Positions 1 to 34,644 of a stretch of DNA of 34,644 nucleotides are shown here, in pieces. The notes beneath the pieces are model-generated. The model saw only the letters and a list, made by a program, of their open reading frames with translations, searched no databases and had not been told where the DNA came from. A program made the position numbers and the translations under genes. Numbering within the stretch: position 1 is the stretch's first letter; each line of letters begins with the position of its first letter. This DNA is from a virus: positions 1 through 34,644 of IMG/VR virus record IMGVR_UViG_3300027759_000022; one strand, 5' to 3'.

Positions 1-94
1 ACGAACTTCCAATGTGAACTCAGCCAAGATTTGTGTCTTTTCTGCATCACCAACACGAGCTAACTCGTTAGTTTGGAATGGGCGTAGGAAAGCT
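1..94. repeat. Terminal direct repeat, left copy (contig circularity)
   Basis: Bases 1-94 are identical to 34551-34644. Both copies lie within the major capsid gene, and joining them gives one uninterrupted reading frame. This shows a circular or circularly permuted assembly with a 94-base overlap; it is not evidence of a physical genome end. Confidence 0.97.
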
Positions 95-906
95 AATGCT
101 GCATACTCAGGATCGAGGATGAGAGCATCACGAGTACGCATAAATCTGTCGGGTACTATACTCAAAATTCCGAAGTCGCTTTGATATAAATCGGCCCCAG
201 CCAGTATAGTTGCTTGACCAGTAGTAGGCACTTGGTAACGCTGTGCAGCCAAACCAGTAAAGCCTGATACTACTTGCTTTTGTGCTGGGCTAACAAACAA
301 AGCTGAAGGTGTACCACCATTAGTGAACACAGATGCAATAACAGTCTTGAGCATCGCCTCTGTGAAAGTACGAGTTGTACCATCTGTACGAGTAGAAACA
401 CCAACTGTTACAGGGTCTACACCAGTTGTAGCAGTACCATTCTTGCTTGTATTGCTCTTGATATATGACAGTAAAGCACCTAATGTACGAGCTGTAGTGG
501 AGTTACCAGCAGATTGACCTTGATTAGCTGTGATGATAGTTTCCATATCACGCTTGATTTCAGAAGAAATCTTAGCCAATTGATAAGCCTTCTCAGACTT
601 ACGACCAGCCTTGTCTACTGCTTCCAAAGTGCCAGAAACCATAACTGTCTTACCAACGATCTGAGTGTAGTTACCCAAACGAGTTGTAGGAGAAACAGTA
701 ATGTCAGATGCAGTTGCACCTTCAACTAAAGCATTAGCAGTAGTGTTAGCTGCCAATGAGTCAGTCTGCCACTCGTGATAAACAGCAGTAGCCTTAGTCT
801 TGCCAATAGATGACATGATTGGGGTATCTGTTGGGGAGATAGAATAGATTACATCGGACAAATCTTCCCTGTTTCCGATTGATTGATATACCTGATATGT
901 TGCCAT
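1..906 (-). CDS. Major capsid protein, SU10-like (N-terminal 302 residues; gene crosses the contig ends)
   Basis: ATG at 906 opens a frame with no stop down to base 1 (302 codons); it continues at 34550 for 12 codons to TAA at 34512-34514, giving 314 residues in total. The protein forms the icosahedral head shell. The start (MATYQVYQSIGNREDLSDVI) and the following pattern of structural problems resolved as 'I-x-P-x-x-TP-x-x-S-x-IG' near residues 28-37 are typical of the SU10/DUF5309 capsid family, as is the size. It follows the scaffold gene (12-bp gap), the usual head-gene order. It was not predicted as a closed gene because the contig is cut within it. Family assignment is from recognition of the sequence pattern. 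Confidence 0.9.
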   Translation of the reverse strand, partial: MATYQVYQSIGNREDLSDVIYSISPTDTPIMSSIGKTKATAVYHEWQTDSLAANTTANALVEGATASDITVSPTTRLGNYTQIVGKTVMVSGTLEAVDKAGRKSEKAYQLAKISSEIKRDMETIITANQGQSAGNSTTARTLGALLSYIKSNTSKNGTATTGVDPVTVGVSTRTDGTTRTFTEAMLKTVIASVFTNGGTPSALFVSPAQKQVVSGFTGLAAQRYQVPTTGQATILAGADLYQSDFGILSIVPDRFMRTRDALILDPEYAALAFLRPFQTNELARVGDAEKTQILAEFTLEVR

Positions 907-918
907 GATTTAATTCCT

Positions 919-1884
919 TTAAATAAATTGTTCAAAAAGTTTTGCTGCATCAGCCTTCTTGCCAGTCTTTTGTAGGCGAGTAAACTGCTTTTTCATTTGT
1001 TCATTCTGGGAACTGCCAGGATTGGAAGTTCCAGACTTTAATACCTTTGGCGCATCCTGTACTTTCTTGACGGCTGCACCCTTATTACCTGATAGCTTTT
1101 CGTACATCATTGCGTTGTATAGCGTCTTAACTGCTCTTGGGTCATATACTTGAGCTAGTTCTTGGTCGCTAAATCCGATTGATTTTGCATAAGTACGAAT
1201 GTCCCTACGCACAATTTCAGCTTTAGCGGCATCCCTAAACTCTGGAATAGCCTCTTTCAGTTGCTCGCTTGCCTCTGCAAGATGTTTCTGTAACGCTTGC
1301 TGTCTGTCGGCATCCTGCTGTTTTGCAAGATTCTGTCTTTCAGCTTGTACGGCTTGAAGTTGCTTTTCCTTCTCACTACGCTCTGCTACCGCTATTGCAT
1401 AACCTATAGGATCGGTTTCCTTTAGTTCTTGCAAGTTCTCTACATTGCTTTGGCTTTGTAGAACACTCTCAATGGCCTCAAGGCGTTGTGCGTAAAGATC
1501 ACGCATCTTCTTAGATTCTTCAACTAATCCTCTTTCAGCCTCTACAGCCTTACGAGTTTCAGCTAAAGCCTGAGTCTTTTTAGTATAGTCTGCTGTCCTA
1601 CTGTATCCGCTTAAGAGTTCATCTTCTGAAACTTCGACTTCTTCATTGCCAACTTTGACTCTGAATGTCTTAGCTCTAGGAGCTTCTTCCTCATACTCTA
1701 CAGTTTCTTCCGCATTTTCATCTTCGTAGGATTCGTCTGAATCCTGTACTTCAGTTTCAGTATCATCAGATTGCGATTGAGCTTGCGCTTTCTCCTCTGG
1801 TGTATCCATCATAGACAAAAATGCGTTAGCCGCATCACTTACTGTATTAACACTTCCCTCTACAGGATTGGTGTTTTCACTCAT
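919..1884 (-). CDS. Capsid scaffolding protein
   Basis: A 321-residue protein encoded between portal and capsid genes, where phage scaffolds are normally found. It has a strongly acidic, low-complexity N-terminal part (about residues 37-70, rich in D, E and S), then a long charged helical stretch predicted as coiled coil (about 100-215) and a lysine-rich C-terminus. Scaffold C-termini are typically basic and bind the capsid protein. It would guide procapsid assembly and then leave or be degraded. ATG at 1884 has AAGGT upstream. No enzymatic motif is seen. Assignment rests on composition and position. Confidence 0.8.
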   Translation of the reverse strand: MSENTNPVEGSVNTVSDAANAFLSMMDTPEEKAQAQSQSDDTETEVQDSDESYEDENAEETVEYEEEAPRAKTFRVKVGNEEVEVSEDELLSGYSRTADYTKKTQALAETRKAVEAERGLVEESKKMRDLYAQRLEAIESVLQSQSNVENLQELKETDPIGYAIAVAERSEKEKQLQAVQAERQNLAKQQDADRQQALQKHLAEASEQLKEAIPEFRDAAKAEIVRRDIRTYAKSIGFSDQELAQVYDPRAVKTLYNAMMYEKLSGNKGAAVKKVQDAPKVLKSGTSNPGSSQNEQMKKQFTRLQKTGKKADAAKLFEQFI

Positions 1885-1904
1885 GTTATTTACCTTTTAG
1901 GTGG

Positions 1905-2141
1905 TTATAAAATCTTCCAGCGTTTCTCTGCAATTTGCTTGTTATCAGCTAATGCTTGGATTGTCGCTATAAATTCATCCATCACTTTAAGTTTGAGAAA
2001 GTTCTTTTCTCGCACTTCTACATCATTTTCGTTACTGTCAAATATGTTGTTACGATACAACAGTTTTTGACTTTCGACAAGTTCTAGGAAGAACTCATCT
2101 GACAAATAGGCTCTAGCTCGCTCTGACTTGTTATAGGACAT
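1905..2141 (-). CDS. Small helical protein between portal and scaffold
   Basis: A 78-residue, charged, mainly helical protein of unknown function. Its ATG at 2141 overlaps the end of the portal gene by 11 bp, which suggests translational coupling within the head operon. No signal peptide, membrane segment or metal-binding motif is visible. Position suggests a role in head assembly, but that is only inferred from the neighbours. Confidence 0.7.
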   Translation of the reverse strand: MSYNKSERARAYLSDEFFLELVESQKLLYRNNIFDSNENDVEVREKNFLKLKVMDEFIATIQALADNKQIAEKRWKIL

Positions 2142-4170
2142 TAGGGATATTTGCCGTTGGTGATAGTTTTGCGCCTAGTTGCAAAGCCTTTAACTGAGCC
2201 TCGTACTCAAACTCTTGTTTCTTAAGAGCCATAGTCATCTCAAACTCTTGCTGCTTAAGTCTGATCTGAGCCTCTGCCTTAACCTGGGCAATCTGAATAT
2301 CGTTCTCTGCCTTGGCGTTATCTGCTGCCATCTTAGCTTGCATCTGGGCTACATAGGCTTCCATTGCTGGATCTTGTTGCTGACCCTGTTGCTGACTTTG
2401 CTGCGCCATTTGTTGCTCTTGCTCTGGGGTAATCTCTAGGAAAAACTCGTTAGAATCCTTAAATCCAGCAGCCTCAATAAACCGACCTAATGTCTGTCTA
2501 TAATTTGTAAGGCTTACCAATGGATTGTTAATGCCTACAGTCTTGAGGATTTCCTCTTGCTTGCCTAGAACCATAGCGATCATAGCCATCTGCTCTTGCT
2601 TGTTGCCTGTGCCTAGACCAACATTGATAGAGATGTCAAATCCATTTGTCCACTCTCTAGGATCAATAGATACATACTTACCACGCAGACGCACAATGCG
2701 CTCTTTATCCTGATACTTGCAGAGTAATTGTAGGATCTTCTGGAATAGATCTTTTACGCCTGTTTCAGCAAATACCCTAGCAATTAACTCAACTTTGCCT
2801 GCTGCGCTGTTCTGCATCATAGCAACGGCTGTAGCTGTGCTGTTCTGCAACACATCTGGATTAAGGCCGTTCATCTGGTCTGATACCCCAGTTCTCTTAG
2901 CCTGTACAGAGTCCAAGTATTCCAATAATGGGAATGATTGGTTAGCAGTTGGTGGTACTGTCAATGGAACAATGGCTTGGGTATTTTTCATACGCACAAT
3001 GCCATTAGCTGTAACTGTTAGCAGATCATCTAGGTTTACTTGACCTTCTACCACGCCCATTCTAGGGCTATTAGTCATGTAGAGATTGTCTAGGATCTGA
3101 CGGGTTACTGTAGATTTAATCAGTTGTATGTCTACTGCTCTGTCTGCCAGACTATGACCAAAGAACTTGTGCGGCATAGGGATAGGGCAAATAGAACAGA
3201 ATGGTACGAAATCCACTTCCTCATTATCTAGGATGTCTGTGCCAGCATAGGTAACTTTACGCAACTCAGCAATACCATCGCCATCAAAGTCTACCTTGAT
3301 ATAAGACTCGATTACCTCAATCTCTTGCATAGAGAAGTCTAGGCTTGCCTGATCGCTAGGCTGCTCGCCTTGATCGAAACGAGCCACATTCTCTTGGTTA
3401 TAGGTTAGGTCTGCATAAGTAGGAAGGTTATCTACAATATCCTTCTCATAGCCCATTGCAATTAACTCTGAGCGAGTAGCCAGTTTTCTGTGGGCTACAA
3501 AAGGAGCATCGGCAATAGTCCTAGCCTTTTTGGAGATTAAGAACTCCTCTGGTGGCACATTCTCTACAATTACCTTGCCAGTTTTCTTAGTCTTTTTGAG
3601 CTTAACATCATAAGAGAACACAGGTGGAATCATCATCCCCATTGGATCTATTCCTGCTGGGGCTACTTCTGTAGTCTTTTGATTTACTACTTCCACCTCT
3701 GGATCATTGAGTAACATCGTTACTTCGTCTTGTGTCAGGTTTTGATACTTCTCTTTGCTGACATCAATCTTCTCATCCCAATAAACCTTAACGATTCCGT
3801 TCTTTTGCAAGAGCGCATCCTTAAACCAATTGTGCATAAGCAATACGCCATCGTTATCTCGGCTCATTACCCAATTGACATACTCTGTAGCTTGCTTTGC
3901 TTTTTCCTCATCGCCTGGGCCTTTAGGCTCAAAGCGAACAATCTCATCTGACTGTGTAAAGATACGCAATAGTTGTGGCAACGCACCATCGACTACCTCG
4001 GCTACTTCGCCTGTAACGATCTGGCTACGACCTTCTACTTCATTGCCGTATTCGTAACGATTGTAGTATTCAAGGGCTTTCCTACGATCATCTGTAGTTT
4101 CGCTCTCGATAAAGCCAATAGCGTTATCTATCTCGGCATCGAGTATGCCTTTTAGTGTGCCTTCATCCAT
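2131..4170 (-). CDS. Portal protein (P22-like)
   Basis: A 679-residue protein directly after the large terminase gene (its ATG at 4170 abuts the terminase stop at 4171). Portals form the dodecameric ring at one capsid vertex through which DNA enters and leaves. The length, the N-terminal charged region with EYYNRYEYGNEVEGRSQIV-type sequence (about 49-67), and the long glutamine- and alanine-rich coiled-coil C-terminus (about 583-679) match portals of podoviruses with P22-like heads. The C-terminal coiled coil probably forms the barrel that extends into the head. The exact subfamily is uncertain without a profile search. Confidence 0.88.
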   Translation of the reverse strand: MDEGTLKGILDAEIDNAIGFIESETTDDRRKALEYYNRYEYGNEVEGRSQIVTGEVAEVVDGALPQLLRIFTQSDEIVRFEPKGPGDEEKAKQATEYVNWVMSRDNDGVLLMHNWFKDALLQKNGIVKVYWDEKIDVSKEKYQNLTQDEVTMLLNDPEVEVVNQKTTEVAPAGIDPMGMMIPPVFSYDVKLKKTKKTGKVIVENVPPEEFLISKKARTIADAPFVAHRKLATRSELIAMGYEKDIVDNLPTYADLTYNQENVARFDQGEQPSDQASLDFSMQEIEVIESYIKVDFDGDGIAELRKVTYAGTDILDNEEVDFVPFCSICPIPMPHKFFGHSLADRAVDIQLIKSTVTRQILDNLYMTNSPRMGVVEGQVNLDDLLTVTANGIVRMKNTQAIVPLTVPPTANQSFPLLEYLDSVQAKRTGVSDQMNGLNPDVLQNSTATAVAMMQNSAAGKVELIARVFAETGVKDLFQKILQLLCKYQDKERIVRLRGKYVSIDPREWTNGFDISINVGLGTGNKQEQMAMIAMVLGKQEEILKTVGINNPLVSLTNYRQTLGRFIEAAGFKDSNEFFLEITPEQEQQMAQQSQQQGQQQDPAMEAYVAQMQAKMAADNAKAENDIQIAQVKAEAQIRLKQQEFEMTMALKKQEFEYEAQLKALQLGAKLSPTANIPNVL

Positions 4171-5451
4171 TTATACGATCCACTTTGTGTTAATTTTAAT
4201 CGGTTGCGACCAAGATGTAGTCTGCTCTAAGCCTAATGCCAAATATCGAAAGGAGTCGCTAGAGTGCGATGCCCAGTCGTGCAATGGCTTGTCATAGAAC
4301 ACATTACGCTTTTCGTCATACTCTCGCCTATAGTTTCGTAGGCAATCTAAACCCTGTTTTACCCTTGGCACATTAAACCAGCACTTAGGTAGTAATCTTC
4401 TAACTGCTTGGATGCCATCATCTACTGCGAGCCTTGGTAGAACCTTGCAGTCCAATCCAGCCTCTCTCAGCACTTCTATCCTGCTCTTGCCTGTGCCTAG
4501 CTCTCTTACTTCCACATCATGCGGAAGAAGCTGCTCTGCCTTATGCCAGTTATTTTCTTTTAGCCATTCTACATACCAATCCAGACCTTGACCATGATTC
4601 TCTACATGATCCATTACTCTGAACTCTTGTCCTGCTATCTGCATTACAAATATTGCAGTTGAGTCCCCAATTCCTAAGTCCCAGGCGCAGTATGTCTTAC
4701 ATAGATCATCTCTAGTGATCTCGCACATCCGACCCTTTTCCTCTAGGTCGTTTATTAGCTTTCCGTAGTAACTTCCTTCTACAGCAGCATTAAATGAACA
4801 CTCGTACTCTTGGTTAAACTTATCATCACCCATCTCTGCACGAGCATCTTTTAGTTCTACTTCTGAGATGATGCCTGTTTCACTTGCCTTAAATTCTACA
4901 AGACCCCAATCAGCGTTTAGCTCTGCTCGATCTCTTAGGTCTTTAAAATGGTTGTTTCCCTTTGGCGTACCGATAAATAAGCATTTGCCGTTTCTATCGC
5001 TAAGAGCTGGGCGAATGATCTCATTCCATATCTTAGGGTTTTGATCGCCAATCTCGTCTAGCACCACCATGTCAAAATATTGACCTCGGAGTGAGTCTGG
5101 GTTATCTGATCCGTATAGCTGGATTCTGCGCCCCATAAAGTCTACTCGTAACTCTGCCACATTAATTGATGCTCCTAGTGGCCTTGTGTACTTACACAAG
5201 TAATCGAAAGCTACTCGCTTTGCCTGTCCGTATGTTGGTGCTATATATGCGTATCTTGGGGCTTCTTGTTCGTTTTCAAGGGCTGACTTGATAATGTGAT
5301 TAAGTGCAGCCACAGTTTTACCCATCCTACGATGAGCGACCCCAACAGTAAATCTATGTGCATCTACTACCTCATGTAGTTTTAACTGAGGCTCTCTAGG
5401 CTTGTAGGGGATGATGACTTGTCTTACATCATCTTGTTCTACTTCTCCCAA
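4171..5451 (-). CDS. terL: Terminase large subunit (ATPase and nuclease)
   Basis: A 426-residue DNA packaging motor. The N-terminal ATPase shows a Walker A motif HRRMGKT at residues 40-46, Walker B VVLDE at 129-133, and a coupling motif FIGTPKG at 159-165. The C-terminal RNase H-like nuclease starts near AWDLGIGDS (256-264), with Asp258 as a likely metal ligand. It docks on the portal, encoded immediately downstream. The only usable start is TTG at 5451, overlapping the small-subunit gene by 13 bp; the first internal ATG lies inside Walker A and cannot be the start. Translation is probably coupled to the upstream gene. Confidence 0.95.
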   Translation of the reverse strand: MGEVEQDDVRQVIIPYKPREPQLKLHEVVDAHRFTVGVAHRRMGKTVAALNHIIKSALENEQEAPRYAYIAPTYGQAKRVAFDYLCKYTRPLGASINVAELRVDFMGRRIQLYGSDNPDSLRGQYFDMVVLDEIGDQNPKIWNEIIRPALSDRNGKCLFIGTPKGNNHFKDLRDRAELNADWGLVEFKASETGIISEVELKDARAEMGDDKFNQEYECSFNAAVEGSYYGKLINDLEEKGRMCEITRDDLCKTYCAWDLGIGDSTAIFVMQIAGQEFRVMDHVENHGQGLDWYVEWLKENNWHKAEQLLPHDVEVRELGTGKSRIEVLREAGLDCKVLPRLAVDDGIQAVRRLLPKCWFNVPRVKQGLDCLRNYRREYDEKRNVFYDKPLHDWASHSSDSFRYLALGLEQTTSWSQPIKINTKWIV

Positions 5452-5738
5452 GAAACCACCATCTGTAATGGCTCACCATCTGCACCAGAGATATTGTTCT
5501 CTATTGGTAATAGTCTGCCGTATATCTTGTAGAACTCACCCTGATTCTTAGCATCTAACTTAGCCCAATTGACTAAGCCTTCTATGCCACCTAAGTCCTC
5601 AAATGCTCTTATGATATTTTCTTTTGCTACCCTAGGGATCTTGTTGGTAGCACCCTTTGGTCTACCAGCTCCAGCTCTTAAACCGCCTCGGTTTGATTTA
5701 TCTTGCTCTAAATTATCTATTTCTGATGTATTTTCCAT
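5439..5738 (-). CDS. terS: Terminase small subunit (probable)
   Basis: A 99-residue basic protein immediately upstream of and overlapping the large terminase gene by 13 bp. It has a GRPKGATNK segment (about residues 26-34) seen in many small terminases and other DNA-binding phage proteins, followed by helical sequence that could make the DNA-recognition core. Small terminases bind the packaging site and regulate the motor. ATG at 5738 is preceded by AAAGGGAA. The role is inferred from position, size and the basic N-terminus. Confidence 0.78.
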   Translation of the reverse strand: MENTSEIDNLEQDKSNRGGLRAGAGRPKGATNKIPRVAKENIIRAFEDLGGIEGLVNWAKLDAKNQGEFYKIYGRLLPIENNISGADGEPLQMVVSWEK

Positions 5739-5788
5739 ACCATTCCCTTTGGGTTGATGGTTAATTGTGTATCTATTCTACAACACTT

Positions 5789-6079
5789 CTACCACTTAGT
5801 TTTGGATGACCAAAAGGCGGCTGACATCTTCCCCTTAGCTATGTTCTTAGCATGGCGAGCTTTGAATGATTTGCGCCTTGCTTTATCTGCTGCTGATTCG
5901 CCTTCTCTAGCAGGGCTACCACTAACGCCTTGCTGACCAAATCGGATAGTCTTAACCTGATCGCCTTCTTTAGCTACTACTACATGGCTTTTAGTAGGAT
6001 GATTAGGGGTTCTTTTGGGCTTGTTGTACCCAGCTACGCCTATGCGCTCAAATATCTTGGCAGCATCCCTAATCTTCAT
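5789..6079 (-). CDS. Conserved small basic phage protein (packaging-proximal)
   Basis: A 96-residue, lysine- and arginine-rich protein beginning MKIRDAAKIFERIGVAGYNK. I recognise the GYNKPKRTP-HPTKSHVVVAKEG style as a recurrent unassigned phage protein found near terminase genes. It contains no catalytic motif that I can name. The ATG overlaps the upstream 53-residue gene as ATGA, so it is translated in the same operon. A DNA-binding or packaging role would fit the charge and neighbourhood, but is inference. Confidence 0.78.
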   Translation of the reverse strand: MKIRDAAKIFERIGVAGYNKPKRTPNHPTKSHVVVAKEGDQVKTIRFGQQGVSGSPAREGESAADKARRKSFKARHAKNIAKGKMSAAFWSSKTKW

Positions 6080-6237
6080 TTTTTATAGCGAGCTTTTTTT
6101 GTAGCTTCGGAAATTGCAATTGCAATCGCTTGGCGAGGATTCTTAACTACCTTGCCACCCTTGCCAGAATGTAGAGTGCCTTCTTTGAACTCGCCCATTA
6201 CCTTGCCAATCTTGGCTTGTTTCTTTGTCATCTTCAT
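6076..6237 (-). CDS. 53-residue basic protein, DUF6496-like
   Basis: ATG at 6237 opens 54 codons ending TGA at 6076-6078. Both ends show ATGA overlaps, with the methyltransferase gene upstream and the 96-residue gene downstream. The product is lysine-rich and contains KVMGEFKEGTLHSGK (about 12-26) followed by VVKNPRQAIAIAISEA (30-45), the pattern of small DUF6496 proteins common in phages. It has no signal or membrane segment. Function is unknown. The overlaps and the recognisable motif make it a real gene despite its size. Confidence 0.85.
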   Translation of the reverse strand: MKMTKKQAKIGKVMGEFKEGTLHSGKGGKVVKNPRQAIAIAISEATKKARYKK

Positions 6238-6758
6238 TTTTTAACTCCATAAAAGTAGAGATCTTTGGTAGCCTCTCCTATTCCAAATTCATAAGCAGAG
6301 AACATATCGTCTAGCTTAAATTGTTCTACAAAGTCTTGCTCTGTTAAGTTCTTGTAATAATCATTGCAAAATGGAGCATCTGCTGGGCTAGTGCGTTTAG
6401 TGCCATGCTCTGCTCTGCCTGTAGTGGCGCAGGACATAACGATTAGACCGCTAGGCTTTACCATTCTGTACATATTGGCGAATGTTGCTGCCCAATCAGG
6501 GTTATGCTCAAAGCACTCACAAGAGATTACTGTGTCGAATGTATTGTCTGGAGCATTGTAGTCTTGCCCTGGGCATATAATATCTACGCCTCGCCCCATT
6601 CCTAAGTCTATTCCAATGTAGTCGCAGCCCGTAAAAAACTGCCTAACAGACCCATTTATATCTAGGCTGCCTACTTCTAATACCTTGCAATTAGCAAAGT
6701 TATCAGGAAAAAAACCAGCTATTCCACTTACAAAATCAAATTGTTGCTGATGTGCCAA
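6234..6758 (-). CDS. SAM-dependent methyltransferase (class I)
   Basis: A 174-residue Rossmann-fold methyltransferase of the Methyltransf_11 type. Motif I is KVLEVGSLDINGS (about residues 25-37), and an acidic residue after the second strand is in YIGIDLGMGRG (47-57). A later motif is FDTVISCECFEHNPDW (73-88), and GLIVMSC (103-109) marks the following strand. The substrate cannot be told from the sequence; such phage enzymes lie near structural and glycosyltransferase genes and may modify surface glycans or small molecules. It overlaps the downstream 53-residue gene by ATGA. Confidence 0.82.
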   Translation of the reverse strand: MAHQQQFDFVSGIAGFFPDNFANCKVLEVGSLDINGSVRQFFTGCDYIGIDLGMGRGVDIICPGQDYNAPDNTFDTVISCECFEHNPDWAATFANMYRMVKPSGLIVMSCATTGRAEHGTKRTSPADAPFCNDYYKNLTEQDFVEQFKLDDMFSAYEFGIGEATKDLYFYGVKK

Positions 6759-6917
6759 TTACTTTTTGGCTTTCATAGGTTTAGCAGTCTTGGCTGCTTG
6801 CTTGAAGTCCTTAGCTGTAGGAGCATTTTTGCTACCTACTTTATTCATTTTCTCGCCTGATCCAGCCTTGATCCTAGCTCTTTTGGCTAAAATATTGCTA
6901 TAGAGTCCAGCCTTCAT
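6759..6917 (-). CDS. 52-residue basic phage protein
   Basis: The likely start is ATG 6917, one base after the stop of the preceding Cys-rich gene; the longer upstream frame runs through that gene and is unlikely. The product begins MKAGLYSNILAKRARIKAGS and is rich in Lys and Ala, with an APTAKDFKQAAKTAK C-terminal part. I recognise this as a recurrent small protein of podovirus-like genomes, of unknown function. Charge suggests nucleic acid or virion interior association, which is inference. Confidence 0.82.
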   Translation of the reverse strand: MKAGLYSNILAKRARIKAGSGEKMNKVGSKNAPTAKDFKQAAKTAKPMKAKK

Positions 6918-6918
6918 A

Positions 6919-7356
6919 TTAATCCTCTTGTTCTTCTGCCTGCTCCCATTGGTCGCAAACACGCAAATTGTGGCAGATAAAGGTGTATTTATGGCAATAG
7001 CCACGACCACCACCACTAGCATCAAAACTATCCTCTGGTACTACTTGCATGGCAACTAAAGCCTCTGGGCTATTGTCGAAATACTCGCAATTAGCGCAAC
7101 GATGGGTCTTAGTTTCTTCTTCTGGCAATTCCCAGAAGTCTGATAATTCCATCCAGAACTTGCCTGGAGCTGCTGGGTCTTTAGGGCCTAGATGACGAGT
7201 TTCCATGAGAGCCATCATCATTTTCTTGTTTGATTCTTTGGTAAGAGGATACTTTTCCTCATCTACCATTGGCTCATCTAATAGGCTTGGCATACCCTTA
7301 CCCATCTCTTTTTCCATACCTTTTTTTGGAGCTAGTAGTCCAATAGCGATTTTCAT
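6919..7356 (-). CDS. Cys-rich putative metal-binding protein
   Basis: A 145-residue protein with a methionine- and lysine-rich N-terminus and a cysteine cluster at the C-terminal half: Cys87, Cys90, Cys121, Cys128 and Cys134 (CANC, then GYCHKYTFICHNLRVC). The CxxC plus distal cysteines could bind zinc or an iron-sulfur cluster; the spacing is loosely like HiPIP-type proteins but not enough to assign that. ATG 7356 has only a weak GGGG upstream. Function is unknown. It is followed after one base by the 52-residue gene. Confidence 0.75.
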   Translation of the reverse strand: MKIAIGLLAPKKGMEKEMGKGMPSLLDEPMVDEEKYPLTKESNKKMMMALMETRHLGPKDPAAPGKFWMELSDFWELPEEETKTHRCANCEYFDNSPEALVAMQVVPEDSFDASGGGRGYCHKYTFICHNLRVCDQWEQAEEQED

Positions 7357-7406
7357 ATTAACCCCAAATTTAAGGCGAACTTGCCCAAGACAATTTTAAC
7401 GCTTTT

Positions 7407-8090
7407 TTAATCAAACCACAACTTGTACAAGTCTGGCATTGAGTTTTTAATCCAATCCCTAGCCTCGTCATTGTTTTTTTTGTGATCCATTCCTACAGTC
7501 TGGCTGCCGACATGATGTACATACGATCTACTAACATAATTGTTATATCCAGCAGCTCGGATCTCTAAGCATTGAATATCGTCTGAATACCAGTTAATCG
7601 GTTTGTAATCTATCCAAGCCTCTCTAGAGATAATCCCAAATAAAGGGGAAAGTACATCCGTTTGGAATATTTGATCTTCCTCTACAAATTTGATTCCATT
7701 GCGTACTTCTCCATTCCTAATATTCTGCGCCCCACGCACATAGTCTGCTCTACTGCATAGCCAGCCTAGACTGTGGTTTTGAAGCAACACTTTATCTTCT
7801 ATTAGCTTATCAAAGCTATTAGGGGTTAATACTATGTCATCGTTTGCCACAATGATCTCAGGGAACATCTCAAACGCATAGCGCACTACATCGTTGTAGG
7901 ATTCCCCATAATTAGTGCCGTTATTTGGCAGATTAATTGTATTGTGCCTAGAACACTCTAGATCGCTCCCAGCAACGATAACTGTTACTTCCTTTGGCAC
8001 ATACTCATCTATTGATGCAAACAGCACAGGCAAGCATTTAGCGTGTTTTGTCGCTATTACTATGGCAAGATTGGCATACGAATCGTTCAT
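7407..8090 (-). CDS. Glycosyltransferase, GT2-like
   Basis: A 227-residue nucleotide-sugar-dependent transferase candidate. It has the short GT-A N-terminal strand (LAIVIATKH, 7-15), a Gly-rich middle segment and IIVANDDIVLTPNSFD (about 79-94), where NDD stands for the DxD metal and nucleotide-sugar site. A C-terminal YSDDIQCLEIRAAGYNNYVS segment (about 168-187) resembles the acceptor-side ED-like motif. It may modify phage or host surface glycans or hypermodified DNA bases. ATG 8090 is preceded by AAGGA. It overlaps a predicted zinc-ribbon gene by 53 bp. Confidence 0.8.
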   Translation of the reverse strand: MNDSYANLAIVIATKHAKCLPVLFASIDEYVPKEVTVIVAGSDLECSRHNTINLPNNGTNYGESYNDVVRYAFEMFPEIIVANDDIVLTPNSFDKLIEDKVLLQNHSLGWLCSRADYVRGAQNIRNGEVRNGIKFVEEDQIFQTDVLSPLFGIISREAWIDYKPINWYSDDIQCLEIRAAGYNNYVSRSYVHHVGSQTVGMDHKKNNDEARDWIKNSMPDLYKLWFD

Positions 8091-8220
8091 TTAATCCTTC
8101 ATTGTAAGATTGTAGAACTCCATCTTTAGTCGTTTTGTTGATCTTGCAACTTGTACAAGTTCTGATGGTAATTTGACTTGGCTTTCTTATCCAGTTCTTG
8201 CTGGAGTCGTTTTTTTGCAT
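8038..8220 (-). CDS. Small zinc-ribbon-like protein nested between two genes
   Basis: A 60-residue frame from ATG 8220 with two CxxC pairs: CTSC (22-25) and CQSC (49-52), the spacing of small zinc ribbons. The sequence around the pairs (polar, glycine-containing turn, ERFVCQSC) looks like a true protein rather than a shadow. It overlaps the regulator gene by 95 bp and the glycosyltransferase by 53 bp, and so would fill the gap between them. Function is unknown, perhaps nucleic-acid binding. The start is uncertain because of the overlap. Confidence 0.55.
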   Translation of the reverse strand: MQKNDSSKNWIRKPSQITIRTCTSCKINKTTKDGVLQSYNEGLNERFVCQSCHSNSDKTR

Positions 8221-8530
8221 TATGTAAATCTGTTTCTAATTTATGAGGTGTTGTTCTAGCATTATGCGCTAACTGGTTTAGTGAGGCATAAGGATGACTG
8301 ACATACCTCATTTTAAGCACTTGTCTTAACTGTAATGGCAAACCCTTAATTGCCTGCTCTATGAGATCTCCGTCTATATGGTCTGGCTCGTAGTGTGGCT
8401 CTGGGTCTGCGTATAAATTGCCCAGCTCTGGGACATAGTTCTTTTCAAAACTGCGACAAGTAGTTTCCACTTGTGGGCCAATAACTCCCCAAGTAACATA
8501 CCAAGCCCAATTTTTTAGCCTAGATTCCAT
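8126..8530 (-). CDS. Q-like/sigma region 4-like late regulator (putative)
   Basis: A 134-residue protein at the head of the late gene block. Its middle and C-terminal part (about 55-118: IEQAIKGLPLQLRQVLKMRY, then a helix-turn-helix-like LNQLAHNARTTPHKLETDLH) resembles sigma-70 region 4 and the phage antitermination Q-type proteins. Such proteins switch on late transcription. Position as first late gene with a divergent AT-rich promoter region upstream agrees. No DNA-binding zinc site is seen. Whether it acts by antitermination or activation cannot be told. Confidence 0.62.
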   Translation of the reverse strand: MESRLKNWAWYVTWGVIGPQVETTCRSFEKNYVPELGNLYADPEPHYEPDHIDGDLIEQAIKGLPLQLRQVLKMRYVSHPYASLNQLAHNARTTPHKLETDLHNAKKRLQQELDKKAKSNYHQNLYKLQDQQND

Positions 8531-8592
8531 GTTGTCATTTAATTTTAATTAATTTATTGTATTATATTCAATATCTTATGGCAAAGGTAGAT
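8531..8592. promoter_or_regulatory. Divergent AT-rich promoter region
   Basis: A very AT-rich interval between the late block (minus) and the metallophosphoesterase (plus). Minus strand: a consensus -10 TATAAT lies at 8561-8566, without a good -35. Plus strand: TTGTCA at 8532-8537, 17 bp, then TATTGT at 8555-8560. These are sequence matches only. Confidence 0.45.
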
Positions 8593-9576
8593 ATGAAACG
8601 ATCTAATGCAGCAGATGAGAAATTTATAGAGTGTTGGAAAAGACTTGGCTCTCCTACTTTAGTAGCAAAAGAGATAGGTATTAACCCTAGGAGCGCATTA
8701 AATAGACGAGCTGCGCTAGAGGCTCGCTATGACATTAAACTTCCAACTCATAACTCTATGAGAGATCCAAAAAAAGAAAAACTAAAAAAGATTGAACAAA
8801 CTCCGCACAATGTACGCAGAGGAATAGATATAGATAAAGTTAAGAGAGTTATTGTATTTAGCGATGCTCACTTTACAGATACCACTACTACAGCATTTAA
8901 AGCCCTATTATTAATGATTGATACCTTTAAGCCAGAGGTAATTATTTGTAATGGTGATGCTTTTGATGGACAAGTTCTTAGCCGTTTTCCATCTATTAAC
9001 TACGACCAAAAACCTACAGTTTTAGAGGAGCTTAATGCTTGTCGTTGGCATTTAGATGAAATAGAAAAACATAGACCGCCTGGCTGTCGTTTAATCTGGA
9101 CTCTTGGTAATCACGATATGCGCTACGAGGCTTGGCTAGTTAATAAAGTGCCTGAGTATTCTGGCGTAGATGGATTTAGCCTTAAGTATCATTTTCCTAA
9201 TTGGGAAACTTGTTGGTCATTTTGGATTGGGGAAAATACAGTAGTTAAGCACCGATATAAAGGTGGTCGTACTGCTGGATATTCCAACTTAGTTGGTGCT
9301 GGTGGATCTACCAACATCATTACTGGGCATACCCATGTATTGTGTTGTAGTCCGATAACTGGGTATCAAGGAACTTATTGGGGTATTCAGACTGGCTGCC
9401 TAGCTGATCCACATAGCTCTACCTTTGAATACTGCGAGGATAGCCCTAAAGATTGGCGTAGTGGCTTTGCAATGCTTTCATTCGATCAAGGCCGTATGCT
9501 AATGCCTGAGTTGATTATGGTTACAGATGAGCAGAATGGGGAGTTTGAATTTAGGGGATGTATCAATAAGGTATGA
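8593..9576 (+). CDS. Calcineurin-like metallophosphoesterase with N-terminal HTH
   Basis: A metal-dependent phosphoesterase with all core motifs: DAH (in VFSDAHFTD), GD (NGDAFDG), GNHD (LGNHDMR) and GHTH (ITGHTHV). The first 40-50 residues look like a helix-turn-helix (LVAKEIGINPRSALNRRAAL), a combination known in phage proteins. It probably acts on DNA or nucleotides. I prefer ATG 8593, because AAAGG lies 5 bp upstream of it; ATG 8578 or TTG 8557 would add 5 or 12 residues. It ends in an ATGA overlap with the SprT-like gene. Confidence 0.88.
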   Translation: MKRSNAADEKFIECWKRLGSPTLVAKEIGINPRSALNRRAALEARYDIKLPTHNSMRDPKKEKLKKIEQTPHNVRRGIDIDKVKRVIVFSDAHFTDTTTTAFKALLLMIDTFKPEVIICNGDAFDGQVLSRFPSINYDQKPTVLEELNACRWHLDEIEKHRPPGCRLIWTLGNHDMRYEAWLVNKVPEYSGVDGFSLKYHFPNWETCWSFWIGENTVVKHRYKGGRTAGYSNLVGAGGSTNIITGHTHVLCCSPITGYQGTYWGIQTGCLADPHSSTFEYCEDSPKDWRSGFAMLSFDQGRMLMPELIMVTDEQNGEFEFRGCINKV

Positions 9577-9920
9577 AGATAACACCTCTTATTCTTGAGA
9601 ATCTTTATCTCTGTATGGCATCGTGTCATCCTATGCGTAACTGGGATCTTCCACCACCAGAGCTAATTACTTTTAAGGTTACTAGGGAAAAAGATGCAAT
9701 GGCTACTTATCGTTTTGACGATGAAATAGAAAAGCCACATATCATCACCATTAGCAGATTAAAGAATGAACACTTTGATACTATTCAAAGAAGTTTAGCC
9801 CATGAGATAGTACACATGAGCTTTTGGAAAACAGGCGCATGGGATAAGCATGGCACAGCATTTAGAACTCGTACAAGGCAAGTAGCTAGGGAGTTTGGCT
9901 GGGACTCTCTAGAGCTTTAG
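9573..9920 (+). CDS. SprT-like zinc metallopeptidase domain protein
   Basis: A 115-residue protein with the HExxH zinc motif in SLAHEIVHMSFW (about 70-81), followed by GAWDKHGTAFRTRTRQVA, where the His provides the third ligand. This is the SprT-like fold. Cellular SprT/SPRTN proteins digest DNA-protein crosslinks; a phage role in DNA repair or recycling is inference. Its start overlaps the metallophosphoesterase stop (ATGA), so the two are co-translated. Its stop overlaps by 4 bp the stop of the convergent 58-residue gene. Confidence 0.85.
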   Translation: MKITPLILENLYLCMASCHPMRNWDLPPPELITFKVTREKDAMATYRFDDEIEKPHIITISRLKNEHFDTIQRSLAHEIVHMSFWKTGAWDKHGTAFRTRTRQVAREFGWDSLEL

Positions 9921-10093
9921 TGGCTGCCTTCGCTATTCTGATTTGCCAATAGCGACTTATACATCTTAGACTGATCCTCTAGATCTCGGATTAGTTTTAC
10001 GACCCTAAATAAGACTTCATTCTCATGCTGAGTTACTACCTTGCCTGTATATAGGTCTACTAGCTCATTGACTATTTTATTCGTTTCGTTCAT
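9917..10093 (-). CDS. 58-residue helical protein
   Basis: ATG at 10093 opens 59 codons to TAA 9917-9919. The product starts MNETNKIVNELVDLYTGK and is polar and helical, with no metal or membrane motif. It overlaps the end of the PAPS-reductase-like gene by 17 bp and so is likely the last gene of the middle operon. It is convergent with the SprT-like gene and the stops overlap by 4 bp. Function is unknown. Confidence 0.68.
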   Translation of the reverse strand: MNETNKIVNELVDLYTGKVVTQHENEVLFRVVKLIRDLEDQSKMYKSLLANQNSEGSH

Positions 10094-10826
10094 TTATATC
10101 ATCCTCTGCCATGTGGCAAAAAATACCGCACTCAATAGCTTGTTCTGTTGGGTAATCACCAGCTCCAATAGGAAGTTCTGTTAGCCAAATTCTTTCTCCT
10201 TTGTGCTTTAGGATTTTTGCCCCTATTGCTTTTTCTATATCAGCCATTTTATTAAATTGATCTGGGAAGTCATACCTTATTTTGTTCCAATATCCAAGCC
10301 CCCCCTTAACACATCCAATACAATTATTATTTTGGTAGCCCAGTTTATACATTGCTGGCAACTCTATCCCAGCACGATCAATCATAGCCAAACAATCAGA
10401 TTTGCCTAAACCTTTATCTATCAAAATAGACCATAGGTTTACATCGTTATTAGCATCTATAAACCTATCTACTCGATCTTGCTCCTCTGCTGTATATCCA
10501 AATACTTGAATATCCGTAGGTTGTTCAAACTGCTTTCTCATGTCTTTTTTAAGATGTACTGTACAAGGCGCACCACCTATACCTACAATGTATTTACGCT
10601 TTTCAAATACCTCGTAAATACTGCCATTGTATTTATCGTTTTGTATAACTTTTATTGACTGCCCAAACCACTTTTCACAATCTTTCATAAACCTTAGATT
10701 GTCTGGATGCTCCTCTTTTACATGGCAATAAACTACCTCTACTGGTGTTTTGCTTTCAGCAATAGCTAATTTAGTTGCAACTGCGCTTGCAGCTCCACAA
10801 CTAAACCAGCTAACTATTCGGCTCAC
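10077..10826 (-). CDS. PAPS reductase-family (PP-loop) protein
   Basis: A 249-residue ATP-pyrophosphatase-fold protein of the phosphoadenosine phosphosulfate reductase family. The PP-loop is at SWFSCGAASAVATKLA (6-21), a variant of SGGxxS; CIGCVKGG (about 169-176) supplies a CxxC pair in the C-terminal half. Members include sulfate-assimilation enzymes and DndC-type proteins that put sulfur on the DNA backbone. In phage genomes the substrate is usually unproven. GTG 10826 overlaps the upstream TGA (GTGA). The gene contains a run of seven G that is in frame. Confidence 0.82.
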   Translation of the reverse strand: MSRIVSWFSCGAASAVATKLAIAESKTPVEVVYCHVKEEHPDNLRFMKDCEKWFGQSIKVIQNDKYNGSIYEVFEKRKYIVGIGGAPCTVHLKKDMRKQFEQPTDIQVFGYTAEEQDRVDRFIDANNDVNLWSILIDKGLGKSDCLAMIDRAGIELPAMYKLGYQNNNCIGCVKGGLGYWNKIRYDFPDQFNKMADIEKAIGAKILKHKGERIWLTELPIGAGDYPTEQAIECGIFCHMAEDDINERNE

Positions 10827-11113
10827 TTATTTGCCTTTCCAAGTTTCTGACTGACTCGCTCCAGCAACTCCTCACAGGATATTTTGTATTCTCTTTCAAA
10901 ACGCTTGACACCCAATCCGTGAAGGCCATTGTTTCCCCTATGATGCTCTGGGCATAAAGGCAAGATCGGGGATGTAGCCCTAACAGCTCCAAATCTCCGC
11001 ACATGATGGAGTTCTGCTGGCGATCTGCTTTCAATCCCAAGGACTTCGGAGCATAAAATACATCCGAGTTCTGCAATCTTATTGAGTGCGTTCTTTTCAT
11101 TTTTAGTTGCCAT
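10823..11113 (-). CDS. Ref-like HNH-type nuclease
   Basis: A 96-residue protein resembling the P1 Ref (RecA-dependent nuclease) family. It has CILC (18-21), the PAELHHVRR segment (33-41) and ILPLCPEHHRG (50-60), together making the zinc-containing HNH-like core. Ref proteins cut DNA at RecA-bound displacement loops and raise recombination. It sits among recombination and modification genes. ATG 11113 overlaps the upstream TAA by one base (TAATG) and its own TGA overlaps the next GTG start. Confidence 0.83.
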   Translation of the reverse strand: MATKNEKNALNKIAELGCILCSEVLGIESRSPAELHHVRRFGAVRATSPILPLCPEHHRGNNGLHGLGVKRFEREYKISCEELLERVSQKLGKANK

Positions 11114-11439
11114 TATTGTGTAGCACGATCTATTGTACGATTAGTAGCCTCTTGACTGCGCCATATCTCTATTCTTGCTTGGGCTGCTATCAATTTCCAC
11201 CTTAATGTTTCCTCTACTTCTACAGCCTCTTTTAGCCCTTCTAAGAGCTTTACATAATCATCTGTAGCGTAGGCTTCCATCTCTTTAGCAGCAATGCTAG
11301 GAGCTGTAGATTCCAGCATGAGCCTACTTTTAGCAGATCGCAGATAGTTCTCTATATAAGTTCTATCTGCTTTGGCTGCTGCAAAGACTCCTGATTGTTC
11401 GTAGATAAATTGGACTGCTTTGCTCGGGTCAATTTCCAT
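11113..11439 (-). CDS. Conserved helical phage protein of the recombination operon
   Basis: A 108-residue helical protein starting MEIDPSKAVQFIYEQSG and ending ARIEIWRSQEATNRTIDRAT. I recognise this as a frequent phage protein that lies next to Ref-like and recombination genes, but no function is known. ATG 11439 lies 88 bp inside the upstream gene; this start is chosen because the N-terminal MEIDPSKAVQ pattern is the recurrent one. A coiled-coil or heterocomplex role is possible. Confidence 0.8.
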   Translation of the reverse strand: MEIDPSKAVQFIYEQSGVFAAAKADRTYIENYLRSAKSRLMLESTAPSIAAKEMEAYATDDYVKLLEGLKEAVEVEETLRWKLIAAQARIEIWRSQEATNRTIDRATQ

Positions 11440-11591
11440 TGTCTTTCCATTTCGTCTTTTAGTTTAAGTGTGGCTTCCCATCCACGCTTTTCTAATACTA
11501 AAGCTAGTTGTTTCCGTCTGGTTGCTATAGGCCATGTTAATAGCTCTCTAGCCTCACATTCGTTACGCCATTCCTGGCTATTTTTGTCCAT
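11352..11591 (-). CDS. Small conserved phage protein (DUF7696-like)
   Basis: A 79-residue protein whose N-terminal two thirds (ECEARELLTWPIATRRKQLA, 11-30, then an EKRGWEATLKLKDEM helix) match a small recurrent phage protein that accompanies C5 methyltransferase and recombination genes. Its ATG at 11591 overlaps the methyltransferase end by 14 bp and its tail overlaps the following gene by 88 bp. Function is unknown. Confidence 0.72.
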   Translation of the reverse strand: MDKNSQEWRNECEARELLTWPIATRRKQLALVLEKRGWEATLKLKDEMERQWKLTRAKQSNLSTNNQESLQQPKQIELI

Positions 11592-12611
11592 CTAACCTTT
11601 CTTTTAGCAAGTTAAATGCTGTTGCTGCACAAAGTGGCACTTGTCCATTTCCAATGGCTTTAAGTCTGTCCAGCCTAGCGGCCACCCCATTAGCCACTCG
11701 ACCCAAGGGGGGTTCAACTGACCAGAATTCTGATCTACCGATTGACTCAGCATAATTTGTTTGCCTTTGGCAATTCTTCGCTGAATTGAAGGGTTGCTCA
11801 TATTTCCCCTGTCCCTGTTGTCTGACGCTTGAGGCGTTGGAAACATTCTTTTGACTACTGCTTCCATTAATGTTCCCTGTCCCCTCTCCCTGCTGTTCAT
11901 TAAATCCAATGTTGCGCCTACTGTTTGACTTGTTACTGATGGGCTGGAAACTGGTGTAGGCCATGTTGGATTTTTCATATCCTTGCAAGGCATCTTTCCT
12001 GAGTAAATCACTTGTTCCGCTAGATTGCCAGGTTGAACTGTATTGTGTCCCTGCGATTCCCTTTGTTTCGTTCTGTATTCCATTGCTTTTTGACTCCGAC
12101 CAGAAATTGCTGTTGCTGTTGGAGTAAGCCAGTATCCAAATTCGCTCTCTTTTGTGGTTCGCTCCAACATCGGCTGCGGATAACACTCCCCACTCCGCAT
12201 CGAACCCCATTTGGGCCAAATCTCTAAGGACTGTACCAAGTCCTCTAGAAGTGAGCATTGGGGAATTTTCCACAAAAGCGTATTTTGGTCTAACTTCGCC
12301 AATGATTCTTGCCATTTCTTTCCACATTCCTGATCGCTCTGCCTCGATTCCCCCCCCCTTCCTGCTGCGGATATGTCTTGACAGGGAAATCCCCCAGATA
12401 CAACATCAACAATTCCTTGCCAAGGTTTTCCGTCAAAGGTTTGAACATCATCCCAAATTGGGAAACTCGGCAAAAGTCCGTCATTTTGTCTGGCACACAA
12501 TACGCTTGCTGGGTATTGCTCCCATTCGACTGCACAGACTGTTCTCCATCCAAGGAGATGTCCCCCAAGTATTCCACCACCAGCGCCTGCGAAAAGAGCC
12601 AACTCATTCAC
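11578..12611 (-). CDS. C5 cytosine DNA methyltransferase, needs a -1 frameshift at a G9 run
   Basis: Methylates cytosine in DNA, probably protecting phage DNA from host restriction. GTG 12611 starts the first half: motif I LALFAGAGGGILGG (4-17) and motif IV with the catalytic Cys in GGFPCQDIS (73-81, Cys77). The rest lies in the -1 frame: the ERSG segment, motif VI FVENSP, motif VIII HKRERI, and C-terminal motifs IX/X with KAIGNGQVP near the end. The frames join at nine G (12350-12358). One extra G, or a -1 ribosomal slip, gives a 344-residue protein reading GRGGGIEAERSG across the junction, as the family expects. GTG overlaps the upstream TGA. An assembly or sequencing error in the homopolymer is the main alternative. 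Confidence 0.85.
11604..12611 (-). CDS. Zero-frame product: methyltransferase N-terminus with alternative C-terminal half
   Basis: Reading the same GTG without frameshift gives 335 residues: about 87 shared ones (motifs I and IV) and then about 248 from the frame that overlaps the methyltransferase C-terminus. This second part has its own order: WKIPQCSLLEDL and WPKWGSMRSGEC (about 114-143), three WLTP, WPTP and FPTP repeats, and a tryptophan-rich end LNPPWVEWLMGWPLGWTDL. It resembles segments I recall in other phage methylase annotations, which I could not check. It could be a second protein, or a tolerated by-product of the other frame. It lacks motifs VI, VIII, IX and X, so it should not methylate alone. 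Confidence 0.45.
   Translation of the reverse strand: MNELALFAGAGGGILGGHLLGWRTVCAVEWEQYPASVLCARQNDGLLPSFPIWDDVQTFDGKPWQGIVDVVSGGFPCQDISAAGRGGESRQSDQECGKKWQESLAKLDQNTLLWKIPQCSLLEDLVQSLEIWPKWGSMRSGECYPQPMLERTTKESEFGYWLTPTATAISGRSQKAMEYRTKQRESQGHNTVQPGNLAEQVIYSGKMPCKDMKNPTWPTPVSSPSVTSQTVGATLDLMNSRERGQGTLMEAVVKRMFPTPQASDNRDRGNMSNPSIQRRIAKGKQIMLSQSVDQNSGQLNPPWVEWLMGWPLGWTDLKPLEMDKCHFVQQQHLTC
12350..12358. other. Nine-G run at the frame junction of the methyltransferase
   Basis: Nine C on the plus strand (nine G in the mRNA), in the zero frame as AGG GGG GGG GAA. This contains G GGG GGG, which fits the X XXY YYZ rule for -1 ribosomal slippage. Such a tract can also change length by slipped-strand replication; ten or seven G would put the full methyltransferase in one frame. 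Confidence 0.9.
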
Positions 12612-13000
12612 ACTTGCTCCTCTAGCTGTTTAAGTCGCTGGCTAATCCTAGCTCTCCATTGCTGCCATCCTTCGCCTGCATAAGCCTGAACTCCTATCTC
12701 TTGAGCTTTTTTCATTGTGAGTTCTTCTGAGCTATACCAAGGCAACTCAGGGCGTTTATTTACCTTTGGTTCTTCTATTACAATATGATCTTCGAACCTA
12801 TATTGATTGAGCCAAGTCGTACAATGTGGCACATAATCTAGCTCAGTATTCTTTGCTTTCCAATATGCAACATGGTTTGGCAAAGCCTCTACTGCTTGCT
12901 CTCGCTCTGCTGGCGTTAGCTTGTAAAAGCTACGATGCGCCATCCGCTTGCTAACTTTCCTAGGATATAAACTCCAGAACTGCTCAAATAAATCTGACAT
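12608..13000 (-). CDS. Phage replication-type protein (primosome/O-like domain)
   Basis: A 130-residue protein starting MSDLFEQFWSLYPRKVSKRM. The FEQFW-x-YPRK-x-x-K segment followed by helices and VPHCTTWLNQYRFED (about 57-71) is the small domain found at the end of many phage replication proteins (DnaT, O-like). It may recruit the host helicase; no helicase, polymerase or loader is otherwise encoded. I choose ATG 13000 rather than an earlier start at 13030, because GGAG stands 5 bp upstream of it. The TGA overlaps the methyltransferase GTG. Confidence 0.7.
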   Translation of the reverse strand: MSDLFEQFWSLYPRKVSKRMAHRSFYKLTPAEREQAVEALPNHVAYWKAKNTELDYVPHCTTWLNQYRFEDHIVIEEPKVNKRPELPWYSSEELTMKKAQEIGVQAYAGEGWQQWRARISQRLKQLEEQV

Positions 13001-13010
13001 TATTGCTCCT

Positions 13011-13250
13011 TCACGAGTAATAGACACCAACTACATAAAAAAATACTGCTACAAATTCTACAATGAACAATGGTATATCCTCTTGGTATATACCAACTAA
13101 CGCCCAGATCGCACTACCTATTAAACCAAAATGAAGGTTGATTGGGTAGAAATTTAATGAGGTGAGAAATATCCCGATCAAACACAGGATTGTTCCGATC
13201 CACTTTGCTACCTTCAGTCTGTTCCAGGCGTTTTCTTTCAGCAACTTCAT
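13011..13250 (-). CDS. Small membrane protein, three hydrophobic segments
   Basis: A 79-residue protein with a charged N-terminus (MKLLKENAWNRLKVAK) and hydrophobic stretches near residues 17-32, 40-53 and 58-77, so two or three inner-membrane helices. I recognise it as a recurrent small phage membrane protein of unknown function. ATG 13250 has AAGGAG 10 bp upstream. It precedes the replication-type gene by 10 bp. A different 54-residue frame covers part of the same DNA and is thought to be a shadow. Confidence 0.75.
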   Translation of the reverse strand: MKLLKENAWNRLKVAKWIGTILCLIGIFLTSLNFYPINLHFGLIGSAIWALVGIYQEDIPLFIVEFVAVFFYVVGVYYS

Positions 13251-13274
13251 GTAAAAAAATCTCCTTAAATTTTT

Positions 13275-13379
13275 TCATTTGTTTCTCCAATATCTATCTT
13301 TAGGATTAGCAAGCATTGATTTGATAAGCTGATCTACATTAGAAAACCATTGGACTACTTTCATGCCATCATGCTGCAT
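13275..13379 (-). CDS. Possible 34-residue ORF
   Basis: ATG 13379 to TGA 13275-13277, filling the 140-bp gap between the membrane protein and the 76-residue gene. The product (MQHDGMKVVQWFSNVDQL...) looks protein-like but is short and unrecognised. A GAG-containing sequence upstream is a weak ribosome site. Confidence 0.35.
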   Translation of the reverse strand: MQHDGMKVVQWFSNVDQLIKSMLANPKDRYWRNK

Positions 13380-13390
13380 GATTGTAAAAC

Positions 13391-13621
13391 TCACTTCTCT
13401 TGTGCTTTCCAAATGATAAACGCTCTATTTTCTCCACGCTCATTAATAAATTTAAGCATGGACTCTAATTGAACAAGTAAAGACTCTATTTCACATTTTT
13501 GCTTTCGTACACTAATAAGCAGACCTTCTTTTGTAAATTTTTCATATCCATCATTAGATAGTTCGTTTGCGTTCATTTCATCTATATCTACATATCCAGC
13601 AAAAGGTATTGGCTCTAACAT
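13391..13621 (-). CDS. Unknown 76-residue protein
   Basis: A small acidic protein, MLEPIPFAGYVDIDEMNANEL at the start and a helical region in the middle (about 30-65, KQKCEIESLLVQLESMLKFI). No recognised domain, membrane segment or metal site. Its start is at 13621, directly after the stop of the preceding 110-residue gene, which suggests one transcript. Function unknown. Confidence 0.6.
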   Translation of the reverse strand: MLEPIPFAGYVDIDEMNANELSNDGYEKFTKEGLLISVRKQKCEIESLLVQLESMLKFINERGENRAFIIWKAQEK

Positions 13622-13954
13622 TTAGACTCCTAAAGTTTTATTACTACGCATGGCTAAAAGTTCTTTATCTAAACCTTGCTCTGGCTTATAGGAGAGCAGC
13701 TCTAATCTGTCGGATGTGCAACAGTCGCTACCTTTGTAGCAAGTGCCTGTAATGGCATCCATTATTAACCCTGTTTTATGCTCGTCTGTCCCAAAGAACA
13801 CAGGCGTACAGATAATCTCGCCAAGGTTAGTAGTTCCCCTGTAGAGAACTCTATTCTTTAGCCAATCGAGCTTAAGGGATCTTTTTTGCCAAGTAGGAAA
13901 ACAACTGCTGGCATCGGCACATAGACCAGTCATGGATTTTCTAATTTCTCTCAT
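13622..13954 (-). CDS. Unknown 110-residue protein, first gene after an operator-bearing promoter
   Basis: A 110-residue protein with five scattered cysteines (Cys12, Cys18, Cys49, Cys72, plus CC at 78-79 in SDCCTSDRLE) and no recognised domain. ATG 13954 lies only about 8 bp after the -10 hexamer of the promoter at 13962-13991, so the transcript may be leaderless; the internal ATG at 13933 is the alternative. It probably heads the operon running to 9917. Confidence 0.58.
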   Translation of the reverse strand: MREIRKSMTGLCADASSCFPTWQKRSLKLDWLKNRVLYRGTTNLGEIICTPVFFGTDEHKTGLIMDAITGTCYKGSDCCTSDRLELLSYKPEQGLDKELLAMRSNKTLGV

Positions 13955-13961
13955 AACTTAG

Positions 13962-13991
13962 ATCTTAATCTACAAATCTACATAAATGCAA
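13962..13991 (-). promoter_or_regulatory. Middle-operon promoter with TGTAGA half-sites in the spacer
   Basis: Minus strand: -35 TTGCAT (13986-13991), 18-bp spacer, -10 TAAGAT (13962-13967). Two TGTAGA direct repeats, 8 bp apart (13969-13974 and 13977-13982 as TCTACA on plus), lie in the spacer and the layout matches the early promoter at 15586-15615. A repressor bound here would block RNA polymerase. Confidence 0.65.
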
Positions 13992-14057
13992 GTGTTTTAT
14001 TTATTAAAGTTTCATGCAGTTTTATAGGGGAATATGTACACAAAACGGCTTAATTTG

Positions 14058-14079
14058 TACATATAGATATTAATATGTA
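14058..14079. repeat. Inverted repeat, TACATAT/ATATGTA arms
   Basis: Seven-base arms with an 8-base spacer in the intergenic region behind the 14103 glycosyltransferase stop and upstream of the 13954 gene. It could be an operator or just AT-rich noise. Confidence 0.4.
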
Positions 14080-14102
14080 TACGAAATCAACATTTATAGG
14101 TA

Positions 14103-14720
14103 CTAAGATGCCCATTTTTTTGTATAGGCTTCCATAGCCTCTGCATAGCCACTAATTTTATTAACATCCATTGGTGTGCTAGTAAAGTGAGTAATCATTC
14201 TGTAGCCATCTTTTACGCAAAAGTTCTTTTTACCTTGTTTTTCCATTTGCTTGCAGATGTCTTGATCGTATAAATGAAAGCCTGGTATAGACTCGTCAAA
14301 CCGCACATCTTGGTAAGTAGCCAGCATAAGGCCATCTAGGTGCAGGCAAAACTCCTTGCCATCGTTAAAGTAGAGTATTCCATTGCGAGAATCTACAACG
14401 CTACCAACGCATTGTCCTTCCCACCAAGGAGAGGCATCTGTCTGGCTGCCTATGATCCCTACCATGCCAATCTCATCTATGCAATAAGCTATCAGATTCA
14501 TGCGTAAAAGAATTGGATTGGTAACAATAAGATCGTGGTGAATAAAGCATTTAATTTTATTCTTAGCTTTGTCTATGCCTGTGTTATACCCCTCTGCAAT
14601 AGACTTAGCGTTCTCTACAACAATCAACTCATCGTCATCTTTTAGGATAAGAGATTGCGCCAAACATTTTTCAAATATCTTTTTATTGTGCGTACAAGTA
14701 ATGTAGCTAATTGATTCCAT
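14103..14720 (-). CDS. Glycosyltransferase, GT2-like (Glyco_tranf_2_5 type)
   Basis: A 205-residue protein. Its start (MESISYITCTHNKKIFEKCL) and the CFIHHDLIV motif (about 58-66, in place of the usual FIHQD) match the Glyco_tranf_2_5 group of GT-A transferases. An acidic FHLYDQDICKQME segment (about 147-159) resembles the catalytic region. It is separate from the other two glycosyltransferases of this genome and lies within the middle block; its target could be host surface sugar or modified DNA. An AT-rich upstream region (14721-14780) probably carries its promoter. Confidence 0.72.
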   Translation of the reverse strand: MESISYITCTHNKKIFEKCLAQSLILKDDDELIVVENAKSIAEGYNTGIDKAKNKIKCFIHHDLIVTNPILLRMNLIAYCIDEIGMVGIIGSQTDASPWWEGQCVGSVVDSRNGILYFNDGKEFCLHLDGLMLATYQDVRFDESIPGFHLYDQDICKQMEKQGKKNFCVKDGYRMITHFTSTPMDVNKISGYAEAMEAYTKKWAS

Positions 14721-14751
14721 AGTCTTAATTTATATATAAGTATTTATATAT

Positions 14752-14770
14752 GTATATACATTGTATATAC
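14752..14770. repeat. Two GTATATAC palindromes with 11-bp period
   Basis: GTATATAC occurs at 14752-14759 and 14763-14770, each palindromic, starting 11 bp (about one helical turn) apart, upstream of the 14720 glycosyltransferase. This may be an operator; no protein is assigned. Confidence 0.4.
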
Positions 14771-15001
14771 CTATGTATTAGTCTTTAGTAAGGTTACTGC
14801 TCTTTCGGTGAACGAACCTAGCCTACCTAGATTCGCCTTCATCTGCTCCATCGGAGTTACAGAACCCGCCAGACTTTCAAGGAGTAGGCTCTGGCTTCGC
14901 CACCTACTTTGTGCTGTTTCATCCCTTACCCCCAGTAGCACTATTATCCTAAATCCCTGGTATGTCGTTAGAGCCTCGAACTTAGGAAATCGTATCTTAC
15001 A
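14771..15001. other. Gap of 230 bp: GC-rich, hairpin-rich; possible structured RNA or 56-residue ORF
   Basis: No convincing long gene. On the minus strand it has a 5-bp plus 4-bp nested stem (GTAGG/CCTAC around TGGC-GAA-GCCA, about 14884-14907), CTCC-GAT-GGAG and AGTAA-CC-TTACT hairpins. A minus-strand frame from GTG 14941 to TAG 14771-14773 gives 56 residues (VLLGVRDETAQSRW start) but has no recognised domain. The GC content is above the AT-rich flanks. Confidence 0.4.
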
Positions 15002-15313
15002 TCACATCTCAAACTCTTTGCAAGCCCATCTTCCATTAGGCTGCTTAAACCATCCTATAACCAAAATCTTCCACCCAGACCGCACCAGCTCTGGCAAGAA
15101 TTCAGACTCGGAGATCTTCTTAATTCTAGATGACATATTGCTTTTGCTAGTGATCTGGATGCCTACTGTTTCCCCATTGCCAATAGCCAAAATGTCGAAA
15201 ATGGAGAATAGGTCTTTTTTGCGCCTAGTGAAAGCGTTATAACTTTCTACTACATCGCATTTATAGCCCCTAGACTCCATAAGAGCGACTGTACGGACAT
15301 TTTGACTAGCCAA
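15002..15313 (-). CDS. Small nuclease-like protein (restriction endonuclease-like fold, putative)
   Basis: A 103-residue protein with FTRRKKDLFSIFDILAI (28-44), GETVGIQITS (47-56) and KILVIGWFKQPNGRW (83-97). The D-L-F-x-x-F-D and G-x-Q-x-T pattern resembles small PD-(D/E)XK or VRR-NUC-like phage proteins, with Gln-Ile-Thr in place of the usual E-x-K. It may process recombination intermediates or be inactive. Its start overlaps the repressor gene by 8 bp, so it is co-expressed. The frame stays open past the TGA, but known relatives end at such a C-terminus, so I treat TGA as the true stop. Confidence 0.62.
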   Translation of the reverse strand: MASQNVRTVALMESRGYKCDVVESYNAFTRRKKDLFSIFDILAIGNGETVGIQITSKSNMSSRIKKISESEFLPELVRSGWKILVIGWFKQPNGRWACKEFEM

Positions 15314-15512
15314 GGTCGTTCTCTGTCAATCTTCCTTCTGATGCCTCTATGATCGCTGTATGCCACTTCTTAGGGATGCCATTCCGCATCTTCCAGGCAT
15401 AGGCCGTTACATACTTAACCCCTATCTTTTCGCATAGGATCTTGATAGTCCCAAATTCGGTCATCAATTTGTCGAATGAACTATTCTGTGGCAGATTTAC
15501 AACAGTATTCAT
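15306..15512 (-). CDS. Small HTH repressor, Cro/YdaS-like
   Basis: A 68-residue protein with a helix-turn-helix at about 22-45 (GTIKILCEKIGVKYVTAYAW). It lies divergently to the early operon, the classical site of a Cro- or CI-type regulator. It should bind the TGTAGA-containing operators at 15524-15543 and 15595-15608 and perhaps 13969-13982 (inference). ATG 15512 has GGAG with about 7-bp spacing. There is no second repressor or cleavage domain. Confidence 0.75.
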   Translation of the reverse strand: MNTVVNLPQNSSFDKLMTEFGTIKILCEKIGVKYVTAYAWKMRNGIPKKWHTAIIEASEGRLTENDLG

Positions 15513-15523
15513 ATATGCTCCTT

Positions 15524-15543
15524 TGTAGACATTTTATTCTACA
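15524..15543. promoter_or_regulatory. Operator candidate, TGTAGA-N8-TCTACA
   Basis: Inverted repeat with six-base arms and 8-base spacer, overlapping possible -10 hexamers of the repressor gene on the minus strand (TAGAAT 15536-15541 or TAAAAT 15531-15536; -35 TTGCAC 15557-15562, non-ideal spacing). This would allow self-repression of the HTH gene. Confidence 0.55.
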
Positions 15544-15585
15544 CCATCCTAAAACTGTGCAAAAAAGCAACACTCAAAAATATAT

Positions 15586-15615
15586 TTGCAAATCTCTACA
15601 TTTGTAGATTAATAT
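15586..15615 (+). promoter_or_regulatory. Early promoter with TCTACA-TT-TGTAGA operator in the spacer
   Basis: Plus strand: -35 TTGCAA (15586-15591), 18-bp spacer, -10 TAATAT (15610-15615). The palindrome at 15595-15608 (six-base arms, TT centre) sits within the spacer. The expected start near 15622 leaves a leader of about 38 bases to the first gene. Confidence 0.7.
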
Positions 15616-15639
15616 TTATCCATGCAGCACTTTTCAACA

Positions 15640-15660
15640 ACTCGTGAAGGAGTACAAAAT
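15640..15660 (+). promoter_or_regulatory. Repeated ribosome-binding leader, copy 1
   Basis: A 21-bp block containing GAAGGAG, identical to 15890-15910. It places the Shine-Dalgarno 7-8 bp before a TTG start. Two copies in front of two small early genes suggest a duplicated translation leader. Confidence 0.75.
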
Positions 15661-15857
15661 TGAAAACATTTAAATGGGTAGTAGAGTTTGAGGTTACATC
15701 TACTTGGGTAGAAGATGGTTTTAACATCGACCAAGGCAGAGCAACAGATATGATTGCAAATGCGTTACCTTTTGCTAGTGGAGCAGAGTTTAAAGCAACA
15801 GTTAAAAAAGCTCCTGATGCAAAACTGATACGCAGAACTCAAGGTTATAACGATTAA
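15660..15857 (+). CDS. Conserved small early phage protein
   Basis: A 65-residue protein with a TTG start at 15660, with GAAGGAG and a 7-bp spacer. The sequence (MKTFKWVVEFEVTSTWVEDG, later ALPFASGAEFKATVKKAPDAKLIRRTQGYND) is a recurrent early phage protein of unknown function; I recall homologues with the same alternation of beta strands and the ending P-D-A-K-x-I-R. A hairpin terminator follows (15864-15885), so it may be expressed separately from the next genes. Confidence 0.78.
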   Translation: MKTFKWVVEFEVTSTWVEDGFNIDQGRATDMIANALPFASGAEFKATVKKAPDAKLIRRTQGYND

Positions 15858-15863
15858 TTAACA

Positions 15864-15885
15864 CTCCCCTTCGGGGGAGATTTTT
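15864..15885 (+). terminator. Rho-independent terminator or attenuator
   Basis: A 6-bp GC stem CTCCCC/GGGGAG closed by a TTCG tetraloop and followed by A and five T (15881-15885). It follows the first early gene directly and should reduce transcription into the next genes unless read through. Confidence 0.88.
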
Positions 15886-15889
15886 GAAC

Positions 15890-15910
15890 ACTCGTGAAGG
15901 AGTACAAAAT
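15890..15910 (+). promoter_or_regulatory. Repeated ribosome-binding leader, copy 2
   Basis: Identical to 15640-15660, here leading to ATG 15909. Similar but diverged GGAG or GAAGGA leaders precede 16181 and 16476. Confidence 0.75.
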
Positions 15911-16004
15911 GAAAGACTTTATTTTAGGTGGCTTACTAGGTTTTGTAATCGTAGCTTTTGTAATTAGTGTCTATGGCTTTCGTATTGGTGTTTATACAAT
16001 ATGA
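15909..16004 (+). CDS. 31-residue single-pass membrane peptide
   Basis: ATG 15909 with a strong ribosome site encodes MKDFILGGLLGFVIVAFVIS and 11 more residues, one membrane-spanning helix. Its TGA overlaps the next ATG (ATGA), pairing it with the lipoprotein gene. Function unknown. Confidence 0.75.
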   Translation: MKDFILGGLLGFVIVAFVISVYGFRIGVYTI

Positions 16005-16180
16005 GAGCTTTAGTCCTTATCCTAGCAATCTCTTTAGTGGGATGTGCGCCAATCCCAATTAAACGCTATAAGACCGATGTAGTAGATCAAACGCCTTGCT
16101 ATAAGACTAATGATTGTCCTATGCAGAACCCCCCAGCGTTTTTGTTCTACAACAACTTTAACAATTCGTGGAGAAGATAA
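16001..16180 (+). CDS. Small lipoprotein (lipobox)
   Basis: A 59-residue product starting MRALVLILAISLVGCAPIPI: short basic start, hydrophobic segment and lipobox LVGC with Cys15 as the acylated residue. After it comes a short polar tail with Cys33 and Cys39. It should be anchored in the outer or inner membrane. Coupled by ATGA to the 31-residue membrane peptide. In early operons such lipoproteins can block superinfection, which is only an analogy here. It is not a typical Rz1, as it lies far from the lysis genes. Confidence 0.8.
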   Translation: MRALVLILAISLVGCAPIPIKRYKTDVVDQTPCYKTNDCPMQNPPAFLFYNNFNNSWRR

Positions 16181-16462
16181 ATGTACAACAACAATTCTTA
16201 TTATGAAGCCCCATACGATGACCAGGCAGAGCAAGAGCAACTAGATGAGCGCTTGTACGATGCAGTCAAGAATGACCCTGAGTTTGACCCTACAGACCTA
16301 GGTAATTTTGCTGAGGCTATTGGGCAAGATGTAGACGATACAGATCTACAAGAGTTTATTCGTGATTGCGTAGCAAGAAAAGATTGGGAAGCCCTAGGCC
16401 GTAAGCTGTATTACCATAGCTGGGCTTACATGGAAAAAGTAGCAGAGATCCGATTAACATAG
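16181..16462 (+). CDS. Acidic early protein of unknown function
   Basis: A 93-residue protein, strongly acidic (many D and E, for example FDPTDLGNFAEAIGQDVDDTD near 36-56) and helical. GGAGAAG stands before ATG 16181. I recognise it as a recurrent small phage protein, but no role is known. It lies between the lipoprotein and ERF genes in the early operon. Confidence 0.75.
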   Translation: MYNNNSYYEAPYDDQAEQEQLDERLYDAVKNDPEFDPTDLGNFAEAIGQDVDDTDLQEFIRDCVARKDWEALGRKLYYHSWAYMEKVAEIRLT

Positions 16463-16475
16463 TGAAGGAATCAAA

Positions 16476-17039
16476 ATGTCAGTATTTATTAAACTAAACA
16501 AAGCAAGAATCAAACTACAAAACACAGAGCTTACAAAGTCTGGTCATAACAAGTTTGCTGGATACAAGTATTTTGAGCTGGGGGACTTTTTGCCTACAGT
16601 ACAAAGTATCTTTAGCGAACTAGGTCTTTGTGGGATTGTGTCGTATGGCGTAGATATTGCCAGCCTTACCATTGTAGATACAGAGGATAATAGCAACATT
16701 GTTATTACATCCCCAATGGGATCAGCAGCTCTAAAAGGCTGCCATGAAGTGCAGAATATTGGCGCAGTAGAAACTTATCAGCGCAGATACTTATGGGTTA
16801 CTGCAATGGAAATTGTAGAACACGATGCGCTAGATTCTAGCGAAGGTGTAGACGAGTCTGGGGAGTTGAGCAAGCATATTAAGGGAATACAGGCAAGCCA
16901 AAGCCCTGCCGAACTCAAGGTGGCCTTTGCTCAATCTTACAAGAAATACAAGGGAAACGCTAAGTTTTTAGATGCTATCACTAACGCATACAACGACATG
17001 AAAGCCCAATTTAATGAGATTAGCGCAGGAGCAGCCTGA
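16476..17039 (+). CDS. erf: ERF-family single-strand DNA annealing protein
   Basis: A 187-residue recombinase of the ERF (P22) superfamily. The conserved stretch includes GHNKFAGYKYFELGDFLP (23-40) and GAVETYQRRYLWVTAMEI (about 96-113), where the Q-R-R-Y motif is a hallmark. ERF proteins form rings and pair complementary single strands. It acts with the YqaJ-type exonuclease downstream (18061) and the SSB-like protein (18698). GAAGGA lies before ATG 16476. Confidence 0.88.
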   Translation: MSVFIKLNKARIKLQNTELTKSGHNKFAGYKYFELGDFLPTVQSIFSELGLCGIVSYGVDIASLTIVDTEDNSNIVITSPMGSAALKGCHEVQNIGAVETYQRRYLWVTAMEIVEHDALDSSEGVDESGELSKHIKGIQASQSPAELKVAFAQSYKKYKGNAKFLDAITNAYNDMKAQFNEISAGAA

Positions 17040-17211
17040 TAATGTTTGCTCCCCTTGTGGTAGCACCTGGGGAGTCCATAAACCAAAGGATCACCAATAC
17101 AGAATATGGGTGGACAAATGCGATGTATGTTTAGATACGAGAGCCGTATGCGATGCGTCAGAATTCGGTTATTTAAAGGAAGGCTGGGATGGACAGAAAG
17201 TGGTGTGTTAG
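17014..17211 (+). CDS. Zinc-ribbon-like small protein
   Basis: A 65-residue protein with CSPC (12-15) and CDVC (36-39) pairs and a final Cys. It overlaps the end of the ERF gene by 26 bp. The compact two-CxxC arrangement with DATEFGY-like sequence (DASEFGYLKEGW) is a recurring phage zinc ribbon. It could bind DNA or help recombination proteins; no direct evidence. Start chosen as ATG 17014 because no later in-frame start exists before the first CxxC. Confidence 0.65.
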   Translation: MRLAQEQPDNVCSPCGSTWGVHKPKDHQYRIWVDKCDVCLDTRAVCDASEFGYLKEGWDGQKVVC

Positions 17212-17326
17212 TTGTCAAGTTCTACGACCAGCTAGTGATTTTAAGTTGGTGAAGATTAACAAAGTAAGCAGATGGAAATGTGGAGTTTGTTTAAAACGAG
17301 AGGCAGATAGAAAATATGGAAAATAA
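17189..17326 (+). CDS. 45-residue zinc-finger-like protein
   Basis: ATG 17189, with AAGGAAGG upstream, encodes a 45-residue protein with CVSC (6-9) and CGVC (32-35). It overlaps the previous zinc-ribbon gene by 23 bp and the next gene by 11 bp. A second small zinc protein in tandem in the early operon; function unknown. Confidence 0.72.
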   Translation: MDRKWCVSCQVLRPASDFKLVKINKVSRWKCGVCLKREADRKYGK

Positions 17327-17525
17327 CTTTATTTATACCCCAAGCTCTACAGATATAGAGATACGCTGGAGAAAGCAGCATGGCTATGTGCCAGCTAGTG
17401 AGCAAGAGTTCTACAAGAAAAAGTGGGCAGATTTTAAAGCAGAATTTGCTCGTACTTTAGACGATCAGCCCAAAAAGCTAACGCCTAATGATGCAGCCGT
17501 TTATCAATGGAGAAAACGAAAGTGA
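17316..17525 (+). CDS. Small basic early protein
   Basis: A 69-residue protein, MENNFIYTPSSTDIEIRWRK start and basic C-terminus (YQWRKRK). The IRWRKQHGYVPASEQEFYKKKW pattern is typical of small phage proteins of unknown function. It starts within the preceding zinc-finger gene (11-bp overlap). Confidence 0.7.
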   Translation: MENNFIYTPSSTDIEIRWRKQHGYVPASEQEFYKKKWADFKAEFARTLDDQPKKLTPNDAAVYQWRKRK

Positions 17526-17722
17526 TTAATAAAAAGTGCCTTGAGGCTTTTAATAAGTTATCTGAGCCTGTATATCATCCACAAGAGTATTTTATGCTTG
17601 GATGGAACGCTGCGATAGATGCCTTATCTGCTGAGTTTTCTCGCAAATGGGAGATGAACGAATTAGAAGATATTGATTTTATTGTTCAGCCAGACCAAAA
17701 GCCAATGCACGATGACGAGTGA
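17522..17722 (+). CDS. Small early protein, GTG start
   Basis: A 66-residue protein (MINKKCLEAFNKLSEPVYHP). The GTG at 17522 overlaps the upstream TGA (GTGA) and has GGAG 9 bp upstream; ATG 17507 would lengthen it by 5 residues and overlap more. YFMLGWNAAIDALSAEF (about 24-40) is a pattern of small host-interaction-type phage proteins, with no known function. Confidence 0.68.
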   Translation: MINKKCLEAFNKLSEPVYHPQEYFMLGWNAAIDALSAEFSRKWEMNELEDIDFIVQPDQKPMHDDE

Positions 17723-17909
17723 ATGGTATCCTTTATGCTACCCATCAAGAAGGGATTACAAGGCTTGGCTGTACCTAAGAGATCATGCCCAAGAAGTAGT
17801 CAATATTTGCGATGATTGCACAAAAGATTACATGGAATTAATGCAGAAAAAGAACCGATGCGACCAGGCAAAGGCACAAAAACTAACTACGAATAGCAAA
17901 AAAATATGA
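17712..17909 (+). CDS. Small early protein with CxxC
   Basis: ATG 17712 gives 65 residues (MTSEWYPLCYPSRRDYKAWL), with Cys9, CDDC (about 33-36) and a later Cys. The start inside the previous gene's end (11 bp) is preferred over 17673. CDDC might bind metal. Function unknown. Confidence 0.65.
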   Translation: MTSEWYPLCYPSRRDYKAWLYLRDHAQEVVNICDDCTKDYMELMQKKNRCDQAKAQKLTTNSKKI

Positions 17910-18064
17910 CAGATTATTCAGAAGTTTACATAGAGATTAACCAAGTTCTTAAAAGCTACTATAACCATGAAACAAAAAATAACCATGAACGAGCTGCTCA
18001 AGCTGCAAACGAGGTAGCAACATTGGCAGAGCATCTTAAATTCTTAGCAGAGGCCAAACTATGA
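17906..18064 (+). CDS. 52-residue helical early protein
   Basis: ATG 17906 overlaps the previous TGA (ATGA), and its own TGA overlaps the exonuclease ATG 18061. The product is polar and helical (MTDYSEVYIEINQVLKSYYN start, later RAAQAANEVATLAEHLKFLA). Such a small protein directly before the exonuclease may assist it, but that is only a guess. Confidence 0.72.
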   Translation: MTDYSEVYIEINQVLKSYYNHETKNNHERAAQAANEVATLAEHLKFLAEAKL

Positions 18065-18708
18065 CCACTTTCACAACGGATGACAGAATAGCCGTAGAGC
18101 AGGGTACGGATGCTTGGCATCAACTTAGGCTGGGCAAGGTTACTGCTAGTCGTATGGCAGATGTGCTAAGTAAAGGGAAGTCTGGGGAGTCTGCGAGTCG
18201 TACCAAATATCGTACGGAATTGGTAGTCCAAAGGCTTATAGGGTTGCCAAGCGAGTCTTTTACCAATGCTGCAATGGAATGGGGTACACAAACTGAGCCA
18301 ATGGCTAGGGTAGCGTATGAGGTTGCAAAAGGCAACTTTGTAGAACAAGTAGCTTTTATGGATCATCCTACAATTAAGTGGTTTGGATGTAGCCCAGATG
18401 GACTTGTGGGGAATGGTCTGATTGAGATTAAGTGTCCCAATAGTAGTACCCATATAGATTATTTGATGGATGGCAAACCGCCAGCAAAGTATATCCCTCA
18501 GATGCAATGCCAGATGGCTGTAACAGGGTCTAGGTGGTGCGATTTCGTATCATTTGACCCTAGGCTACCAGATGACTTGCAACTGTTTGTAGTGCGCCTT
18601 GAGAGGGATGAGGAGTATATCAAGGCAATGGAAGTAGAAGTAGAGAAGTTCTTAAGCGAGGTCGAAGATACATTAACTAAATTGAAAGCGAGAAAAAATG
18701 GCCTATGA
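18061..18708 (+). CDS. YqaJ/lambda-Exo-type DNA exonuclease
   Basis: A 215-residue PD-(D/E)XK exonuclease. Conserved pieces are GTDAWHQLRLGKVTASR (15-31), MEWGTQTEPMAR (about 79-90), GCSPDGLV (about 117-124) and LIEIKCP (about 128-134), where the Asp and E-x-K residues bind the catalytic metal. It digests one DNA strand to give the single-stranded DNA that ERF anneals. The early ERF and exonuclease pair replaces lambda Beta and Exo. Confidence 0.9.
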   Translation: MTTFTTDDRIAVEQGTDAWHQLRLGKVTASRMADVLSKGKSGESASRTKYRTELVVQRLIGLPSESFTNAAMEWGTQTEPMARVAYEVAKGNFVEQVAFMDHPTIKWFGCSPDGLVGNGLIEIKCPNSSTHIDYLMDGKPPAKYIPQMQCQMAVTGSRWCDFVSFDPRLPDDLQLFVVRLERDEEYIKAMEVEVEKFLSEVEDTLTKLKARKNGL

Positions 18709-18958
18709 AATGAAAGATGGCAACTTTAGCCTATTCAAGAATAATCGTAAGGAAAAAGAAACACATCCTGATTATGCTGGATCAATAATGATTAACGGCA
18801 AAGAGCATTACCTTAACGCCTGGTTAAAAGATGGCAAGAATGGTAAGTTCTTTTCTGGATCAGTCGGCAAGGAAAAACCGCCAAAGGATAACTTTAAGCC
18901 TAGTGGTGGAGATGAGCTGCCAAAGAATACAATCGAGGATGACGAAGTACCATTTTAA
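18698..18958 (+). CDS. Single-strand DNA-binding-like protein
   Basis: An 86-residue protein ending in an acidic tail DDEVPF, like the DDDIPF tip of bacterial SSB that recruits DNA enzymes. The rest (about 1-60) is beta-rich with SLFKNNR, HPDYAGSIMING and GKFFSGSVG segments, compatible with a small OB-like or DUF736-type fold. It overlaps the exonuclease by 11 bp, a natural partner for the annealing system. Confidence 0.75.
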   Translation: MAYEMKDGNFSLFKNNRKEKETHPDYAGSIMINGKEHYLNAWLKDGKNGKFFSGSVGKEKPPKDNFKPSGGDELPKNTIEDDEVPF

Positions 18959-18965
18959 TTAACAG

Positions 18966-19448
18966 ATGAGATCGGCATTAACCTTCACGAAGGAGAGCCA
19001 GCGCCCTACCGATTACGCTGGCAAACGCTTTGACCAAGCATTGCACGATAAGTACGATCCACCAGCTAGGAAAGTTGTATCCGAATGGATGCAAATGAAA
19101 TGGGGATTAGAGTGCAGGGAAAACCCTAATGTGTATGGAGTAGATTTAATCGCCTACAGAGCAGGAAATCCAGTTGGCTTTGTTGAAGTTGAAGTACGGG
19201 GCTGGAGCTTTTGCCACCATACCACCATTCATATAGCGCATCGTAAAGCAAAATTGTTTCTACAAGATCGCCCTGTTCTATTTTTTGCACTAACTCACGA
19301 CTTAAGTCATGCGTACTGGCTGAAAGCTGAGTTGGTGAAAAAGTGTCCATTGATAAAGGTCAATAATAGGGAAGTCCCTAGTGGGGAGTTCTTTTTTGAT
19401 GTCCCTGTCAGTTGGTTTAAGTATGTTAATTTAACAGACCCATTTTAA
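18966..19448 (+). CDS. Putative nuclease-like early protein
   Basis: A 160-residue protein with GVDLIAYRAGNPVGFVEVEV (about 58-77), reminiscent of a PD-(D/E)XK core, D-(X)n-E-x-E in place of E-x-K. The assignment is weak. ATG 18966 has no good ribosome site. It is the last early gene and converges on the lysozyme gene with 4 bp of stop overlap. Confidence 0.6.
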   Translation: MRSALTFTKESQRPTDYAGKRFDQALHDKYDPPARKVVSEWMQMKWGLECRENPNVYGVDLIAYRAGNPVGFVEVEVRGWSFCHHTTIHIAHRKAKLFLQDRPVLFFALTHDLSHAYWLKAELVKKCPLIKVNNREVPSGEFFFDVPVSWFKYVNLTDPF

Positions 19449-19921
19449 GATAAGTATAAAGCTCTTTCGTCTTTGCGCCTGTTTGTAAGGCCTTTTAATT
19501 CTTTACCACCAGCCTTATTCCACTTTAGAAACTCCTCGGCAGCAGACTCAAACTCGCCTCGATTGTGTTTCATGCGAAGGGTAGAATTTTGGAGATTACC
19601 GAGTCCAACATTGAAGGCGAAAGAAACAAGTGCGCCAAACCTACCAGGAGTAATCCCATTAGGACATAATCGTCTAACTCCGCTTTCAAATGACTGTAAA
19701 TCTTTAGCAAGTATTTCATCTACTTCCCCCATTGATAGAGTGCGATCCCAGCCATCAGGAATAGGCAAGACTTTACGCTCTGCCAATGGAACTCTAATGT
19801 GTGATTGGTCGATTACATGGCCTACGCCAATAGTCCAGATTAATGCTGGGCATTGATATGGTCTAACTTTTACACCCTCATGGTGTTTAATCATGTCAAT
19901 GACACGCTGATCTAAACTCAT
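19445..19921 (-). CDS. Endolysin, GH24 lysozyme
   Basis: A 158-residue muramidase that cuts peptidoglycan at the end of infection. Glu15 (HHEG) is the acid catalyst and TIGVGH (30-35) holds the Thr; at the usual Asp position stands Cys24 (YQCP), giving an E-C-T set that other GH24 enzymes also use. There is no signal peptide, so it needs the holin. ATG overlaps the holin stop (ATGA). Confidence 0.9.
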   Translation of the reverse strand: MSLDQRVIDMIKHHEGVKVRPYQCPALIWTIGVGHVIDQSHIRVPLAERKVLPIPDGWDRTLSMGEVDEILAKDLQSFESGVRRLCPNGITPGRFGALVSFAFNVGLGNLQNSTLRMKHNRGEFESAAEEFLKWNKAGGKELKGLTNRRKDERALYLS

Positions 19922-20403
19922 TTAGCTTTAAAGGCCTGCGATCCGAACCAAAAAGAAACAACGCTCGCCCAAATGATTTGTGTTTCGTTATCCCATAACA
20001 TATCAAGGGCAATGCTGAAATCTACGCCAGTTTTAACGGCATAGTAAAAACCAAATATCTCTACAAAAGCAAACAAAAAGAATAAGCCATAAGTAATGAA
20101 TGAACGAGTAAATGCTCTGGCATTAATTACCCATTGACTTGCGCCTTGACCGATAGCTATATCGTGGGCATAAAGCGACTCACGCTCTTTCTCAGCAGTT
20201 TGGATAGCAATCTGCTCAGTACGGATTTCCTCTACCTTAGCCTGGGCTATATAGCCTTCCTTAAGCATCTCCATCTCACGCTCAGTTTGCATCTTAACTA
20301 ATTCTAGTTCATGCGCCTTATCAGACTTATCTTGAAAATAGTCCATTAGTTTTGGCAGACCGCCAGCTAAGAAAGAAACTAAAGTAGTAAGCAAAGTAAA
20401 CAT
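19918..20403 (-). CDS. Holin, 3TM type (probable)
   Basis: A 161-residue membrane protein with a hydrophobic N-terminus (about 1-17), a charged helical middle, and two strong C-terminal membrane segments (SFITYGLFFLFAFVEIFGFY, about 107-126, and IIWASVVSFWFGSQAF, about 143-158). This layout fits the GTA-type 3TM holins. It lies directly before the lysozyme and overlaps it, and overlaps the upstream gene by TAATG. Confidence 0.75.
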   Translation of the reverse strand: MFTLLTTLVSFLAGGLPKLMDYFQDKSDKAHELELVKMQTEREMEMLKEGYIAQAKVEEIRTEQIAIQTAEKERESLYAHDIAIGQGASQWVINARAFTRSFITYGLFFLFAFVEIFGFYYAVKTGVDFSIALDMLWDNETQIIWASVVSFWFGSQAFKAK

Positions 20404-20744
20404 TATTTTTCACCCATTCTTAAAGGCTGGATTTTTTTAACAACACCCAGTTTTTCTTCCATGATTGCAATATGCAATCTATTCTCAGCAATTGAATCAC
20501 GATTCTTTTGAATTTCAATCCCTAAATCTTGGCGTAGTTTTTCTCTAGCTAATTCAGCGCCAGTATTTGATGCCTGTTTGTTATCGCTTGTAACTACTAA
20601 ACTAACTTTACTGTTTAGAATGGTTACATCATGTTGCAATGCACCAAGAGCAGAAATTAAGTACCCTGTGCAACCAATAAGTAAGGGAAGAAGTGCAAAT
20701 AGCAACTTCTCAATAAATGCCCCTTTTTGATTTTCATCTGCCAT
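20403..20744 (-). CDS. Membrane-anchored coiled-coil protein of the lysis cassette (spanin candidate)
   Basis: ATG 20744 gives 113 residues: MADENQKGAFIEKLLFALLP, a membrane segment (about 12-34) and then a long polar helix (about 35-105). This resembles an inner-membrane Rz-type spanin, but there is no obvious Rz1 lipoprotein partner in it. An upstream TTG at 20771 is less likely. Confidence 0.6.
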   Translation of the reverse strand: MADENQKGAFIEKLLFALLPLLIGCTGYLISALGALQHDVTILNSKVSLVVTSDNKQASNTGAELAREKLRQDLGIEIQKNRDSIAENRLHIAIMEEKLGVVKKIQPLRMGEK

Positions 20745-20745
20745 A

Positions 20746-20832
20746 TTAACCCAAATATAAGTAAATACCAAAGGCCATCCAAGATGTTAAAACCACCCAA
20801 GCCCACATAAATAAATCAAAATCATCTTTCAT
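20746..20832 (-). CDS. 28-residue membrane peptide
   Basis: ATG 20832 overlaps the stop of the 148-residue gene (ATGA), and its TAA is one base before the next ATG. The product (MKDDFDLFMWAWVVLTSWMA and a short tail) is a single membrane helix. Its place in the lysis cassette suggests a holin-type helper, unproven. Confidence 0.6.
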   Translation of the reverse strand: MKDDFDLFMWAWVVLTSWMAFGIYLYLG

Positions 20833-21275
20833 TTCCATCTACCCCATGTACATTCGTAAGCTATCCATGCAGAAAATATGTAGCACAACAGCATAACGCT
20901 TTTCATTACTCGTCTATCATGCTGCTCTAAATACCTATCTTGCTTATCTTCCCATTGCTTTCTAGCTTTAATACCTTGTATCTCATCCCAAGCATGACTG
21001 CCGTATTTCTTAGTGATCTGATCTTGGATCTTTGATTCTGATTGTCTTGCTATTAAAAGTTGCTGAAATTCATCTACAGCTTCAATAATTGTTGTAGTGT
21101 TAGGGTTTACTTGCCTAGCTTTTTTTCTAGAATCTGCTCTTTCTTTTGCTGCTTTATCTGCTACTTCTAAAACGCCATCAATAGCTTTGCTAAGTTCTTG
21201 ACTAGCCTTTACTGACTCATTAATACTGCTTGTAACGGATTTAACTCCATCTGTAATTCCGAATGGATCTGACAC
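20829..21275 (-). CDS. Conserved virion/lysis-region protein with C-terminal membrane helix
   Basis: A 148-residue protein: MSDPFGITDGVKSVTSSINE start, a long charged helical middle with basic and glutamate-rich stretches, and a C-terminal membrane segment (SVMLLCYIFSAWIAYEC, about 125-142). I recall this type in podovirus-like genomes between tail fibre and lysis genes; the function is unknown. Confidence 0.72.
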   Translation of the reverse strand: MSDPFGITDGVKSVTSSINESVKASQELSKAIDGVLEVADKAAKERADSRKKARQVNPNTTTIIEAVDEFQQLLIARQSESKIQDQITKKYGSHAWDEIQGIKARKQWEDKQDRYLEQHDRRVMKSVMLLCYIFSAWIAYECTWGRWK

Positions 21276-21276
21276 A

Positions 21277-21483
21277 TCACTTGCCTGTAAAGTAGTGGCT
21301 TATAAAACCAATAAATGTAGAAAAGGCTGATACAACAGCGATGCCCATCCAGAACCCACCCTTCCCTTTATTGGCGAGGGCTAATAACTCACTCATGCCT
21401 TCCTCTAGCTTGTCTATCTTCTTCTCCATAGCATCTACTTGAGCCACAAGTTGTCCATACTTAAATAAATCGATTTCAGCCAT
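21277..21483 (-). CDS. XhlA-like coiled-coil membrane protein
   Basis: A 68-residue protein: a heptad-like coiled coil (about 10-35, VAQVDAMEKKIDKLEEGMSE), an ANKGKGG hinge (37-43) and one membrane segment (FWMGIAVVSAFSTFIGFIS, about 44-62). This is the pattern of XhlA-type hemolysin/holin-associated proteins of phages. Confidence 0.72.
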   Translation of the reverse strand: MAEIDLFKYGQLVAQVDAMEKKIDKLEEGMSELLALANKGKGGFWMGIAVVSAFSTFIGFISHYFTGK

Positions 21484-21486
21484 GAT

Positions 21487-22764
21487 TTACTCGTAAAGAA
21501 TGTTAATTGAGCCAGCATCAAATGTATCGCCACCTACTGTAGTAATGCGAACTCTGTCTAATGTGCCACCAAGAGTTACACTACCACCACCACTTGAACC
21601 ACCACCGCTTTCTGCGCCTGTATTTGATTCTATCCAAAGATTAGAACCCATAGCACAAATAGTCATTATTGAATATCTAACTGATGATGCTGCATTACTA
21701 CCAAACATTAAACCTGTTGTGCTAGATTGATATGAAGCTGAAGCAGTCCAAGCATAGGATGTGTAACCTGATGTAGTAACTCCACTAGATGTTCCTAATT
21801 GAACTTGTAAAATTGAACTTCCATTTGTAGAAACACCATTTAACATTACAGTAATACGCTTTACCCAACTAGGGATGCTAGTAAAGTCAATATTTGTTCC
21901 TGATGTAGATGCTTGTGTAGTACCGCTAGTTAAGGCATAAGCCCCAGTAGCAGAAGTCCATGTAGTTATTTGAGCAGTACCAGTTCCAGATCCTACTCCA
22001 GTTGCAGTAAAAACAATACCAATAGTATTAGCAGATGCGCCAATCAATGTAAAATCAGTTGATCCAACTGTAAGAATTGAATATTGAACACCAACTACAA
22101 AACTACCAGCAGTAACTGTTGATCCAGCAGTTGATGTTAATACATTAGTTAATGTTCCTGGTTTAACTGCTAAAATTGCACTTGTACTTGTAGTACCACC
22201 AATAAATACTGCATTTGGAGTTGCTGATGAATTTCCAGTACCACCTTTAGTAACTGGCAATACGGAAGATAAACTTGCAGCACGACCAGTTACTGTTGTT
22301 GCAGTACCAGTTCCTGTACCAACACCAGTAGCTGTAAACTCAACTCCAACAGTATTAGCAGATGCACCAATTAGCGTAAAGTCAGTTGTTCCAAGTGTTG
22401 CAATTGTATAAGTATTTCCAACAATAAAACTACCAGAAGTAATTGTATTTGTTACTGAAAGTAAATTACCCGTTACATTACCTGTTACATTGCCTGTTAC
22501 ATTTCCAGTTACACCACTAGATGCGCTTGCACTAGACATTACTACAGCACCAGTAAATGTAGTAGATCCTGTTACTGCTAAGTTTCCACCTACAGTAAAG
22601 TTATCGCCTGATGCCCCTGTTTGTTGGTCTTTTAGTTGGCTCATTAACTCACGAATAGCATTGTTAATGCCAGATGGAGCGCAGCCTTCTGCAATGTTAA
22701 TACTGTCTATGTCGGTATTGTTAGCTGGAGTGCTATCAAATTCTGAAATCTTTGTCTTTGCCAT
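21487..22764 (-). CDS. Tail fibre-like protein with duplicated module
   Basis: A 425-residue Gly/Ser/Thr-rich protein. The N-terminus (MAKTKISEFDSTPANNTDID) is a recurring fibre attachment domain. It has four TGNV-type tetrapeptide repeats (86-100) and two copies of a 45-residue module (111-155 and 220-264; 34 of 45 residues identical), and ends with a beta-rich receptor-type domain (about 270-425). Such fibres bind the host surface. Confidence 0.82.
   Translation of the reverse strand: MAKTKISEFDSTPANNTDIDSINIAEGCAPSGINNAIRELMSQLKDQQTGASGDNFTVGGNLAVTGSTTFTGAVVMSSASASSGVTGNVTGNVTGNVTGNLLSVTNTITSGSFIVGNTYTIATLGTTDFTLIGASANTVGVEFTATGVGTGTGTATTVTGRAASLSSVLPVTKGGTGNSSATPNAVFIGGTTSTSAILAVKPGTLTNVLTSTAGSTVTAGSFVVGVQYSILTVGSTDFTLIGASANTIGIVFTATGVGSGTGTAQITTWTSATGAYALTSGTTQASTSGTNIDFTSIPSWVKRITVMLNGVSTNGSSILQVQLGTSSGVTTSGYTSYAWTASASYQSSTTGLMFGSNAASSVRYSIMTICAMGSNLWIESNTGAESGGGSSGGGSVTLGGTLDRVRITTVGGDTFDAGSINILYE
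21973..22107 (-). repeat. Fibre module, copy 2
   Basis: Encodes residues 220-264 of the fibre-like protein (GSFVVGVQYSILTVGSTDFT...TGTGTA), similar to the first copy with 11 differences. Confidence 0.85.
22300..22434 (-). repeat. Fibre module, copy 1
   Basis: Encodes residues 111-155 (GSFIVGNTYTIATLGTTDFT...TGTGTA). The copies are separated by a different, unrepeated stretch, which suggests modular duplication. Confidence 0.85.
22465..22509 (-). repeat. 12-bp tandem repeats encoding TGNV units
   Basis: About four units of 12 bp, encoding the (TGNV) repeat at residues 86-100 of the fibre-like protein. Copies differ at some third positions. Confidence 0.8.
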
Positions 22765-22775
22765 TTTTTATCTCG

Positions 22776-24314
22776 TTAAAAAGGTTGTTCTTCTTGATCA
22801 GCAGGAATTGGATTTGTTAATAATCCACGAGTGGTAGTTGCTGGGACTGCCCCAAATCTACTTCTAATTACCTCAGGCATCCTACCTAAAGCCATCATTT
22901 CTTGCAATTGGCGAATTTGATCCATACCAAGTTGTGTTGCACCAGCTCTAGCTAAACCACCAACAGCAGGAACAGTTGCGCCACCAATAGCAGCACCAAC
23001 AGGGCCACCTAGTAATGCTCCAACTCCAGCACCCATACCAGAGCCAACACCAGTTTGTAATGGACTTGTTCCTGCATACTTACCAGCCCATCTTAAAAAG
23101 TTTTGTAATTTACCACCTTTTGCAGCAGCAATAATTGCGTCTTGTTCGGTCTTAGTAAAAAACTTTAAATCTTCTGAGTCTGCAAGATTTACTAATTTTC
23201 TACGCAAAGCAGTTTCTAGTCCTGATTGTGAATAATTTGCAGTTGCTCTTAGTTCTGCGCTTTGTAAAATATCTTCTAGTGCTTGTGTTTTATTATTTCT
23301 TGTCCATAAATCACGAGCTTCTTTAAGTGCTGAAATAGCAGTTTTAGAATCACCTTTTAAAATATCGTTTGCACCAAGATTATTGATGTAAGTGTCAAAC
23401 TCTTTTAACGCTTCTTTTGCATACTTTCCACTTCTGCCACCAGAGCCTTGTGCATCTCTAATAAATTGACGAGTTAAATCTAATTGCTCTAATGTTTGTG
23501 GAGTTTCAAAACTTTGTTGTAATCTACGCTGTACTGCCATTGCTCCAGTATCTTCTTGTGGATCAATAGCAATACGATCAGAAACGCTTTTAACAATTGA
23601 TTGACCTGCGTTTTGTAGGCTTTCTGGCTTAATTACTGCACCAGCTTTAGCGGATCTTGCATAAGCATCTGAGGCTGATGCTCTTAATTCTTTTGCAGTA
23701 GGAGCAACTTCTCCTTGCCTGCTTTTTACACCAAATGGTGCGCCCATACCCATAGCAGCAATTAATCCAGCTAAAGGACTTCCTGTAGCCTCAGTAACGG
23801 CTTGTGCTGTCATTTGTTGTGGGGCAGCAATAACGGCTTGCGTAATAGGAGCTTTGCCCATTTGCTCTGCAACATTTCTAGTTACAACGGATGCGCCTTC
23901 TTTTGCTAGTCTAGCTAAAGATGGCAATTGCGCTCCAGCACCACCAATGCCAGAACCACCAGCCTCTATTACACGCTCTGTAGTGCTTGTTGGCTCTGCA
24001 TAACCAGCCTTAGCCATATACTCCGATGCTACTTGGCTTGGCATAGCTAATCTACCTAAATCAGCACCAGTAATTTCTTTAACTCCACTAGAGGCTAAAT
24101 TAATAAGCGTATTAAGAACATCTCCAATAGGTAGCGCCATTGATCCAACTAAAGCACCAGGCGCACCAGCTACAGCACCACCAGCCAAAGCACCAGTAAC
24201 AGCAGGAGCAGCTCCACGAGTTAATAACTCTCCAACACGACCAGCAGTAAGTGGCTGTTCTTCAAATGGATTTGCTTGTTGTTTTATGTCAAATTCATCA
24301 AATGGATTAGCCAT
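22776..24314 (-). CDS. Internal virion (DNA ejection-type) protein with glycine zipper
   Basis: A 512-residue protein with a glycine-rich hydrophobic stretch near the C-terminus (GAGVGALLGGPVGAAIGGAT, about 430-449) typical of membrane-active ejection proteins, and an alanine/glycine-rich N-terminus (about 34-60). The NPF motif occurs twice at the start (NPFDEFD and NPFEEQP). Position between tail and fibre genes fits proteins injected with the DNA. Function inferred. Confidence 0.62.
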   Translation of the reverse strand: MANPFDEFDIKQQANPFEEQPLTAGRVGELLTRGAAPAVTGALAGGAVAGAPGALVGSMALPIGDVLNTLINLASSGVKEITGADLGRLAMPSQVASEYMAKAGYAEPTSTTERVIEAGGSGIGGAGAQLPSLARLAKEGASVVTRNVAEQMGKAPITQAVIAAPQQMTAQAVTEATGSPLAGLIAAMGMGAPFGVKSRQGEVAPTAKELRASASDAYARSAKAGAVIKPESLQNAGQSIVKSVSDRIAIDPQEDTGAMAVQRRLQQSFETPQTLEQLDLTRQFIRDAQGSGGRSGKYAKEALKEFDTYINNLGANDILKGDSKTAISALKEARDLWTRNNKTQALEDILQSAELRATANYSQSGLETALRRKLVNLADSEDLKFFTKTEQDAIIAAAKGGKLQNFLRWAGKYAGTSPLQTGVGSGMGAGVGALLGGPVGAAIGGATVPAVGGLARAGATQLGMDQIRQLQEMMALGRMPEVIRSRFGAVPATTTRGLLTNPIPADQEEQPF

Positions 24315-24316
24315 TA

Positions 24317-25783
24317 TTATTGTCCTTGTAATGCTGAAGCAGCAGCACCATTACCAAATTTTTGATCAAAAAATCTTATCATTTGTGGGCTAGGATTGCT
24401 TTGTAGTTTTTGAATTGCACCACTTGGAATACCAGTTATATCTATTTTTCTTGGGGCAGATATTGTTTTTCTAATATCTTGTCCACCACCATAAATAGAG
24501 TCATATTTTTTAATGACACTTTCTTGTGTTTCTGTGGTTAAACCTTTTAACTCTCTTAGGTTTTTAATAATTTGATCTGATGTTTGCGCTTGGTCTAAAG
24601 AGCCATAAATAGACTCAAAACGAGGCCATTCTTTTTCAGTCATAGAACCTACTGCTCCACCAGTTTTTGATTCTGCTCTCATTTTTGCAATTGCAGCCAA
24701 AGAAATAGAAGATTTAACTCTATCTAAGTCTGCTTTAGCATTTGCAGCAGTAGTACCACCAACTCTTGACTGAAGTTCTCCACCAAAACCAGTTGCAGAT
24801 TTTATTCCAGCTTGATTTTGTAAAAGTCTATCTACAGTTTCATTAATATCACGCATATTTATTGCAATACTTGTAGTTGTTGCTTGTGCGCCTGGCTGAT
24901 CTATCATAAATGCTTGTCTATCTTTTAAAGGTAAAGATGGACTTGCAATTATTGGAACAGTTTTTCTTTCTGTTTTTGGTATATCTGCTGCTGAAAATCC
25001 TTGAGCATCAGGAATTGGATTTTTTTCTGTTACTTGTCTATTTAACGATTCAGCAGCACCACCTAAAGACATAATTTGCTGACTTGTTGGTGGCATTTTT
25101 CCTGTAGCAAGTTTATATTGTGCTTCTGCTTGCGCTAAAACATTTCCACCAGTACCAGTTTCATAAACAAGTTTAGTTGCATCTATTAAGTTTTTAAGAG
25201 CATCTCCAGGTTTACCAATTTGACCAAATGCTAATACATCTAATTGAGCTGCTTTTGGCAATCTAGCATAATTAGTTGTTCCGTATGTACTTTGTGCATA
25301 TTGTTGTTGTTGATCTGATAATTTTGCTGCTTGACCAGTAATTGCAGTCCTTAATGGCTCTATCATTGCAGCATTTCCAGACATTGCTAATTGTGGAGCA
25401 ATCTTTTCAACATCAAAACCACCTGGAGTTTCTACTACAGCAGGGCCTACTTCTGATGGAATGGCAGTTTGCTTTCCTGGAGTATATGCACTAGCAAGAA
25501 GTGTTTGTAATTGTTGTGCTTGTTTTTGCTTGCGTACTAACTCTTGCACTTGCGTAGCTTTAATCATGTTCTGCAATGCAGAGTCTATTTGACCTTGATA
25601 GCCACCTTGAAATCCTTGTAGTGCCTCACCAAATCCACCGCCTTGTGGCATAAGAGATGGTGCGCCAGCTCTAGAAAATGCTGCGCCTGCGCTTAATAAT
25701 CCAGATGCAAGTGCTTGGTTACGCAGAGATGACATATCATCTTCTGATAGTAAGCCTTCATAATAGGATGGAATAATTGCCAT
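24317..25783 (-). CDS. Internal virion/DNA transfer protein (probable)
   Basis: A 488-residue protein, helical and Gln/Ala-rich, starting MAIIPSYYEGLLSEDDMSSL and GLLSAGAAFSRAGAPSL. It belongs to the group of large proteins that follow the tail tube genes in podoviruses and are thought to form the ejectosome. No catalytic motif seen. Confidence 0.62.
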   Translation of the reverse strand: MAIIPSYYEGLLSEDDMSSLRNQALASGLLSAGAAFSRAGAPSLMPQGGGFGEALQGFQGGYQGQIDSALQNMIKATQVQELVRKQKQAQQLQTLLASAYTPGKQTAIPSEVGPAVVETPGGFDVEKIAPQLAMSGNAAMIEPLRTAITGQAAKLSDQQQQYAQSTYGTTNYARLPKAAQLDVLAFGQIGKPGDALKNLIDATKLVYETGTGGNVLAQAEAQYKLATGKMPPTSQQIMSLGGAAESLNRQVTEKNPIPDAQGFSAADIPKTERKTVPIIASPSLPLKDRQAFMIDQPGAQATTTSIAINMRDINETVDRLLQNQAGIKSATGFGGELQSRVGGTTAANAKADLDRVKSSISLAAIAKMRAESKTGGAVGSMTEKEWPRFESIYGSLDQAQTSDQIIKNLRELKGLTTETQESVIKKYDSIYGGGQDIRKTISAPRKIDITGIPSGAIQKLQSNPSPQMIRFFDQKFGNGAAASALQGQ

Positions 25784-25790
25784 GTTTGCC

Positions 25791-26480
25791 TCAGATTAAA
25801 GATATTCTAGGTTGTCTTGATTGCTGTCTGTCTTGCAATAAAGATAATAGTGCAGTAGTTGTATCTACTGCTTGTCCTCTACGCATCATTGCTTGCTGTT
25901 GAGCCATTCTGTTTTGTTCTGCTTGTTGGCTTTGTTCTTGCATCTTAGAACCACTTTGTCCTAATTGGCTAATTGCTTTTTGTTGAGCTTGTTTCTTTAA
26001 CATATCTGTTAATGTTTGCCCAGATGCTTTTTGAGCTAGTCCTTCTTGCTTATATAAACCTTGCTCTGTATTGCCAAGCAATCTATCTAAGTAACTTGCA
26101 TTACCAGCATCTACACCTTGGTATTGTGCAAGGCTATTAAGATATTCTGGAGTATAAGCAGACATTGGTAATTGAAAAGCCTCTTGACCAGCCATTGCAG
26201 CGCCATTACCACCCAAACCAAGGTTAGATAAAAGACTATTCATTCCACCAGAACCGATAGATCCTTCAGCACCAACAGCAGTTCCTTCAGCAGCTCCAGC
26301 CCCAGCTCCAGCCTCTCCTAATGCGTTTAAGGCAGCAGGGCCACCAAAGTATGCAGCTACTAATGCAGCAGGCGCACCCCATCCAGAATCAAATGGCATC
26401 TCACGCTTCATAAACTTATCAGTATCAGCTAAACTATTGCCGATCCCACCAAAAAGATCATCTAGGAAATTAAAATTCAT
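25791..26480 (-). CDS. Internal virion protein (probable)
   Basis: A 229-residue protein, N-terminal FLDDLFGGIGNSLADTDKFM, a glycine/alanine-rich membrane-like central part (about 35-80) and a Gln-rich coiled C-terminus. It overlaps the 281-residue gene by one base. Function inferred from neighbours and composition. Confidence 0.6.
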   Translation of the reverse strand: MNFNFLDDLFGGIGNSLADTDKFMKREMPFDSGWGAPAALVAAYFGGPAALNALGEAGAGAGAAEGTAVGAEGSIGSGGMNSLLSNLGLGGNGAAMAGQEAFQLPMSAYTPEYLNSLAQYQGVDAGNASYLDRLLGNTEQGLYKQEGLAQKASGQTLTDMLKKQAQQKAISQLGQSGSKMQEQSQQAEQNRMAQQQAMMRRGQAVDTTTALLSLLQDRQQSRQPRISLI

Positions 26481-27325
26481 TATGCTTTTCCAAATGCGTT
26501 GTAAAGGCTTGCACTTGTACCAGCAATACCTAGTAAGTTTCCTAGAGCCTGTTGTCCTGGGTTAGAGTAGATAGGTTGAGTAGATGTAGATACACCGCCA
26601 CTAGGTGCGCCATATACGCCACTTAAGAATGATTGAAGTTTAGCTTGTGGAAGATTTTGCTCGTAGTTATAACGATTGATTTGGTCTTGCAATGCAGTCT
26701 GAGCATAACCTTCTCTGCCTTGTCCGATTGCTAGTAAACGCTGAATATCTCCATAGTCTGCCTCTGCCATGCCAGGCGCAGCAGCCGTAGCAGCAGCCTG
26801 TCTACCTCTTTCGTCTGCATAATTCTGATAAGCTAGTTTGCCAGCAACATCAGTAAGTGCATTAGCAAAAGTACCACCAGCACGATCTGTTAATTGACCA
26901 TAAGCACCAGAGCCATAGCGACCAGCACTAGCAGCCTTAGATGTTACATTTTGGATAGCATCGTAATAGGATTGTTGAGCAGCCTTGGCAGCAGGGTTAA
27001 ATGCACCTTGAAAAAAAGGATTTCCACCTAAGTATTGACCCTGTACATTAGCCAGGTTCTCAGCTTGCGCTGCTCTTAGTAATGGACTTCCAGCAGTAGC
27101 TCTTTGCTCACCAGCTTGTAATGCAGATAAAGTAGTTGATGTAGGGCTAACATAAGTCTGACCTGGGAAATAGGATGGGCCTTGTGTTTCGTATAGGCGT
27201 TTAGACTCTCCTAGACCATACTCTACATAAGGCTTGAGCATTGGATCAATTTGATTTGTAGTAGTCATAGTTCTATCTTGTACTTGCTGACCACCGCCAA
27301 ATATGCTGCTTGCTATGCCACTCAT
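26480..27325 (-). CDS. Internal virion/tail assembly protein (probable)
   Basis: A 281-residue protein with QAAATAAAPGMAEADYGDIQ (about 176-195) and other Ala/Gln-rich stretches; a SIFGGGQQ start. Repeated polar helices suggest a virion internal or tail assembly role. I recognise the type from similar podovirus genomes, without a known activity. Confidence 0.6.
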   Translation of the reverse strand: MSGIASSIFGGGQQVQDRTMTTTNQIDPMLKPYVEYGLGESKRLYETQGPSYFPGQTYVSPTSTTLSALQAGEQRATAGSPLLRAAQAENLANVQGQYLGGNPFFQGAFNPAAKAAQQSYYDAIQNVTSKAASAGRYGSGAYGQLTDRAGGTFANALTDVAGKLAYQNYADERGRQAAATAAAPGMAEADYGDIQRLLAIGQGREGYAQTALQDQINRYNYEQNLPQAKLQSFLSGVYGAPSGGVSTSTQPIYSNPGQQALGNLLGIAGTSASLYNAFGKA

Positions 27326-27326
27326 A

Positions 27327-27713
27327 TTAAATATCCTTTATCCATTTTCTAGGTCTAAACCCATATTTTCTTGCTATCACATCCCACCCTTTACGATGAG
27401 AGTCAAAAGTTACTGTGCTTGCTCCACCAGCCTTGGCGATCTCTAATAGAGCTTGCCAACAAGGATCAAGGTTATGCTCAAAATAAGCACACCATATATG
27501 TAGATTATCGCCTTGGGGTTGCAGAACCGAAAAGCCTACTAATCGGTTGTCCTGCGAGAAAGCCCATAAAAGAGCTTTGTTATTGAAACATTCTACATAT
27601 ACATCCTCAGGAATCCACCCCTCAGGAGTCTTACTTAAAATCTTTAATAAACCTTTTCTAACATAATCCCAGTACAGCCTCAAATCCTCTGGTTTTACAT
27701 AGAATTTTTGCAT
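27327..27713 (-). CDS. GNAT-like acyltransferase (probable)
   Basis: A 128-residue protein with the GNAT-like core: LWAFSQDNRLVGFSVLQPQG (about 49-68) and LLEIAKAGGASTVTFDSHRKGWDVIARKYGF (the last 40 residues) resembling the acetyl-CoA-binding region. Phages of this type often carry such a gene in the virion block. The substrate is unknown. Confidence 0.65.
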   Translation of the reverse strand: MQKFYVKPEDLRLYWDYVRKGLLKILSKTPEGWIPEDVYVECFNNKALLWAFSQDNRLVGFSVLQPQGDNLHIWCAYFEHNLDPCWQALLEIAKAGGASTVTFDSHRKGWDVIARKYGFRPRKWIKDI

Positions 27714-27750
27714 ACCATAATTTTACCTACAATTGGTAGAAAAGTGGTAA

Positions 27751-28530
27751 TTATCCAACTATTACATATCCATAAGTTTTATCAGCCGTTGAATTGGCAA
27801 AATGGGTAAGTGTTGCGCTGCCATTTGTCTGTGCGCTGACATAAATATTATCCATAGCATTAGGGGCTACATACTGCATAGTTGCAATAAGAGATGCAGT
27901 TGATGGCTTTGTAGGGCTTGCTCCTGCTGCATAAAATTGTAGAGAAACTGCTGTGCTATCTGCCGACCAATATAGTTCTATGTAATCATTTGCAGCTAAC
28001 TCTATAAAGAAGTTCCACCCACCAATAGTATGACCATTAATTGAGCCATGCTTACTGGGAACTGAAATAAGTCCCGTTGATGCAGTTAAATTTGTACCAT
28101 TTTTTCTTAGCCAAACATAAACATCATGGTCTTGAGAGTCTGTATTTTCAAACTGTCCAGACCATTGCAAATTGTAGATTCCAGCATTTCTAACATTCAT
28201 CCTAGAACTATTAGAAAGATATACTCCATTGGTATAGTCTGTAGTATCTAGAGTCATTGCATAAGCAGTAGTAGTGCTTGCAATGGTTTGATCTACTAGG
28301 CTTTGAAATGCTCCATAAGGTGCAGTATCATTAAAAGCAGCAGCCGACTTAGGTACTAGCAAGATCATAGAATCTCTACTTATTCTAGGATCGTTAATAG
28401 TGGTAGTTGTTGCGTTTCCTGTGGCTAATGTAATAGTGCCAGTATTGTTGGTCTTACCATCCATCATGCCGTTTACGATCTCAGCTACGGCTCGTTGATC
28501 GCCACCAGTAGGGGGAAGTCTACGGAACAT
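27751..28530 (-). CDS. Tail protein with beta-sandwich (TNF/C1q-like) domain
   Basis: A 259-residue protein; the N-terminal MFRRLPPTGGDQRAVAEIVN is a recurring tail-fibre or adaptor start, and NAGIYNLQWSGQFEN (about 110-124) with NGTNLTAS and WNFFIELAANDYIELYW segments marks a jelly-roll domain. It probably forms part of the tail spike or fibre attachment. Confidence 0.7.
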   Translation of the reverse strand: MFRRLPPTGGDQRAVAEIVNGMMDGKTNNTGTITLATGNATTTTINDPRISRDSMILLVPKSAAAFNDTAPYGAFQSLVDQTIASTTTAYAMTLDTTDYTNGVYLSNSSRMNVRNAGIYNLQWSGQFENTDSQDHDVYVWLRKNGTNLTASTGLISVPSKHGSINGHTIGGWNFFIELAANDYIELYWSADSTAVSLQFYAAGASPTKPSTASLIATMQYVAPNAMDNIYVSAQTNGSATLTHFANSTADKTYGYVIVG

Positions 28531-29954
28531 TATCTACCGCCCTGTTGCACTAACTCAATCTCTACACCAGCAGCCGTTTTCCAGTTAGCCCCTGTAGGGG
28601 AAACCCTTACTCTATGGTATTTGCCACCAGAGCGCAGGGATGCCCTATTCTCGCTGTCTGCTGCTACGGCAGTACCAAAGCTAGGGACTTCGCTTAATAA
28701 CGCTCTAGAGGCTACAGAAACGCTTGCAGAGCCATTATCTATCTTTGGCTTGGCTAACATAATGATTGACTGATTGCCGTTTCCTAGATCGCCTGTAGTA
28801 ATGTAGCCAGACTTATTAGCTCCAGTAAAAGTAACAATTTTGGTATCTTTTACGCCAGCTAAAACAAACTTACCCCCAGCCCATAAACGACTGTCAAAAG
28901 AAGTTTCTATACTATCCATTGTTCCAAAGGTATCTAAACCTTCTAATGTTACGCCAGCCTGTGCTGCACTACCTAAATAACTAGAAGTAGTTTCTGCTGT
29001 AGACCATTTTTTAGTCTGAAAGTTATAGATCATTAAGCGTTTTTGGGCAAAGATGTCTGTATATTGCCAAATAACTAATTTACGGAATACATCAATAGTA
29101 GAACTCATCTCGTTTAATTTAGATTGATCTACAAAATTAAAGAAATAACGATCTACTTTTTCTGCGCCAATAGGTGTAACTGTTTGCCCATCGCACATAT
29201 AAAAACCATCGTCTGATAGGAAAAATGTAAGGTTTCCAAACTGGGCTATAGAGTTAGACTCATAGCACCCAATATTTTTAGCAATAGTGTCAAACTGAAA
29301 AAATAGTGGCGCACCTACATAAGACATTCTAGAAATAGCTCGCTCTAACAATACAAGACCATACTCACCGCCTGTAATGCCACGAATATCGCCACCATCA
29401 GGAATTACTTGGTCATCTGCCTGGCTTGTAGCACTAGCAGTCCAATCTGCCTCATCGTTAATATCAGACCAATAGACTTTGTTTTCATATCCAGCCACAT
29501 TAGCAGCAACAACAAAATCTCTAACTGTAGTTACAAATTTAGCAGTAGGAGCAGCAGCAGCTAGATCAGCAAATAATGATGAGCTACCTAAATTCCATAC
29601 TTGGAGCTTGGCTATTCCGTTAGCAGCAATAAGAGATGGCCCAAACTGAGTAAACATCCAGCGATTTGTGCCTGTATAGTTTCCTGATTTAGATACATTA
29701 TCCAAGGCTAATGTAGAAGAATTATATTTATATAGTTTAGTAAAACTACCAGTAAATAAAGTTGTTGTTCCTGCATATTTAGTAACAAATACATTATTAA
29801 GACTTGTATCTGCTGCGCCTGATAAATCTACTATTTCTGGGAATGGGCCATAACCTATTGCCTGGGGAACAACATTATAGGCATCCTGTATAGAACCAGT
29901 TATTCCAGCTTGGTCTGGTAACCATTCGCCAAATTCTACTATTGAGGTAGCCAT
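28530..29954 (-). CDS. P22 gp10-like packaged DNA stabilisation / tail hub protein (putative)
   Basis: A 474-residue beta-rich protein: MATSIVEFGEWLPDQAGITG start, with repeated short blades such as YKYNSSTLALDNVS, NKVYWSDINDEADW and DGFYMCDGQTVTPIG that suggest a beta-propeller. This fits the head-completion proteins of the P22 type. Exact homology is not proven without a profile search. Confidence 0.65.
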   Translation of the reverse strand: MATSIVEFGEWLPDQAGITGSIQDAYNVVPQAIGYGPFPEIVDLSGAADTSLNNVFVTKYAGTTTLFTGSFTKLYKYNSSTLALDNVSKSGNYTGTNRWMFTQFGPSLIAANGIAKLQVWNLGSSSLFADLAAAAPTAKFVTTVRDFVVAANVAGYENKVYWSDINDEADWTASATSQADDQVIPDGGDIRGITGGEYGLVLLERAISRMSYVGAPLFFQFDTIAKNIGCYESNSIAQFGNLTFFLSDDGFYMCDGQTVTPIGAEKVDRYFFNFVDQSKLNEMSSTIDVFRKLVIWQYTDIFAQKRLMIYNFQTKKWSTAETTSSYLGSAAQAGVTLEGLDTFGTMDSIETSFDSRLWAGGKFVLAGVKDTKIVTFTGANKSGYITTGDLGNGNQSIIMLAKPKIDNGSASVSVASRALLSEVPSFGTAVAADSENRASLRSGGKYHRVRVSPTGANWKTAAGVEIELVQQGGR

Positions 29955-30544
29955 GTATTACTTCCCGTTGATTTATTAGTCCAATTGTTACTTGTAACAT
30001 TTGATGCTGTCCAAGTATTACTATCTACTGTTTTATTTGTCCAAGTATTGTCTGTAATGGATGCTGCTGTCCATGTATTAGAACCGACAGAAGAATTGCT
30101 CCATTCCTCTCCGATTCTGTATCCAATAGCAATTATAGATGCTATGCCTGTAATTGAGCAGTTTGCAGAAAATACTATGTTGCCGTTTGCATCAACTGTA
30201 CCAATACAAACTAATGATCCATTACCAGCAACAACAATATTGCCTAATCCTGTAATCGTTCCAACACCAATTACAGATCCTTCGCCACTTAATAGCCTAA
30301 TGGCTACAGCGTCTACTGTTCCAACTCCATTAATAGAAACTACGCCATTTTGTATTCTTATTCCATCAGAAGATGTAGAACCAACTCCGTTGATCGAGCC
30401 AGCTCCAGAAAAGACTGCAATAGGACTGCCATTAACTGTTCCTATTCCATCAATAGATCCAGCACCTTCTGTAGCCGTTACATCTCCTACTGCATAACCA
30501 GTTACCCAATAGTCATATACAACATATTGATCTGCGTATGCCAT
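29939..30544 (-). CDS. Repeat protein, six 20-residue and five 10-residue units
   Basis: A 201-residue protein. Residues 27-146 consist of six consecutive 20-residue units of the form G-x-G-S-I-x-G-V-G-T-x..., and 148-197 of five 10-residue units each starting with W (for example WTNKTVDSNT). The first 26 residues are unique. It overlaps the gp10-like gene by 16 bp. The regular repeats point to a beta-solenoid-like virion element, perhaps for fibre or spike attachment. No homologue recognised. Confidence 0.72.
   Translation of the reverse strand: MAYADQYVVYDYWVTGYAVGDVTATEGAGSIDGIGTVNGSPIAVFSGAGSINGVGSTSSDGIRIQNGVVSINGVGTVDAVAIRLLSGEGSVIGVGTITGLGNIVVAGNGSLVCIGTVDANGNIVFSANCSITGIASIIAIGYRIGEEWSNSSVGSNTWTAASITDNTWTNKTVDSNTWTASNVTSNNWTNKSTGSNTWLPQ
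29954..30103 (-). repeat. Five 30-bp units (W-rich decapeptides)
   Basis: Encodes residues 148-197, each unit starting with Trp and containing Ser/Thr/Asn. The 30-bp period is half the upstream 60-bp period. Confidence 0.8.
30107..30466 (-). repeat. Six 60-bp units (20-residue protein repeats)
   Basis: Six in-frame units of 60 bp, encoding residues 27-146; the nucleotide copies have diverged at many third positions, so this is mostly a protein-level repeat. Confidence 0.8.
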
Positions 30545-30547
30545 GTC

Positions 30548-30808
30548 TTATCTATTTAATTTGGCAGATTGTGCAACTTTAAATGCTTCGTATGCGGCTT
30601 TAACTTCATCAGTCCATGCGACATTGCAAATATCTTGAACTTTTTGTTCTTGACCACTAATATCCATGTCAGGAGTTAATACCCAACGATGGAATGTTCT
30701 TGATACAAATTCACCATCTCGTTCAATAATAGTAGCTTGACGGACTTGAATGTTCCAATCACCTACTATTTCAATTTGGTCAATACTTGTATTTTCTGTA
30801 AGTGCCAT
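30548..30808 (-). CDS. Conserved small virion-block protein
   Basis: An 86-residue protein starting MALTENTSIDQIEIVGDWNI with FVSRTFHRWVLTPDMDISGQ (about 34-53). I recognise it as a recurrent small protein of podovirus virion blocks near fibre genes; a fibre-associated role is only inferred. Confidence 0.75.
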   Translation of the reverse strand: MALTENTSIDQIEIVGDWNIQVRQATIIERDGEFVSRTFHRWVLTPDMDISGQEQKVQDICNVAWTDEVKAAYEAFKVAQSAKLNR

Positions 30809-30817
30809 TTTTAATCC

Positions 30818-32470
30818 TTAAACAAAATATGTGCAACTAAACGATAATGTTCCAGAACTTTGATATGCGTTTCCAAGAGAGTTGTTTACCCAAGAATAAA
30901 AAGCCGTTGATGCTGTGTTTTGTATAATAATTCCTATAATTGGGCCACCAGTAGAAACTTCCATATTTTGAGCGTAAACGGCTATTCCTACATCATGCGT
31001 ATTTGCTGATGTAAAAGGCAATCCACCAAAACTTGGGTCAACAGTTGCACCACTATAAATTATTGTTCCTGTAATAGATACCGCCCTTCCAATCTTTGTA
31101 TATCTACAAGACTGACTTGTAATACCACCAGCACCAACAGTAGCAGTAAAACTACCTTCTTCATAATCATCTAATGTATTGGCATCAGTAGAAGCAGATT
31201 GAGTAGCTGGAAAACTAATGCCAGAACCCGAAGCGGAAGCTGTAGCTCCACCAACACCAATAGTAGTTAAAAAACTAGGTAGTGATGCTTGAACATTAGC
31301 ACCAGTACCAGTAGAAGTAGTTACGCCAGTACCACCTTGAAGTACAGGCAAAGCATTTTGTAATGATAATGCACCATTTAATGTAGTTGTTGATGTACCA
31401 GCAGTTGAACCAATAGCAATGTTAGTAGTAGAACCAGCAAGACCACCAGTACCAATATTCATTGCTTTGGTAGAGCCTGATGCAGTTGCTCCAGCTTGAA
31501 TATTAGTTGTTTGGCTTACTGTTGAACAACCAATAGTTTGTGTACCAGTTCCGCCTGTATTACCAATAGTTAATTGCCCTGATGTTTGGGCTGTACAAAT
31601 AATAGTATTAGCAGTTGTTTGGTTTGTTGCAAAAAGGGCTGATTGTCCTGCTGAACCACCAAGATTTAAATTTCCAGTTGCCGCTATGCTACTAAATGTT
31701 GGACTTAATGCCCTTACTACGCTACCTGTGCCTGTTTCAGATGAGAATAAATCAGCACCAAAACTCCAAGAGGCGGCATTGTTATTTGCAGTTGAAATAC
31801 ACCAAACTCTGTATGAACCAATGTTTGAATTTGCATAGACGTTAGCACCAGTTGAAGTATTTACTGTTACTGTATATCCCCCTGTTCCATTGGTAATTAA
31901 AAAACTCCAACCAACAGCTAAAGTTGCCGTACTAGGCAAAGTAATAGTTTGATTTGCAGAACCAATAATCTGTTGTTGATAACCACTTGTATTAGTTAAT
32001 ACTAAAGCAGAAGCACTAGCAGTAGTTAAAGTTAATGGAGTTAAATCTGAAAATGCTTCAGCAACAGTTGTAGCCCCTGTACCACCATTAGCTATAGGCA
32101 AAGCTGTTCCTGAGTAACCTATTGCTAAAGTACCGCTAGTAGTAATTGGACTTCCTGTAATGCTTAAAACGCTAGGTACAGTTGCCGCTACAGAAGTTAC
32201 TGTTCCACTTCCACCAGCAGAAGGCGTTGTCCAAGTAGGTGTAGCGCCTGTGCCAGCAGAGGTTAATACTTGTCCTATTGTTCCTTGTGCGCCATCAAAG
32301 CTAGTAATTCCTGTAACAGCTAAATCTGTAACTGTTGCAGAAGTAACTGTTAGCGCAGCAACAGTATCACCAGACTGTACTTTGTCTGTGTTTAGATTAG
32401 TAAAGTTAGCATCTACCTCGTTATGAGTAAGAGGAGATCCCTTAACACTTCTGGTAACTATCGTAGACAT
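30818..32470 (-). CDS. Tail fibre protein
   Basis: A 550-residue Ser/Thr/Gly-rich fibre. The N-terminus (VKGSPLTHNEVDANFTNLNT, about 9-28) is a common attachment domain. Long beta-rich repeats follow, with three GGTG-type elements (IANGGTGATT, LQGGTGVTTS). The C-terminal part (DDYEEGSFTATVGAGGITSQ, about 435-454) is a receptor-binding-type region. Expected role is host recognition. Confidence 0.8.
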   Translation of the reverse strand: MSTIVTRSVKGSPLTHNEVDANFTNLNTDKVQSGDTVAALTVTSATVTDLAVTGITSFDGAQGTIGQVLTSAGTGATPTWTTPSAGGSGTVTSVAATVPSVLSITGSPITTSGTLAIGYSGTALPIANGGTGATTVAEAFSDLTPLTLTTASASALVLTNTSGYQQQIIGSANQTITLPSTATLAVGWSFLITNGTGGYTVTVNTSTGANVYANSNIGSYRVWCISTANNNAASWSFGADLFSSETGTGSVVRALSPTFSSIAATGNLNLGGSAGQSALFATNQTTANTIICTAQTSGQLTIGNTGGTGTQTIGCSTVSQTTNIQAGATASGSTKAMNIGTGGLAGSTTNIAIGSTAGTSTTTLNGALSLQNALPVLQGGTGVTTSTGTGANVQASLPSFLTTIGVGGATASASGSGISFPATQSASTDANTLDDYEEGSFTATVGAGGITSQSCRYTKIGRAVSITGTIIYSGATVDPSFGGLPFTSANTHDVGIAVYAQNMEVSTGGPIIGIIIQNTASTAFYSWVNNSLGNAYQSSGTLSFSCTYFV

Positions 32471-32471
32471 A

Positions 32472-32861
32472 TTAAGCCAAAGTTACTGATACGCTAGATG
32501 TAGCGAACTTAAATACATCTCCACTTGCAATGGTCTTAGATGTAGTTAGCGCACCATAGTACAACATATTGCCAGTTGTTAAGGCATCAAATATAGCAAA
32601 ATGGGTAATTGTTCCCCATGATCCTGTAGCCTGGTCAAACTCAACAGCAGCAGCAGAGTTAGTTGTTACTCCGTTAGAAGGAGCAGCAAAGGTGATGGCC
32701 TTGCGAGCATAGCCACTACCAGTACATTCTGTGCCAGTACCAGCCTCAGTAGGATCGGAAGTAAATAGCGCAGCATAAACTGTTGCTGGGGATGTAAAAG
32801 TAGTATTGCGTAGAGTAGCGTTAATTAATGCGTTCTCTAGGTAGTTTGAGATTGCAGACAT
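32472..32861 (-). CDS. Tail/fibre-associated protein (conserved)
   Basis: A 129-residue protein with VYAALFTSDPTEAGTGTECT (28-47), SGYARKAITF and SWGTITHFAIFDALTTGN (81-98), a pattern I recognise in many phage tail genes. It probably sits at the fibre base. It precedes the fibre gene by one base pair and follows the adaptor gene. Confidence 0.78.
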   Translation of the reverse strand: MSAISNYLENALINATLRNTTFTSPATVYAALFTSDPTEAGTGTECTGSGYARKAITFAAPSNGVTTNSAAAVEFDQATGSWGTITHFAIFDALTTGNMLYYGALTTSKTIASGDVFKFATSSVSVTLA

Positions 32862-32868
32862 GGTAATC

Positions 32869-33489
32869 CTATCGTGAAGTTAATTGCATTGTTAGTGGTA
32901 CTCCAGCGTACTCTGAGCTTTCGTCTGATCCGTTAATATCAGAAGTAGCTCTATCGTATAAGGTAGCCCAAGTTTGTACTCTGGCATCGTTCATAAGATA
33001 AGGCTCTGCCTCTGCCAAGGATGCGTAAAGCAAGGCATCTGGGAAGTTAGCTAGATAAGCATTTGTAGCTACACTTGTAGATAATGGCGTTGGTTTGTAG
33101 TAATAAAGCATCTCTACAACATAGGCTGAGTCTGGAGTTGGAGCAAACTGGATCTCCTCGCCAATGATTGTGTAGTAAACAGGCAGACCAGACTCCCCAG
33201 CTCTAGCATTACGAGAGAACAAGGAAGGCGATAAATAGCTAATAGTGTTTCTTGGATTACCTTGGGTAAATATATCTCGCATCTCTAAGAAGTCTGTAGG
33301 CAAGCCAACAGTAGAATCTGCTGCTGTCATTGTTGCTGTAGCAACTTTAAGAGTTTGGCGAGTACGGATCTCTCTTGCCAGGCGAATCTCTGCAAAGGTA
33401 ATAAAATCAGGTATGACCGCAGTCAAATCTGATCGACCTAGATAGCTTGCTATAGAAGTCTTTAATTCTGTGTATGTTGCAAAGCCCAT
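32869..33489 (-). CDS. Head-tail adaptor protein (gp4/SU10-adaptor-like)
   Basis: A 206-residue helical protein beginning MGFATYTELKTSIASYLGRS, with FAEIRLAREIRTRQTL (about 32-47) and ATYLDR-like RVQTWATLYDRATSDI. These are typical of the podovirus adaptor that joins portal and tail. Overlaps the glycosyltransferase by one base. Confidence 0.8.
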   Translation of the reverse strand: MGFATYTELKTSIASYLGRSDLTAVIPDFITFAEIRLAREIRTRQTLKVATATMTAADSTVGLPTDFLEMRDIFTQGNPRNTISYLSPSLFSRNARAGESGLPVYYTIIGEEIQFAPTPDSAYVVEMLYYYKPTPLSTSVATNAYLANFPDALLYASLAEAEPYLMNDARVQTWATLYDRATSDINGSDESSEYAGVPLTMQLTSR

Positions 33490-34118
33490 TAGGACACCTC
33501 AATATTATGCCAGCCGTATGTGTAATTACCTATATGGCCTATCTCCATTGAGAGATCGTGATCCACATAAGTATCTATTCCTGCATCTTTCGCTTTAATG
33601 CAAAAGTAAACATCTTCGCCTAATAACTTCCCATTGGGCAATTGCTCAAAGTAGAAGTAAGGCTTTTCTAGTTTCTTAAATGCTGAGTTTTTAATGAGAA
33701 TGACACCGCACCCTATGGCATCTACCTTCTCTATTCCTTTTTTAACATTGGAATAAACAGGCAGCCACGATACAGAACCATCTTCCTCATAGTTAATGTT
33801 TTTGGCAGTAGGCTTTACTGGCTCTGAACGAGTAGTAGCGTTTACGCCAACAATGTCTTTATTATGCTTTAAAAGCCGAACAAGCGCATCTTTTGGAAAG
33901 CGCATATCAGCATCTATAAACATTAGGTAATCGCAACGCTCATTGATAACAGAGTCTACTAACGCATTACGCTGATCAAATATTAATGTGCCTGTAGATG
34001 TGTACAGATTAATATCGTGTTTCGTCTGTTTTGCTGTGTAATTAACTAATGCTGATAAGTCAAACGATGTGGATATTTCTACTTGCCCTCTTGCTGGAAC
34101 GCAGATTCCTATCCTCAT
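33489..34118 (-). CDS. Glycosyltransferase-like protein, GT-A with DxD
   Basis: A 209-residue protein: GICVPARGQVE (3-13), IFDQRNALVDSVINE (about 47-61) and DYLMFIDADMRFPKDAL (about 63-79) with DAD as the nucleotide-sugar site, and LGEDVYFCIKAKDAG (about 173-187). It is placed inside the head-tail block; such genes may glycosylate capsid or tail proteins. Third transferase of this genome. Confidence 0.82.
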   Translation of the reverse strand: MRIGICVPARGQVEISTSFDLSALVNYTAKQTKHDINLYTSTGTLIFDQRNALVDSVINERCDYLMFIDADMRFPKDALVRLLKHNKDIVGVNATTRSEPVKPTAKNINYEEDGSVSWLPVYSNVKKGIEKVDAIGCGVILIKNSAFKKLEKPYFYFEQLPNGKLLGEDVYFCIKAKDAGIDTYVDHDLSMEIGHIGNYTYGWHNIEVS

Positions 34119-34459
34119 ACTGTGCCACCCCTAGTACGAAATACTTTGTTGTCAGGGTTGTTTAACCACTTTACTAAAGCCTTTTGGTCTAGTATGTGGT
34201 AGCCACGCATTATGCCTTCTCTGTTGAGGGTGTTAATAATCTCAGCAGGCAATGAAGCAATTTTATTTTTAGGGTCATATATGTTATCACCCCAGCCAGT
34301 TTTAGAACTTCTAGCATTGAATTGTTCCTTGGTATGTTCCGTAAAATCAGTTAAATCTACTTCCGACTTAATAACTATTCCACCTTCGCCATCTGCAAAC
34401 GCAGTACGGATGACTCCATCTACTACACCGAGATTGCCTCGTTTACCGAGATCAGACAT
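34115..34459 (-). CDS. Conserved small head-block protein
   Basis: A 114-residue protein between the capsid terminator and the glycosyltransferase; its end, WLNNPDNKVFRTRGGT (about 98-113), is a pattern found after capsid genes of this phage type. Overlaps the next gene by 4 bp. A role in head completion or decoration is possible; none is established here. Confidence 0.75.
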   Translation of the reverse strand: MSDLGKRGNLGVVDGVIRTAFADGEGGIVIKSEVDLTDFTEHTKEQFNARSSKTGWGDNIYDPKNKIASLPAEIINTLNREGIMRGYHILDQKALVKWLNNPDNKVFRTRGGTV

Positions 34460-34473
34460 ACATTCTCCTAGAA

Positions 34474-34499
34474 AAGGGGATCAGTTTCCCAATCCCCTT
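34474..34499 (-). terminator. Hairpin terminator/attenuator after the capsid gene
   Basis: Perfect 8-bp inverted repeat AAGGGGAT/ATCCCCTT with a 10-base loop; on the minus strand the stem is followed by a short T run (TTTTC). It lies between the capsid stop (34512) and the next gene start (34459). The short T run suggests partial termination, enriching capsid mRNA. Confidence 0.75.
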
Positions 34500-34511
34500 A
34501 TTCTACATTAC

Positions 34512-34644
34512 TTATGACAGATCGAAAACACCGCCATGTGCAGCTTCGTTACGAACTTCCAATGTGAACTCAGCCAAGATTTGTGTCTTTTCTGCATCAC
34601 CAACACGAGCTAACTCGTTAGTTTGGAATGGGCGTAGGAAAGCT
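34512..34644 (-). CDS. Major capsid protein, C-terminal end (continuation across the contig ends)
   Basis: The frame of the capsid gene continues here and ends ...GGVFDLS at TAA 34512-34514. Bases 34551-34644 duplicate the segment at 1-94. Just downstream is a hairpin terminator at 34474-34499, which would limit or attenuate transcription after the capsid gene. Confidence 0.9.
   Translation of the reverse strand, partial: AFLRPFQTNELARVGDAEKTQILAEFTLEVRNEAAHGGVFDLS
34551..34644. repeat. Terminal direct repeat, right copy (contig circularity)
   Basis: Exact second copy of bases 1-94. The closed genome length is therefore 34,550 bp if the duplicated segment is counted once. Confidence 0.97.

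Follow-up and report, generated by a model that had tools for sequence, protein, structure and literature searches.

A TGTAGA half-site at three promoters and within the genes of an uncultured phage group that encodes a Cro-like protein

In the virus record IMGVR_UViG_3300027759_000022 (positions 1 to 34,644; this whole stretch of 34,644 bases is referred to as the window), recombination genes on the plus strand and replication and late-regulator genes on the minus strand are transcribed away from a region that encodes a small helix-turn-helix (HTH) protein. The question that this locus raises is whether that one protein reads the promoters on both sides as well as its own, and by which sites it might do so. 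The original prediction, made from the window alone, held that it could control early, 'middle' and its own transcription. The features concerned are listed in Table 1.

Table 1. Coordinates of promoters, candidate operators, genes and TGTAGA hexamers in the window
Feature	Position	Strand	Description
Early P-left-like promoter	15586-15615	+	-35 TTGCAA 15586-15591; 18-bp spacer; -10 TAATAT 15610-15615
Candidate operator in plus-promoter spacer	15595-15608		TCTACA-TT-TGTAGA, convergent inverted half-sites; TCTACA 15595-15600, TGTAGA 15603-15608
Second, P-right-like promoter	13962-13991	-	-35 TTGCAT 13991-13986; 18-bp spacer; -10 TAAGAT 13967-13962
Candidate operator in minus-promoter spacer	13969-13982	-	TGTAGA-TT-TGTAGA, direct repeat; TGTAGA (reverse strand) 13982-13977 and 13974-13969
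Third candidate operator, in the promoter and leader of the repressor gene	15524-15543		TGTAGA 15524-15529, TCTACA 15538-15543; outward, 8-bp gap
Likely repressor-gene promoter	15536-15563	-	TTTGCA 15563-15558; 16 bp; TAGAAT 15541-15536; 9/12 to the sigma-70 consensus
Cro-like, putative repressor gene, 68 aa	15306-15512	-	predicted recognition helix at about residues 34-43 (YVTAYAWKMR)
103-aa gene that overlaps the repressor gene's end	15002-15313	-	no family match
Operon from the plus promoter	15660-19448	+	small early genes and recombination genes
ERF recombinase	16476-17039	+	
YqaJ exonuclease	18061-18708	+	
SSB	18698-18958	+	
Gene stretch downstream of the minus promoter	8126-13954	-	putative single transcript
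Replication initiation protein	12608-13030	-	
C5 DNA methyltransferase	11604-12611	-	
Ref-like	10823-11113	-	
PAPS-reductase-like	10077-10826	-	
Sigma region-4/Q-like, 134 aa	8126-8530	-	weak sigma region-4 matches
TGTAGA/TCTACA hexamers, 68	416-34507	both	about 55-56 inside genes

The plus and minus promoters had been proposed with 18-bp spacers and with nearly the same bases from the spacer to the -10, and both were recovered exactly where they had been placed. Their shared sequence ATTTGTAGATTA has exactly two occurrences in the window, one at each promoter; a search for the 21-mer TGTAGATTTGTAGATTAAGAT that allowed up to 3 mismatches likewise gave 2 matches in the window, again the two promoters, and 0 in shuffles. 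Both promoters score poorly against the sigma-70 consensus (8/12 each) and are absent from the consensus-based promoter list, but conservation in relatives supports them: the pattern TTGC[AG]-N18-TA[AG][TG]AT of the minus promoter was found in 14 of 14 distinct relative sequences, and the -35 TTGCNA of the plus promoter in 15 of 18. The underlying comparison was anchored on the half-sites, the -35 and -10 not being part of the anchor.

Within the two spacers the promoter-proximal half-site is identical and the upstream half-site takes an equal position. The claim that both promoters share one operator design holds in this respect; it fails for the orientation of the upstream half-site: the minus promoter has TGTAGA there, a direct repeat, and the plus promoter has TCTACA, which makes its pair inverted. 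This difference is consistent in many relatives. The third pair, which had been located over the start region of the repressor, was found in place upstream of the HTH gene. The -10 of the likely repressor-gene promoter, for which the -35 assignment is uncertain, overlaps one of its half-sites, as autoregulation predicts, and TGTAGAAT at this promoter is kept in nearly all relatives. The two promoter pairs have the spacing TA-N6-TA, and the leader pair has TA-N12-TA. Because the hexamer is common in the window (68 copies vs 21 expected), single copies of TGTAGA mean little, and the case for operators is built on the clustering of half-sites and their conservation, not on single hexamers: three noncoding pairs at most 14 nt apart were observed vs 0.007 expected, and 0 of 1000 resamplings of the window's noncoding DNA reached 3.

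The same small HTH gene was found in about 140 related viral contigs (70 by a search with the protein, a few more with a profile and 74 with a divergent profile), and the phage group as a whole comprises at least 599 terminase relatives. The motif search in related genomes that had been suggested as a check shows the half-sites kept at all three places while the flanking DNA varies; upstream of the HTH gene this variation extends to the gene with which the divergent operon begins. Most relatives have a gap of 7 or 8 in the leader pair; the half-site next to the ribosome-binding site (RBS) is absent from some. Divergent relatives (about 60% protein identity) carry 4 to 6 half-sites in new arrangements, with the protein stretch KYVTxYAWxMRN unchanged, and in the sister clade the same hexamer forms direct repeats (gaps 4, 5, 10 or 14) as well as the outward RBS pair. 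Since direct, inverted and outward pairs occur with varied gaps, the unit appears to be the single half-site and not one rigid palindrome, and its reader might be a monomer or else a dimer that is flexible or cooperative. A rigid 14-bp palindrome was considered as the operator and rejected, given that relatives conserve direct repeats and pairs with other gaps just as well. No prophage relatives were found in bacterial genomes by the sequence patterns used, and the search for annotated phages close by HTH sequence gave none that were useful. The extended RBS leader CTCGTGAAGGAGT is repeated before two plus-strand early genes of the window (15641-15653 and 15891-15903), and in relatives it stands before different first genes, as if flanking exchangeable cassettes.

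The AF2 model of the HTH protein (pLDDT 76) has five helices, of which helix 3 is the invariant stretch, and its best fold match is Xfaso1 Cro (Z 10.3, rmsd 1.2 over 59 residues), with further matches to N15 Cro (Z 7.2) and P22 Cro (Z 7.2; range 7.1-7.2); Z values of 7-10 are suggestive only for a small helical domain. The predicted model agrees with the description of an all-alpha Cro (about 60-70 aa, five helices, HTH formed by helices 2-3), and the gene occupies the position of a cro gene, at divergent early promoters and upstream of replication and Q-like genes. No curated Cro/CI family was matched: Pfam YdaS_toxin and Phage_CI_repr stayed below the cut-off, as did NCBIfam carph-isopro (35.7 bits vs 38), PHROGs likewise gave weak HTH matches only, and the PDB profile match to Cro 3bd1 was weak (E 0.29). 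It is by fold and gene position, and not by a significant sequence match, that the assignment as an all-alpha Cro-like protein is supported. Within the protein, conservation is highest in the recognition helix, which is nearly invariant across the two clades; this matches the invariance of the TGTAGA half-site and supports this protein as its reader.

Around this gene, the 103-aa gene that overlaps its end co-occurs with it in relatives and probably encodes, judged by eye, a PD-(D/E)XK-type nuclease, and the 134-aa protein encoded at the far end of the minus-strand stretch is likely a Q-like late regulator; genes at 8557-9920 lie on the opposite strand to that stretch. A glycosyltransferase-like gene (14103-14720) separates the repressor operon from the minus promoter and is flanked by AT-rich, partly palindromic TGTATATACA-like repeats (14049-14081 and 14724-14756), and in some relatives TATATACATTGTCTATACA is found immediately upstream of the minus promoter. 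No integrase or CI was present among the proteins of the window that were scanned (a subset of the ORFs), and no tyrosine integrase (PF00589) in nine relatives; the combination of a CI-type repressor and an integrase that characterizes a lambda-type immunity region was not found in this set.

Relatives that carry another Cro, or none, provide a comparison. G009, with a terminase 76% identical, has the replication, YqaJ and Q genes and lacks cro; its divergent region contains a 91-aa nuclease-like gene in the place of cro and no intergenic half-site cluster. Such clusters were also absent from the near-complete G005, G006 and G007, which lack this Cro. In Methylophilales phage Venkman EXVC282S and Podoviridae sp. 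ctXG6705 (terminases 60% and 63% identical), a small HTH protein annotated as Cro is encoded at the same place as in the window, but its recognition helix differs, and the switch of Venkman carries CTCTAGA repeats rather than TGTAGA. In ctXG6705 this Cro lies between erf/exo on one side and the replication and Q genes on the other, and the order in the annotated relatives, with Cro beside erf/exo, the replisome organiser and Q, is that of the window. The half-sites thus track the cro gene, their clusters being absent in G009 and G005-G007 and the repeats different in Venkman, which points to the Cro-like protein as the reader.

Given the conserved half-sites, the Cro-like fold and gene position, the invariant recognition helix and the contrasts with G009 and Venkman, we consider it highly probable that the protein is an autoregulated Cro-type repressor, predicted to bind TGTAGA, that acts on the recombination operon, on the replication/late-regulator operon and on itself; the proposal of one small HTH regulator for early, 'middle' and own transcription is in this sense supported by sequence, fold and gene order. 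We infer binding to TGTAGA, repression on binding and the timing as follows. Early in infection, host polymerase would drive all three promoters. The 68-residue all-alpha protein, as it accumulates, would read the half-site TGTAGA, of which there are two in the 18-bp spacer of the recombination-operon promoter, two in that of the replication/late-regulator promoter and two at its own promoter (one on the -10, the second beside the RBS), and by occluding the spacers and -10 elements it would turn early transcription off and cap its own synthesis. Such a shutdown would parallel that by lambda Cro at OL, OR and PRM.

TGTAGA could instead be read by another protein, either a host regulator or another phage protein, with the Cro-like gene merely one of its targets. 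The location of the half-sites in long 18-bp spacers would suit such a reader, MerR-type activators also binding in long promoter spacers, and direct repeats misfit a simple Cro dimer. However, no half-site clusters are found where cro is missing (G009, G005, G006, G007), the repeats differ where the recognition helix differs (Venkman), and a half-site lies at the -10 of cro itself, all of which makes another reader improbable. There is likewise little likelihood, in our judgement, that the protein represses at the inverted repeat of the plus promoter and serves as an activator or dual regulator at the direct repeat of the minus promoter: the consistent difference in upstream orientation and the weakness of both promoters by consensus would agree with such a division of roles, but in both spacers the half-sites extend up to the -10, a position typical of repression, and the promoter-proximal half-site is the same.

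The early switch, read as the control region of an autoregulated Cro-type repressor, would be a variant of lambda OL/OR. Lambda resembles the window in its small Cro, in operators that lie inside the early promoters on both sides and at the promoter of the regulator, and in recombination genes that are transcribed one way and replication and late-regulator genes the other way; N15 and P22 Cro have the all-alpha fold that is predicted here. The switches of lambda, N15, phiKO2 and P22 differ from that of the window, where no CI or integrase was found among the scanned proteins, and lambda-type operators have one palindrome length, unlike the direct, inverted and outward pairs with varied gaps seen here. 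The operators of N15 and phiKO2 are 16 bp with TA-N10-TA, and phiKO2 Cro binds one operator only (PMC4997575); TA-N10-TA was not found in the three pairs of the window. With this switch, an abundant uncultured freshwater phage group would gain a defined early control region with a testable operator code, in which one half-site is reused in several geometries.

The recurrence of TGTAGA inside genes is potentially a new property. The plain excess of the hexamer in the window was rejected as proof of function, since synonymous-codon shuffles already expect about 29 copies in genes and relatives that lack the gene show an excess in two frames as well. Compared with such shuffles, coding copies are enriched in every usable frame: the window's clade has 574 where 273 are expected (2.1x) and the sister clade 447 where 160 are expected (2.8x). 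The one-base neighbours of the hexamer are mostly without excess; TGTAGA ranks 1/2080 hexamers in the sister-clade genomes and about 8th to 13th in the window itself. For conservation, the expected retention was taken as each codon's observed retention at amino-acid-identical positions. By this measure 67 of 85 copies are conserved in the sister clade vs 33.0 expected (rank 1/606 hexamers) and 116 of 131 in close pairs of the window's clade vs 89.2 expected (rank 1/1128), with over-conservation in every frame in both sets, and in more distant pairs of the window's clade the hexamer ranks 8/850 and 27/608.

Codon-context or compositional bias alone, independent of any regulator, might produce such a pattern, and we regard this as unlikely, though deserving of some weight. 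It would account for the two frames that are in excess without this Cro and for the excess in ctXG6705 (1.73x) and Venkman (1.55x), which have other Cros, and other hexamers, e.g. AGAACT, score similarly in the window's clade. With the two codon-biased frames set aside, however, relatives that lack this Cro (seven plus eighteen contigs) have ratios of 0.84 and 0.76, vs 1.67 for the window, 1.66 for its clade and 2.86 for the sister clade; G009, without cro, stands at 1.2x, and bias would leave unexplained both the mostly unenriched single-base neighbours and the rank 1 conservation beyond codon expectation, which was not seen in the negative control (small, 13 sites; rank 254/1159).

A constraint on TGTAGA at the DNA level is therefore likely, and the identity of the intragenic copies with the operator half-site suggests that the Cro-like protein reads them too. 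That the half-site is a genome-wide mark, with some 50-100 TGTAGA per 35-kb genome, intragenic and on both strands, held by purifying selection and bound by the repressor, is a tentative proposal to which we give slightly less than an even chance. The intragenic copies are isolated, without orientation bias or pairing, and spread about randomly; a longer motif or a concealed second half-site around them was looked for and none was found, nor any flanking preference. Dispersed copies could form a reservoir through which repression depends on genome copy number, act as elongation blocks or be a DNA-organising signal. A titrating reservoir fits because the copies are random in orientation and position, but the strong conservation per site would be surprising for a pure reservoir, and there may be local effects. 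Dispersed copies of their own switch repeats were not seen in G005, G015, Venkman and ctXG6705, CTCTAGA of Venkman not being in excess genome-wide.

Scattered asymmetric operators are known from phage P1, where C1 operators are dispersed over the phage genome; these are longer, are located at promoters and are read by a larger repressor. Cluster A mycobacteriophages (L5/Bxb1-type) carry more than 20 stoperators, 13-mers in promoters and short intergenic spaces, which follow the direction of transcription and are bound by a 183-aa repressor with two domains (PMC9283540, PMC6550527). They share with the window one asymmetric repressor motif repeated genome-wide; in the phages studied here, by contrast, about 50-100 hexamers are mostly intragenic and the putative reader is a one-domain protein of 59-68 aa, and a stoperator system was rejected for the window on account of the two orientations and the mostly intragenic location. 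The literature that we searched contained no dispersed Cro half-sites and no precedent with a Cro repressor. If the intragenic copies are bound, a repressor of 60-70 residues would mark a whole genome. These phages, in which no integrase was detected, would then have dispersed operators served by a minimal repressor of one domain, and copy-number-dependent repression would be directly testable in them.

Some other hexamers also stood out. AGAACT/AGTTCT, for which we know of no operator, is over-represented in coding sequence of the window's clade (42 vs 18.9) and is the most over-conserved hexamer in its distant pairs (55/76 vs 28.0). AAGCTT is missing from the window genes (0 vs 32 expected by codon shuffling), and CTCTTC, GGAGGT and CCTCCA are avoided too, perhaps as host restriction or RBS-like sequences. 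In G007 (L245, L246), which is without this Cro, CCGCA-core hexamers are in strong excess in coding sequence (e.g. TCCGCA, 69 vs 20).
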